In this document: positions 1 to 39,353 of the stretch, in pieces | How the letters are laid out: each line of letters opens with the position of its first letter | How positions within the stretch are numbered: position 1 is the first letter of the stretch | NCBI GenBank assembly: GCA_017856435.1 | Contig: JAFMFB010000022.1 | Location: forward strand, 1-39,353 | Source of the DNA: Burkholderiaceae bacterium | GTDB lineage: Bacteria; Pseudomonadota; Gammaproteobacteria; Burkholderiales; Burkholderiaceae_C | Length of the DNA stretch: 39,353 bases | Direction of reading: 5' to 3' | Notes under the pieces: model-generated | The model's input: only the letters and a program-made list of their open reading frames with translations | Told to the model about the DNA's origin: nothing | Database searches by the model: none | Translations under genes and position numbers: made by a program

Positions 1-733
1 CCATCAGGTACATCATGATGGACTGGCCCACAGTGAACAGGGCCGGATCGATGAAACCGACCTGCGAGGCATACAGCCCGCCAGCAACGCCAGCAAAAGC
101 CGCACCAATCGCAAAGCTCATCAGGGTGTAGCCACGGGTATCGATGCCCAGGCTTTCTGCGCGGATCGGGTTGTCACGCAAGGCAGTGAATGCCTTGCCC
201 CAGGGCGACCGCAGCAAGGCCCACAAGAGGGCTGCCAGCACCACGGTGAACACCAGTACCAGGTAGTAGTAGGCCAGGTTGCCTTCCAGGCTGAGGCTGC
301 CCAGACTGGGCCGGGCAATGTTGTTGATGCCAAAGGTACCGCCGGTCAGCCACTCCTCGTTGCGCATGACCAGCCACAAGGCCGTGTTGAAGCCCAGCGT
401 GGCAAAGGCCAGGTAGATGGTCTGCACCCTGAGCGCCGGAAAACCCAGAATCAGTCCCACCACAAAGCACAACAAGGCGGCCACCGGCAAGCCCAGCCAA
501 AAACTGATGCCCATCTTGAGAAAGATGGCCACGGTGTAGGCGCCCAGGCCGAAAAAGGCGGCGTGTCCGAGCGACTTCTGGCCGGCATAACCGACAGTGA
601 GATTCAGGCCCATGGTGGCGATGATGAACACGAGCCAGGTGGTGAAGAGGTGAATACCGTAGTTCTTCAGAAAACCGGGCACCAGTAGCAGGGCCAGCAA
701 GGCAAGCGCCATCAGCAGATGAATTTTTTTCAT
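1..733 (-). CDS. livM: Branched-chain amino acid-type ABC transporter permease LivM (3' end cut by window edge)
   Basis: Inner-membrane permease of a HAAT-family ABC importer, forming the channel with LivH. About 244 codons are visible and the reading frame is still open at base 1. The product begins MKKIHLLMALALLALLLVPG and continues with several hydrophobic helices. It carries the family's VGYAGQKSLGHAAFFGLGAY region and a later SPWGKAFTALRDN loop, which in this family contacts the ATPase. The ATG at 733-731 overlaps the livH stop by 4 bp (ATGA), and GGAG lies about 8 bases upstream. The ATPase genes livG and livF probably follow beyond the left edge. HAAT permeases carry amino acids but also aromatic acids and other carboxylates, so the substrate is not fixed by sequence; the aroE and amidohydrolase neighbours argue against simple Leu/Ile/Val uptake. 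Confidence 0.9.
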   Translation of the reverse strand, partial: MKKIHLLMALALLALLLVPGFLKNYGIHLFTTWLVFIIATMGLNLTVGYAGQKSLGHAAFFGLGAYTVAIFLKMGISFWLGLPVAALLCFVVGLILGFPALRVQTIYLAFATLGFNTALWLVMRNEEWLTGGTFGINNIARPSLGSLSLEGNLAYYYLVLVFTVVLAALLWALLRSPWGKAFTALRDNPIRAESLGIDTRGYTLMSFAIGAAFAGVAGGLYASQVGFIDPALFTVGQSIMMYLM

Positions 734-1605
734 ACTTTGCGCTCCACCTTGAGCCCAAGCAGGCCTTGCGGCTTGAACAAGATCACCACCAGAAAAATGA
801 TAAGCGCCACCGCCTCCTTGTAGGCGTTTGAAACATAGGCCGCAGTCAGGTTTTCACACACCCCCACGATCAACCCGCCCAGCAAGGCACCCCGTGAGTT
901 GTTGAAGCCCCCGATGATGGCGGCGAAAAACGCCTTGGTGCCCAGCGACTCACCCATATCAAACTTGGCCAGGTAGGTGGGCGTAACCAGCAGCGCTGCG
1001 GCAACCGCCAACAAGGCATTGATGGCGAAGGTGTAGAGGATCATGCGGGGCACATTGATGCCCAGCACCGTGGCGCTCTCGGTATTCTGAGCCACCGCCT
1101 GCATGGCACGCCCGGTGACGGTTTTGGCCAGAAATGCCTGTGTTGCCAACACCAGGGTCAGGGCAAAGACAAAGGTCCCCAGATCGGCTGCAGAAATCGT
1201 TACCCCAGCCAGGTTAAAGATATGGTCAGGAAAAACTTGTGGAAAGGGTTGCGGCTCGGCGCTGTAGCCAGCACGCACGCCATTGCGAAGCGCAATGGAC
1301 AGGCCAATGGTGGCCACCACGATCGGCATCATGCCGTATTTGAACAAGGGATCCACCACCCCGCGCTTGAACATCCACCCCAGAACCAGCAGGGACATCA
1401 GGCAGCTCAGCACAAAGCTGATCGACAGGGGCAGGCCATGGTGAAGCATGATCACCATCATGAAGGCCGGCAACATAACAAACTCGCCCTGGGCAAAATT
1501 GATCGTGCCTGAGGCCTGCCACAGCAGGGTGAAGCCCAGCGCCGCCAGCGCATAGATACTGCCGGTGGCCAGCCCACTGAAAAACAGCTGCAGAAAATCA
1601 ATCAT
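730..1605 (-). CDS. livH: Branched-chain amino acid-type ABC transporter permease LivH
   Basis: Inner-membrane permease (291 aa) that pairs with LivM. The product starts MIDFLQLFFSGLATGSIYAL and shows the family signature around GFTLLWQASGTINFAQGEFVML, plus multiple hydrophobic segments and a C-terminal GLLGLKVERKV tail. The start at 1605 is preferred over an in-frame upstream start at 1641 because GAGG lies just before it, and because the upstream stretch overlaps the preceding amidohydrolase gene, whose TGA sits 7 bp away. Translation is likely coupled to both neighbours. Typical LivH proteins are about 290-310 aa, so the gene is full length. Confidence 0.93.
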   Translation of the reverse strand: MIDFLQLFFSGLATGSIYALAALGFTLLWQASGTINFAQGEFVMLPAFMMVIMLHHGLPLSISFVLSCLMSLLVLGWMFKRGVVDPLFKYGMMPIVVATIGLSIALRNGVRAGYSAEPQPFPQVFPDHIFNLAGVTISAADLGTFVFALTLVLATQAFLAKTVTGRAMQAVAQNTESATVLGINVPRMILYTFAINALLAVAAALLVTPTYLAKFDMGESLGTKAFFAAIIGGFNNSRGALLGGLIVGVCENLTAAYVSNAYKEAVALIIFLVVILFKPQGLLGLKVERKV

Positions 1606-1612
1606 CGGAACC

Positions 1613-2434
1613 TCACCATCCAAAAAGTCGTTGCGGGGCATCCCACATCATCTGCCGACATTGCTGCGGCGTGAACCAGCGTTGTGCCAGCATCAGCAGG
1701 GTGCCGTAATCCAGCCGAGAGGGCGCACGCAGAAAGGGCCAATCCGAAGCCCAGACACAACGCTCAGGCCCAAAGGCATCGAGCAAGGCCATAACATGCG
1801 CTTGGGTATCCTCAAACGGAAACCCGAGTTTTGAAAATTTGGCAAAGCCCGAAAGCTTGATCACCGAGCACCCATCCGTGGCCAGTTCCAGCAGCGCCTG
1901 TACCCCTGAGGCCTGGGGCCCGTCAGCCAGTTCCGGTCGCCCGCAGTGGTCAATCAGGGTCCGCACACCCGTGTGCCTGATTCTGGGCAGCCAGTGCACC
2001 AGTTGATCAGCGCTGACCTGAAATTGCGCCCAAAGGCCCAGGGATTGCAGGCGCTCCAGCAGGGGATCGATAGCGTCATACGCCTCATTTCCGAGCAAAG
2101 AGGGGTTGAATGCAATCCCCACAATGCCCTGCTGCTGCAGTGCCTGCAACTCTTGCCGACCGGCCTGGTTATCGACCACAGCCACTCCCTTGAAACGTCC
2201 CTGCCCCCGGGCAATCGCGTCCAGCAGACAACGGTTGTCAGTGCCGTACCCGGAGTTGGGTCCCACCAGCAAGGCATGGCGGACCCCGTAGGCCTGCATC
2301 ACCTGAGTGAAGTAATCGGCAGTGCCAATTTCCTGACCTTGCGGCTTGTAGGCCACCTGGGTCGGATAGGCAAAGCGCTGTGGGTCCAGAACATGACAAT
2401 GGCAGTCGATCTTGGCCAGTTCGATCAGGTTCAC
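1613..2434 (-). CDS. Amidohydrolase family 2 protein, 2-pyrone-4,6-dicarboxylate lactonase-like
   Basis: Predicted cytoplasmic TIM-barrel hydrolase of 273 aa (COG3618/Amidohydro_2, the family of the PDC hydrolase LigI and several sugar and muconolactone lactonases). Visible landmarks are the N-terminal HxH pair in KIDCHCHVLD (His12, His14), a DHCGRPE segment mid-protein and a C-terminal ASDWPF carrying the conserved metal or base aspartate. The start is GTG at 2434-2432, with AGGA about 8 bases upstream. It lies 17 bp after the aroE stop and 7 bp before livH, so it belongs to the same operon as the transporter. The likely reaction is hydrolysis of a lactone of a cyclic acid; the true substrate is unknown. 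Family assignment is firm, the PDC-like label is inference. Confidence 0.8.
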   Translation of the reverse strand: MNLIELAKIDCHCHVLDPQRFAYPTQVAYKPQGQEIGTADYFTQVMQAYGVRHALLVGPNSGYGTDNRCLLDAIARGQGRFKGVAVVDNQAGRQELQALQQQGIVGIAFNPSLLGNEAYDAIDPLLERLQSLGLWAQFQVSADQLVHWLPRIRHTGVRTLIDHCGRPELADGPQASGVQALLELATDGCSVIKLSGFAKFSKLGFPFEDTQAHVMALLDAFGPERCVWASDWPFLRAPSRLDYGTLLMLAQRWFTPQQCRQMMWDAPQRLFGW

Positions 2435-2451
2435 TGCCGTATCCTGCGGAC

Positions 2452-3294
2452 CTAGAAGGTGGCCATCACAGCGCGCAACAAAGCTGGCGTGATTTCTGGC
2501 ATCACCCCAAACCAGGCAGAAAACGCGGGTCTGGCCTGGTTGAGCAGCATGCCCAGACCATTGACCGTCAGATGACCCCGTTGTCTGGCCGCCGCCAGCA
2601 AGGGGGTTTCCAGCGGGATGTAAATGGCATCGGACACCCAGGCTTGTTTGGGTAGCGCATCAAGCTGCACATCCAGGGCCGCCTGCCCATGCATGCCCTG
2701 GGTGGTGGTGTTGACCACCAGATGCACGCCGGCCATGGCCTGGTTGCGCTCACTCCAGTTGACCACCTTGATGCGGGAATCGCCCAGAGCACGCGCCAGT
2801 TCCTGCGCCACCTCGGTGGTGCGGTTTGAGAGGCGCACCTCTGGCGCCCCCTCGTCGAGCAAGCTGACCACAATGGCGCGCGCCGCCCCTCCCGCACCCA
2901 GCACCAGCACCGGTCCCCGGTCGGCACGCCAGGCCGGGTCTTTATCACGCAGGCTCTGGGTATAGCCAATGCCATCGTTGTTCATGCCACGCAGTCGCCC
3001 GTCGGGCATGACCACAATGGTGTTGATGGCCGCAATCCGCTGCGCAGCCGGATGAAGTTCATCCACCAGCCGCATGGCGCTGACCTTGTGGGGCACCGTC
3101 ACGTTGCAACCGGCAAAGCCCAGGGCGGGCAAGCCGCGGATCGCGTCTTGCAGCCGATCGGGCTGAACCGGCAGCTGTACATAGGCGCCTTTAAGCCCGT
3201 AGTGCGCGATCCAGTGGTTGTGAATGGCCGGTGAGCGGGTATGGGCCACCGGCCACCCCATCACACCCGCCAGGACATACTTGCTATCAGACAT
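2452..3294 (-). CDS. aroE: Shikimate/quinate dehydrogenase family protein (AroE-like) in a transporter operon
   Basis: NAD(P)-dependent dehydrogenase of 280 aa that interconverts shikimate-type and 3-dehydroshikimate-type acids. Family landmarks are TRSPAIHN (Thr19, Ser21; usually SxSP), NVTVPHK with catalytic Lys70, NNDGIGY with Asp107 (usually NTDG), the Rossmann loop GAGGAARA, NTTTQGM, DAIYIPLETPLL and GLGMLLNQ. All core catalytic residues are present, so it should be active, but Thr19 and Asn106 differ from classical AroE. It lies between a binding-protein gene and an amidohydrolase inside a liv-type operon, which suggests a catabolic role (oxidation of imported shikimate or quinate) rather than biosynthesis. 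The ribosome-binding site is weak. A second AroE-like gene occurs at 8454-9248. Confidence 0.85.
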   Translation of the reverse strand: MSDSKYVLAGVMGWPVAHTRSPAIHNHWIAHYGLKGAYVQLPVQPDRLQDAIRGLPALGFAGCNVTVPHKVSAMRLVDELHPAAQRIAAINTIVVMPDGRLRGMNNDGIGYTQSLRDKDPAWRADRGPVLVLGAGGAARAIVVSLLDEGAPEVRLSNRTTEVAQELARALGDSRIKVVNWSERNQAMAGVHLVVNTTTQGMHGQAALDVQLDALPKQAWVSDAIYIPLETPLLAAARQRGHLTVNGLGMLLNQARPAFSAWFGVMPEITPALLRAVMATF

Positions 3295-3321
3295 GGGGGC
3301 CAGACCTGCAATCGTGAGCGC

Positions 3322-4458
3322 TTATTTCTTATTCAGGGGTGGCAGGGTTTCGGCCACCACAGTCTTGCCGCCCCGGATCTCAGTCATGAAGCTTTCGCGG
3401 TCAAGGTCACCTTTGGCATCAAAACAGACATCGAGCAGCACGCCTGGATGCTGCTTGGCCGAGAAGCAACTGTTGTGGATGGCAGCGGCCACCGCCTTGC
3501 GATCGAGCTTGCCAACTTTTTCAATGGCAGCCTTCAACACATAGACACCGGAATAGCCCTTAACACCGTTGTGGTCGGACATCGAGTTGTAGATGGCACG
3601 GTAACGCTTGCCAAAGTCCTGCAACTGTGGGGCCTCGACCGTCAGGCCGACGTGAGCGACCGCGCCATTGGCAGCTTCACCGGCCAGCTCAGCCACCTTG
3701 GCACTGGTCAGCACGGTTTCACCAATGACCGGCTTGTTCCAGCCCTGCTTGCGCAGTTCGCGCAGCAGGCGGGCCGATTCTTCCTCATTGGTGTAGGAGA
3801 ACAAGGCGTCAGCACCCGACTGCTTGGCCTGGATCACCGCGGCGGAGAAGTCCACCTGACCCTGATCGGTTGAAATCTCGGCCACGATCTGGGTTGGTGA
3901 GCCTTGCAGCAGTTTCTTGATGGTGGCCTGACCCCCTTTGCCAAAGTCATTGTTGACAAAGATCACCGCCAGTTTTTTCGACTTGGCATTGATGTAACGT
4001 GCCAGCTTGGGAAAGGCGATGTTCTGACCAAAGGAGGTACGGAATACGAACGGATTACCCTGCTCGGTGATTGAGGCAGCTTCACCCCCCGTGAAGTTGG
4101 GCACGCCTGCGCGCCGGCTCTCGCTCATGGACACCATGATGGAGCCTGAATACACCGGGCCAAAGATGGCAAACACATCGTTGTCCACAGCCTTTTGCGT
4201 CAGGCCTTTGGCCACACCGGGATTGGTCTGGGTGTCTTCGGTGGTGTAGGCAATTTTCTTGCCCAGAATGCCGCCTTTGTCATTGATCTCCTTGATCGCC
4301 ATTTCGACACCGTTCTTGAACATGGTGCCGGAGGTCGTACCTGGGCCCGACAGTTCAAGGATGTTGGCAATCTTGATGGCATCCTGCGCTTGGGCCAAAT
4401 TGACGCCAAGCACCAGGGCACAGGCCGAGGCAATTTTCAATACGCTGCGTTTTTGCAT
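3322..4458 (-). CDS. ABC transporter substrate-binding protein, LivJ/HAAT type
   Basis: Periplasmic binding protein (378 aa) that delivers ligand to the LivHM permease. It has a classical signal peptide (MQKRSVLKIASACALVLGVNLAQAQ, cleavage after AQA) and then the family start IKIANILELSGPG. This is followed by a FKNGVEMAIKEINDKGG helix, IFGPVYSGSIMVS and the GYSGVYVLKAAIEKVG region near the C-terminus. The start ATG has GGAG and AGGGA upstream. It is the first gene of a leftward operon (binding protein, aroE, amidohydrolase, livH, livM) and faces a PcaR-type regulator across 208 bp. The relatives include binders of aromatic acids as well as amino acids. The ligand cannot be read from sequence; context suggests a hydroaromatic or aromatic acid. 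Confidence 0.9.
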   Translation of the reverse strand: MQKRSVLKIASACALVLGVNLAQAQDAIKIANILELSGPGTTSGTMFKNGVEMAIKEINDKGGILGKKIAYTTEDTQTNPGVAKGLTQKAVDNDVFAIFGPVYSGSIMVSMSESRRAGVPNFTGGEAASITEQGNPFVFRTSFGQNIAFPKLARYINAKSKKLAVIFVNNDFGKGGQATIKKLLQGSPTQIVAEISTDQGQVDFSAAVIQAKQSGADALFSYTNEEESARLLRELRKQGWNKPVIGETVLTSAKVAELAGEAANGAVAHVGLTVEAPQLQDFGKRYRAIYNSMSDHNGVKGYSGVYVLKAAIEKVGKLDRKAVAAAIHNSCFSAKQHPGVLLDVCFDAKGDLDRESFMTEIRGGKTVVAETLPPLNKK

Positions 4459-4593
4459 TCCCTATCTCCGGTAAAAAATTAAGAAGGTCCAGTCGTCAAC
4501 GAGAAACATGACTTGCCGATCGCAGACTGGCTGATGCGATTTTGCGAATTGTGCGTTTGCTGGCAAAACAGTCCATCCGTTATGATCATTGAC

Positions 4594-4608
4594 GTTCGTT
4601 AATCGCAC
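4594..4608 (+). promoter_or_regulatory. PcaR-like operator, site 1
   Basis: The 15-mer GTTCGTTAATCGCAC matches 14 of 15 positions of the PcaR binding consensus GTTCGATAATCGCAC known from Pseudomonas putida pca promoters (consensus recalled from the literature, not searched). It lies just upstream of a gene encoding a PcaR/PcaU/PobR-family regulator, which makes autoregulation and control of the divergent operon likely. Confidence 0.65.
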
Positions 4609-4614
4609 CGACTT

Positions 4615-4629
4615 GTTCGATCATCGATC
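4615..4629 (+). promoter_or_regulatory. PcaR-like operator, site 2
   Basis: GTTCGATCATCGATC matches 12 of 15 positions of the same consensus. It starts exactly 21 bp after site 1, about two helical turns, so two regulator dimers could bind the same face of the DNA. PcaU and PobR of Acinetobacter are known to use repeated sites. Confidence 0.55.
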
Positions 4630-4666
4630 AAAATATGGGTTAACCCTTACATTAGCGAATCTTCAA

Positions 4667-5485
4667 ATGAGTGTGGTCAATTCAACTGCCGACCTATCAG
4701 CGCATCCGGAGAAGCCCGAGCAAACTAAGGCAATCGATCCACGGGACTGGATTGCTGGGTTGGAAAAGGGGCTGGCCATGATTGCCAGCTTCGATGAGGC
4801 CCATACTCGCCTGACCGCCAGCCAGGCCGGGGCGCGTTGCGGCATGACGCGCACTGCTGCCAGGCGTTATCTGCTGACCCTGCAACATCTGGGCTATGTG
4901 GCCAGCGACGGCAAATATTTCTGGCTCACTCCTAAGGTCATGCGATTGGGCCAGCTCTACATGGAGTCGGCCCGCCTGCCGCGAATTGTGCAACCTGCAC
5001 TGCAGCGCCTTGCCGTGGGCACGCAGGAGATCTCCTACGTCAGCGTGCTCGACGGCGACGAGATTGTCTATGTCGCCCGCAACGGCACCAACCGCTCCAT
5101 GAACACCAGCTTTGTGCTCGGGGCGCGGGTACCCGCCCCGGTCACCGCCGCCGGGCTTTTGCTGCTGGCCCTGCAGGGCCAAGCCGCCAATGAGCGCTGG
5201 CTGGCTCAGGGTAACTTGAAGACGTTCACCTCGCACACCCTGACCGACAAGAACCAGCTGCGCGCCATGTTTGCCATGGTACGTACCCAGGACTGGGCGC
5301 TGTCCGAACAGCAACTTGATCTGTCCTACCGGGGGGTGGCAGTTCCCTTGCGTGACCACAAGGGCGAGGTAGTGGCTGCGCTGAGTGTGAGCATGCCAAT
5401 GCAGTTTGAATCCTCGCCGTCTGCCGTTGAAAGAGTGTTGCCGCTGCTGAAGGAAACCGCCCAAAGCTTGCGCCACCTACTGTGA
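4667..5485 (+). CDS. IclR-family regulator of the PcaR/PcaU/PobR subgroup
   Basis: DNA-binding regulator of 272 aa. An N-terminal winged helix-turn-helix (about residues 30-85; GLAMIASFDEAHTRLTASQA, then MTRTAARRYLLTLQHLGYV) precedes an IclR effector domain. Features typical of the Pca-regulon subgroup are the RRYLLTL recognition region and the effector segment YVSVLDGDEIVYVARNG. I start at the ATG at 4667 because an upstream TTG (4589) would place the operator-like 15-mers inside the coding sequence and adds residues unlike the family. It faces the liv-aroE-lactonase operon and precedes a Bug receptor and PcaC-like gene. Its effector is probably an aromatic or hydroaromatic acid (PcaU responds to protocatechuate, PcaR to beta-ketoadipate). 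Subgroup assignment is moderately sure. Confidence 0.85.
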   Translation: MSVVNSTADLSAHPEKPEQTKAIDPRDWIAGLEKGLAMIASFDEAHTRLTASQAGARCGMTRTAARRYLLTLQHLGYVASDGKYFWLTPKVMRLGQLYMESARLPRIVQPALQRLAVGTQEISYVSVLDGDEIVYVARNGTNRSMNTSFVLGARVPAPVTAAGLLLLALQGQAANERWLAQGNLKTFTSHTLTDKNQLRAMFAMVRTQDWALSEQQLDLSYRGVAVPLRDHKGEVVAALSVSMPMQFESSPSAVERVLPLLKETAQSLRHLL

Positions 5486-5628
5486 ACACTGTTTACTGAT
5501 CACGTACTTATGGGGGGCTGATCCTTGGTGCAGTGGCCATCACACGCCCAACAAATTCTCTTCAACCTGTGGCGTCAAGTCTGGCTTTGCCGCAGGTCAC
5601 TTCGGTTATGCTGCATCTGGCCATATCT

Positions 5629-5644
5629 ACTGAGATACTGAGAT
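5629..5644 (+). repeat. Perfect 8-bp tandem duplication upstream of the Bug receptor gene
   Basis: ACTGAGAT occurs twice head to tail, ending 15 bp before the start codon at 5660. It overlaps the likely promoter or leader region. It could be a binding half-site pair or a chance duplication. Confidence 0.5.
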
Positions 5645-5659
5645 TTACGGAGACAAACC

Positions 5660-6631
5660 ATGAAAATTTTGCTGAAGCTGTGCCTGGCCCTTTGCGCCAC
5701 CGCCTTTTCTCTTGGCGCCCTGGCGCAATCTTCATTTCCTAACAAAACCATTCGGATCATCGTTCCTTTCCCCCCGGGGGGCGGCAATGATGTGATTGCC
5801 CGTGTCATCGCACAAAAGCTGGGTGAGAAGTACAACCAGCAGGTCGTTGTTGACAACCGTGCAGGTGCCAATGGCATTGTCGGATTGCAGGCGCTCATGC
5901 AGTCCGCACCCGATGGCTATACCGTTGCAGTCGCTGCGGCGGGTCCAATGGCCGTCAATCCGAGCCTCTATGACAAACTGCCCTACGACCCGATCAAGGA
6001 CTTTACCCCCATCACCAACTTGGTGAACTTTCCCTTGCTGCTGGTCACACACCCGTCCGTGCCGGCAAAAACGACTGAACAATTGGTCGCGCTGGCCAAG
6101 GCAAAGCCCAAACAGCTGTTCTTCGCCTCACCCGGTAATGGCAACTCGGGCCATCTCGCAGGTGAGTTGCTGAACAACATGGCCAAGGTTCAAATCGTGC
6201 ATGTCCCCTACAAAGGCCAGGGTCCGGCCATTTCAGATTTGCTGGCCGGACAGGTTCAGATGCTTTACAGCAGCATTCCATCCGTTTTACCGCAGGTGCG
6301 TAATGGTCAGCTCAACGCCATTGCAGTGGGTAGTGCGCGACGGATCCCATCCCTGCCAGACATACCCACCATCTCCGAATCAGGCGTACCCGGCTATGAG
6401 GCTTACTCCTGGGTCGGCCTGGTTGCCCCTGCCAAAACTCCGCGCGACATCATCCAGAAACTCAATGCTGACATCACGGAGATCCTCCGCCAAAAAGATG
6501 TGGCAGAGAAATTGGTCGGCCAGGGTGCATTGCCAGTTGGCGACACACCGGAACAATTCGGACAGTACATCAAAACCGAGATTGAAAAATGGGGTGCCGT
6601 GGTTCGTTCGGCCCATATCAAGATTGACTGA
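5660..6631 (+). CDS. Bug-family (TctC-like) periplasmic substrate-binding receptor
   Basis: Extracytoplasmic binding protein of 323 aa for a tripartite tricarboxylate transporter (TTT). A signal peptide ends at SLGALAQS. The mature protein starts FPNKTIRIIVPFPPGGGNDVIAR, the family's hallmark PPGGxxD motif, and continues with VDNRAGANGIVG, SAPDGYT and VPYKGQGPAISDLLAGQVQ. GGAG lies upstream of the ATG. No TctA/TctB membrane genes are nearby, which is common for Bug proteins in Burkholderiales. The gene follows the PcaR-like regulator and precedes a carboxymuconolactone-decarboxylase-like gene. The ligand is therefore perhaps an aromatic or dicarboxylic acid; this is inference. Confidence 0.92.
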   Translation: MKILLKLCLALCATAFSLGALAQSSFPNKTIRIIVPFPPGGGNDVIARVIAQKLGEKYNQQVVVDNRAGANGIVGLQALMQSAPDGYTVAVAAAGPMAVNPSLYDKLPYDPIKDFTPITNLVNFPLLLVTHPSVPAKTTEQLVALAKAKPKQLFFASPGNGNSGHLAGELLNNMAKVQIVHVPYKGQGPAISDLLAGQVQMLYSSIPSVLPQVRNGQLNAIAVGSARRIPSLPDIPTISESGVPGYEAYSWVGLVAPAKTPRDIIQKLNADITEILRQKDVAEKLVGQGALPVGDTPEQFGQYIKTEIEKWGAVVRSAHIKID

Positions 6632-6656
6632 TCCACACCAACACACACAAAAAATC

Positions 6657-7130
6657 ATGGCAACTAGAGCAAGCAAAAATCCAAAGGGCAGATCGCGCGC
6701 TTTTGCCGCTGGCCTAGCCATGCGCAGCAAAGTACTGGGCCAAGACTATGTTGAGCGATCTTTTGACTCTGCGGATGATCTCAACTTGCCCTTTCAGGAG
6801 CTGGCCACCGAATTTGCCTGGGGCAGCGTCTGGACCCGCCCTGGCTTGTCCTTGCGCGACCGCAGTCTGATGACCTTGTCGATGTGCATTGCGCTGAACC
6901 GACCCGCCGAATTGAAAATCCATCTGCGCGGCGCGGTACGCAATGGCGTCACCCGTGAAGAAATCAGAGAGCTTTTATTGCACTCATTTCTTTACTGTGG
7001 TGGCCCAGCGGCACTGGACGCCTACCGGGTCGTGCGGGAAGAGTGGGCCAAAATTCTGAAAAACGAAGAAACTCAGAAAACAAGCAGCCCCAAAAACAAT
7101 CGCCGTAAGGCGAAGCCGACCCTCTCCTGA
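6657..7130 (+). CDS. Carboxymuconolactone decarboxylase family protein (PcaC-like)
   Basis: Small protein of 157 aa in the CMD family, which includes PcaC (4-carboxymuconolactone decarboxylase, beta-ketoadipate pathway) and AhpD-like thiol peroxidases. The core ELKIHLRGAVRNGVTREEIR followed by ELLLHSFLYCGGPAALDAYR matches the PcaC type: conserved His residues and a YxGxPAA element, without the CxxC of AhpD. Usual PcaC proteins are about 125-135 aa. Here there are a basic N-terminal extension (MATRASKNPKGRSRAF) and a lysine-rich C-terminal tail. The ATG at 6657 is 25 bp after the Bug receptor stop, so the two genes are probably co-transcribed. No clear Shine-Dalgarno sequence is seen. Confidence 0.82.
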   Translation: MATRASKNPKGRSRAFAAGLAMRSKVLGQDYVERSFDSADDLNLPFQELATEFAWGSVWTRPGLSLRDRSLMTLSMCIALNRPAELKIHLRGAVRNGVTREEIRELLLHSFLYCGGPAALDAYRVVREEWAKILKNEETQKTSSPKNNRRKAKPTLS

Positions 7131-7202
7131 ACCTCGTCGCCAAACCAGCGTGTTGGCAAACGGGCTGCCAACTGACGGGCTGCCATCAAACCGGCTCGTT
7201 GA

Positions 7203-8159
7203 TCACCTTGCGGCCGGCGGCAATCCGGCCATCGCTGCCAACACCTCGGCCGTGGAGGCGGTGTCGCTGGCGCCCAGTCCTTGCGCCATGGCGGCTGTGT
7301 AAATCGAGGCGCTGGCAGAGAACAACGGGGTGGGGCAATCCACTGACTTGGCCATCTGCCCGATCACTTCCATATCCTTCTGCCAGACCTCAATCTTCAT
7401 GGTCGGCGGGGTGTAGGCCTGTTTGACCATCATGTCCATGCGCAGGCGCATGACACCTGTGCCCAGCACCGGGCTGTTGCCAAACAGTTCCAGCACCTGC
7501 ACCGGGTCCAACCCCATCTTGCGCGCCAGGGTCACCGATTCAGCGTAGGCCACGTTGTAGATCGCCACCAGGTGGTTGGCGGCAAATTTCATTCGGGTGC
7601 CGTTGCCGTAGGCGCCCAGATACGGAATCTGATCGGTGAACACCTGCAGGATCGGTCTGGCCCGGTCATACGCTTTGCGCTGCCCGCTGGCGTAGATGGT
7701 CCAGGCGCGTTCCTTGATGCGCACCGCGGTGCCGCTGATCGGGCAATCCAGCACCACGCGCCCAGCCTTTTTGAGGTGTCGTTCGGCCTGCAGTTTGTCC
7801 TCCAGCGTCAGGGTACTGGTCTCCAGCACCACCTGCGGTAGCCCACCTGGTCGGCGCGGCGCGGCGCAGATGGCGTGCGTCACCTCCGACAGTGCCCTGG
7901 CCGAGGCCACCGAAATGATCAGCAGTTCTGCCTGTTGCGCCACTTTCGTACTGTTGGCCAACACCTTGCCCCCGCAGGCCTTGAGCCGGGCCCGGGCGCT
8001 GGCTTCAATGTCATAGCCACACACCGGGTAGCCTTGTTTGCGCAGCTCCTCGGCCATGGTCCCGCCCATGATGCCCAGGCCGATCACACCCACCAGGGGT
8101 TTTACGGGTGTGGCACGGGATGCGCGTCGCGCCAAAGCTTGGGGTCGGGTCGTGGTCAT
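7203..8159 (-). CDS. 3-hydroxyisobutyrate dehydrogenase-family NAD(P)-dependent oxidoreductase
   Basis: Beta-hydroxyacid dehydrogenase of 318 aa. After a basic, alanine-rich leader of about 20 residues comes the Rossmann start VGVIGLGIMGGTMAEELRKQG. Next are the substrate-binding loop DCPISGTAV (usually D-PVSGG), the catalytic-lysine helix GTRMKFAANHL and the C-terminal KDMEVI element. Family members act on 3-hydroxyisobutyrate, tartronate semialdehyde, 2-hydroxy-3-oxo acids or L-threonate (LtnD). The altered SGT loop suggests a non-classical substrate. The gene converges on the PcaC-like gene and diverges from the AroE-like gene at 8454. Family call firm, substrate unknown. Confidence 0.85.
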   Translation of the reverse strand: MTTTRPQALARRASRATPVKPLVGVIGLGIMGGTMAEELRKQGYPVCGYDIEASARARLKACGGKVLANSTKVAQQAELLIISVASARALSEVTHAICAAPRRPGGLPQVVLETSTLTLEDKLQAERHLKKAGRVVLDCPISGTAVRIKERAWTIYASGQRKAYDRARPILQVFTDQIPYLGAYGNGTRMKFAANHLVAIYNVAYAESVTLARKMGLDPVQVLELFGNSPVLGTGVMRLRMDMMVKQAYTPPTMKIEVWQKDMEVIGQMAKSVDCPTPLFSASASIYTAAMAQGLGASDTASTAEVLAAMAGLPPAAR

Positions 8160-8453
8160 GTTGATTCAGGGTTTAAACAATGCAATGCCTTGCGGCTGGT
8201 CTGAAGGCAGATTCTCGCCCATTCGGCAGCACTGCAGTCCTGCTCGCTTACCGCATTACCCAACAAGGTGCCCCGATTATTTCAGCGTTGATATGGCCGC
8301 TGGCCTGGCGAGGATGAGGGGAGTGGGAAACTGGAACAAGGGCACAAAGGGACCAGGGAATAAGGAAAAGCGACGCGCTTTCCGAAATGGGCTTCTATTG
8401 CAGCTGTGTATGATTTGTGGAGATTCGGCCCATTAGACCCTCTCAGGCACAGC
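8160..8453. other. 294-bp divergent intergenic region with a G-rich purine tract
   Basis: This region separates the HIBADH-like and AroE-like genes and should hold promoters for both; no convincing -35/-10 pair was found. At about 8316-8365 the plus strand has five runs of three or more G separated by short purine-rich spacers. Only three of the runs have short loops, so a stable quadruplex is doubtful. A GC hairpin-like sequence (GGAAAAGCG, then CGCTTTCC) follows near 8364-8383. No open frame here looks like a real gene. Confidence 0.4.
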
Positions 8454-9248
8454 ATGCCAACACAACTCGATGGCGCGACCCGCGTGCATTTCATCGTGGG
8501 CGACCCGATCGCTCAGGTCAAGTCACCTGCGGGGGTCAGCCAGGCCTTTGCCGCTCGCGGGCACAACGCCATCGTGGTGCCCGCGCACGTCCGCCCGCAG
8601 GATCTGCGCAGCTGGTTCGAGGGGATTTCGCTGGCCCACAACGTGGACGGCATCATCGTCACCGTCCCGCACAAATTTGCCTGCTACGCATTGTGTGACA
8701 CCACCTCGGAGCGGGCCGGCTTTCTGCAAAGCGTCAACACCCTACGCCGCGACGCACAGGGTCGCTGGCACGGTGACATGTTTGATGGCCTGGGCTATGT
8801 GCAGGCCCTGCGGGACAAAGGGTGTGAACCCAGCGGCAAGCGGGCCTTGCTGGTCGGCGCCGGTGGGGCAGGTTCGGCCATTGCCCACGCCCTGATCACG
8901 GCCGGGGTCAGCCAGCTGGCCATCCATGATGCCAATCCGCAGCGCGCCAACCTGCTCATGCAGCGACTCAGCGGCCTCGAACGGGGTCAGGTTGTGGTCG
9001 GCAGCAACAATGCCCGCGGCTATGACATTGCGATCAACGCCACACCCATGGGCATGCGGCCTGGGGACGCACAACCCATCGACTCGCAAACTTTCAGTGC
9101 TCAGCAGTTCATCGGCTGCGTCATCACGGTACCGGCCGTTCCCCCCATGATCCAGGCGGCCCGGTCCCTGGGCTGCAACACCCTCACGGGTGCAGACATG
9201 TTCGAGCAGGTGCGTGCGCTGATGGTTGAGTTTCTGCTGGCTCAATAA
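8454..9248 (+). CDS. AroE-like shikimate dehydrogenase paralogue with altered substrate loop
   Basis: Protein of 264 aa in the shikimate dehydrogenase superfamily. Landmarks are FIVGDPIAQVKSPAGVSQAF, IVTVPHK with catalytic Lys74, the equivalent of NTDG as DMFDGLGY with catalytic Asp111, the Rossmann loop GAGGAGSA, NATPMGM and ADMFEQVRAL. The first serine of the usual SxSP carboxylate-binding motif is replaced by valine (VKSP, Val22). This points to a specialised, non-AroE substrate, as in the divergent SDH subgroups (YdiB, SdhL, RifI, Ael1-like). The ATG at 8454 is chosen over an in-frame GTG at 8406 because AGG precedes it and the protein then begins close to the family's N-terminus. Transcribed alone, divergent from the HIBADH-like gene. 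Confidence 0.82.
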   Translation: MPTQLDGATRVHFIVGDPIAQVKSPAGVSQAFAARGHNAIVVPAHVRPQDLRSWFEGISLAHNVDGIIVTVPHKFACYALCDTTSERAGFLQSVNTLRRDAQGRWHGDMFDGLGYVQALRDKGCEPSGKRALLVGAGGAGSAIAHALITAGVSQLAIHDANPQRANLLMQRLSGLERGQVVVGSNNARGYDIAINATPMGMRPGDAQPIDSQTFSAQQFIGCVITVPAVPPMIQAARSLGCNTLTGADMFEQVRALMVEFLLAQ

Positions 9249-9290
9249 GCGGTCGATGCTGCGGTAAGTGCCAGACCCAAGGCTGGCCGC

Positions 9291-10694
9291 TCAGGCCGAC
9301 ACGCCGGCCGCGTAGGCCTGGCTGGCCTGCGCGCTTACATAGCGCGCCACAAAGGCACCCACCGTGCTGGCCGGCAGGGGCAGCCACATGACATGGCCGC
9401 TACCCGGCGCCACCGTGACAGATTGCCCGTCGGCGTTTTCCATCTGTTCGAGCGCATGGTCAAAGTTGTGGCCGGGCTGAATGATCTCCAGCCGGTCGCC
9501 CACCGCAAACTTGTTTTTCACATGTACCTCGGCCAGTCCGCGGTTCGCATCAAAGGCCACCACATCGCCCACATACTGGCTGCGGCCGGATTCGGAATAG
9601 CCGCGCAGGTAGTTCTGGGTCTCCTGCGGCTGGTGGCGCTGGTAAAAACCGGAGGTGTAGCCACGGTTGGCCAAGCCTTCGAGTTGCCCCAGCAGTGCAG
9701 GATCGAGTGAACGCCCCGCAGCCGCGTCATCGATCGCCTGACGGTAGCTCTGCACGGTGCGGGCCACGTAATAAGGGCTTTTGGTCCGCCCCTCGATCTT
9801 CAGCGAGTCGACCCCGATCTCGACCAGGCGCTCGATATGCTCAATTGCCCTCAGATCCTTGGAGTTCATCACATAGGTGCCGTGCTCGTCTTCTTCGATC
9901 GGCATGAACTCGCCGGGCCGGTTGCTCTCTTCCAACAGATAGGAAATCGACGTCCGTGCTTCGGAAGACAGCGTCTGGCCGCCACCACTGTCACACCCGG
10001 GACTGTCACACCCGCCACCGGCCGCACGCACAGGCGACAGCACATCGCCGCTGGCATCGACCTGGGCGGTGTGGGTTTTGTAATCCCAGCGGCAGGCATT
10101 GGTGCAAGTGCCCTGATTGGCGTCACGGTGGTTGAAATAGCCAGACAAGAGGCAGCGCCCCGAGTAGGCAATGCACAGGGCACCATGGACAAACACTTCC
10201 AGCTCGCTGTCGGGGCATTCCTGGCGAATTTCTGCCACCTGATCCAGCGACAGTTCGCGCGACAAGATGATGCGCTTGACGCCCACGCCATTCCAGAACT
10301 TGACCGAGGCCGAGTTGACGGTATTGGCCTGGACCGAAAGGTGGATCGCCATCTCAGGCCAGTGCTCACGCACCAGCATGATCAGACCCGGGTCTGACAT
10401 GATCATGGCGTCTGGCTGCAGTGCGATCACTGGCGCCATGTTGTTGACATAGTTGCGCACCTTATTGCCGTGCGGAAAGATGTTGGAAACCAGAAAGAAC
10501 TTGCGTCCGAGAATATGGGCGCGGTCAATGCCCCGCTTGAGCAGGTCCAGGTTGCCAAATTCGTTGTTGCGCACCCGCAGCGAGTAGCGTGGCTGACCGG
10601 CGTAGATTGCATCGGCCCCGAAGGCAAAGGCCGTCTCCAGCATGGCCAGCGAGCCAGCCGGCGCCAGCAGTTCTGGCGGCTTTCTGGGGCTCAC
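9291..10694 (-). CDS. trhP: tRNA 5-hydroxyuridine synthesis protein TrhP (U32 peptidase family, YegQ)
   Basis: Prephenate-dependent enzyme for 5-hydroxylation of wobble uridine 34 in tRNAs; the peptidase U32 name is historical. The product is 467 aa, close to E. coli YegQ. Near-identical blocks include PELLAPAGSLAML, YAGQPRYSLRVRNNEF, MSDPGLIMLVREHWPEM, HLSVQANTVN, the cysteine cluster HGALCIAYSGRC and GTCTNACRW (iron-sulfur ligands), and MNSKDLRAIEHIERL with KIEGRTKSPYYVART. The start is GTG at 10694, overlapping the aroQ stop by 4 bp (GTGA), so translation is coupled. A Gly/Cys-rich insertion around residues 227-240 comes from a 15-bp in-frame duplication. The family match is very strong. 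Confidence 0.92.
   Translation of the reverse strand: MSPRKPPELLAPAGSLAMLETAFAFGADAIYAGQPRYSLRVRNNEFGNLDLLKRGIDRAHILGRKFFLVSNIFPHGNKVRNYVNNMAPVIALQPDAMIMSDPGLIMLVREHWPEMAIHLSVQANTVNSASVKFWNGVGVKRIILSRELSLDQVAEIRQECPDSELEVFVHGALCIAYSGRCLLSGYFNHRDANQGTCTNACRWDYKTHTAQVDASGDVLSPVRAAGGGCDSPGCDSGGGQTLSSEARTSISYLLEESNRPGEFMPIEEDEHGTYVMNSKDLRAIEHIERLVEIGVDSLKIEGRTKSPYYVARTVQSYRQAIDDAAAGRSLDPALLGQLEGLANRGYTSGFYQRHQPQETQNYLRGYSESGRSQYVGDVVAFDANRGLAEVHVKNKFAVGDRLEIIQPGHNFDHALEQMENADGQSVTVAPGSGHVMWLPLPASTVGAFVARYVSAQASQAYAAGVSA
9987..10014. repeat. 15-bp-period in-frame duplication inside trhP
   Basis: ACTGTCACACCCG occurs at 9987-9999 and again at 10002-10014, a 15-bp period. On the coding strand it duplicates a five-residue Gly-Cys-Asp-Ser-Pro-type unit in a variable loop, adding two cysteines absent from E. 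coli YegQ. Confidence 0.75.
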
Positions 10695-11146
10695 TTCTTG
10701 TCACCCAGTTGCGCCAGGCCGGCAATGGCCAGGGCATAACCCTGAACGCCGAAGCCGGCCATCACCGCCTTGGCGGCCGGCGAGATGTAGGAATGATGCC
10801 GGAAGCTCTCGCGCGCGTGAACATTGCTGATATGCAACTCGATCAGGGTGACCCCGGTGCCTTTGATGGCGTCATGCAGGGCTACGCTGGTGTGGGTGTA
10901 GGCGCCCGCGTTGAGGACCACACCCGCGAGTTTTCCCTGAGCCTGCAGCCGCCCGGCTTCATGCAGGGCATCGATCAGGTCGCCCTCATGATTGCTCTGA
11001 CGGAAATCCAGGCTGAACCCGTTGGCCTTGGCAGCGAGCTGACAAAGCTTCTTGACATCATCCAGCGTTTTTGAGCCATAGACGGCGGGTTCGCGGGTTC
11101 CCAACAGGTTGAGGTTGGGACCGTTGAGTACGTAGACCTTTTTCAT
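10691..11146 (-). CDS. aroQ: Type II 3-dehydroquinate dehydratase
   Basis: Dehydrates 3-dehydroquinate to 3-dehydroshikimate (shikimate pathway step 3; also used in quinate catabolism). At 151 aa it is the usual length for the dodecameric type II enzyme. All motifs are present: NGPNLNLLGTREPAVYG with the catalytic Tyr and Arg, QSNHEGDLIDALH, LNAGAYTHTSVALHDA with Asn and His, and ELHISNVHARESFRHHSY. The ATG at 11146 has AGGGA about 9 bases upstream. It is the upstream partner of trhP with a 4-bp overlap. Cytoplasmic, probably the housekeeping enzyme. Confidence 0.96.
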   Translation of the reverse strand: MKKVYVLNGPNLNLLGTREPAVYGSKTLDDVKKLCQLAAKANGFSLDFRQSNHEGDLIDALHEAGRLQAQGKLAGVVLNAGAYTHTSVALHDAIKGTGVTLIELHISNVHARESFRHHSYISPAAKAVMAGFGVQGYALAIAGLAQLGDKK

Positions 11147-11318
11147 CAGGAGTTTCCCTAGGTTGGGTGATTTTTACTACCGCTGATTGTGCCACCGAGA
11201 TAACATGATGCGATAAAGAGACCTAACAAGCTAAAACGTCATCTGACATGACCACGCACCGCTTCCAAGGGTCCACTAGGTTGAAGCAAGTGGGGAAGTC
11301 CTTGCGGGAAATTGCCCG

Positions 11319-12416
11319 ATGAAAACCTGGCGGATCCTTTCCGACAATCTGATTGGCGCACTTGAGGTGGCATCGGCCTGGGCCGATGGCCCCAGGGTGC
11401 CGGTATTTCTGGATGCCCCGCTTGATACCGGTCAACCGGTGCAGGCCTTGTCGACCAGTTCACGCAGCCTGCCCGAGCCTGAGATGGAGCAACGGCTGTC
11501 CCAAGCCCTGAACTGGTTCACCGGAGCCGAAGGCGCCTTCAAGAAAATTGACACCCTGCTGCGGGGCAATTCGATTGCAGAACTGGCCTGGCTGATGCAC
11601 CAGGGAAAATTTGCCGGTGCGGTACTTGCCACGGCTGATCCGGGTAACGGCCGTTTTACCGCGCAGGGCGTCAGCTGGATTGCTTCGGCCAACCAGCCCT
11701 ATGGCCCACGCACGTACGAAAACGTGGAGTCCCTCACAGCGGTGCTCAACCGGGCCGGCCTGAACATTCACATTCCGGCGCAAATTGGTCAGAGTCTGGA
11801 CAAACCTGGCAATGTGGTGGTGCCCAGCCTGCTGACCCATGACGACTTGAACCGGCTGGCTGACCTGGCGGCCCAACCGCAAGCCTCGCAATGGCTTTGG
11901 TGTGGTGGGACCGGTCTTGCCAAGGCCCTGGCCCGTCAGCACTTTCCTTCATTGAAAACCCTAGCCAGACCAGTAGCCAGCCTGAATGGGCGAGCCTTGC
12001 TGCTGACAACCAGTCAGCACCCGATGTTTCGGGAGCAGTTGCAGGAATTAGCCCTGAAATCTCACCCGCTTGACATCGTGGACCTGTCCGATAACGTCCA
12101 GGGCTTGCGCCAACAAATACATGACAAGCTTGGCTTGCGCATTCGCGCTCTGGTCGCACACCGCAAGCCGCCCTCGCTCTTGTTGGTGATTGGTGGCTTC
12201 AACCTGCTGGCGCTCTGCCTGGCCACCGGAGCCCGTTCCTTGACGCCCCAGCATGAACCCCACCCCGGCTGGGGCAGCGCGCAACTCAATGCTGGAATTT
12301 GGGACGGGCTGACCTGCCACTACCATTCCGGCAGCTTTACCCCGGCCGACAATCTGAGCGCCCTGTTTGAAAACCTGCTGCCCGCCAGCAGCGTCTCTGC
12401 CGAGGCTTACAAGTAA
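11319..12416 (+). CDS. Four-carbon acid sugar kinase-like protein (DUF1537 family), motifs degenerate
   Basis: Protein of 365 aa related to OtnK/DtnK/YgbK kinases of 3-oxo-tetronates. The best-conserved part is FKKIDTLLRGNSIAELAWLM, equivalent to the family's KxDSTLRGN region, together with AVLATADPGNGRFTAQG and WLWCGGTGLAKALA. Key motifs are changed. The N-terminal ADDxTG is SDNLIG, the nucleotide-binding GGETSG is GGFNLL, and the C-terminal PG(V)PW and KSGNFG are PGWGSAQLNAGIWDG and HSGSF. It is also shorter than the usual 410-430 aa. It may be a pseudokinase or use another chemistry. The frame is intact with no internal stop, so it is not an obvious pseudogene. Divergent from aroQ, convergent with the MFS gene. 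Confidence 0.72.
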   Translation: MKTWRILSDNLIGALEVASAWADGPRVPVFLDAPLDTGQPVQALSTSSRSLPEPEMEQRLSQALNWFTGAEGAFKKIDTLLRGNSIAELAWLMHQGKFAGAVLATADPGNGRFTAQGVSWIASANQPYGPRTYENVESLTAVLNRAGLNIHIPAQIGQSLDKPGNVVVPSLLTHDDLNRLADLAAQPQASQWLWCGGTGLAKALARQHFPSLKTLARPVASLNGRALLLTTSQHPMFREQLQELALKSHPLDIVDLSDNVQGLRQQIHDKLGLRIRALVAHRKPPSLLLVIGGFNLLALCLATGARSLTPQHEPHPGWGSAQLNAGIWDGLTCHYHSGSFTPADNLSALFENLLPASSVSAEAYK

Positions 12417-12443
12417 GCCCCCCACTGCAGCCCAAACCGGCCC

Positions 12444-13637
12444 TCAGGAGTGTCCGGGCTGAAGTGCCTGCTGCAAAACTGCCTTTTTCTGAACCTGCCA
12501 GGCGCAGGCGGTGGCTACCGCACTGCTGGCCAGGGCCAGCCAGAACACACTGGACAGGCCAAACCGTTCACTCAGGGCCCCACCCAACAGCCCCGCCACC
12601 ACGCCAGGTACCCCATAGGCCAGCACGGTATAGAGCGCCTGACCGCGACCACGCAGATTGCCAGGAAAGTACTCGGACAGCGAGGCAATGCACATTGAAT
12701 GATGAGCCGCAAAAGTCAGGGCGTGCAGCATCTGGGCCAGCATCAATAACCACAGCAACTGTGCCCCCATCGCGGTCATGCCCATACGAAGCACCATCAC
12801 CCCTGCGCACAGCACTAGCCAGGCCGGCGGCGACAGCAGCGGCAGCCAGCGGCTCTGGGTGAAGAAAAAGGCCACTTCCACCAGCACCGACACGGCCCAC
12901 AACACACCGATCATGGTCTTGCTGTAACCCAGCGAATTCAGATAGAGCGAGAAAAAGATGTAGATCATCATGTGGGCCAGCACATGAAAGAACAGCGAGG
13001 TAAAAAACCAGCGCACCACCGGTCGTCGCAACACCGGCCAGACCGGCTGACGTTTCTCGTGGGCAGCCACCTGCTCGCGCAGATCGGGCAAGGCCCAGGC
13101 GCTGGCCACCACCGCCAGCAGGGTGATCACGGTCCAACTGGGGAAATCATGCATACCAAAGCGCTCGAACCAGGCGCCGGCGGCAAACACCGTCACCAAA
13201 AATCCGAGTGAGCCCCAGAGTCGCACCCGCCCGTAGCGGCCAGCATCAAAGCTGCCCGCACGACTGACCAGATGCGCCATGGCCGCCTCGCTCATCGGCA
13301 TCATGGCGCTGGTATGCATGAACATCAGCGCCAGCACCGTGGCCAGCCAGCCGACACCCCAATCCACCCACAGGCCACATGAGATCACCAGGGCAGCGCT
13401 CGCGCCAAAACGCAGCAGCCTGACCCGCTCGCCGGTGTGGTCGCTCAACCAGCCCCAGCCGTAGGGCGCAAACAGGCGCGTGGCCGACTGCAGCGAGCTC
13501 AGCAGGCTGATGGTCAGCAGCGACAAGCCCTGGTCATGCAGCCACAGCGGCAGGTAGGGATTGAAAAAACCAATGTGGGCAAAATAACTGGCTGACAGGG
13601 CTGCAAAGGGCAGCAGCTGACGCCGCTGGGCTCTCAT
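12444..13637 (-). CDS. MFS transporter, MFS_1-like (HcaT/nucleoside-proton symporter type)
   Basis: Inner-membrane transporter of 397 aa with about 12 hydrophobic helices. Features include SASYFAHIGFFNPYLPLWLHDQG at the N-terminus, the loop WGWLSDHTGERVRLLRFGA after TM2 and the family's YGRVRLWGSLGFLV before TM5. These fit the MFS_1-like group that includes the 3-phenylpropionate transporter HcaT. The ATG at 13637 is used because the frame upstream (to 13676) overlaps the tautomerase gene. It lies 13 bp after the tautomerase stop and is probably the last gene of a murB-aroC-aldolase-tautomerase-MFS run. Substrate unknown; the context hints at a small aromatic or hydroxy acid. Confidence 0.88.
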   Translation of the reverse strand: MRAQRRQLLPFAALSASYFAHIGFFNPYLPLWLHDQGLSLLTISLLSSLQSATRLFAPYGWGWLSDHTGERVRLLRFGASAALVISCGLWVDWGVGWLATVLALMFMHTSAMMPMSEAAMAHLVSRAGSFDAGRYGRVRLWGSLGFLVTVFAAGAWFERFGMHDFPSWTVITLLAVVASAWALPDLREQVAAHEKRQPVWPVLRRPVVRWFFTSLFFHVLAHMMIYIFFSLYLNSLGYSKTMIGVLWAVSVLVEVAFFFTQSRWLPLLSPPAWLVLCAGVMVLRMGMTAMGAQLLWLLMLAQMLHALTFAAHHSMCIASLSEYFPGNLRGRGQALYTVLAYGVPGVVAGLLGGALSERFGLSSVFWLALASSAVATACAWQVQKKAVLQQALQPGHS

Positions 13638-13650
13638 GGGCCTGCACCGC

Positions 13651-13836
13651 TTATTTTTCGCTCCACAATACCCCACCAGTGGCCCAGTCGGTTTTCTTCA
13701 GCTCATAGATCAGCACATCAACCCCCTCGGGCTTGCCGCCCAGGGTCTTGCAGGCGACCTCGGTGATCGCCTTGACGAATTCTTTTTTCTGTTCGGGCGT
13801 GCGGCCCTCGAACATCTCGACACGTATGGTTGGCAT
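13651..13836 (-). CDS. 4-oxalocrotonate tautomerase family protein
   Basis: Small enzyme of 61 aa. After removal of Met the catalytic N-terminal proline is exposed (MPTIRVEMFEGRTPEQKKEF), as in 4-OT, which converts 2-hydroxymuconate to 2-oxo-3-hexenedioate. VKAITEVACKTLGGKPEGVD and VLIYELKKTDWATGG complete the usual 60-62-residue fold. A strong AAGGAG lies 7 bases before the ATG. It sits 20 bp after a class II aldolase gene and 13 bp before the MFS gene. The combination suggests processing of an oxo- or hydroxy-acid; the exact substrate is unknown because 4-OT paralogues vary widely. Confidence 0.9.
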   Translation of the reverse strand: MPTIRVEMFEGRTPEQKKEFVKAITEVACKTLGGKPEGVDVLIYELKKTDWATGGVLWSEK

Positions 13837-13856
13837 TGCATTACTCCTTCTTCAGT

Positions 13857-14606
13857 TCAGTTTTTGTAAGACCCATCCTGCTTGTCAAGCCGGCGCAGCA
13901 GCGCCGGCCACTCGGCATCACCGTCACGTTCGCTACCGTCTCCCACCCATTGCCGGTACGTGCGGGCCGCAATTTCAGCTGGCGGCACGATGACATGCCC
14001 GCCAGTGGCGGCCATAGCCTGTAACTGGGCCCGCGCAGCGCGCTCCAGGTGGTACATCAGCATCCAGGCCTCGGCCACACTGCGGCCCACGGTCAGGGTG
14101 CCATGGTTTTGCAGGATCAGACCGTCGAGCTGGCCCAGATGGTTGACCAGACGCGCGCCCTCCGCCTCCCCCAGCGCCAGGCCCTCGTAGGCATGGCGAC
14201 CGAGCCGCTCAAACAATCGCATGGCCGGCTGGGTGGCGGGCAGCAGACCCGCCGGCACCATGGACAAGGCCATGCCCCACTCGGTGTGCAGGTGCAGCAC
14301 ACACCCCACATCGGGTCGGGCTGCATGGACAGCCCCATGGATGGCAAAACCGGTTGGGTTGACTGAAAAGGGCACATCATCCAACTTCTCGCCACGGGTA
14401 TTGACCTTGACCAGATTGGACGCGCAGACTTCTTCGAACAGGTAGCCATAGGGATTGATCAGGTAGGCGCCAGGCTCATCAGGTACCGAGACCGAGATAT
14501 GGGTAAAGATGATGTCGTCCCAGCCTCGCTGTGCCGACAGTCGGTATGCCGCCGCCAGATCCAGCCGGGCGTTCCACTCGGCATCTGAAACACGCCGAAA
14601 CGTCAT
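13857..14606 (-). CDS. Class II aldolase/adducin family protein
   Basis: Zinc-dependent aldolase, epimerase or decarboxylase-type enzyme of 249 aa. The metal-binding HLHTEWG pair and downstream NHGTLTVG histidine are present, with the N-terminal RGWDDIIFTHISVSVPDEPG and FTVN-type FSVNPTGFAIHGAVH blocks. OtnC-type enzymes of tetronate catabolism are about 210 aa; this one has an extra C-terminal segment of about 35 residues. The ATG is 3 bp after the aroC stop, implying translational coupling to chorismate synthase. No Shine-Dalgarno sequence is seen, which fits reinitiation. Substrate unknown. Confidence 0.88.
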   Translation of the reverse strand: MTFRRVSDAEWNARLDLAAAYRLSAQRGWDDIIFTHISVSVPDEPGAYLINPYGYLFEEVCASNLVKVNTRGEKLDDVPFSVNPTGFAIHGAVHAARPDVGCVLHLHTEWGMALSMVPAGLLPATQPAMRLFERLGRHAYEGLALGEAEGARLVNHLGQLDGLILQNHGTLTVGRSVAEAWMLMYHLERAARAQLQAMAATGGHVIVPPAEIAARTYRQWVGDGSERDGDAEWPALLRRLDKQDGSYKN

Positions 14607-14609
14607 GAC

Positions 14610-15713
14610 TCAGCGGTTCTGGATTGAGCCAGGAATCGGCGCCTGCAGCAGCGTCACATCGCCGCACTGGGCGCGCTGCTGCAGGGCATGCTCCATGACC
14701 ACCAGCGCCAGCATGGCCTCGGCAATGGGGGTGGCGCGAATGCCGACACAGGGGTCATGTCGCCCTTTGGTGATGACTTCGGTGCTGTGCCCTTCGACAT
14801 CGATCGATTCGCGCGGAATCAGGATCGAGCTGGTGGGCTTGATCGCGATCGAGACCTCCAGATCCTGCCCGGTGCTGATGCCCCCCAGCACGCCACCGGC
14901 CTTGTTGCCGCGAAACCCTTGCGGGGTCAGGCTGTCGCCATGGGTGCTGCCCTTGTCGGTGACTGCGTCAAAACCGGCGCCAATTTCCACGCCCTTGACC
15001 GCATTGATGCCCATCATGGCCCAGGCGATGTCGGCATCAAGCTTGTCAAACAGAGGCTGCCCCAGGCCAACCGGCATCCCCCTGGCGATGACCCGCAGCC
15101 GCGCACCACAGGAGTCGCCCGACTTGCGCAAGGCCTCCATATAACGCTCCAGGGCCGACACATCGGCCACCGGGGCAAAGAACGGGTTGTTGGGTACGTG
15201 GGACCAGGATTCGAAGGGAATCGGGATCTCGCCAATCTGGGTCATGCAGCCAAGAAATTCGGTGCCATGCTTTTCCCGCAGCCATTTCTTGGCCACCGCA
15301 CCTGCGGCCACCATGGGCGCGGTCAGGCGCGCCGAGGAGCGACCGCCACCCCGCGGATCGCGCAGGCCGTACTTGTGCCAGTAGGTGTAGTCGGCATGGC
15401 CGGGCCGGAAAGTTTGCACGATATTGCTGTAATCCTTGCTGCGCTGGTCGGTGTTACGGATCAGCAGGCAGATCGGGGTCCCGGTGGTGAGGCCCTGGTA
15501 GACACCGGAGATGATTTCAACCGCGTCAGGTTCATTGCGCTGGGTCACAAACTTGGAGGTGCCGGGCCGGCGCCGATCCAGATCGGGCTGGATATCGGCC
15601 TCGCTCAAGGCCATGCCGGGCGGGCAGCCATCGATCACGCAGCCAATGGCCGGGCCATGAGACTCACCAAAGTTGGTGACCGCAAAGAGATGTCCGAAGG
15701 TGTTGCCGCTCAT
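14610..15713 (-). CDS. aroC: Chorismate synthase
   Basis: Converts 5-enolpyruvylshikimate-3-phosphate to chorismate using reduced FMN, the last common step of aromatic amino acid synthesis. The product is 367 aa. Hallmarks are [20 protein letters not shown], the [15 protein letters not shown] region, [40 protein letters not shown] and a C-terminal [18 protein letters not shown]. Full length, no anomalies. It lies 58 bp downstream of murB and 3 bp upstream of the aldolase gene. Confidence 0.97.
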
Positions 15714-15771
15714 GCGCCGATTATCCCATTCGTCGATGAAGGCTTTTGTGCAGCCGCTTCAGGGTTCTCTC

Positions 15772-16824
15772 TTACACCACCACCGGCTCGGGCTCCAGCA
15801 AAATGCCAAAGCGTTCATAGACACTGGTCTGGATCGCCTTGGCCAGCGTCATGACCTCGCCGCCGGTGGCGCCACTCTCGCCGCGTCCCAAGTTGATCAG
15901 CACCAGCGCCTGCTTGTCATAGACCCCGGCCATGCCAATGCTTTTGCCCTTCCAGCCGCAGGCATCGATCAGCCAGCCTGCAGCGAGCTTGACCGTGCCA
16001 TCATCCAGGACGTAATGCACGATGCCCGGGTCCCGCGCGATGATGTCTGCGCATTGTTCCGGGCTGACCGTAGGGTTCTTGAAAAAGCTGCCGGCGTTGC
16101 CGATTTCGGCAGGGTCAGGCAACTTGGCCCGCCGGATGGCGCAGACCCAGTCAAAAATCTGCTGGGCCGAGGGTTGAGTCGAGCCGGTCTCCTGCACCTT
16201 GCGCTGCAGATCCAGGTAACCCAGTTCAGGCTCCCAGGGTTTGGGCAGACGCAGACGCACGCGGGTGATCAAGGCCCGCCCCGCCAGCCCCATCGCCTGC
16301 TGGCTTGATGGCAGATGCTTGAAGACTGAATCGCGGTAACGGAAACCGCACTGGGAAGCGTCCAGGGTCAATGTCTGTCCGTTGTGCAGATCAATCGCTT
16401 CCAGGGACTCAAAACGATCCTGCAACTCCACGCCATAGGCGCCTATGTTCTGCACTGGCGCCGCCCCCACCGTGCCCGGAATCAGCGCCATGTTTTCCAG
16501 GCCTGGCCAGCCCTGCGCCAGCGTCCAGCGCACCAGCTCATGCCAGGATTCGCCCGCCCCAGCCTCCACCACCCAGGCACGATCGGTTTCGCTCACCAGC
16601 CGTCGGCCCATGATCTCCACCTTGAGGACCAGCGGCCTGACATCGCCAGTCAGCACAATATTGGTGCCGCCACCCAGCACAAACCTGGCTTGCCCGCTCA
16701 GGGCCGGGTCCAGCGCGGCTGCGCGGGCATCGTCTTCGGTGCGCACACGGACCAGGGTATGCGCCTTGGCCACGATGCCAAAACTGTTGCACGACTGCAG
16801 CGGAACATTTTTCTCGACTAACAT
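15772..16824 (-). CDS. murB: UDP-N-acetylenolpyruvoylglucosamine reductase
   Basis: FAD-dependent reductase of peptidoglycan precursor synthesis (UDP-GlcNAc-enolpyruvate to UDP-MurNAc), 350 aa from this start. Motifs are CNSFGIVAKAH, the FAD loop LGGGTNIVLTGD, IPGTVGAAPVQNIGAYG, FRYRDSVFKH, the catalytic-serine block GNAGSFFKNP and the C-terminal GGEVMTLAKAIQTSVYERFG. It is the longer, E. coli-like type I form. The start is uncertain: ATG at 16824 or 16833 are both acceptable. The frame could extend to 16896, but that would overlap the divergent yajQ start. Confidence 0.94.
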   Translation of the reverse strand: MLVEKNVPLQSCNSFGIVAKAHTLVRVRTEDDARAAALDPALSGQARFVLGGGTNIVLTGDVRPLVLKVEIMGRRLVSETDRAWVVEAGAGESWHELVRWTLAQGWPGLENMALIPGTVGAAPVQNIGAYGVELQDRFESLEAIDLHNGQTLTLDASQCGFRYRDSVFKHLPSSQQAMGLAGRALITRVRLRLPKPWEPELGYLDLQRKVQETGSTQPSAQQIFDWVCAIRRAKLPDPAEIGNAGSFFKNPTVSPEQCADIIARDPGIVHYVLDDGTVKLAAGWLIDACGWKGKSIGMAGVYDKQALVLINLGRGESGATGGEVMTLAKAIQTSVYERFGILLEPEPVVV

Positions 16825-16886
16825 TGACACCATTCTCTCATTGCCTGCGCGGGCAACAACAGCATCCGCTCTGAAGGAAACACAAC

Positions 16887-17372
16887 ATGCCCTCATTTGA
16901 CACAGTATGTGAAGCCGACATGGTGAAAGTGAAAAACGGGGTGGATAACGCCGCCAAGGAAATCGGCACCCGTTTTGACTTCAAGGGCACCTCGGCCAGC
17001 ATTGACATCCGTGACAAGGAAATCACCGTCATCGGCGATGCCGACTTCCAGATCGAACAGATCATCGACGTGCTGCGCAACAAGCTGACCAAGCAGTCGG
17101 TCGATGTGCGCTTTCTGGACATTGGTGAGCTGCAAAAGATGGGGGGTGACAAGGTGAAGAAGCTGATCCAGGTGCGCAATGGCATCGAGTCCGAGCTGGG
17201 CAAAAAAATTCAGCGCATGGTCAAGGACAGCAAGCTCAAGGTGCAGGCCTCGATCCAGGAGGACAAGCTGCGCGTCAGCGGCGCCAAGCGCGATGACCTG
17301 CAGGCGGCCATGGCGCTGATCCGCAAGGACATTACGGATGTCCCGCTGTCATTCAATAATTTTCGCGATTAA
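16887..17372 (+). CDS. yajQ: YajQ-family nucleotide (cyclic di-GMP)-binding protein
   Basis: Cytoplasmic protein of 161 aa with two ferredoxin-like repeats. Family blocks are [80 protein letters not shown] and ISGxKRDDLQ seen as [19 protein letters not shown] member in Xanthomonas binds cyclic di-GMP and acts with a transcription factor; E. coli YajQ binds nucleotides and RNA. AAGGA lies 8 bases before the ATG. It diverges from murB with about 60 bp between starts. Confidence 0.95.
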
Positions 17373-17381
17373 GGGCTGGGG

Positions 17382-18011
17382 CTAGGACTTTTTCTGGCCA
17401 ATCCGGGTTTCGGTGCCATTGATCAGGCGCCCGATATTCTGGGCGTGACGGTAGATCAACAGCAGGCTCATCACGCCCGTTGCCAACAGCACCGGACCGG
17501 CCATCACCCAGGCCACGCCGCCCCCAAAGAGGTAGTAGGCTGGCGCGAACAGGGCCGAAACCAGGGCCGCCAGCGAGGAGTAACGGGAAAAATAAGCCAC
17601 GATCACCCAGGTCATCAGGGTGGCCAGACCCAGCCACACCTCGAACCCAAGCAACACGCCCAACGCGGTGGCCACCCCCTTGCCGCCCTGAAACTTGAAG
17701 AATACCGGGTACAGATGCCCGGCAAAAGCCCCCATGCCCGCAAGCGCCAGCGTGCCCTCTTCCAGCCCATAAGGCTTACCGTACCAGCCCACCAGCGCCA
17801 CCGGCAGCCAGCCCTTGACGGCGTCGAGCAGCAAGGTCAGTACAGCCGCCTTTTTCGAGCCCGATCGCAACACATTGGTGGCCCCCGGGTTCTTGCTGCC
17901 GTAGGTGCGCGGGTCATTAAGACCCAGCACCCGGCTGACGATGACTGCAAAGGACAGCGAACCGATCAGATAGGCCAGCAGGCCGACCAACAATGGCATG
18001 ACAGTATTCAA
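17382..18011 (-). CDS. plsY: Acyl-phosphate:glycerol-3-phosphate acyltransferase PlsY
   Basis: Inner-membrane enzyme that transfers acyl groups from acyl-phosphate to glycerol-3-phosphate, the first step of phospholipid synthesis. The product is 209 aa with five or more hydrophobic segments. The three conserved loops are present: [40 protein letters not shown] and [14 protein letters not shown]. The TTG at 18011 is chosen because GGAG lies 8 bases before it. The ATG at 17999 lacks a properly spaced ribosome-binding site and would shorten the protein by four residues. It converges on yajQ with a 9-bp gap. Confidence 0.95.
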
Positions 18012-18063
18012 ATCAAGTTCTCCAGACCTGCGACTTGTCGCAGGTTACTGTGGGCGCGCTCGA

Positions 18064-18849
18064 TCAGACGATCTTGATGCTGAGCCCGGGCAGCTTGTCG
18101 ATATGAATGTCGATCACATCGCCGCGCACCACCGGGCCCACCTTGTCCGGTGTGCCCGAGTAAATGATGTCGCCAGGAAACAGTTCGAACGCCTCGGACA
18201 GTTTGCTGATCTGCTCGGCCACTGACCAGATCATCTGGTTCAGGTTGGCGTTTTGCTTCATCTGACCGTTGACCTTCAGCCAGATGGCACCCTGGGAGAA
18301 GTGCCCAATCTGGCCGACCTTGTGAATCGCCCCGATCGGTGCCGAATGGTCAAAGCTCTTGCCGATTTCCCAGGGCTTTTTCTCGTTGCCCATGGCGCGC
18401 TGAAGGTCGCGCCGGGTCATGTCCAAGCCCAAGGTGTAGCCATAGACATGCTCCAGCGCCTTGGCCACCGGAATGTTGCGCCCTCCCTTGTCCAGGCAGG
18501 CTACCAGTTCCACCTCGTAGTGGTAGTTCTTGGTGAGCGGTGGGTAGGGGTGATCCGCCACCGTGCCAGTGGCAACATACTGAATCGCATCGGTCGGTTT
18601 CTGAAAGAAGAAAGGCGGCTCGCGGTCCGGGTTGGAGCCCATCTCAATGGCGTGAGCGCGGTAATTGCGGCCAATGCAATAGATTCGGCGCACCGGAAAC
18701 TTTTCATCAGAGCCAACAATCGGAATGTAGGTGGCTGGTACATCAAACGGCGTTTTGGCGCCTTGCTGGGCCACGCCTGGCAGGGCGCAGCCGGTGACAG
18801 CGCCTGTAGCGACCAGGGCAGAGCTCTGAAAAAAATTGCGTCGATCCAT
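18064..18849 (-). CDS. Fumarylacetoacetate hydrolase-family enzyme (fumarylpyruvate hydrolase-like) with Tat/lipoprotein-type signal
   Basis: Protein of 261 aa. The catalytic part strongly resembles fumarylpyruvate hydrolases of the gentisate pathway: FPVRRIYCIGRNYRAHAIEMG, EPPFFFQKPTDAI, the metal-binding NYHYEVELVACL, VYGYTLGLDMTRRDLQRAMG, PWEIGKSFDHSAPIG and a C-terminal GDIIYSGTPDKVGPV. Unusually, it begins MDRRNFFQSSALVATGAVTG followed by Cys21. That is a twin-arginine (RRNFF) signal with a lipobox-like V-T-G-C, implying export or a lipoprotein, whereas the family is normally cytoplasmic. The ATG at 18849 has GGAGGAG just upstream, so this start is well supported and the signal is not an artefact of a wrong start. 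Monocistronic between plsY and pta. Confidence 0.85.
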   Translation of the reverse strand: MDRRNFFQSSALVATGAVTGCALPGVAQQGAKTPFDVPATYIPIVGSDEKFPVRRIYCIGRNYRAHAIEMGSNPDREPPFFFQKPTDAIQYVATGTVADHPYPPLTKNYHYEVELVACLDKGGRNIPVAKALEHVYGYTLGLDMTRRDLQRAMGNEKKPWEIGKSFDHSAPIGAIHKVGQIGHFSQGAIWLKVNGQMKQNANLNQMIWSVAEQISKLSEAFELFPGDIIYSGTPDKVGPVVRGDVIDIHIDKLPGLSIKIV

Positions 18850-18997
18850 AGTTGTCTCCTCCGTGAAAGGAACGATTAGGTGAAAACAAGAAAAGCGAAG
18901 ATCGAATTGACCGACCAAGCAGGCTGAAATGTACACATTTTTCTAGACAAGCTTTCAGCTGCAAAACCACCGACGCAATGTTCAAGTACGCCTTGGC

Positions 18998-19945
18998 TCA
19001 ATAATCAGGCGTTGAACTTCTCGTGGCCAGAACTGCCAGGGCCACGGAGGCCAGACGTGACGGCACCGAATCGGCGCGCGAGGTCAACACAATCGGCACC
19101 TTGGCACCCAGCACCAGACCCGCGCAGTCGCCGCCGCCGATGTAGTTGAAGCTCTTGTAGAGCATGTTGCCGGCGTTCAGGTCCGGCATCAGCAGCAGGT
19201 CCGGATCGCCAGCCACCTCGGAGTCGATTTTCTTGATGCGGGCGGCTTCGGCAGAAATGACATTGTCAAAACCGAAGGGCCCTTCGATCACGGCGCCGGG
19301 CCAGGCACCATCGCGCGCCATTGCCACCAGCGCTTGTGCATCCAGGGTGGCGGCAATGGCCGGGTTGACGGTTTCCACCGCGGCCACAATGCCAACCTTG
19401 GGTCGTGAGACACCCAGCTGTCGCAGCAAGGCCAGCGCGTTGCTGAGGATGTCGCGTTTGGTCTTGAGATCAGGCTGGATGTTCACCACACAATCGGCCA
19501 GCGCCAGCAGCTTGTGATAGCGGGGCAGATCGAACAGAAAAGCGTGGCTGATGCGTCTGTCGGTACGCAGGCCCGCCGACTTGCTGACCACCGCTGACAT
19601 CAGTTCATCGGTATGCAGCGATCCTTTCATCAGGGCGCCGACGACGCCCTGCCTGGCCAGTTCGGCAGCGTGCTGGGCCGCCACCGCTGGGGCCGGGTCG
19701 GTGGCAATGATTTCAAAATCGTCGATCTCAATGGCGCTGTCATCCGCCGCACGCCGAATCAGATCGCGCCCGCCCACCAGCATCGGGCGCGCCAGTCCGC
19801 TGGCCGACATCTGTACCGCCACCTCCAGGGCCAAGCGGTCACACGGATGCACCAGCGCCAGCACCGGCGCCGACGCGTGGGTCGCGCGCCGGGCAGCGCG
19901 CTCGACCAAGGCGCTTAACCGGGGATGGGATGGCTGATCACTCAC
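18998..19945 (-). CDS. pta: Phosphate acetyltransferase-family protein (Pta/Ptb), linked to Xsc
   Basis: Phosphate acyltransferase of 315 aa, the PTA_PTB domain alone. It should convert acetyl phosphate, the product of Xsc, to acetyl-CoA. Motifs include VGALMKGSLHTDELMSAVVS, RISHAFLFDLPRYHK, PKVGIVAAVETVNPAIAATLDA, IEGPFGFDNVIS and LLMPDLNAGNMLYKSFNYIG with GAKVPIVLTSRADS. The GTG at 19945 has AAGG about 8 bases upstream. It lies 56 bp downstream of xsc on the same strand, the arrangement typical of sulfonate degraders. A phosphate butyryltransferase activity cannot be excluded from sequence alone. Confidence 0.88.
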   Translation of the reverse strand: MSDQPSHPRLSALVERAARRATHASAPVLALVHPCDRLALEVAVQMSASGLARPMLVGGRDLIRRAADDSAIEIDDFEIIATDPAPAVAAQHAAELARQGVVGALMKGSLHTDELMSAVVSKSAGLRTDRRISHAFLFDLPRYHKLLALADCVVNIQPDLKTKRDILSNALALLRQLGVSRPKVGIVAAVETVNPAIAATLDAQALVAMARDGAWPGAVIEGPFGFDNVISAEAARIKKIDSEVAGDPDLLLMPDLNAGNMLYKSFNYIGGGDCAGLVLGAKVPIVLTSRADSVPSRLASVALAVLATRSSTPDY

Positions 19946-20001
19946 AAGGCAACCTTGAAGGTCAGGCCCATTGGCAGCGGCACAGGACCACCGGCTGCCA
20001 C

Positions 20002-21822
20002 CTAGACGTAGTCTTTGTATTTATCCAGGAAGCGAACCGGCTTGGACAGTGCGTCGCGACGGAAAGGGTCTCCCAGCTCACGGGTACACATGATTTCGAT
20101 CACGCAGGTCTTCTTCTGGTTCATCTGCAGATCGATCGCCTTTTTCAGCGCTGCACCAACCTGCTCGATATCGTCCACCACAATGCCTTCAGCCCCCATG
20201 CTTTGGGCAATTCCGGCAAAGCTCGGGCTCTCGAGTTCACCGGCGACAAAACGTCGGTTGTAGAAGTCAACCTGGTTTTTCTTCTCGGCACCCCATTGAC
20301 GGTTGTGAAACACCACGGCCGTCACCGGAATGTTGTGACGCACTGCCGTCATGATCTCGACCATGCTCATGGCCCAGGCGCCGTCGCCGGCATAGGCAAT
20401 GGCCGGGCGCTCGGGGCAGGCCAGCTTGGCACCAATCATGGTGGGCAGGGAGTAGCCGCAATTGCCAAAGCTCATCGGCGCAAAGAAGCTGCGCGGCTCT
20501 TCGAAGCGCAGGTAACTGTTGGACACCGCGTTGATGTTGCCGATGTCGGTGGACACCATGGCGCGCGGCGGCATGGCCTTTTCCAGTTCACGCAGGACCT
20601 GGCGCGGGTGCAGGTAGTGACCGCCGGCAAAGGTTTTCTCTCCCTTGGCCTCTTCGATCATGTCCAAGCTGTAGGCATCGCGCTCGTGGGTCCAGTCACT
20701 GAGCTCTTTTTCCCAGGCCGCTTTTTCTTCGGCAATCTTGCCGGCACGCGCGACCTTGGTGACATCGCAAACCAGGGTTTTGCCGGCCAGACGGGCCAGC
20801 AGGGCCTTGGCCACCGCCTTGGCATCGCCATGGATGCCAACATTGATTTTCTTGACCAGACCCAGGTTGGTGTGATCGGCCTCGACCTGGATGATCTTGG
20901 CGTCCTTGGGCCAGTAATCCATGCCGTGTTGCGGCAAGGTACCAAACGGACCCATGCGCGAACCCAGTGCGATCACCACATCGGCCTGGCTCATCAACTT
21001 CATGGCGGCCTTGCTGCCCTGATAACCCAGGGGACCCGCCCACAGGGGGTGGCTGGCCGGGAAACTGTCGTTGCGCAGATAGCCGTTGCACACGGGGGCA
21101 CCCAGACGTTCCGCCAGGGCCTGGCACTCCTGCACCGCGTCGCCAATCACCACGCCGCCGCCGGACAGGATCACCGGGAACTTGGCAGTTGCCAGCAACT
21201 CGGCCGCCGCGTTCAGGCTGTTTTCACCGCCCGCGCCACGCTCCACCCGCATCGGCTTGGGAATTTCACAATTGATCTCACCATAGAAATAATCACGCGG
21301 AATATTCAGCTGGGTCGGACCCATCTCGGACATGGCCCGATCAAAACAGCGCGCGGTGAATTCCGCCATACGCTTGGGATTGTTCACATGTCCCTGGTAC
21401 TTGGTGAACTCCTGGAACATGGGCAACTGATTGGCCTCCTGGAAGCCCCCCAGCCCCATGCCCATGGTGCCGGTCTCAGGCGTAATCATCACCACCGGGC
21501 TGTGCGCCCAGTAGGCCGCCGCGATGGCGGTCACGCAGTTGCTGATGCCCGGGCCGTTTTGTCCAATCACCACCCCATGGCGGCCACTGGCTCGGGCATA
21601 GCCGTCGGCCATATGGGCAGCACCCTGTTCATGCACCACGGGAATGAGGCGAATGCCTGCTGGTGCAAAAATATCCATGGCATCCATGAAGGCTGAGCCC
21701 ATGATGCCAAACAAGGTGTCAACACCCTGCGCAACCATGGTTTCAACAAAGGCCTCCGAAGGCGTCATTTTCTGGTTGCCACTCACGACGGTACGTGAAT
21801 GGATTGGCTGGGGCGCGTTCAT
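20002..21822 (-). CDS. xsc: Sulfoacetaldehyde acetyltransferase
   Basis: Thiamine-diphosphate enzyme: sulfoacetaldehyde plus phosphate gives acetyl phosphate and sulfite, the desulfonating step for taurine, isethionate and sulfoacetate. The product is 606 aa. Blocks characteristic of Xsc rather than acetolactate synthase are MTPSEAFVETMVAQGVDTLF, IMGSAFMDAMDIFAPAGIRL, VVHEQGAAHMADGYARASG (ThDP-activating Glu), IPRDYFYGEINCEIPKP and the ThDP motif GDGAWAMSMVEIMTA up to NRQWGAEKKNQ. The ATG at 21822 is chosen because GGAG lies 8 bases upstream; a TTG at 21843 is in frame but unsupported. Cytoplasmic; divergent from an IclR regulator that probably controls it. Confidence 0.94.
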   Translation of the reverse strand: MNAPQPIHSRTVVSGNQKMTPSEAFVETMVAQGVDTLFGIMGSAFMDAMDIFAPAGIRLIPVVHEQGAAHMADGYARASGRHGVVIGQNGPGISNCVTAIAAAYWAHSPVVMITPETGTMGMGLGGFQEANQLPMFQEFTKYQGHVNNPKRMAEFTARCFDRAMSEMGPTQLNIPRDYFYGEINCEIPKPMRVERGAGGENSLNAAAELLATAKFPVILSGGGVVIGDAVQECQALAERLGAPVCNGYLRNDSFPASHPLWAGPLGYQGSKAAMKLMSQADVVIALGSRMGPFGTLPQHGMDYWPKDAKIIQVEADHTNLGLVKKINVGIHGDAKAVAKALLARLAGKTLVCDVTKVARAGKIAEEKAAWEKELSDWTHERDAYSLDMIEEAKGEKTFAGGHYLHPRQVLRELEKAMPPRAMVSTDIGNINAVSNSYLRFEEPRSFFAPMSFGNCGYSLPTMIGAKLACPERPAIAYAGDGAWAMSMVEIMTAVRHNIPVTAVVFHNRQWGAEKKNQVDFYNRRFVAGELESPSFAGIAQSMGAEGIVVDDIEQVGAALKKAIDLQMNQKKTCVIEIMCTRELGDPFRRDALSKPVRFLDKYKDYV

Positions 21823-21857
21823 AAAATAATCTCCATAGGTCAAATAAATAAAAAACG

Positions 21858-21901
21858 AAACGATTTGTACCGTTTATTGAAATTTTGGCGTACTATACGC
21901 C
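21858..21901. promoter_or_regulatory. Inverted repeats between xsc and IclR regulator (candidate operator/promoter)
   Basis: Two symmetric elements lie in the 116-bp divergent intergenic region. The first, at 21858-21875, is AAACG, 8 bp, CGTTT. The second, at 21887-21901, is GGCGTA, CTA, TACGCC with perfect 6-bp arms. Both suit binding of an IclR dimer, and TACTAT within the second could be a rightward -10. An additional AAACG lies at 21853-21857. Confidence 0.5.
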
Positions 21902-21938
21902 ACCTCCACGCCACCGTCAACACTAAAGTTGCTGCCCC

Positions 21939-22760
21939 ATGAAACTGGTTCCCCACCCCGGCACCGAGCCCTCAGACTTCCAAAGTGACACGCCCGCACT
22001 GCGCTTGTTTGCCCTGCTGGAGCTGATGGCCAGCAAGGATCGTCTCTACAACTTGCAGGACCTGGTGGAAGAGACCGGTTATCCCAAACCCACCCTGCAC
22101 CGCATGTTGGGCCAACTGGAAGCGGCCGGACTGCTGCAGCGCGAGCAGGATGGACGCCACTATGGCACCGGGGTCAGGTTGCGCGCCCTGGCTGAAAACC
22201 TGCTGCTCAACAACACCCTCAACAGCGCTCGGCACCTGATCTTGCGGCAATTGGTGGAGGAGCTGGGTGAAAGCTGCAACATCACCACCCTGATCGGTGG
22301 TGAGGTGGTGTACTTGGACCGGGTTGAGACGGCCGCGCCCTTGCGCTTCTACCTGCATCCCGGCTCCCGGGTGCCGGCCCATTGCTCTGCCAGTGGCAAG
22401 CTGTTCCTGGCTAACATGAGCCCGGCGCAGCGACGCCGCCTGCTGGAGCAGACCCCGCTGCAAAGCTATACCGCCAAAACCCTGGTCAGCCTAAGCGCGC
22501 TGGAACAGGAGTTCCAACAGATCCGCCGTGATGGTTATGCCTTTGACGATGAAGAATTTCTGCCGGGCTTGCTCTGCCTGGCCGTGGGCGTGCCCTCGGC
22601 CCATGGACGTGCCAGCGTCTGCCTGGCGGTACAGGCGCCGATCCTGCGCAGCTCACGCGAACAAGCCCTGCGCTGGCTGCCTGCCCTGCAACGCGCTGCC
22701 AAGGCCCTGAGCCATATCGAGGATGAAACGTCCGCAGCGCCCCAAGCCAGCCGTGCCTGA
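21939..22760 (+). CDS. IclR-family transcriptional regulator, divergent from xsc-pta
   Basis: Regulator of 273 aa. An N-terminal winged helix ([20 protein letters not shown]; recognition helix [20 protein letters not shown]) precedes an IclR effector domain. The latter has [20 protein letters not shown], the [15 protein letters not shown] signature, and [19 protein letters not shown]. It faces xsc across inverted repeats and its TGA overlaps the ATG of the CobS-like gene (TGATG), so regulator and AAA+ gene are translationally coupled. The effector is probably a sulfonate or derivative (inference from xsc). Confidence 0.9.
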
Positions 22761-23755
22761 TGCCAGTGCAACCTGAACGACCCAACATGATGAACCAACC
22801 CGACCGCCTGCTCAGCGCCAAAGAAGTCTTTGGCATTGAAACCGACCTCATGGTGCCCGCTTTCAGCCAGCGCGATGAACACGTGCCTGAAATTGACAGC
22901 GTGTACCGCTTCAATCGCGAGGTCACCCTGGCTATTCTGGCGGGCTTCACCCACAACCGACGTGTGATGGTGCAAGGCCTGCATGGCACCGGCAAGTCCA
23001 CCCACATCGAGCAGGTTGCCGCGCGCCTGAACTGGCCCTGCGTGCGGGTCAACCTGGACGGCCATATCAGCCGACTCGACCTGGTGGGCAAGGATGCAGT
23101 GGTGATCAGGGACGGCCAGCAGGTTACCGAGTTTCAGGAGGGCATCGTGCCCTGGGCGCTGCAACGGCCAGTGGCCCTGATCTTTGACGAATACGATGCC
23201 GGCCGTCCCGATGTGATGTTTGTCATCCAGCGCATTCTCGAGCAGGGCGGCAAGCTCACCTTGCTGGACCAGAACCGGGTGCTTGACCCCAACCCCCACT
23301 TCAGGCTGTTTGCCACCTCCAACACCATCGGCCAGGGCAATATGAATGGCCTGTACCACGGTGCCCAACGGCTGAATCACGCCCAGATCGACCGCTGGAA
23401 CATTGTGGCCACGCTCAATTACCTGCCCCGCGAGGAAGAAATCGCCATCGTTGCAGCCCGTGTTCCAGCACTGGCCGGTGAAGCGCATCAGGCCTTGCTG
23501 AGCGCCATGCGCGCGGTGGCCGAGCTCACCCGCAAGGGCTTTGCCGCAGGCGACCTGTCCACCCTGATGTCGCCCCGCACCCTGATCAACTGGGCCGAGA
23601 ATCTGGCGATTTTTCCTGACCCAGCCCACGCCTTTCGGCTATCGTTTGTCAACAAGTGCGACGAGGCTGAACGGGCGGTGGTGGCTGAATATTTTCAGCG
23701 CTGCTTTGGCCGTGAACTTGACGAGTCGTTTGCGCTCCAGCCAGCGGGTCGCTAA
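22760..23755 (+). CDS. cobS: CobS-like AAA+ ATPase (aerobic cobaltochelatase subunit family)
   Basis: AAA+ ATPase of 331 aa, very close to genuine CobS in layout. It has the N-terminal [20 protein letters not shown], Walker [10 protein letters not shown] (residues 73-81), [20 protein letters not shown], Walker [41 protein letters not shown] and [13 protein letters not shown]. In cobalamin synthesis CobS and CobT form the ATP-driven complex that makes CobN insert cobalt. No CobN or other cobalamin gene is in the window. Related MoxR/VWA pairs (NorQD, CbbQO) act as activases for metalloenzymes and Rubisco. The start overlaps the IclR stop; an alternative ATG is at 22787. The gene symbol marks homology only; the function here is open. 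Confidence 0.85.
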
Positions 23756-23778
23756 GGCCGGCTGACCCTCCGCCCGCC

Positions 23779-25506
23779 ATGCGCGACATCCAGCAACAGG
23801 TGCGCCACCAGCAACGGGTGGAAGAACTCTGCGCCGCGTCGATACGCGCCTTGTCAGGTCAGGCAGATCTGCATTTTCGTGGCCATCACCTGCACCGCGG
23901 GCGCAAGCCGCTTCCGCTGTACGCGCCCCACCTGCATCCCGATATCGAGCGCGATGACTTCCTGACCTTTCGGGGTGCTGCCGATGGCCTGGCCTTGCGG
24001 CTGACCCACTCGGATGCGGCGCTGCATCGCGCCCTGTCACCCAGCGAGCCAGTGCAAAGCCTGGTCTTTGACCTGCTTGAACAGATCCGGGTCGAGTCCC
24101 TGGCCGACCCGGCCATGCCGGGTCTGCGCGAGAACCTGGCCCACAGCTTTGAGGCCTGGTCGCTAGCCTTTGTGGCCAGTGGGCTGGCCGACACCTCGCA
24201 TGGCATCCTGCTGTTTTGCGTCACCCAAATGTGCCGCGCCCGGGTGCTGCTCAGTCCGGTGCCCCATGCCATCGAGGATTTGCTGGAAAGTACACGTGCC
24301 GGCATTGGCCCCGTGATCGGGCGCGACATGCACGCCCTGCGCGTCACCCGCTTCGATCAGCAGGCCTACGCCCAGCACGCACGCAACATCGCACTGCAAG
24401 TGGCGCAGATGATGGCGGCATCGGCTGACGAAGAAAGCCGTGAGCGCCTCACCGCGCAGGCGCAGGAAGACATTGAGCGGGCAGCCTTCCGGCTGGTCAT
24501 GCAGGTCGGCAAAGACATGCCCGAACAGTTGCCCAGCGTGGTGACCGGGCGCAGCCGTCTGTTTGAGACCAGCCCGGATGGCTATCGGATCTTCACACAG
24601 GCCTACGACCGGGAGGTCCGGGCGCAGAACCTGGCGCGGCTGGGTGAACTCGTCCAACTGCGTGAACAGCTTGACCAACACATCGCGGCCCAGCACATCA
24701 ATTTTCCCCGGCTGGCCCGTGCACTCAAGAGCCTGCTGGCACAACCCCAGCGTGAGGGCTGGGACACCGCCCTGGAGGAAGGCCTGGTGGATGGCCGCCG
24801 ACTGGCCCAACTGATCAGCTCACCCACCGAGCGGCGCCTGTTCAAGCTGGAACGCCAGACACCTGTGGCCAACACCGTGGTCAGCCTCCTGATCGACTGC
24901 TCGGGCTCGATGCGTGAGCACCAGCCGTCAGTGGCGATGCTGGCCGATAGCCTGGTGCGGGCCCTGGAGCTGGCCGAGGTCCCCAGTGAGGTCCTGGGCT
25001 TCACCACTGGCGGCTGGCAAGGCGGACGGGCACAACGTGACTGGCTGCGCGCCGGACGTCCGCCGCACCCCGGTCGCCTCAATGAGCTCTGCCATATTGT
25101 CTTCAAGGATGTTCGAACCAGTTGGCGACAAGCCCGCACCGCCATGGCCGCCCTCCTCAAGGGGGACCTGTTTCGCGAAAGCATTGACGGCGAGGCGGTT
25201 GACTGGGCCTGCGCCCGGCTACACCGGCGCGAAGAGCCACGCAAGCTGCTGATCGTGATTTCAGACGGTTGCCCCATGGATGGCGCCACCAGCCTGGCCA
25301 ATGACGCTTTCTATCTGGACAATCACTTGCAGCAGGTGGTCCAGCGCCATGAGCGGGACAGCAGTATCGAAATTTTTGCCCTTGGCGTGGGGCTGGATCT
25401 GAGCCCCTACTACAGCCGCAGCCAGGCGCTGGACCTGTCTGCCTCGGCGGGCAACGCTTTGTTTGCTGAAGTGATCCAGTTGCTTGGACGGCGCATGCGA
25501 GCCTGA
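23779..25506 (+). CDS. cobT: CobT-like VWA-domain protein (aerobic cobaltochelatase subunit family)
   Basis: Protein of 575 aa and partner of the CobS-like ATPase, 23 bp downstream. The C-terminal von Willebrand A domain has a complete MIDAS (DCSGSM at residues 373-378, plus ISDGCPMDG). It shows CobT-specific blocks EVLGFTTGGWQGG, AGRPPHPGRLNELCHI, ESIDGEAVDWACARL and ALGVGLDLSPYYSR. A CobT-like N-terminal helical domain includes DLLEQIRVESLADPAMPGL. The long acidic linker that true CobT carries before the VWA domain is reduced to a short SADEESRERLTAQAQED stretch. The absence of CobN nearby and the position between sulfonate genes suggest a specialised paralogue rather than vitamin B12 synthesis. 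Confidence 0.84.
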   Translation: MRDIQQQVRHQQRVEELCAASIRALSGQADLHFRGHHLHRGRKPLPLYAPHLHPDIERDDFLTFRGAADGLALRLTHSDAALHRALSPSEPVQSLVFDLLEQIRVESLADPAMPGLRENLAHSFEAWSLAFVASGLADTSHGILLFCVTQMCRARVLLSPVPHAIEDLLESTRAGIGPVIGRDMHALRVTRFDQQAYAQHARNIALQVAQMMAASADEESRERLTAQAQEDIERAAFRLVMQVGKDMPEQLPSVVTGRSRLFETSPDGYRIFTQAYDREVRAQNLARLGELVQLREQLDQHIAAQHINFPRLARALKSLLAQPQREGWDTALEEGLVDGRRLAQLISSPTERRLFKLERQTPVANTVVSLLIDCSGSMREHQPSVAMLADSLVRALELAEVPSEVLGFTTGGWQGGRAQRDWLRAGRPPHPGRLNELCHIVFKDVRTSWRQARTAMAALLKGDLFRESIDGEAVDWACARLHRREEPRKLLIVISDGCPMDGATSLANDAFYLDNHLQQVVQRHERDSSIEIFALGVGLDLSPYYSRSQALDLSASAGNALFAEVIQLLGRRMRA

Positions 25507-25528
25507 ACCCGTTGACATTGAGCCCAAT

Positions 25529-25552
25529 GCCCGGGCTCGCCTGCACCCGGGC
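25529..25552 (+). terminator. GC-rich hairpin after the CobT-like gene
   Basis: GCCCGGG at 25529-25535 pairs perfectly with CCCGGGC at 25546-25552 across a 10-nt loop. An alternative stem, GAGCCC with GGGCTC (25520-25525/25533-25538), competes with it. There is no T tract, so an intrinsic terminator is not certain. It starts 22 bp after the stop codon and ends just before a promoter. Confidence 0.4.
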
Positions 25553-25560
25553 TAGCCCGG

Positions 25561-25588
25561 TTGACAAAGCAGACTCGCCTGCTATAGT
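25561..25588 (+). promoter_or_regulatory. Sigma-70 promoter upstream of the second IclR gene
   Basis: A perfect -35 TTGACA (25561-25566) and near-perfect -10 TATAGT (25583-25588) are separated by 16 bp. This is the clearest promoter in the window and should drive the IclR-Bug-sauS-sauT operon. Confidence 0.75.
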
Positions 25589-25589
25589 C

Positions 25590-25617
25590 ATTCCAAAGAT
25601 TAATATTCAATTCCAAA
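25590..25617 (+). promoter_or_regulatory. Direct repeats ATTCCAAA, candidate operator overlapping the transcription start
   Basis: ATTCCAAA occurs at 25590-25597 and 25610-25617, 20 bp apart (about two helical turns). It lies immediately after the -10 box and before the regulator's ATG at 25636, a position suited to autorepression. Confidence 0.5.
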
Positions 25618-25635
25618 TAATAGAACGAGCGGATC

Positions 25636-26436
25636 ATGGATTCGACATTGGCCAAGGGGCTTGCCGTGCTGGATTGGCTCGCTCGTCAGCAACGCGACTG
25701 CCGGGTGATGGAGGTGGCCCAGGCCTTTGGCCTGGCTCGAAGCAATGCACACCGCACGCTGCAGACCCTGGTGGAATGTGGGTGGGCCGTCCAAAACCCC
25801 ATCACCAGTACCTACCGGCCCAGTCTGCGCCTGTTTGAACTGGGTGCGCTGGTGGAAGACGGGCTGGACCTCAAAGCCCTGATCCGCCCGCTGTTGGCCA
25901 GACTGGCGCAATCCAGCGCAGAGGCTATCCACCTGACCGTGCTTGAAGGCGCCGAAATCATCTACCTGGACAAGTTCGACAGCCCCTTGCCGGTAGCTGC
26001 TTACTCGCGCATCGGCGGTCGTGCGCCCGCCTATTGCATGGCCTCCGGTAAGGCGCTGCTGGCCGCACTTGGGCACGATGCCCAGTCCCTGCAGGCGCTG
26101 TTTGGAAAACTGCTGCCTCACACGCCCAACACCATCATCGACTTTCAAGCCCTGCATGCCGATCTGCAACGCACCCGCACTCGCGGCTGGGCCGAAAATC
26201 GGGAAGAGTGGCGTCTTGGCGTCTGCGGCCTGGGCGCGCCGGTGTTCAACGCCAGGGGCCAGCCCCTGGCGGCCATCGGCATGAGCGTCCCGTCGATCCG
26301 ATTTCAACGGGCCCAGGCCCGTACCCTGTCCGAGCAACTGATGGCTTGCGCCCGCGATGCCAGCCAGTTGTTGGGTCACCCCGACCGAAGCGAGTCCACA
26401 TCGCCCCATTTGATCCCAACCCAAAGGAGACTTTGA
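25636..26436 (+). CDS. IclR-family transcriptional regulator (SauR-like position)
   Basis: Regulator of 266 aa. Its winged helix is GLAVLDWLARQQRDCRVMEV then FGLARSNAHRTLQTLVECGW. The effector domain has LEGAEIIYLDKFDSPLPV, RAPAYCMASGKALLAALG and RTRGWAENREEWRLGVCGLGA. It is first in an operon with a Bug receptor and SauS- and SauT-like genes. Its TGA overlaps the next ATG by one base (TGATG). By position it corresponds to the regulator of sulfoacetate utilisation, but which ligand it senses is inference. The ribosome-binding site is poor. Confidence 0.88.
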   Translation: MDSTLAKGLAVLDWLARQQRDCRVMEVAQAFGLARSNAHRTLQTLVECGWAVQNPITSTYRPSLRLFELGALVEDGLDLKALIRPLLARLAQSSAEAIHLTVLEGAEIIYLDKFDSPLPVAAYSRIGGRAPAYCMASGKALLAALGHDAQSLQALFGKLLPHTPNTIIDFQALHADLQRTRTRGWAENREEWRLGVCGLGAPVFNARGQPLAAIGMSVPSIRFQRAQARTLSEQLMACARDASQLLGHPDRSESTSPHLIPTQRRL

Positions 26437-27428
26437 TGAAGCTACTTTCCTCCCGTCGCAAACCTCTCATCGCTGCCTTGTTGGCCTTGCTCGGCTTGGC
26501 GCAACCTATTGCCAGCCTGGCCCAGGCCGGCGCCTATCCGGACAAACCGATCCGCCTGTTGGTGCCCTACCCGCCCGGTGGTGGCACTGATGTGATCGCA
26601 CGCATCCTCCAAACCCCATTGCAGACTGTGCTGGGTCAACCCGTAATCATCGAAAACAAGGGTGGCGCCGGCGGCTCCGTCGGCACCGAGGTGGTCTCGC
26701 GCGCCGCACCCGATGGCTACACCGCCCTCTTCACCCTGAGTTCACACACTATCAACCCGGCGATCTACACCAAGCTGTCCTTTGATACGGTGCGCGACTT
26801 TCTGCCCGTCGGCATGGCAGCCTCCCTGCCGCAAATCCTGGTGGCCAATCCGCAAGTTCCTGCCAACACCGTGGCTGACATGGTGAAGATGGCCAAGGCC
26901 CAACCGGGTGCTATTTCTTACGCCTCGGTGGGTAACGGCTCACCAGGCCACTTGGCTGGTGAACTCTTCAACATCCGTATGGGTGTCAAGACCGTTCATG
27001 TTCCCTATCGTGGCGGTGGCCCGGCTGTGACCGATGTTATGGGCGGACAAGTTCCCTTCCTGTGGGTTTCGATTCCGGCAGCTGCCCAGTTCGTCAAGAG
27101 CGGCAAACTCAAAGCGCTGGCAGTGTCCACGCTCAAGCGCAGCGCCGCTTTCCCAGATGTCCCTACCATGCAGGAAGCCGGTGTCCCTGACTTTGAAGTC
27201 GACTCCTGGTATGCCATGTTCGTACCGGCCAAAACCCCACGGCCCATCATCGACAAGCTCAACGCGGCACTGAACAAGGTCCTGGCTGACCCGGCGGTCA
27301 AGGAAAAGCTGCTGGCCCAGGGTAGTGAAGCCGTGGGTGGCACCCCTGAAGCCCTGGGCAAGGTGGTGGCCGACGAATTGCCCAAATGGGCCAAACTGGC
27401 CAAAGACGCCAACATCAAGGTCAATTGA
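26436..27428 (+). CDS. Bug-family (TctC-like) periplasmic receptor in the sulfoacetate-type operon
   Basis: Periplasmic binding protein of 330 aa. Signal peptide MKLLSSRRKPLIAALLALLG through SLAQAGA, then YPDKPIRLLVPYPPGGGTDV, IENKGGAGGSVGTEVV, AAPDGYTALF, HLAGELFN and VPYRGGGPAVTDVMGGQVPF, all TctC/Bug hallmarks. AAGGAG lies 8 bases before the ATG. It lies between the IclR gene and the SauS-like gene with almost no gaps. It is therefore the probable uptake receptor for the CoA-activated acid, presumably sulfoacetate. No TctA/TctB partner is visible here; it may share membrane components encoded elsewhere. Confidence 0.92.
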   Translation: MKLLSSRRKPLIAALLALLGLAQPIASLAQAGAYPDKPIRLLVPYPPGGGTDVIARILQTPLQTVLGQPVIIENKGGAGGSVGTEVVSRAAPDGYTALFTLSSHTINPAIYTKLSFDTVRDFLPVGMAASLPQILVANPQVPANTVADMVKMAKAQPGAISYASVGNGSPGHLAGELFNIRMGVKTVHVPYRGGGPAVTDVMGGQVPFLWVSIPAAAQFVKSGKLKALAVSTLKRSAAFPDVPTMQEAGVPDFEVDSWYAMFVPAKTPRPIIDKLNAALNKVLADPAVKEKLLAQGSEAVGGTPEALGKVVADELPKWAKLAKDANIKVN

Positions 27429-27429
27429 A

Positions 27430-28848
27430 ATGAGTTCAGCAGTCAGCGAAGACGTTGTTGCCACGGTGGAGCAACTCATCGCCCGCGCCCGCGCTGCCCA
27501 GCGCGTGGCCGAGGGCTATGACCAGGCGCGGGTGGATGAGCTGGTGGCCGCCGCAGGATGGGCCATCATCGAGCCGGCGCGCAACCGTGAACTGGCCGAG
27601 CTGGCCGTTGCCGACACCGGCATTGGCAATGTCGAGGACAAGGTCCGGAAAAACTATCGCAAGACCTTCGGACTGCTGCGTGACCTGCAAGGCGCCAAGT
27701 CGGTGGGGGTGATCCGTGAAGACCCCGTCAAGGGCCTGACCGAAATCGCCAGGCCGGTGGGCGTGGTGTGCGCCATCACTCCGTCCACCAACCCGGCGGC
27801 TACTCCGGCCAACAAGATCATCAACGCCCTCAAGGGCCGCAACGCGGTAATTGTGGCGCCATCCCCCAAAGGGTGGGCTACCAGCCAACGCCTGATTGAG
27901 TTCATCCATGGCCAGTTCGACCGCATCGGTGCTCCGCGTGACCTAGTGCAACTGCTGCCCTCGCCGGTCAGCAAGGCCGCCACCCTGGAGCTGATGCGCC
28001 AAAGCGATCTGGTGGTGGCCACCGGATCGCAGGCCAATGTGCGCGCAGCCTACACCTGCGGCACGCCCGCCTTCGGTGTGGGGGCCGGCAATGTGGCGGG
28101 CATCATCGATGAAACCGCAGATATCCAGTTGGCCGCAGACCGTGTCCTGCGCTCCAAAACCTTCGACAACGCCACCAGCTGTTCCTCTGAAAACAGCCTG
28201 GTGCTGATCGAAGCCATTCGGGATAGAGCCATCGCTGCGCTGTGCCAGCGCGGCGCCGTCCTCCTCAACACCGAACAAAAAGCCCGGTTGCAGGCCCTGA
28301 TGTGGCCACAGGGAAAACTGTCACCAGCGGTCACCGGCCAATCGGCCCAAGTGGTGGCAGAGCGCGCTGGCCTGAGCGAGATTGCCCAACGCGCGCCCAC
28401 CATGTTGCTGGTTGAGGAAGACGGTTTTGGCCCCGCACATCCCTTCTCCGGAGAAAAGCTCTGCCCGGTCCTGACTCTGTACCGGGCCAGGGATTTCAAC
28501 GATGCGGCCGCTGTTGTCCAGAAAATCTATGCCTACCAGGGCGCTGGCCACTCGGTCGGGCTGCATAGCACCAAGCCCGAACGCGCTTTGCAACTTGGCC
28601 TGACGCTGCCGGTGTCGCGCGTGATTGTTGACCAGGCCCATTGCATCGCCACCGGCGGCAGCTTTGACAACGGCCTGCCGTTCTCCCTGTCCATGGGCTG
28701 CGGCACTTGGGGTAAGAACAATTTTTCCGACAACATGAATTACCGCCACTACCTGAACATCACCCGCATCTCTCGCCCGATTGCCGAGAACATGCCCACT
28801 GAGCAGGCCATCTTTGGCGACTACTTCGAGAAATACGGCCAGGCATGA
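27430..28848 (+). CDS. sauS: CoA-acylating aldehyde dehydrogenase, sulfoacetaldehyde dehydrogenase-like (SauS)
   Basis: Aldehyde dehydrogenase superfamily member of 472 aa in the CoA-acylating branch. The catalytic cysteine is Cys251 in SKTFDNATSCSSENSLVLI. The cofactor region includes GVVCAITPSTNPAATPANKI and GAGNVAGIIDETADIQLAAD, and the C-terminal part TGGSFDNGLPFSLSMGCGTW is typical of this branch. The proposed reaction is NAD(P)H-dependent reduction of sulfoacetyl-CoA to sulfoacetaldehyde, the substrate of the nearby Xsc. The ATG at 27430 is one base after the Bug stop, and AAGG lies about 9 bases upstream. It overlaps the following ligase gene by 4 bp. The symbol rests on family plus context; other acyl-CoA substrates are possible. 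Confidence 0.78.
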   Translation: MSSAVSEDVVATVEQLIARARAAQRVAEGYDQARVDELVAAAGWAIIEPARNRELAELAVADTGIGNVEDKVRKNYRKTFGLLRDLQGAKSVGVIREDPVKGLTEIARPVGVVCAITPSTNPAATPANKIINALKGRNAVIVAPSPKGWATSQRLIEFIHGQFDRIGAPRDLVQLLPSPVSKAATLELMRQSDLVVATGSQANVRAAYTCGTPAFGVGAGNVAGIIDETADIQLAADRVLRSKTFDNATSCSSENSLVLIEAIRDRAIAALCQRGAVLLNTEQKARLQALMWPQGKLSPAVTGQSAQVVAERAGLSEIAQRAPTMLLVEEDGFGPAHPFSGEKLCPVLTLYRARDFNDAAAVVQKIYAYQGAGHSVGLHSTKPERALQLGLTLPVSRVIVDQAHCIATGGSFDNGLPFSLSMGCGTWGKNNFSDNMNYRHYLNITRISRPIAENMPTEQAIFGDYFEKYGQA

Positions 28849-30341
28849 GCTCCACGGTTCGCACGCTGATCGATCAGCAGGCCGTGCTGCGGCCTCAGGC
28901 CCTCTACGCCACTGATGGCGAGGGCCAGTCCACCCTGAGTTACGCCGACCTGGCGCGTGCCTGCCATCAGGTTGCTGCCCTGCTGCTGGCGCACGGCCTG
29001 CAACCCGGCGACACAGTTTCCCTCGTCATGCCCAATGGTCTGCAAACCTTGCGCCTGCTGCTGGGCGCGATGTATGGCGGCTGGTGCGTCAACCCGATCA
29101 ACCTGCTGTCCCAGCCGGAGCAGATGCGCTATGTGCTGGAGCACTCCGACTGCAAGATGGTGATCGTCGGCCCGGAGTGGGAAACACCCATACGCGCCAT
29201 GCTGTCCGATATTGGTCGGCCAGTGGCGGTCTGGGTCAGCGCGCCAGACGCGGATTGTCTGCCCGAGCAGACGGCCCAGACGCCGCCACCCCCGGCTGAC
29301 CGGCTGGCCCTGCTGATGTACACCTCAGGCACCACTGGCAAACCCAAGGGGGTGATGCTGACCCAGTCCAATCTGGCAGCCAACGCCCACGCCATCTCCC
29401 AGGAACACGGGCTGGTGGCAGGCGACCGGGTGCTGGCGGTGCTCCCGCTCTACCACATCAATGCCTTTGCGGTGACCATGCTGGCGCCGCTGGCCCACGG
29501 GGGCAGCCTGGCCATGCCCCCGAAGTTTTCTGCTGCCCGCTTCTGGGCGCAGGCGATCGAGCGCGAATGCACCTGGATCAATGTGGTGCCCACCATGATT
29601 TCCTACCTGCTCGAAGGCGAGGCGCCCGATAAAGCGCGCACCTCACGCATCCGCTTTTGCCGGTCGGCCTCGGCCGCCCTGCCGCCTGAACACCTGCGCG
29701 CGTTCGAGCGCAAATTTGGCATTGGCATCATCGAGACCATGGGACTGACCGAGACTGTGGCCCCATCATTTTCCAACCCGCTGGATCCCGCGCAGCGCAA
29801 GGTTGGTGCCGTGGGCCGCGCCTCGGGCTGTGAAGCCCAGGTGATTGACGGTGACCTGCGCCCGGTGCCTGACGGTCAGACTGGCGAAATTGCCATCCGC
29901 GGTCCCAATGTGATGCGCGGCTATTACAAGAACGACGAGGCGACCCGCTCGTCCTTCACCCCCGACGGCTGGCTGCGCACCGGCGACCTGGGCCATCGTG
30001 ACAGCGACGGTTTTTTCTTTGTGACTGGACGAATCAAGGAGCTGATCATCAAGGGCGGTGAAAACATCGCCCCGCGCGAGATCGATGAGGCCTTGCTGCA
30101 GCATCCTGCCATTCTTGATGCCGCGGCGGTGGGCATCCCGGATCGCCACTATGGGCAGGACATCATGGCCTGTATCGTGCTGCGGCCCGAACAGTCACTG
30201 GATGAACCTGCTCTGAGGGATTTCTGCCTGAGTCACCTGGGCCGCTACAAAACCCCCAAGGTATTTCACTTTGTTCAGGAGCTGCCACGCGGCCCCTCGG
30301 GCAAGGTGCAGCGACTCAAACTGCTGGACATGGTGGCCTGA
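28845..30341 (+). CDS. sauT: AMP-forming acyl-CoA ligase, sulfoacetate-CoA ligase-like (SauT)
   Basis: ANL-superfamily ligase of 498 aa. Motifs are the P-loop YTSGTTGKPKGVM (from residue 159), the A5-type METMGLTETVAPSF seen as ETMGLTETVAPSF, GWLRTGDLGHRDSDGFFF, the hinge GRIKELIIKGGENIAPREID and the C-terminal catalytic lysine in GPSGKVQRLK. The proposed role is ATP-dependent activation of sulfoacetate with CoA. It starts inside the sauS stop (ATGA overlap), so the two enzymes are coupled. It is the last gene of the operon, followed by a hairpin and convergent ybaK. The substrate is inferred from linkage to acylating dehydrogenase, xsc and pta. Confidence 0.78.
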   Translation: MSSTVRTLIDQQAVLRPQALYATDGEGQSTLSYADLARACHQVAALLLAHGLQPGDTVSLVMPNGLQTLRLLLGAMYGGWCVNPINLLSQPEQMRYVLEHSDCKMVIVGPEWETPIRAMLSDIGRPVAVWVSAPDADCLPEQTAQTPPPPADRLALLMYTSGTTGKPKGVMLTQSNLAANAHAISQEHGLVAGDRVLAVLPLYHINAFAVTMLAPLAHGGSLAMPPKFSAARFWAQAIERECTWINVVPTMISYLLEGEAPDKARTSRIRFCRSASAALPPEHLRAFERKFGIGIIETMGLTETVAPSFSNPLDPAQRKVGAVGRASGCEAQVIDGDLRPVPDGQTGEIAIRGPNVMRGYYKNDEATRSSFTPDGWLRTGDLGHRDSDGFFFVTGRIKELIIKGGENIAPREIDEALLQHPAILDAAAVGIPDRHYGQDIMACIVLRPEQSLDEPALRDFCLSHLGRYKTPKVFHFVQELPRGPSGKVQRLKLLDMVA

Positions 30342-30382
30342 GCCTGGCTTAGCTGCGAGATTTGTCTGCAACCCATTGTTGC

Positions 30383-30402
30383 CCAGCATCGATGGATGCT
30401 GG
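30383..30402. terminator. Hairpin between convergent sauT-like and ybaK genes
   Basis: CCAGCATC at 30383-30390 pairs perfectly with GATGCTGG at 30395-30402 across a 4-nt loop. It lies in the 103-bp gap between two convergent genes, the expected place for a bidirectional terminator. No T run follows on either strand, so the call is tentative. Confidence 0.45.
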
Positions 30403-30444
30403 TGTTGAAAAGCTTGTCGCCAGGCCGGGCCCCTGAACAGCCAG

Positions 30445-30936
30445 CTATTGCGCCAGCGCACACTGCACCGCCTGGGCGCCAAGCAGTTGCACGCAGACCT
30501 GGGGCGCGATCTGCACCAAAAAGCCGCGCCGCCCGCCGTTGATCAGGATGCTCGGCAGCGCCAGGATGCTTTCTTGAACATAAACCGGCATCTGACGTCG
30601 CGTGCCAAACGGTGAGGTGCCGCCCACCAGATAGCCGCTGTGCCGGTTGGCCACCTCGGGCTGGCAGGCCTGCACCGACTTGGCCCCGATCTGGCGCGCC
30701 AGGTTCTTGGTTGAGACCTTGCAGTTGCCGTGCATCAGCACGATCAGGGGCTTGGCGTCCTGGTCCTGCATGATCAGGGTCTTCACCACCGCATACGGAT
30801 CCCAGCCCAACACTTGCGCGCTGTACTGCGCACCGCCATCCTCCACATACGCATAGGGATGCTCACTGAACGCCACCCCGTGCGCCTTGAGCATCTGGGT
30901 GGCGGGGGTTTCCGAGACGTGGGATGACTTTGCCAT
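30445..30936 (-). CDS. ybaK: Cys-tRNA(Pro)/Cys-tRNA(Cys) deacylase YbaK/EbsC
   Basis: Trans-editing enzyme of 163 aa that hydrolyses Cys mischarged on tRNA(Pro). Motifs are TPATQMLKAHGVAFSEHPYAY, VVKTLIMQDQDAKPLIVLMH, the catalytic-lysine KVSTKNLARQIGAKSVQAC, and SGYLVGGTSPFGTRRQMPVY with the substrate-binding Gly-Thr-Ser-Pro loop, then INGGRRGFLVQIAP. The ATG at 30936 (MAKSSHVSETP) is preferred over an upstream in-frame start at 30957. It lies 42 bp after the alcohol dehydrogenase stop on the same strand. Confidence 0.93.
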   Translation of the reverse strand: MAKSSHVSETPATQMLKAHGVAFSEHPYAYVEDGGAQYSAQVLGWDPYAVVKTLIMQDQDAKPLIVLMHGNCKVSTKNLARQIGAKSVQACQPEVANRHSGYLVGGTSPFGTRRQMPVYVQESILALPSILINGGRRGFLVQIAPQVCVQLLGAQAVQCALAQ

Positions 30937-30978
30937 GCGTGCCGGCGTGCGATCCACGCCCGCAGTGGGAAATCAGCT

Positions 30979-32106
30979 TCAGAACAGGATGATCTGCCGC
31001 ACCGCCTCGCCGTCGGCCAGGCGATCAAAGCCTTCGTTGATCTGGTCCAGCGTCAGCCGGTGGGTGATCAGCTTGTCCACCGGCAGGCGGCCTGCGCGGT
31101 AGAGGTCGATGAAGCGCGGAATGTCGCGCGCCGGCACAGCCGAGCCGAGGTAGCTGCCCTTCAAGGTGCGTTCCTCGGCCACCAGATTCACCGCCGGCAG
31201 ATTGAAGGTATGCCGGTGGTTGGGCAGGCTGCAAGTGACCGTGGTGCCACCGCGGCGGGTAATGCGGTAGGCAATTTCCAGCGCCTCCACGCTGCTGGCC
31301 GCTTCGATAGCCACATCCACACCACCACGGGTGACGGCCTTCAGTTGGTCGATCAGGTCAGGGTCATCGGCGCGCATGGCGCGGGTGGCGCCCAGCTTCA
31401 ACGCGGTCTCCAGTTTCGACGGTAGCCGATCGATGGCAATCACCTCGCGCGCACCGGCAGCCAGTGCCCCCAGCACCGCCGACAGGCCCACACCGCCCAA
31501 ACCAACCACAGCCACACTCTGGCCCAGCCGAACCTGGGCGGAATTGATGGCCGCGCCCGCCCCGGTGAGCACGGCACAACCGAACACAGCTGCCACATCT
31601 GGCGGTATGTCGCCATCGATCTTGACCAGCGAGCCGCGGTTGCAGACCGCGTATTCGGCGAAGCAGGAAACACCCACCTGATGATTGACCGGTGTGCCAT
31701 CGGTGCGGGCAAGGTGGCGGTGGCCGCCAACCATGGTGCCGGCCGTGTTGGCCGCTGCGCCCGGTTCGCACAGCGCCGGTCGGCCCTCCTGACATGGCAG
31801 GCAGTGCCCGCAACTGGGCACGAACACCAGCGCCACAGCGTCACCGCGTTGCAGGTCTGTCACCCCCGCGCCGGTTTCCTCCACGATGCCCGCCGCCTCA
31901 TGACCCAAGGCCATCGGCATGGGACGGGGCCGGTCACCGTTGATGATCGAAAGGTCGGAGTGGCACAGGCCGGCACCGGTGATGCGAACCAGCACCTCGC
32001 CTGGCCCGGGGCCCGACAGGTTGACGGTTTCAACCGACAGGGGATGGTTGCTGGCGTAGGGGCGCGGGATCTCCATGCGGTCGAGGACGGCTGCGCGTAT
32101 CTGCAT
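30979..32106 (-). CDS. Zinc-dependent alcohol dehydrogenase (MDR superfamily)
   Basis: Medium-chain dehydrogenase of 375 aa. The catalytic zinc site is in GAGLCHSDLSIINGD with GHEAAGIVEETG. The structural-zinc cysteines are in PSCGHCLPCQEGRPALCEPG. The NAD-binding loop is VAVVGLGGVGLSAVLGA followed by VIAIDRLPSKLETALKLGA. It is most like the class III/aryl-alcohol group (about 370 aa). The ATG at 32106 has GGAG 8 bases upstream; longer in-frame starts have none. Two CAAAGTTCAA repeats lie just upstream. Substrate alcohol unknown. Confidence 0.9.
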   Translation of the reverse strand: MQIRAAVLDRMEIPRPYASNHPLSVETVNLSGPGPGEVLVRITGAGLCHSDLSIINGDRPRPMPMALGHEAAGIVEETGAGVTDLQRGDAVALVFVPSCGHCLPCQEGRPALCEPGAAANTAGTMVGGHRHLARTDGTPVNHQVGVSCFAEYAVCNRGSLVKIDGDIPPDVAAVFGCAVLTGAGAAINSAQVRLGQSVAVVGLGGVGLSAVLGALAAGAREVIAIDRLPSKLETALKLGATRAMRADDPDLIDQLKAVTRGGVDVAIEAASSVEALEIAYRITRRGGTTVTCSLPNHRHTFNLPAVNLVAEERTLKGSYLGSAVPARDIPRFIDLYRAGRLPVDKLITHRLTLDQINEGFDRLADGEAVRQIILF

Positions 32107-32124
32107 GAGCTTTTCTCCAGGGTG

Positions 32125-32147
32125 TTGAACTTTGGTTTTGAACTTTG
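32125..32147. repeat. Short direct repeats upstream of the alcohol dehydrogenase gene
   Basis: TTGAACTTTG occurs at 32125-32134 and 32138-32147 (13-bp period), 19 bp upstream of the minus-strand start codon. A perfect palindrome GTGGCGCCAC lies at 32178-32187. Both are in the 202-bp gap before the aldo-keto reductase gene and may be regulatory. Nothing else is evident in that gap. Confidence 0.45.
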
Positions 32148-32308
32148 ATATTGAGTCTAACCGTTGCCAACAGTGCGGTGGCGCCACTCAGACACGGTTG
32201 TAGAACTCGCCGCGACCGCCGCGGCCGACATGGTCGCAGCAGCTGTGTTTTTTCCTGAGTGCGCATTCACAGTCACTGCGCATCTGCAGACGATGCACGC
32301 CTTCGCGC

Positions 32309-33376
32309 TCAGACCGCCGGGTCGCGCAGTTCCCAACGAATCTGGTCGATGGCCTGGAGTAATTCGGGCGAAAGTTTGCGGCCCCAGACATCAATATCCT
32401 CGTCCAACTGAGCGATCGTGGTGACGCCGATGATGGTACTGGTGACCTGCCATTTGGTGTAGCAAAAGGCCAGCGCCATCTGGGTGGGTGTCAACCCATG
32501 CTCCTGTGCCAGTGCGTTATAGCGGCGGGCGGCCGCAAAGGACTCCGAGCGGCCCCAGCGCTGCTTTCTGGCTGACTCAAACAAGGTCATGCGAGCCGCA
32601 GGCGGTGCCTCAGGCCCGGTGGCACCTCCCTTGTCGTATTTGCCTGTCAGCAAGCCATAGCCCAGCGGTGAATAGGCCAGCAGCGACACCTGCAAATGGT
32701 GCAAGGTTTCATCCAGCGCATTTTCAACCGAGCGGTTGATCAGGTTGTAGGCATTCTGCACGGTCGCCACCCGTGGCAGACCGTATTGCTCAGCCAGCCG
32801 CACAAACTCATGCACGCCATAGGGCGTTTCGTTGGAAAGCCCAAAGGCACGCACCTTGCCCGCCTTGATCAGTCGCTGCATCGCCTCCAGCTGGATGTGA
32901 ATGGGGGTGAGCTGCGGATTGTCCTTCTGCGGATCGAAATACATCGCGCCAAAGGCCGGCACATGGCGCACCGGCCAATGGATCTGGTAGAGGTCAATCA
33001 CATCGATGCCCATGCGCCTGAGGCTGCCCTCGCAGGCTGCTTCAATATCAGCGGCCGTCAGGTCATTGCTGCCATTGCGCACCCAGTTCATGCCGCGCGA
33101 CGGACCGGCCACCTTGGTGGCCACCACCATCTGCTGACGGGCCTGCGGTCGCTTGGCAAACCAGCTGCCCAGAATCTTTTCGGTCAGGTTGAAGGTCTCA
33201 GGTCGCGGCGGCACGGCGTACATCTCGGCCGTATCGATGAACTTGACGCCCCGCTCCAGCGAGCGGTCCAGGATCGAGTGCGCATCGGCCTCGTTCACCT
33301 GTTCGCCAAAGGTCATGGTGCCCAGGCAGATAGGGGTCACCTGCAGGTCACTGCGACCCAAACTGACGGTTTGCAT
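32309..33376 (-). CDS. Aldo/keto reductase, Tas-like
   Basis: NADPH-dependent oxidoreductase of 355 aa with a TIM-barrel fold. The catalytic tetrad is visible: Asp and Tyr in KFIDTAEMYAVPP, Lys in VVATKVAG and His in LYQIHWPVR. The N-terminal LGRSDLQVTPICLGTMTFGE and C-terminal TIIGVTTIAQLDEDI are typical of the Tas/YajO-type group of about 345 aa. GAGGAG lies 8 bases before the ATG. It is flanked by the acyl-CoA synthetase gene 52 bp upstream on the same strand. Physiological substrate unknown. Confidence 0.92.
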   Translation of the reverse strand: MQTVSLGRSDLQVTPICLGTMTFGEQVNEADAHSILDRSLERGVKFIDTAEMYAVPPRPETFNLTEKILGSWFAKRPQARQQMVVATKVAGPSRGMNWVRNGSNDLTAADIEAACEGSLRRMGIDVIDLYQIHWPVRHVPAFGAMYFDPQKDNPQLTPIHIQLEAMQRLIKAGKVRAFGLSNETPYGVHEFVRLAEQYGLPRVATVQNAYNLINRSVENALDETLHHLQVSLLAYSPLGYGLLTGKYDKGGATGPEAPPAARMTLFESARKQRWGRSESFAAARRYNALAQEHGLTPTQMALAFCYTKWQVTSTIIGVTTIAQLDEDIDVWGRKLSPELLQAIDQIRWELRDPAV

Positions 33377-33428
33377 GAAAAAACTCCTCGTTGGTTTTTA
33401 AGCTTGCGGCGAGTTTAGTCCATGCCCC

Positions 33429-35186
33429 TCAGTTCCTGGCATGCAGTCGGGCATGTTCAAGCTCGCGCTCGCGCAGCACGCGTCGCTGCACCTTGCCGGT
33501 GGTGGTCATCGGCAAGGCATCGATGAATTCAATTTCCTTGGGGTACTCGTAGGGTGCCAGCTGGCCCTTGACATGGCGCTGCAGATCGGCCACTAGCCGG
33601 GTTTCCCATTGCTCCCGCGAGATCGGTTCATCACCTCGCTCCTGTTGCGCCGCCGGGGTCAGCACCACATAGGCCTTGACCAGGGCGCCGCGCTCGGTAT
33701 CCGGCTTGGGCACCACGGCAGCGTTGGCGACGGCCGGGTGCTTGACCAGGCAATTCTCGATTTCACTCGGACCAATGCGGTAGCCCGCCGCCTTGAACAT
33801 GTCATCGGTGCGGCCCTGGTACCAGAGGTAGCCCTGCGCATCGCGCACCGCTATGTCACCTGTGCGGCACCAGTCACCGCTGTACTTGTCCAGTGTGGCC
33901 TGCGGATTTTTCCAGTAGCCCAGAAAGAAAATCGGATTCGGGTCGCCCTGCACATCAAACCGGTGCAGGGCCACTTCGCCCGGCACGCCTGCAGCGCACT
34001 CCTCACCGGCTTCGTCAATGACAGCCACCCGGTGGCCCGGGTATCCCTTGCCCATGCTGCCGGGGCGGGCGGGCCAGAGCCGGCTGCAATTGCCCACGAT
34101 GTAGTTCACCTCAGTCTGGCCAAACATTTCGTTGACTGTTACCCCCAGCTCCTGCTCACAGTAGGCAAAGACCGCGTCCCCCACCGCTTCGCCCGCACTC
34201 ATGATGGCCTGCAGCTTCAACTTGAATTGTTCACGCGGATGCGGGTAGCTCTTCATCATCGCCTTGAGGGCGGTCGGGAAGATGAAGGTGTGGGTCACCC
34301 CATAGGTCTGCATCAGGTCGAACGCCACTTGCGGACTGAAGCGGCCATTCCAGGCCACGATCGGCCGCCCGAAATACAGGGTGGGCAGCAGGGCATCCAT
34401 CAGTCCGCCCGTCCAGGCCCAGTCCGCCGGGCTCCAGAAAACGGCATTGCTCTGTCGCTGCGCCCCTTGTCTGCCGCCTGCGTCCGGGTCAAATCCAAAC
34501 CAGTTCTGGCTGCAGACAAAGCCGCTCAGGTTGCCAATCAGCGCGCGGTGCGGAATCAGCGCCCCCTTGGGGTTGCCAGTGGTGCCGCTGGTGTAGATCA
34601 GTACCGCCGGGTCATTGGCTCGGGTCAACACCGGGGCGTATTCCGGGCTGTGCTGCGCGATCAACATGGCGTAGTCCAGATCGGCCATGGCGTCAGCGCC
34701 CGCACCCACACCAATCAGGCGGCGCAGGCTTTCGCAGGTGGTACGTGCTTCGAGCAGGTTCATGATGGTGCTCTGGTCGCAGATGGCGGCCTTGGCCTCG
34801 CTGTCGCGCAGTCGAAACTCAAGCGCCTGCGGCCCGAACAATTGCGACAGGGGCACCGCCACCGCGCCCATCTGCAACACCGCCATATAGGCCACGGCCG
34901 TCTCAAAACGCTGCGGCATCACGATGGCCACCCGGTCCCCCTTGCCGATGCGAAGTGACGCCAGCGCCGAAGACAGGCGGTTGGCCTCGTGTTGCAGTTC
35001 GGCGTAGCTGTAGGCGCGCGGCTCCAGGCCGGCGCCATCGGCATAAATAGCCACCCGATGGCTAGCATCGGGGCTCTGCGCCCAGCGCCGTACGCACACT
35101 TCGGCCATATTGAATTCTTCTGGCACCAGCCAGCGAAACTGGCTGTGCAACTGCGAGTAATCGTCCCGCTTCCTGGACCTTGCCAT
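33429..35186 (-). CDS. AMP-dependent acyl-CoA synthetase (medium-chain/acetyl-CoA synthetase-like)
   Basis: ANL-superfamily ligase of 585 aa that activates a carboxylic acid with ATP and CoA. Motifs include YTSGTTGNPKGALIPHRAL, FWSPADWAWTGGLMDALLPT, NEMFGQTEVNYIVGNCS, GDWCRTGDIAVRDAQGYLWY, GRTDDMFKAAGYRIGPSEIE and the catalytic-lysine region PMTTTGKVQRRVL. These place it in the MACS/acetyl-CoA-synthetase-like branch, distinct from the SauT-like ligase at 28845. A perfect AAGGAGGT lies 5 bases before the ATG, the strongest ribosome-binding site in the window. Divergent from an alpha/beta hydrolase gene. Substrate unknown. Confidence 0.9.
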   Translation of the reverse strand: MARSRKRDDYSQLHSQFRWLVPEEFNMAEVCVRRWAQSPDASHRVAIYADGAGLEPRAYSYAELQHEANRLSSALASLRIGKGDRVAIVMPQRFETAVAYMAVLQMGAVAVPLSQLFGPQALEFRLRDSEAKAAICDQSTIMNLLEARTTCESLRRLIGVGAGADAMADLDYAMLIAQHSPEYAPVLTRANDPAVLIYTSGTTGNPKGALIPHRALIGNLSGFVCSQNWFGFDPDAGGRQGAQRQSNAVFWSPADWAWTGGLMDALLPTLYFGRPIVAWNGRFSPQVAFDLMQTYGVTHTFIFPTALKAMMKSYPHPREQFKLKLQAIMSAGEAVGDAVFAYCEQELGVTVNEMFGQTEVNYIVGNCSRLWPARPGSMGKGYPGHRVAVIDEAGEECAAGVPGEVALHRFDVQGDPNPIFFLGYWKNPQATLDKYSGDWCRTGDIAVRDAQGYLWYQGRTDDMFKAAGYRIGPSEIENCLVKHPAVANAAVVPKPDTERGALVKAYVVLTPAAQQERGDEPISREQWETRLVADLQRHVKGQLAPYEYPKEIEFIDALPMTTTGKVQRRVLRERELEHARLHARN

Positions 35187-35248
35187 GGTGAACCTCCTTA
35201 TGATGGGTGTCTATTCAGACTGAAACCTGTAGAACAGACCCAACGCAA

Positions 35249-36166
35249 ATGTACCAAGCCCTACGCCCGGCGCACAGCGAATTTGTCAGCGTGCGCCAGC
35301 TTCAATACCATGTCTTGATCTGGGGCAGACCCTCGTCGGCACAGCCCATTCTGGTGCTCTTGCATGGCTGGATGGATGTGGCGGCCTCATTCCAGTTCGT
35401 TATCGACGCCCTGGGCCAGGAGTTCTTCAACCAGCGCTGCATCATCGCGCCCGACTGGCGCGGCTTTGGTCTGACACCGGTGCCGCAGGCGGACAACTAC
35501 TGGTTTCCCGACTACCTGGCAGACCTGGACATCCTGCTGGACCACTATGCCAAGGATCAGCCGGTGGATCTGCTTGGGCACAGCATGGGAGGCAATGTCG
35601 CCATGCTCTACGCCGGAGTGCGCCCTGAGCGCATCCATCGCCTGATCAATCTGGAAGGCTTTGGCATGCCCGCCACCCAGGCCGACCAAGCCCCTGGGCG
35701 CTATGCCCGCTGGATTGATGAACTCAAGCGTCTGCACCGCGGCGAGCTGCAGTTGCGCAGTTATGAAGGAATCGACGGTGTGGCCCAGCGTCTCATGAAA
35801 ACCAATCCTCGACTAAGTGCCGACAAGGCCCAATGGCTGGCCCGTCACTGGTCTAGCGAAAACCCGCAGGGGCAATGGGAGATTCTGGGCGACGCTGCGC
35901 ACAAGGTGGTCAGCGCCCATCTCTACCGGGTGGATGAGGCCTTGGCCTGCTTTCGCGCCATTCGCGCCCCCATGCTCTCGGTGCAGGCCAGTGACAACCA
36001 GATGCAGCAGTGGTGGCAGGGTCGTTACTCGCTGATCGAATACCAACAGCGGCTGCAGAACGTGCAGGATTGCCGCAGCGCGACCGTGACCGATGCGGGC
36101 CACATGCTGCACCATGACCAGCCACAGCAGGTGGCCGCCCTGATCGAAGATTTTCTTGCCCGCTAA
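35249..36166 (+). CDS. Alpha/beta-fold hydrolase
   Basis: Predicted cytoplasmic hydrolase of 305 aa. Landmarks are the oxyanion-loop LVLLHGWMDVAASFQFV, PDWRGFGLTP, the nucleophile elbow LLGHSMGGNVAML with the catalytic serine, and the catalytic-histidine segment DAGHMLHHDQPQQVA. The ATG at 35249 is preferred over an in-frame GTG at 35207, which would lie within 20 bp of the divergent ligase start. The ribosome-binding site is weak. Substrate unknown; an ester or thioester related to the neighbouring ligase is conceivable. Confidence 0.87.
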   Translation: MYQALRPAHSEFVSVRQLQYHVLIWGRPSSAQPILVLLHGWMDVAASFQFVIDALGQEFFNQRCIIAPDWRGFGLTPVPQADNYWFPDYLADLDILLDHYAKDQPVDLLGHSMGGNVAMLYAGVRPERIHRLINLEGFGMPATQADQAPGRYARWIDELKRLHRGELQLRSYEGIDGVAQRLMKTNPRLSADKAQWLARHWSSENPQGQWEILGDAAHKVVSAHLYRVDEALACFRAIRAPMLSVQASDNQMQQWWQGRYSLIEYQQRLQNVQDCRSATVTDAGHMLHHDQPQQVAALIEDFLAR

Positions 36167-36235
36167 CGCCGTATTGTCCAGACCGGGCGTGTGCACTTGT
36201 CACCGAAACTAAAATACAGTTTTGTTGTTGGCATC

Positions 36236-36255
36236 TGACCTGCCATGCCAGGTCA
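36236..36255 (+). other. Hairpin in the prfB upstream region
   Basis: TGACCTG at 36236-36242 pairs perfectly with CAGGTCA at 36249-36255 across a 6-nt loop, 55 bp before the prfB start. No T tract follows, so it is either a structured leader or a factor-assisted end for the upstream hydrolase gene. Confidence 0.4.
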
Positions 36256-36310
36256 AGACCAGCCAACCCACCAGCCGCGACACTTACAACTACAGACAGG
36301 ATACCTCCCC

Positions 36311-37418
36311 ATGATGGACGCAGAACGCATCAATGCCATTGGCACTCTACTGGCCGACCTGAGCCAGCGCACCCAAGAGCTTCGGAGGTATCTTTGACTA
36401 CGATGCCAAAGCGGAACGGCTGAGAACGGTCAACGCTTCCCTGGAAGACCCGGCCGTCTGGAACGACCCCAAAAAGGCGCAGGAGCTTGGCAAGGAGAAA
36501 AAGGCGCTCGACGATATCGTGCTCACGCTGGACCTGCTGAGCAGCGAGTTGTCAGACAACAGCGAGCTCTATGAAATGAGCCGTGCCGATGAGGACGAGT
36601 CCGGTCTGCTGACCATCGAGGCAGAAGCTGCCAAGTTGGCCCAAAGCGTTGAAAAGCTGGAGTTTCGCCGCATGTTCAACCAGCCGGCTGACCCCAGCAA
36701 CTGCTTTCTGGACATTCAGGCCGGCGCTGGCGGCACCGAGGCCTGCGACTGGGCCAGCATGCTTTTGCGCCAGTACCTCAAGTACGCCGAACGCAAGGAC
36801 TTCAAGGCTACGGTGGAGGATGAAACCCCGGGCGACACCGCCGGTATCAAGAGCGCCACCATCAAGATCGAGGGCGAGTACGCTTATGGCTTGCTGCGCA
36901 CCGAAACCGGCGTGCACCGCCTGGTGCGCAAGAGCCCCTTTGACTCCTCGGGCGGGCGCCACACCAGCTTTGCCAGTGTGTTCGTCTATCCGGAGATTGA
37001 CGACTCGATCGAGATCGACATCAACCCGGCCGATGTGCGCACCGATACCTACCGCGCCAGTGGCGCCGGTGGTCAGCACATCAACAAGACCGACTCGGCC
37101 GTGCGCCTGACTCACGTGCCCACCGGCATCGTGGTGCAGTGCCAGGACAGCCGTAGCCAGCACAGCAACCGCGATGTGGCCTGGCGCCGCCTGCGCAGCC
37201 GCCTGTACGACCATGAAATGAAGAAACGCATGGCCGAACAGCAAAAGCTGGAAGATACCAAGACCGATGTCGGCTGGGGCCACCAGATCCGCAGCTATGT
37301 GCTGGACCAGAGCCGCATCAAGGACCTGCGCACCAGTGTCGAGATTTCAAACACCCAGAAAGTGCTCGATGGTGACCTGGACGCCTTCATCGAGGCCTCA
37401 CTCAAGCAGGGGGTGTGA
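36311..37418 (+). CDS. prfB: Peptide chain release factor 2, expressed by programmed +1 frameshift
   Basis: Recognises UGA and UAA stop codons and triggers peptide release. Translation begins at the ATG at 36311 ([20 protein letters not shown]) and reads 28 codons to CTT at 36392-36394, followed by an in-frame TGA at 36395-36397. A +1 shift continues as DYDAKAERL, giving a 368-aa protein encoded by 36311-36394 joined to 36396-37418. The tripeptide SPF (residues 208-210) specifies UGA, and GGQ (253-255) is the peptidyl-hydrolysis motif; both are 3 residues later than in E. coli RF2. The frameshift keeps RF2 autoregulated: low RF2 lets ribosomes pause at UGA and shift. Confidence 0.96.
36384..36398 (+). 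promoter_or_regulatory. prfB programmed frameshift site
   Basis: An internal Shine-Dalgarno-like GGAGG (36384-36388) sits 3 bases before the slippery CTT TGA C (36392-36398), as in other bacteria where the usual sequence is AGGGGGTATCTTTGAC. Here the spacing is kept but the run is CGGAGGTAT. Confidence 0.95.
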
Positions 37419-37465
37419 TCGGTGATTCAGCACCGCATGAACACCCGACTAATTGAGGAACAACC

Positions 37466-38404
37466 ATGACACATCTGCACGACCGCACTGCGCGCTTGCT
37501 TCTGAAACTGGGGCTGGGACTGGTGCTTGGGCTGGCCACACCCTTGCTGACCCATGCGCAGCCCAGCGCGGAGGCCTTGCGTGCCACTGCAGGGCGCGCA
37601 CCCGACCTGGTATTCCCTACGACGGTGAGCGCACTGGAAGACGCCAAGGCGGCCATGGCGATTTACAAGCCCGAGGGCACTGGCCCCTTTCCTGCGCTTG
37701 TGCTTCATCATCAATGCAGTGGTTTACACAACGGGCTCAGACAGAACGAATCCATGCTCGAGTGGGCACGCATTGCGGTGCGCCATGGGTATGTTGCATT
37801 TTTGATCGATACCCTGGGCCCCCGCGGTGTCGATACCGTGTGCATGGGGCCCAAGGGCAACATCACCTTCATGCGTGGCGTGCGTGACGCCTTGCAGGCC
37901 GCAGCCCATTTGCAGAAATTCGATTTTGTGGACAAGACCCGAATAGCTCATGCCGGTTATTCCTGGGGGGCCATGGTGGGCGTGGCGCTCAGCGGCAATC
38001 AGTGGGCTACTGCCCTGGGTGAGGGCACACGCTTCAAAGCGGCAGTTTCGCTTTATCCCGGCTGCTTCACGCTGAAACCGCCCTCTGGCATGCCGTATGA
38101 GTTGGTCAATCCGGACATTGACAAGCCGCTGCTTGTCATGATGGGCGCAGATGACACAGAAACGCCGCCTTCGGATTGCATTCCCAAGCTGGAGGCTGCC
38201 AAAAACAACGGCGCTCCGGTAGAGTGGCATCTCTATGCGGGCACCACCCATTGCTGGGATTGCAGGCATCTGAATAATTTTCGCAAGACCGATGTGCGCG
38301 GCAATTCGGTTGTCTATCGCTATGATGAAGCCAATACCCGCGACGCCGAGCGTCGCATGTTCGAGTTTCTGGATAGAGCCTTGCAAGTGAAAGCTCCCTC
38401 ATGA
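37466..38404 (+). CDS. Exported dienelactone hydrolase-family protein
   Basis: Alpha/beta hydrolase of 312 aa. The N-terminus MTHLHDRTARLLLKLGLGLV and following ATPLLTHAQ form a signal peptide, so the protein is probably periplasmic. The nucleophile elbow is HAGYSWGAMVG (serine rather than the cysteine of classical DLH), the acid lies in MMGADDTETPPSD and the base in YAGTTHCWDC. Four or more cysteines in the mature part suggest disulfide bonds. GAGGA lies 6 bases before the ATG. It lies 47 bp after prfB, a position where lysS is often found in other proteobacteria. Substrate unknown. Confidence 0.87.
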   Translation: MTHLHDRTARLLLKLGLGLVLGLATPLLTHAQPSAEALRATAGRAPDLVFPTTVSALEDAKAAMAIYKPEGTGPFPALVLHHQCSGLHNGLRQNESMLEWARIAVRHGYVAFLIDTLGPRGVDTVCMGPKGNITFMRGVRDALQAAAHLQKFDFVDKTRIAHAGYSWGAMVGVALSGNQWATALGEGTRFKAAVSLYPGCFTLKPPSGMPYELVNPDIDKPLLVMMGADDTETPPSDCIPKLEAAKNNGAPVEWHLYAGTTHCWDCRHLNNFRKTDVRGNSVVYRYDEANTRDAERRMFEFLDRALQVKAPS

Positions 38405-38420
38405 ACAAACCCACTTTGGC

Positions 38421-38436
38421 TTTGCTGACAAGCAAA
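38421..38436 (+). other. Small hairpin between hydrolase and pepN
   Basis: TTTGCT, GACA, AGCAAA forms a 6-bp stem with a 4-nt loop in the 63-bp gap. It is weak and has no T tract; a terminator role is doubtful. Confidence 0.3.
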
Positions 38437-38467
38437 TCGCCCAAGCTAATTTCTCAGGAGTACCGCC

Positions 38468-39353
38468 ATGCTGCTCATGCGTGAAGGACAACCCACCGTG
38501 ATCCGCCGCCAGGACTACGCCGCCCCTGCCTACTGGATTGAAACCGTCGATCTGACCTTTGATCTGGAGCCGGCCAAGACCCGGGTGCTCAACCGCATGA
38601 CCGTGCGACGCAACCCGGCCGTTGCCGCGCAGGCGCTGCGTCTGGACGGTGAAGAGCTCAACCTGGCGCGGGTGCTGGTCAATGGCCAGGGCACCAGCTT
38701 CAAGATGGAGGCCGGTCAGCTGGTGCTGGAAAACCTGCCCACTGACGAAGCGCCGTTTCAGCTGGAAATCTTCACCACCTGCGTGCCCGAGAAAAACAGC
38801 AAGCTGATGGGCCTGTATGTCAGCAACGACTCGTTTTTCACCCAATGTGAGGCTGAGGGCTTTCGTCGCATCACCTATTTTCTGGACCGCCCTGATGTGA
38901 TGGCCAGCTACAGCGTGACCCTGCGCGCTGATGCCCAGCGCTACCCGGTGCTGCTGTCCAACGGCAATCTGGTCGAGCAGGGCACGCTGGACGATGGCCG
39001 CCATTTCGCCAGATGGGTCGATCCGCACAAGAAGCCCTGCTACTTGTTCGCCCTGGTGGCGGGCCGGCTGGTAGCGCGCGAGCAGCGCATCATTGCGCGC
39101 AATGGCGCCGAGCACCTACTGCAGGTGTATGTGCGCCCGGGCGATCTGGACAAGACCGAGCACGCGATGAACTCGCTGATCGCTTCAGTGGCCTGGGACG
39201 AGGCGCGCTTTGGCCTGCCGCTGGATCTGGAGCGCTTCATGATTGTGGCCACCAGCGACTTCAACATGGGCGCTATGGAAAACAAGGGCCTCAACATTTT
39301 CAACACCAAGTATGTGCTGGCCAGCCAGGCCACCGCCACCGATGCTGACTTTG
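38468..39353 (+). CDS. pepN: Aminopeptidase N (3' end cut by window edge)
   Basis: M1-family zinc aminopeptidase; 295 codons are visible and the frame is open at the right edge (full proteins are about 880-900 aa). The N-terminal saddle domain is present: VIRRQDYAAPAYWIETVDLT, then SNDSFFTQCEAEGFRRITYF and LDRPDVMASYSVTLRADA. The substrate-binding exopeptidase motif GAMEN is in FNMGAMENKGLNIFNTKYVL. The catalytic HEYFH zinc site would lie just beyond the window. AGGAG lies 7 bases before the ATG. Cytoplasmic, broad-specificity removal of N-terminal residues. Confidence 0.96.
   Translation, partial: MLLMREGQPTVIRRQDYAAPAYWIETVDLTFDLEPAKTRVLNRMTVRRNPAVAAQALRLDGEELNLARVLVNGQGTSFKMEAGQLVLENLPTDEAPFQLEIFTTCVPEKNSKLMGLYVSNDSFFTQCEAEGFRRITYFLDRPDVMASYSVTLRADAQRYPVLLSNGNLVEQGTLDDGRHFARWVDPHKKPCYLFALVAGRLVAREQRIIARNGAEHLLQVYVRPGDLDKTEHAMNSLIASVAWDEARFGLPLDLERFMIVATSDFNMGAMENKGLNIFNTKYVLASQATATDADF

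Follow-up and report, generated by a model that had tools for sequence, protein, structure and literature searches.

The CobS-like ATPase and the CobT-like protein encoded close to xsc in the window (the whole 39,353-nucleotide stretch of DNA analysed here) probably form an AAA+/VWA remodelling machine devoted to the degradation of sulfonates, which is related to CobST but uncoupled from B12 and whose client, judging from sequence and gene distribution, is most likely the adjoining Xsc, kept active by the pair. Xsc has a central place in the breakdown of taurine, isethionate, and sulfoacetate; it depends on thiamine diphosphate (ThDP) and converts sulfoacetaldehyde to acetyl phosphate and sulfite. 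The first-pass annotation had proposed a CobST subtype with a sulfonate-tied job outside B12 synthesis, possibly acting on a protein whose gene lies elsewhere, for example a metalloenzyme that handles sulfite. The subtype and its job are supported by the absence of CobN, gene linkage, co-occurrence, and the CobT tree; as for the client, the neighbouring Xsc is likelier than the one suggested, because one Xsc clade is the best-shared catabolic partner of the pair.

No published description of the pair was found among the literature matches listed. Terms for CobS or chelatase and for sulfoacetaldehyde occur together in the available parts of PMC4334477 and PMC3087415, but in mutually unrelated passages. 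The main text of PMC10809759, a Tn-seq study of Caballeronia insecticola with taurine as the source of C, N, or S, contains no mention of cobalamin, cobS, cobT, chelatase, sulfoacetaldehyde, or tauX, and the accessible parts of PMC6829993 and PMC9857259 hold nothing on the pair.

Gene organization and motifs of the pair

The features of the region are collected in Table 1. The stop codon of iclR and the start codon of cobS overlap in a TGATG at 22758-22762, so that the tie between the pair and a regulator divergent from xsc is as previously described. The AMP-forming ligase is presumably sauT, a name that we assign from its position.

Table 1. Features of the window around the CobS/CobT-like pair
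Feature	Position	Strand	Basis
Phosphate acetyl/butyryltransferase-like gene	18998..19945	-	PF01515
xsc (sulfoacetaldehyde acetyltransferase, pair-associated clade), candidate client	20002..21822	-	TIGR03457, 1030.9 bits (cut-off 676.4)
Stretch of 116 bp separating divergent xsc and iclR	21823..21938	.	sequence
IclR-type regulator, first gene of the iclR-cobS-cobT string	21939..22760	+	TGATG overlap
CobS-like AAA+ (MoxR-class) ATPase, putative motor, 331 aa	22760..23755	+	CobS_N and AAA_5
CobT-like putative adaptor, 575 aa: helical N-half, shortened linker, C-terminal VWA with MIDAS	23779..25506	+	PF06213 and PF11775
Second IclR-type regulator, preceding the sulfoacetate genes	25636..26436	+	domain scan
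TctC-type solute-binding protein (listed frame; real start probably further downstream)	26208..27428	+	PF03401
sauS, acylating sulfoacetaldehyde dehydrogenase	27424..28848	+	NF047625, 764.3 bits (cut-off 600)
AMP-forming acyl-CoA ligase at the sauT position	28845..30341	+	PF00501, 3.8e-87

The reading frames, Pfam domains, and motifs of the pair agree with the earlier claim of intact ATPase and MIDAS motifs. The CobS-like protein matches CobS_N (3e-15) and AAA_5 (6.5e-11), and the CobT-like protein matches CobT (3.5e-27) and CobT_C (1.4e-47). The pair contains a ten-residue Walker motif, the Walker B sequence IFDEYDA, the MIDAS sequence DCSGSM, and the blocks LGFTT and VISDG; we take these to be Walker and MIDAS elements. 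Across the aligned rows (21 CobS and 33 CobT), the ATPase and MIDAS motifs show little or no variation. As expected of a MoxR AAA+/VWA pair, an AAA+ gene with Walker A and B adjoins the gene for a VWA protein with a complete MIDAS, and the gene for a candidate client enzyme, xsc, is genetically linked to both.

Co-occurrence and linkage with xsc

The association of the pair with xsc was surveyed in a single sample of the window's family that comprised 399 genomes. Of these, 50 have xsc and 46 a CobT-like protein; all 46 CobT-like genomes carry xsc, and 46 of the 50 xsc genomes carry the CobT-like protein (Fisher p = 4e-56, a value not corrected for kinship). In a 47th xsc genome, cobS adjoins xsc where the contig ends. 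The pair was found in none of the 349 family genomes without xsc. In 42 of the 46 genomes, xsc and the CobT-like gene share a contig, and the VWA part of cobT lies 1.2-3.3 kb away from xsc; in the remaining four, they are split over contigs of draft genomes.

When relatives were fetched by CobT alone, xsc was present in 54 of 67 loci (window included) and lay within 5 kb in 53 of these 54, so that the linkage is conserved in relatives. Thirteen loci are without xsc. The genomes of 12 of them were checked: in six, an Xsc scores above the cut-off, in one there is a partial Xsc, and in five there is none. The contigs of all five loci from the Xsc-less genomes stop after pta or TauE, where relatives have xsc next, although xsc may truly be absent from these genomes. 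Outside the family, three of seven xsc-type CobTs are encoded within about 3 kb of xsc, two at ~21 and 28 kb, and two on a different contig.

The loci hold differing, partly overlapping gene sets: taurine-type at 39, isethionate-type (GMC and MFS) at 27, and SauS at 13 of the 67 loci, with none of the three at 17 loci within the stretch available. xsc is therefore the best-shared catabolic gene. A helper specific to the taurine, isethionate, or sulfoacetate enzymes was considered and set aside, since the pair occurs with each gene set. In addition, pta/ptb genes are found at 42 loci and IclR genes of several kinds at 56.

The Xsc clade and its exceptions

The 90 Xsc proteins encoded in pair-bearing genomes all share 76.9% identity or more with the window Xsc, whereas 34 of 39 from genomes without an xsc-type CobT are at most 68.3% identical. 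The C-terminus of the window Xsc, KYKDYV, follows the pattern KY[KRQ]D[YF][VT], which is found in 89 of 89 pair-associated Xsc proteins with a readable end and in none of 30 distant-type proteins; the latter possess a C-terminal tail, but of different sequence. A structure model of Xsc was discarded as a guide to this tail (mean pLDDT 68.4; below 50 for residues 582-606).

A close Xsc is also found in some genomes that show no CobT match, namely three of the family (G409 and G512, both single-contig, and G711, a draft) at 83-84% identity, and G067/G208 outside the family at 76.5%. Xsc of this kind thus has no strict need for the pair. The three family exceptions retain the C-terminal motif. 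No residue signature for the pair emerged: of the positions at least 90% fixed in the 90 pair-bearing Xsc proteins, none is altered throughout the five close pair-less proteins, and none throughout the three family exceptions. Ten of the neighbouring proteins in G409 and G512 were scanned for a substitute AAA+/VWA pair, and none was found among them.

Alternative explanations of the linkage

The pair might instead serve another sulfonate-pathway protein or the handling of sulfite, for instance as a maturation factor for a molybdenum sulfite dehydrogenase, an exporter of the TauE type, or a Lin0512 protein, with xsc as a marker of sulfite release. We regard this as rather unlikely, although several observations are in its favor. 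SoeABC-like molybdoenzyme genes are present at three loci and as a fragment at a fourth, and genes of the TauE type (at 17 of the 67 loci) and for Lin0512 proteins (at 16) often lie directly behind cobT. Moreover, MoxR/VWA pairs such as NorQD mature metalloenzymes, according to the part of PMC13036017 available. However, no such gene is as widespread as xsc, and 33 genomes with more distant Xsc types lack an xsc-type CobT, though sulfite release would be expected there from the pathway; the absence of the pair from xsc-less family genomes also speaks against it.

It is very improbable that the iclR-cobS-cobT cassette is a passenger, horizontally transferred with xsc and only loosely connected to it in function. 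The cluster is indeed patchy: within the window's genus, CobT_C occurs in 2 genomes out of 26. Nevertheless, the pair neighbours xsc in Burkholderiaceae, Rhodocyclales, Alcaligenaceae, Pseudogulbenkiania, Pseudomonas, and Enterovibrio, where flanking genes and gene order vary; carriers include Caballeronia terrestris, C. humi, Pseudogulbenkiania ferrooxidans 2002, and Paraburkholderia sacchari LMG 19450. The near invariance of its ATPase and MIDAS motifs is likewise at odds with a passenger.

Separation from B12-type CobST

The CobS-like protein scores 510.6 bits against TIGR01650 (equivalog cut-off 558.55) and the CobT-like protein 326.9 bits against TIGR01651 (cut-off 759.05), and no CobT above the equivalog cut-off was found in any of the 399 family genomes. 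The shortened acidic linker reported earlier recurs in the xsc-type CobTs: the stretch that corresponds to residues 200-284 has median values of 84 aa and 18 acidic residues among 75 xsc-type proteins, compared to 123 aa and 46 acidic residues among five B12-type proteins. In the CobT tree, obtained by a quick method and with some long branches flagged, all 75 xsc-type rows (window included) are split by a long branch from 14 rows on the B12 side (SH-aLRT 100), which consist of five B12-type and nine mid-scoring CobTs. The latter, from other genomes of the class, were considered as a second orphan system and rejected because they group with the B12-type CobT.

Mean identities between xsc-type and B12-type CobST (five B12-type CobS) are 66% in the AAA part, 43% in the VWA part, 22% in the CobT N-half, and 13.5% in the linker; by these sequence values, the putative motor is more conserved than the adaptor. 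The divergence of the adaptor N-half is partly general, since B12-type CobTs also vary most there (42% identity among themselves, versus 83% in the VWA).

As the first-pass annotation had held, the pair stands without CobN: no CobN match was found in the window's genome, which is 98.87% complete. Within the family, a CobN-family match (E <= 1e-50) is present in 19 of the 46 CobT-like genomes and absent from 27. Such matches are equally common in genomes lacking the pair (26 of 69), so that CobN is distributed independently of it. Genuine CobN may be less frequent than these counts, because PF02514 covers Mg-chelatase as well. It had further been noted that no cobalamin gene is nearby, and none was found among the other window proteins scanned (33 proteins scanned in all, with both window ends and the frame at 17382-18011 outside the scan). 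This is a weak argument by itself, because cobN is not beside cobST in any of the four genomes of another class that have a B12-type CobT and in which both positions are known. That the pair is an ordinary CobST serving as B12 cobaltochelatase with a CobN encoded elsewhere is close to refuted by the CobN distribution, the equivalog cut-offs, the linker, and the tree, even though the AAA part remains similar to that of B12-type CobS and some pair-bearing genomes have a CobN-family match.

Proposed action on Xsc

In the reading that we prefer, the CobS-like protein would form an ATPase ring, on which the CobT-like protein would dock and grip the client via its MIDAS. ATP-driven pulling could then open Xsc, so that Mg-ThDP is loaded or a dead cofactor or inhibitor is ejected, and Xsc would stay active. 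We infer Xsc as the client, activation as the action, and the identity of what is removed or inserted. Xsc may need such a helper perhaps because it releases sulfite, which cleaves thiamine (stated in the part of PMC8839250 available); the same cleavage would presumably take place inside Xsc.

A narrower version, which we consider unlikely in this specific form, has the pair act as an Xsc activase that removes thiamine diphosphate destroyed by sulfite, a repair activase for a thiamine enzyme and a counterpart of rubisco activase. Xsc produces its sulfite in direct proximity to its ThDP. Recognition of Xsc with a cleaved or trapped cofactor would involve the MIDAS of the CobT-like protein and the C-terminus of Xsc, and the motor would pry Xsc open for fresh Mg-ThDP to enter. 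ThiG and ThiO-like genes adjoin the pair at six loci from Alcaligenaceae, as does ThiG at one locus from Thauera; these neighbours may fit a thiamine-repair reading, though chance proximity is possible.

If the preferred reading is correct, many Xsc clusters contain an unrecognised ATP-driven component that family models assign to cobalamin biosynthesis, and B12-pathway predictions that count cobS/cobT would need correction. Xsc of the pair-associated clade should then be assayed together with the pair, and for a CobN-independent CobST-type motor, the MoxR/VWA field would have a soluble client that is easy to assay.

Comparison with known systems

CobNST cobaltochelatase (TIGR01650, TIGR01651; PDB codes: 9ujv and 9uka) provides the nearest sequence relatives among solved structures (CobS 2.7e-140, CobT 1e-80) and has the same domain order as the window pair. 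The pair differs from it in falling below both equivalog cut-offs, in its shorter and less acidic linker, in its separate branch, and in having no tie to CobN. Furthermore, the MIDAS of the CobT-like protein has Cys374 where CobNST has Asn, and the CobS-like protein has Gly101, Asn194, and His207 where CobNST has Ser, Asp, and Gln, respectively.

RavA-ViaA resembles the pair as an AAA+/VWA pair that acts on enzymes, according to the partial source, but it is not among the sequence matches of the window pair to solved structures. The closest folds of the CobT-like model are the NorD VWA in NorQD and then the MDN1-MIDAS; the best match is NorD VWA bound to NorQ (E 1.7e-08). NorQD matures cNOR, and it differs in its client, nitric oxide reductase, and in its job, described as iron insertion in the portion of the source available. 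NorQ is also a far relative of the CobS-like protein (8.8e-05). Against solved structures, the latter scores 470.6 bits with the CobS chain, 35.2 and 34.9 with CbbQ, and 25.3 with NorQ; by these scores, the window pair is not a member of the CbbQ/NorQ subfamily.

CbbQO rubisco activase differs in that CbbQ is distant from the CobS-like protein (8.9e-08) and that Xsc is only a putative client of the window pair. Like the proposed pair, it combines a MoxR-class ATPase with a MIDAS-VWA adaptor, and its client is a central enzyme inhibited in the active site; the part of PMC4660213 available describes a special C-terminal motif in CbbQO-associated rubiscos.

Gene organization of the pair

The cobS/cobT pair that the first-pass annotation placed at 22760-25506 is present there, with both genes intact and separated by 23 bases. 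The CobS-like protein (331 aa) combines a CobS_N with an AAA_5 domain and has both Walker motifs, A and B, and the CobT-like protein (575 aa) contains CobT and CobT_C domains with a complete MIDAS. The claimed TGATG overlap joins an IclR gene to cobS, and this IclR gene is divergent from xsc (sulfoacetaldehyde acetyltransferase), as had been described, with 116 bp between them. The 3′ neighbours of the pair form a sulfoacetate cluster: another IclR gene, the gene for a TctC-type binding protein, sauS (764 bits, above its cut-off of 600) and the gene for an AMP-forming CoA ligase. The window encodes two TctC-type binding proteins; neither TctA nor TctB was found among the 33 window proteins scanned. 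The window spans one entire contig of a draft genome of 2.57 Mb in 97 contigs (98.87% complete), in which CobN (PF02514) has no match, in keeping with the claim of CobST without CobN.

Coordinates of the pair and of genes near it in the window and in relatives' loci (L)
Feature	Place	Coordinates	Remark
TctC-type binding protein	window	5660-6631	
xsc	window	20002..21822 (-)	
TGATG, iclR-cobS	window	22758-22762	
cobS-like	window	22760-23755	
cobT-like	window	23779-25506	
TctC-type binding protein	window	26208-27428	
Lin0512-family tandem	L036	11836-12559	
Lin0512-family tandem	L068	9367-10084	
Lin0512-family tandem	L019	3244-4033	other loci also
SoeABC-like genes	L012	493-5223	
SoeABC-like genes	L020	16762-21403	
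SoeABC-like genes	L057	16223-20869	copies tested
ThiG	L074	4663-5463	tested
ThiG	L027, L050, L051, L056, L065, L076		upstream of iclR-cobST; tested in L050
CobW/COG0523-type gene	L073	1-792	tested here only; 16 other loci

Association with xsc and with CobN

A survey of this CobST subtype against xsc and cobN, as proposed in the first-pass annotation, showed that the pair tracks xsc (46/46) and not CobN. A single set of 399 genomes from the window's family, Burkholderiaceae, was searched for xsc, which occurs in 50, and for CobT-like proteins, which occur in 46. The latter were detected in 46/50 xsc genomes and in 0/349 xsc-less genomes (Fisher p = 4e-56, uncorrected for the kinship of the genomes); counted by genus, CobT-like proteins occur in 25/141 and xsc in 27/141. 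The two genes share a contig in 42 of the 46 genomes, 1.2-3.3 kb apart as measured to the VWA part, and lie on separate contigs of drafts in G493, G703, G706 and G730. Among the xsc genomes lacking a CobT match, G723 has cobS adjoining xsc at a contig end, and the remaining ones, G409 and G512 (single-contig) and the draft G711, are exceptions. A CobN match was obtained in 19/46 family genomes with the pair and in 26/69 xsc-less genomes without it, counts that are upper bounds because PF02514 takes in Mg-chelatase too; the presence of CobN does not follow that of the pair.

The setting in a sulfonate cluster is conserved in relatives. Scanning the window's CobT against one-genome-per-species contigs gave 66 loci at 44-76% identity (67 including the window), chosen without regard to xsc, and Xsc is encoded in 54/67, where its distance to cobT has a median of 1.85 kb and does not exceed 5.3 kb. 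CobS is found in the cobT locus in 66/67, truncated by the contig end in L011 and L039; the locus without it, L013, belongs to G493, where cobS adjoins xsc on another contig. Whole genomes were searched for 12 of the 13 xsc-less loci, yielding Xsc over the cut-off in six, a partial match in one and none in five. The locus contigs of these last five (L024, L032, L039, L041 and L070) end after pta or TauE, which are followed by xsc in their relatives.

The hosts include Paraburkholderia, Caballeronia, Ralstonia, Cupriavidus, Alcaligenaceae, Rhodocyclales and Pseudogulbenkiania, as well as Pseudomonas saliphila, Enterovibrio and Halomonas (the last with no Xsc found), and gene order and surroundings vary between loci. 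Overlapping sets of the 67 loci carry a taurine-type FAD oxidoreductase (39), a GMC oxidoreductase with an MFS transporter (27) or SauS (13), and 17 carry none of these; the taurine-type and isethionate-type (GMC and MFS) labels are based partly on family resemblance, several below the cut-off. Of the 67 loci, 42 contain pta/ptb genes and 56 contain IclR genes, which are of several kinds. Among the catabolic genes, xsc is the best-shared. One genome, Sulfuritalea UWPOB_SULF1, accounts for L018 and L036 and has two copies each of cobT and xsc.

Other neighbours of the pair

Two paralogous Lin0512-family genes (PF09585) stand in tandem behind cobT in several loci. The cluster is present in 16/67 loci, and the one member tested matches PDB 3c8l, an 'FtsZ-like protein of unknown function', at 5e-13. 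SoeABC-like molybdopterin oxidoreductase genes, encoding a large subunit, an FeS subunit and a DmsC-type anchor, lie near the cluster in L012, L020 and L057 and are perhaps a sulfite oxidation system. ThiG adjoins the cluster in seven loci, six of which also have a ThiO-like gene (tested in L065, below the cut-off); these perhaps reflect merely an old neighbourhood in Alcaligenaceae. A CobW/COG0523-type gene, present in 17 loci, usually sits at one edge of the locus stretch, upstream of the sulfonate genes.

Separation from the B12-type CobST

Both proteins of the window score below the NCBI equivalog cut-offs. CobTs of the window's kind are termed xsc-type, those over the cut-off B12-type, and those in between mid-scoring; the B12-type reference consists of five CobTs from genomes of another class. 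The loss of the usual long acidic CobT linker was borne out against these five, the middle segment having medians of 84 aa and 18 acidic residues in the xsc-type and 123 aa and 46 in the B12-type. In a CobT tree of 89 rows, built by a quick method and with several rows on long branches, a long branch (SH-aLRT 100) splits 75/75 xsc-type sequences from 14 others (five B12-type and nine mid-scoring). The MIDAS loop of the xsc-type has Cys374, where 14/14 other CobTs have Asn, and the xsc-type CobS has Gly101, Asn194 and His207 in place of Ser, Asp and Gln in 13/13 others. Identity to the B12-type CobST falls from 66% in the AAA part to 43% in the VWA part, 22% in the CobT N-half and 13.5% in the linker, a drop from motor to adaptor that is in keeping with a motor redirected to another client; the same gradient, although milder, is seen when B12-type CobTs are compared with each other (83% in the VWA part, 42% in the N-half). 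The pair is almost certainly a non-B12, xsc-associated system.

Five genomes of the window's class, G118, G215, G239, G379 and G290 (L249-L252 and L255), have a CobT grouping with the B12-type. No CobN match at E <= 1e-50 was obtained in any of them; they may be incomplete drafts or may put CobST to another use.

The Xsc clade accompanied by the pair

Xsc was compared over 129 sequences, with 14 of the 50 family-sample xsc genomes outside the comparison. Every one of the 90 Xsc sequences from genomes with the pair shares at least 76.9% identity with that of the window. The 39 from genomes without an xsc-type CobT comprise 30 (29 genomes) of a distant type at 44-48%, four at 59-68% and five close ones, namely G409, G512 and G711 (83-84%) and G067/G208 (76.5%). 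The class and phylum samples contributed 43 xsc genomes that do not belong to the family: seven with an xsc-type CobT (one of them, G290, also holding a mid-scoring copy), 20 with a CobT over the cut-off, seven with mid-scoring copies only and nine with none. The seven xsc-type CobTs lie within ~3 kb of xsc in three cases, ~21 (G1088) and ~28 kb away in two, and on another contig in two. Among the 185 genomes of the class sample, the three xsc-type CobTs are all in xsc genomes, and the other six CobT matches are mid-scoring. The Xsc identities and the CobT distribution thus tie the pair to a single Xsc clade, in which it is usual but not universal; Xsc in general does not depend on it.

Possible client and mechanism

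In MoxR/VWA pairs, the ATPase ring is the motor and the VWA protein is the adaptor. The predicted CobT-like fold (mean pLDDT 78.8, pTM 0.53, loose at 220-259) best matches the NorQ-bound NorD VWA domain among the 50 matches listed, which include no CobT structure, and the structure library may lack one. No paper linking CobS/CobT with xsc was recognized by title and the start of the abstract among the matches listed, and an earlier mention is possible.

Xsc with a readable end finishes with KY[KRQ]D[YF][VT] in 89/89 pair-bearing cases; the corresponding figures are 3/3 for the family exceptions, 1/2 for G067/G208, 1/4 for the 59-68% group and 0/30 for the distant type. This fixed C-terminus is suggestive only, because Xsc of the pair clade is ~80% conserved throughout and no position was found that separates pair-bearing from close pair-less genomes.

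As the reason for which Xsc would need help, we propose an attack on ThDP by sulfite formed in the active site. Thiamine cleavage by sulfite is documented in general (PMC8839250); that it occurs inside Xsc is our inference, and it seems unlikely that the pair clears sulfite-damaged cofactor from the enzyme. In a simpler version, the pair would load Mg-ThDP or remove a tight inhibitor. We lean towards Xsc itself as the client, by analogy with two known systems: CbbQO, whose reactivation of inhibited rubisco depends on residues of the MIDAS, on an acidic residue at the surface and on the C-terminus of rubisco (PMC4660213), and NorQD, which drives metal insertion (PMC13036017).
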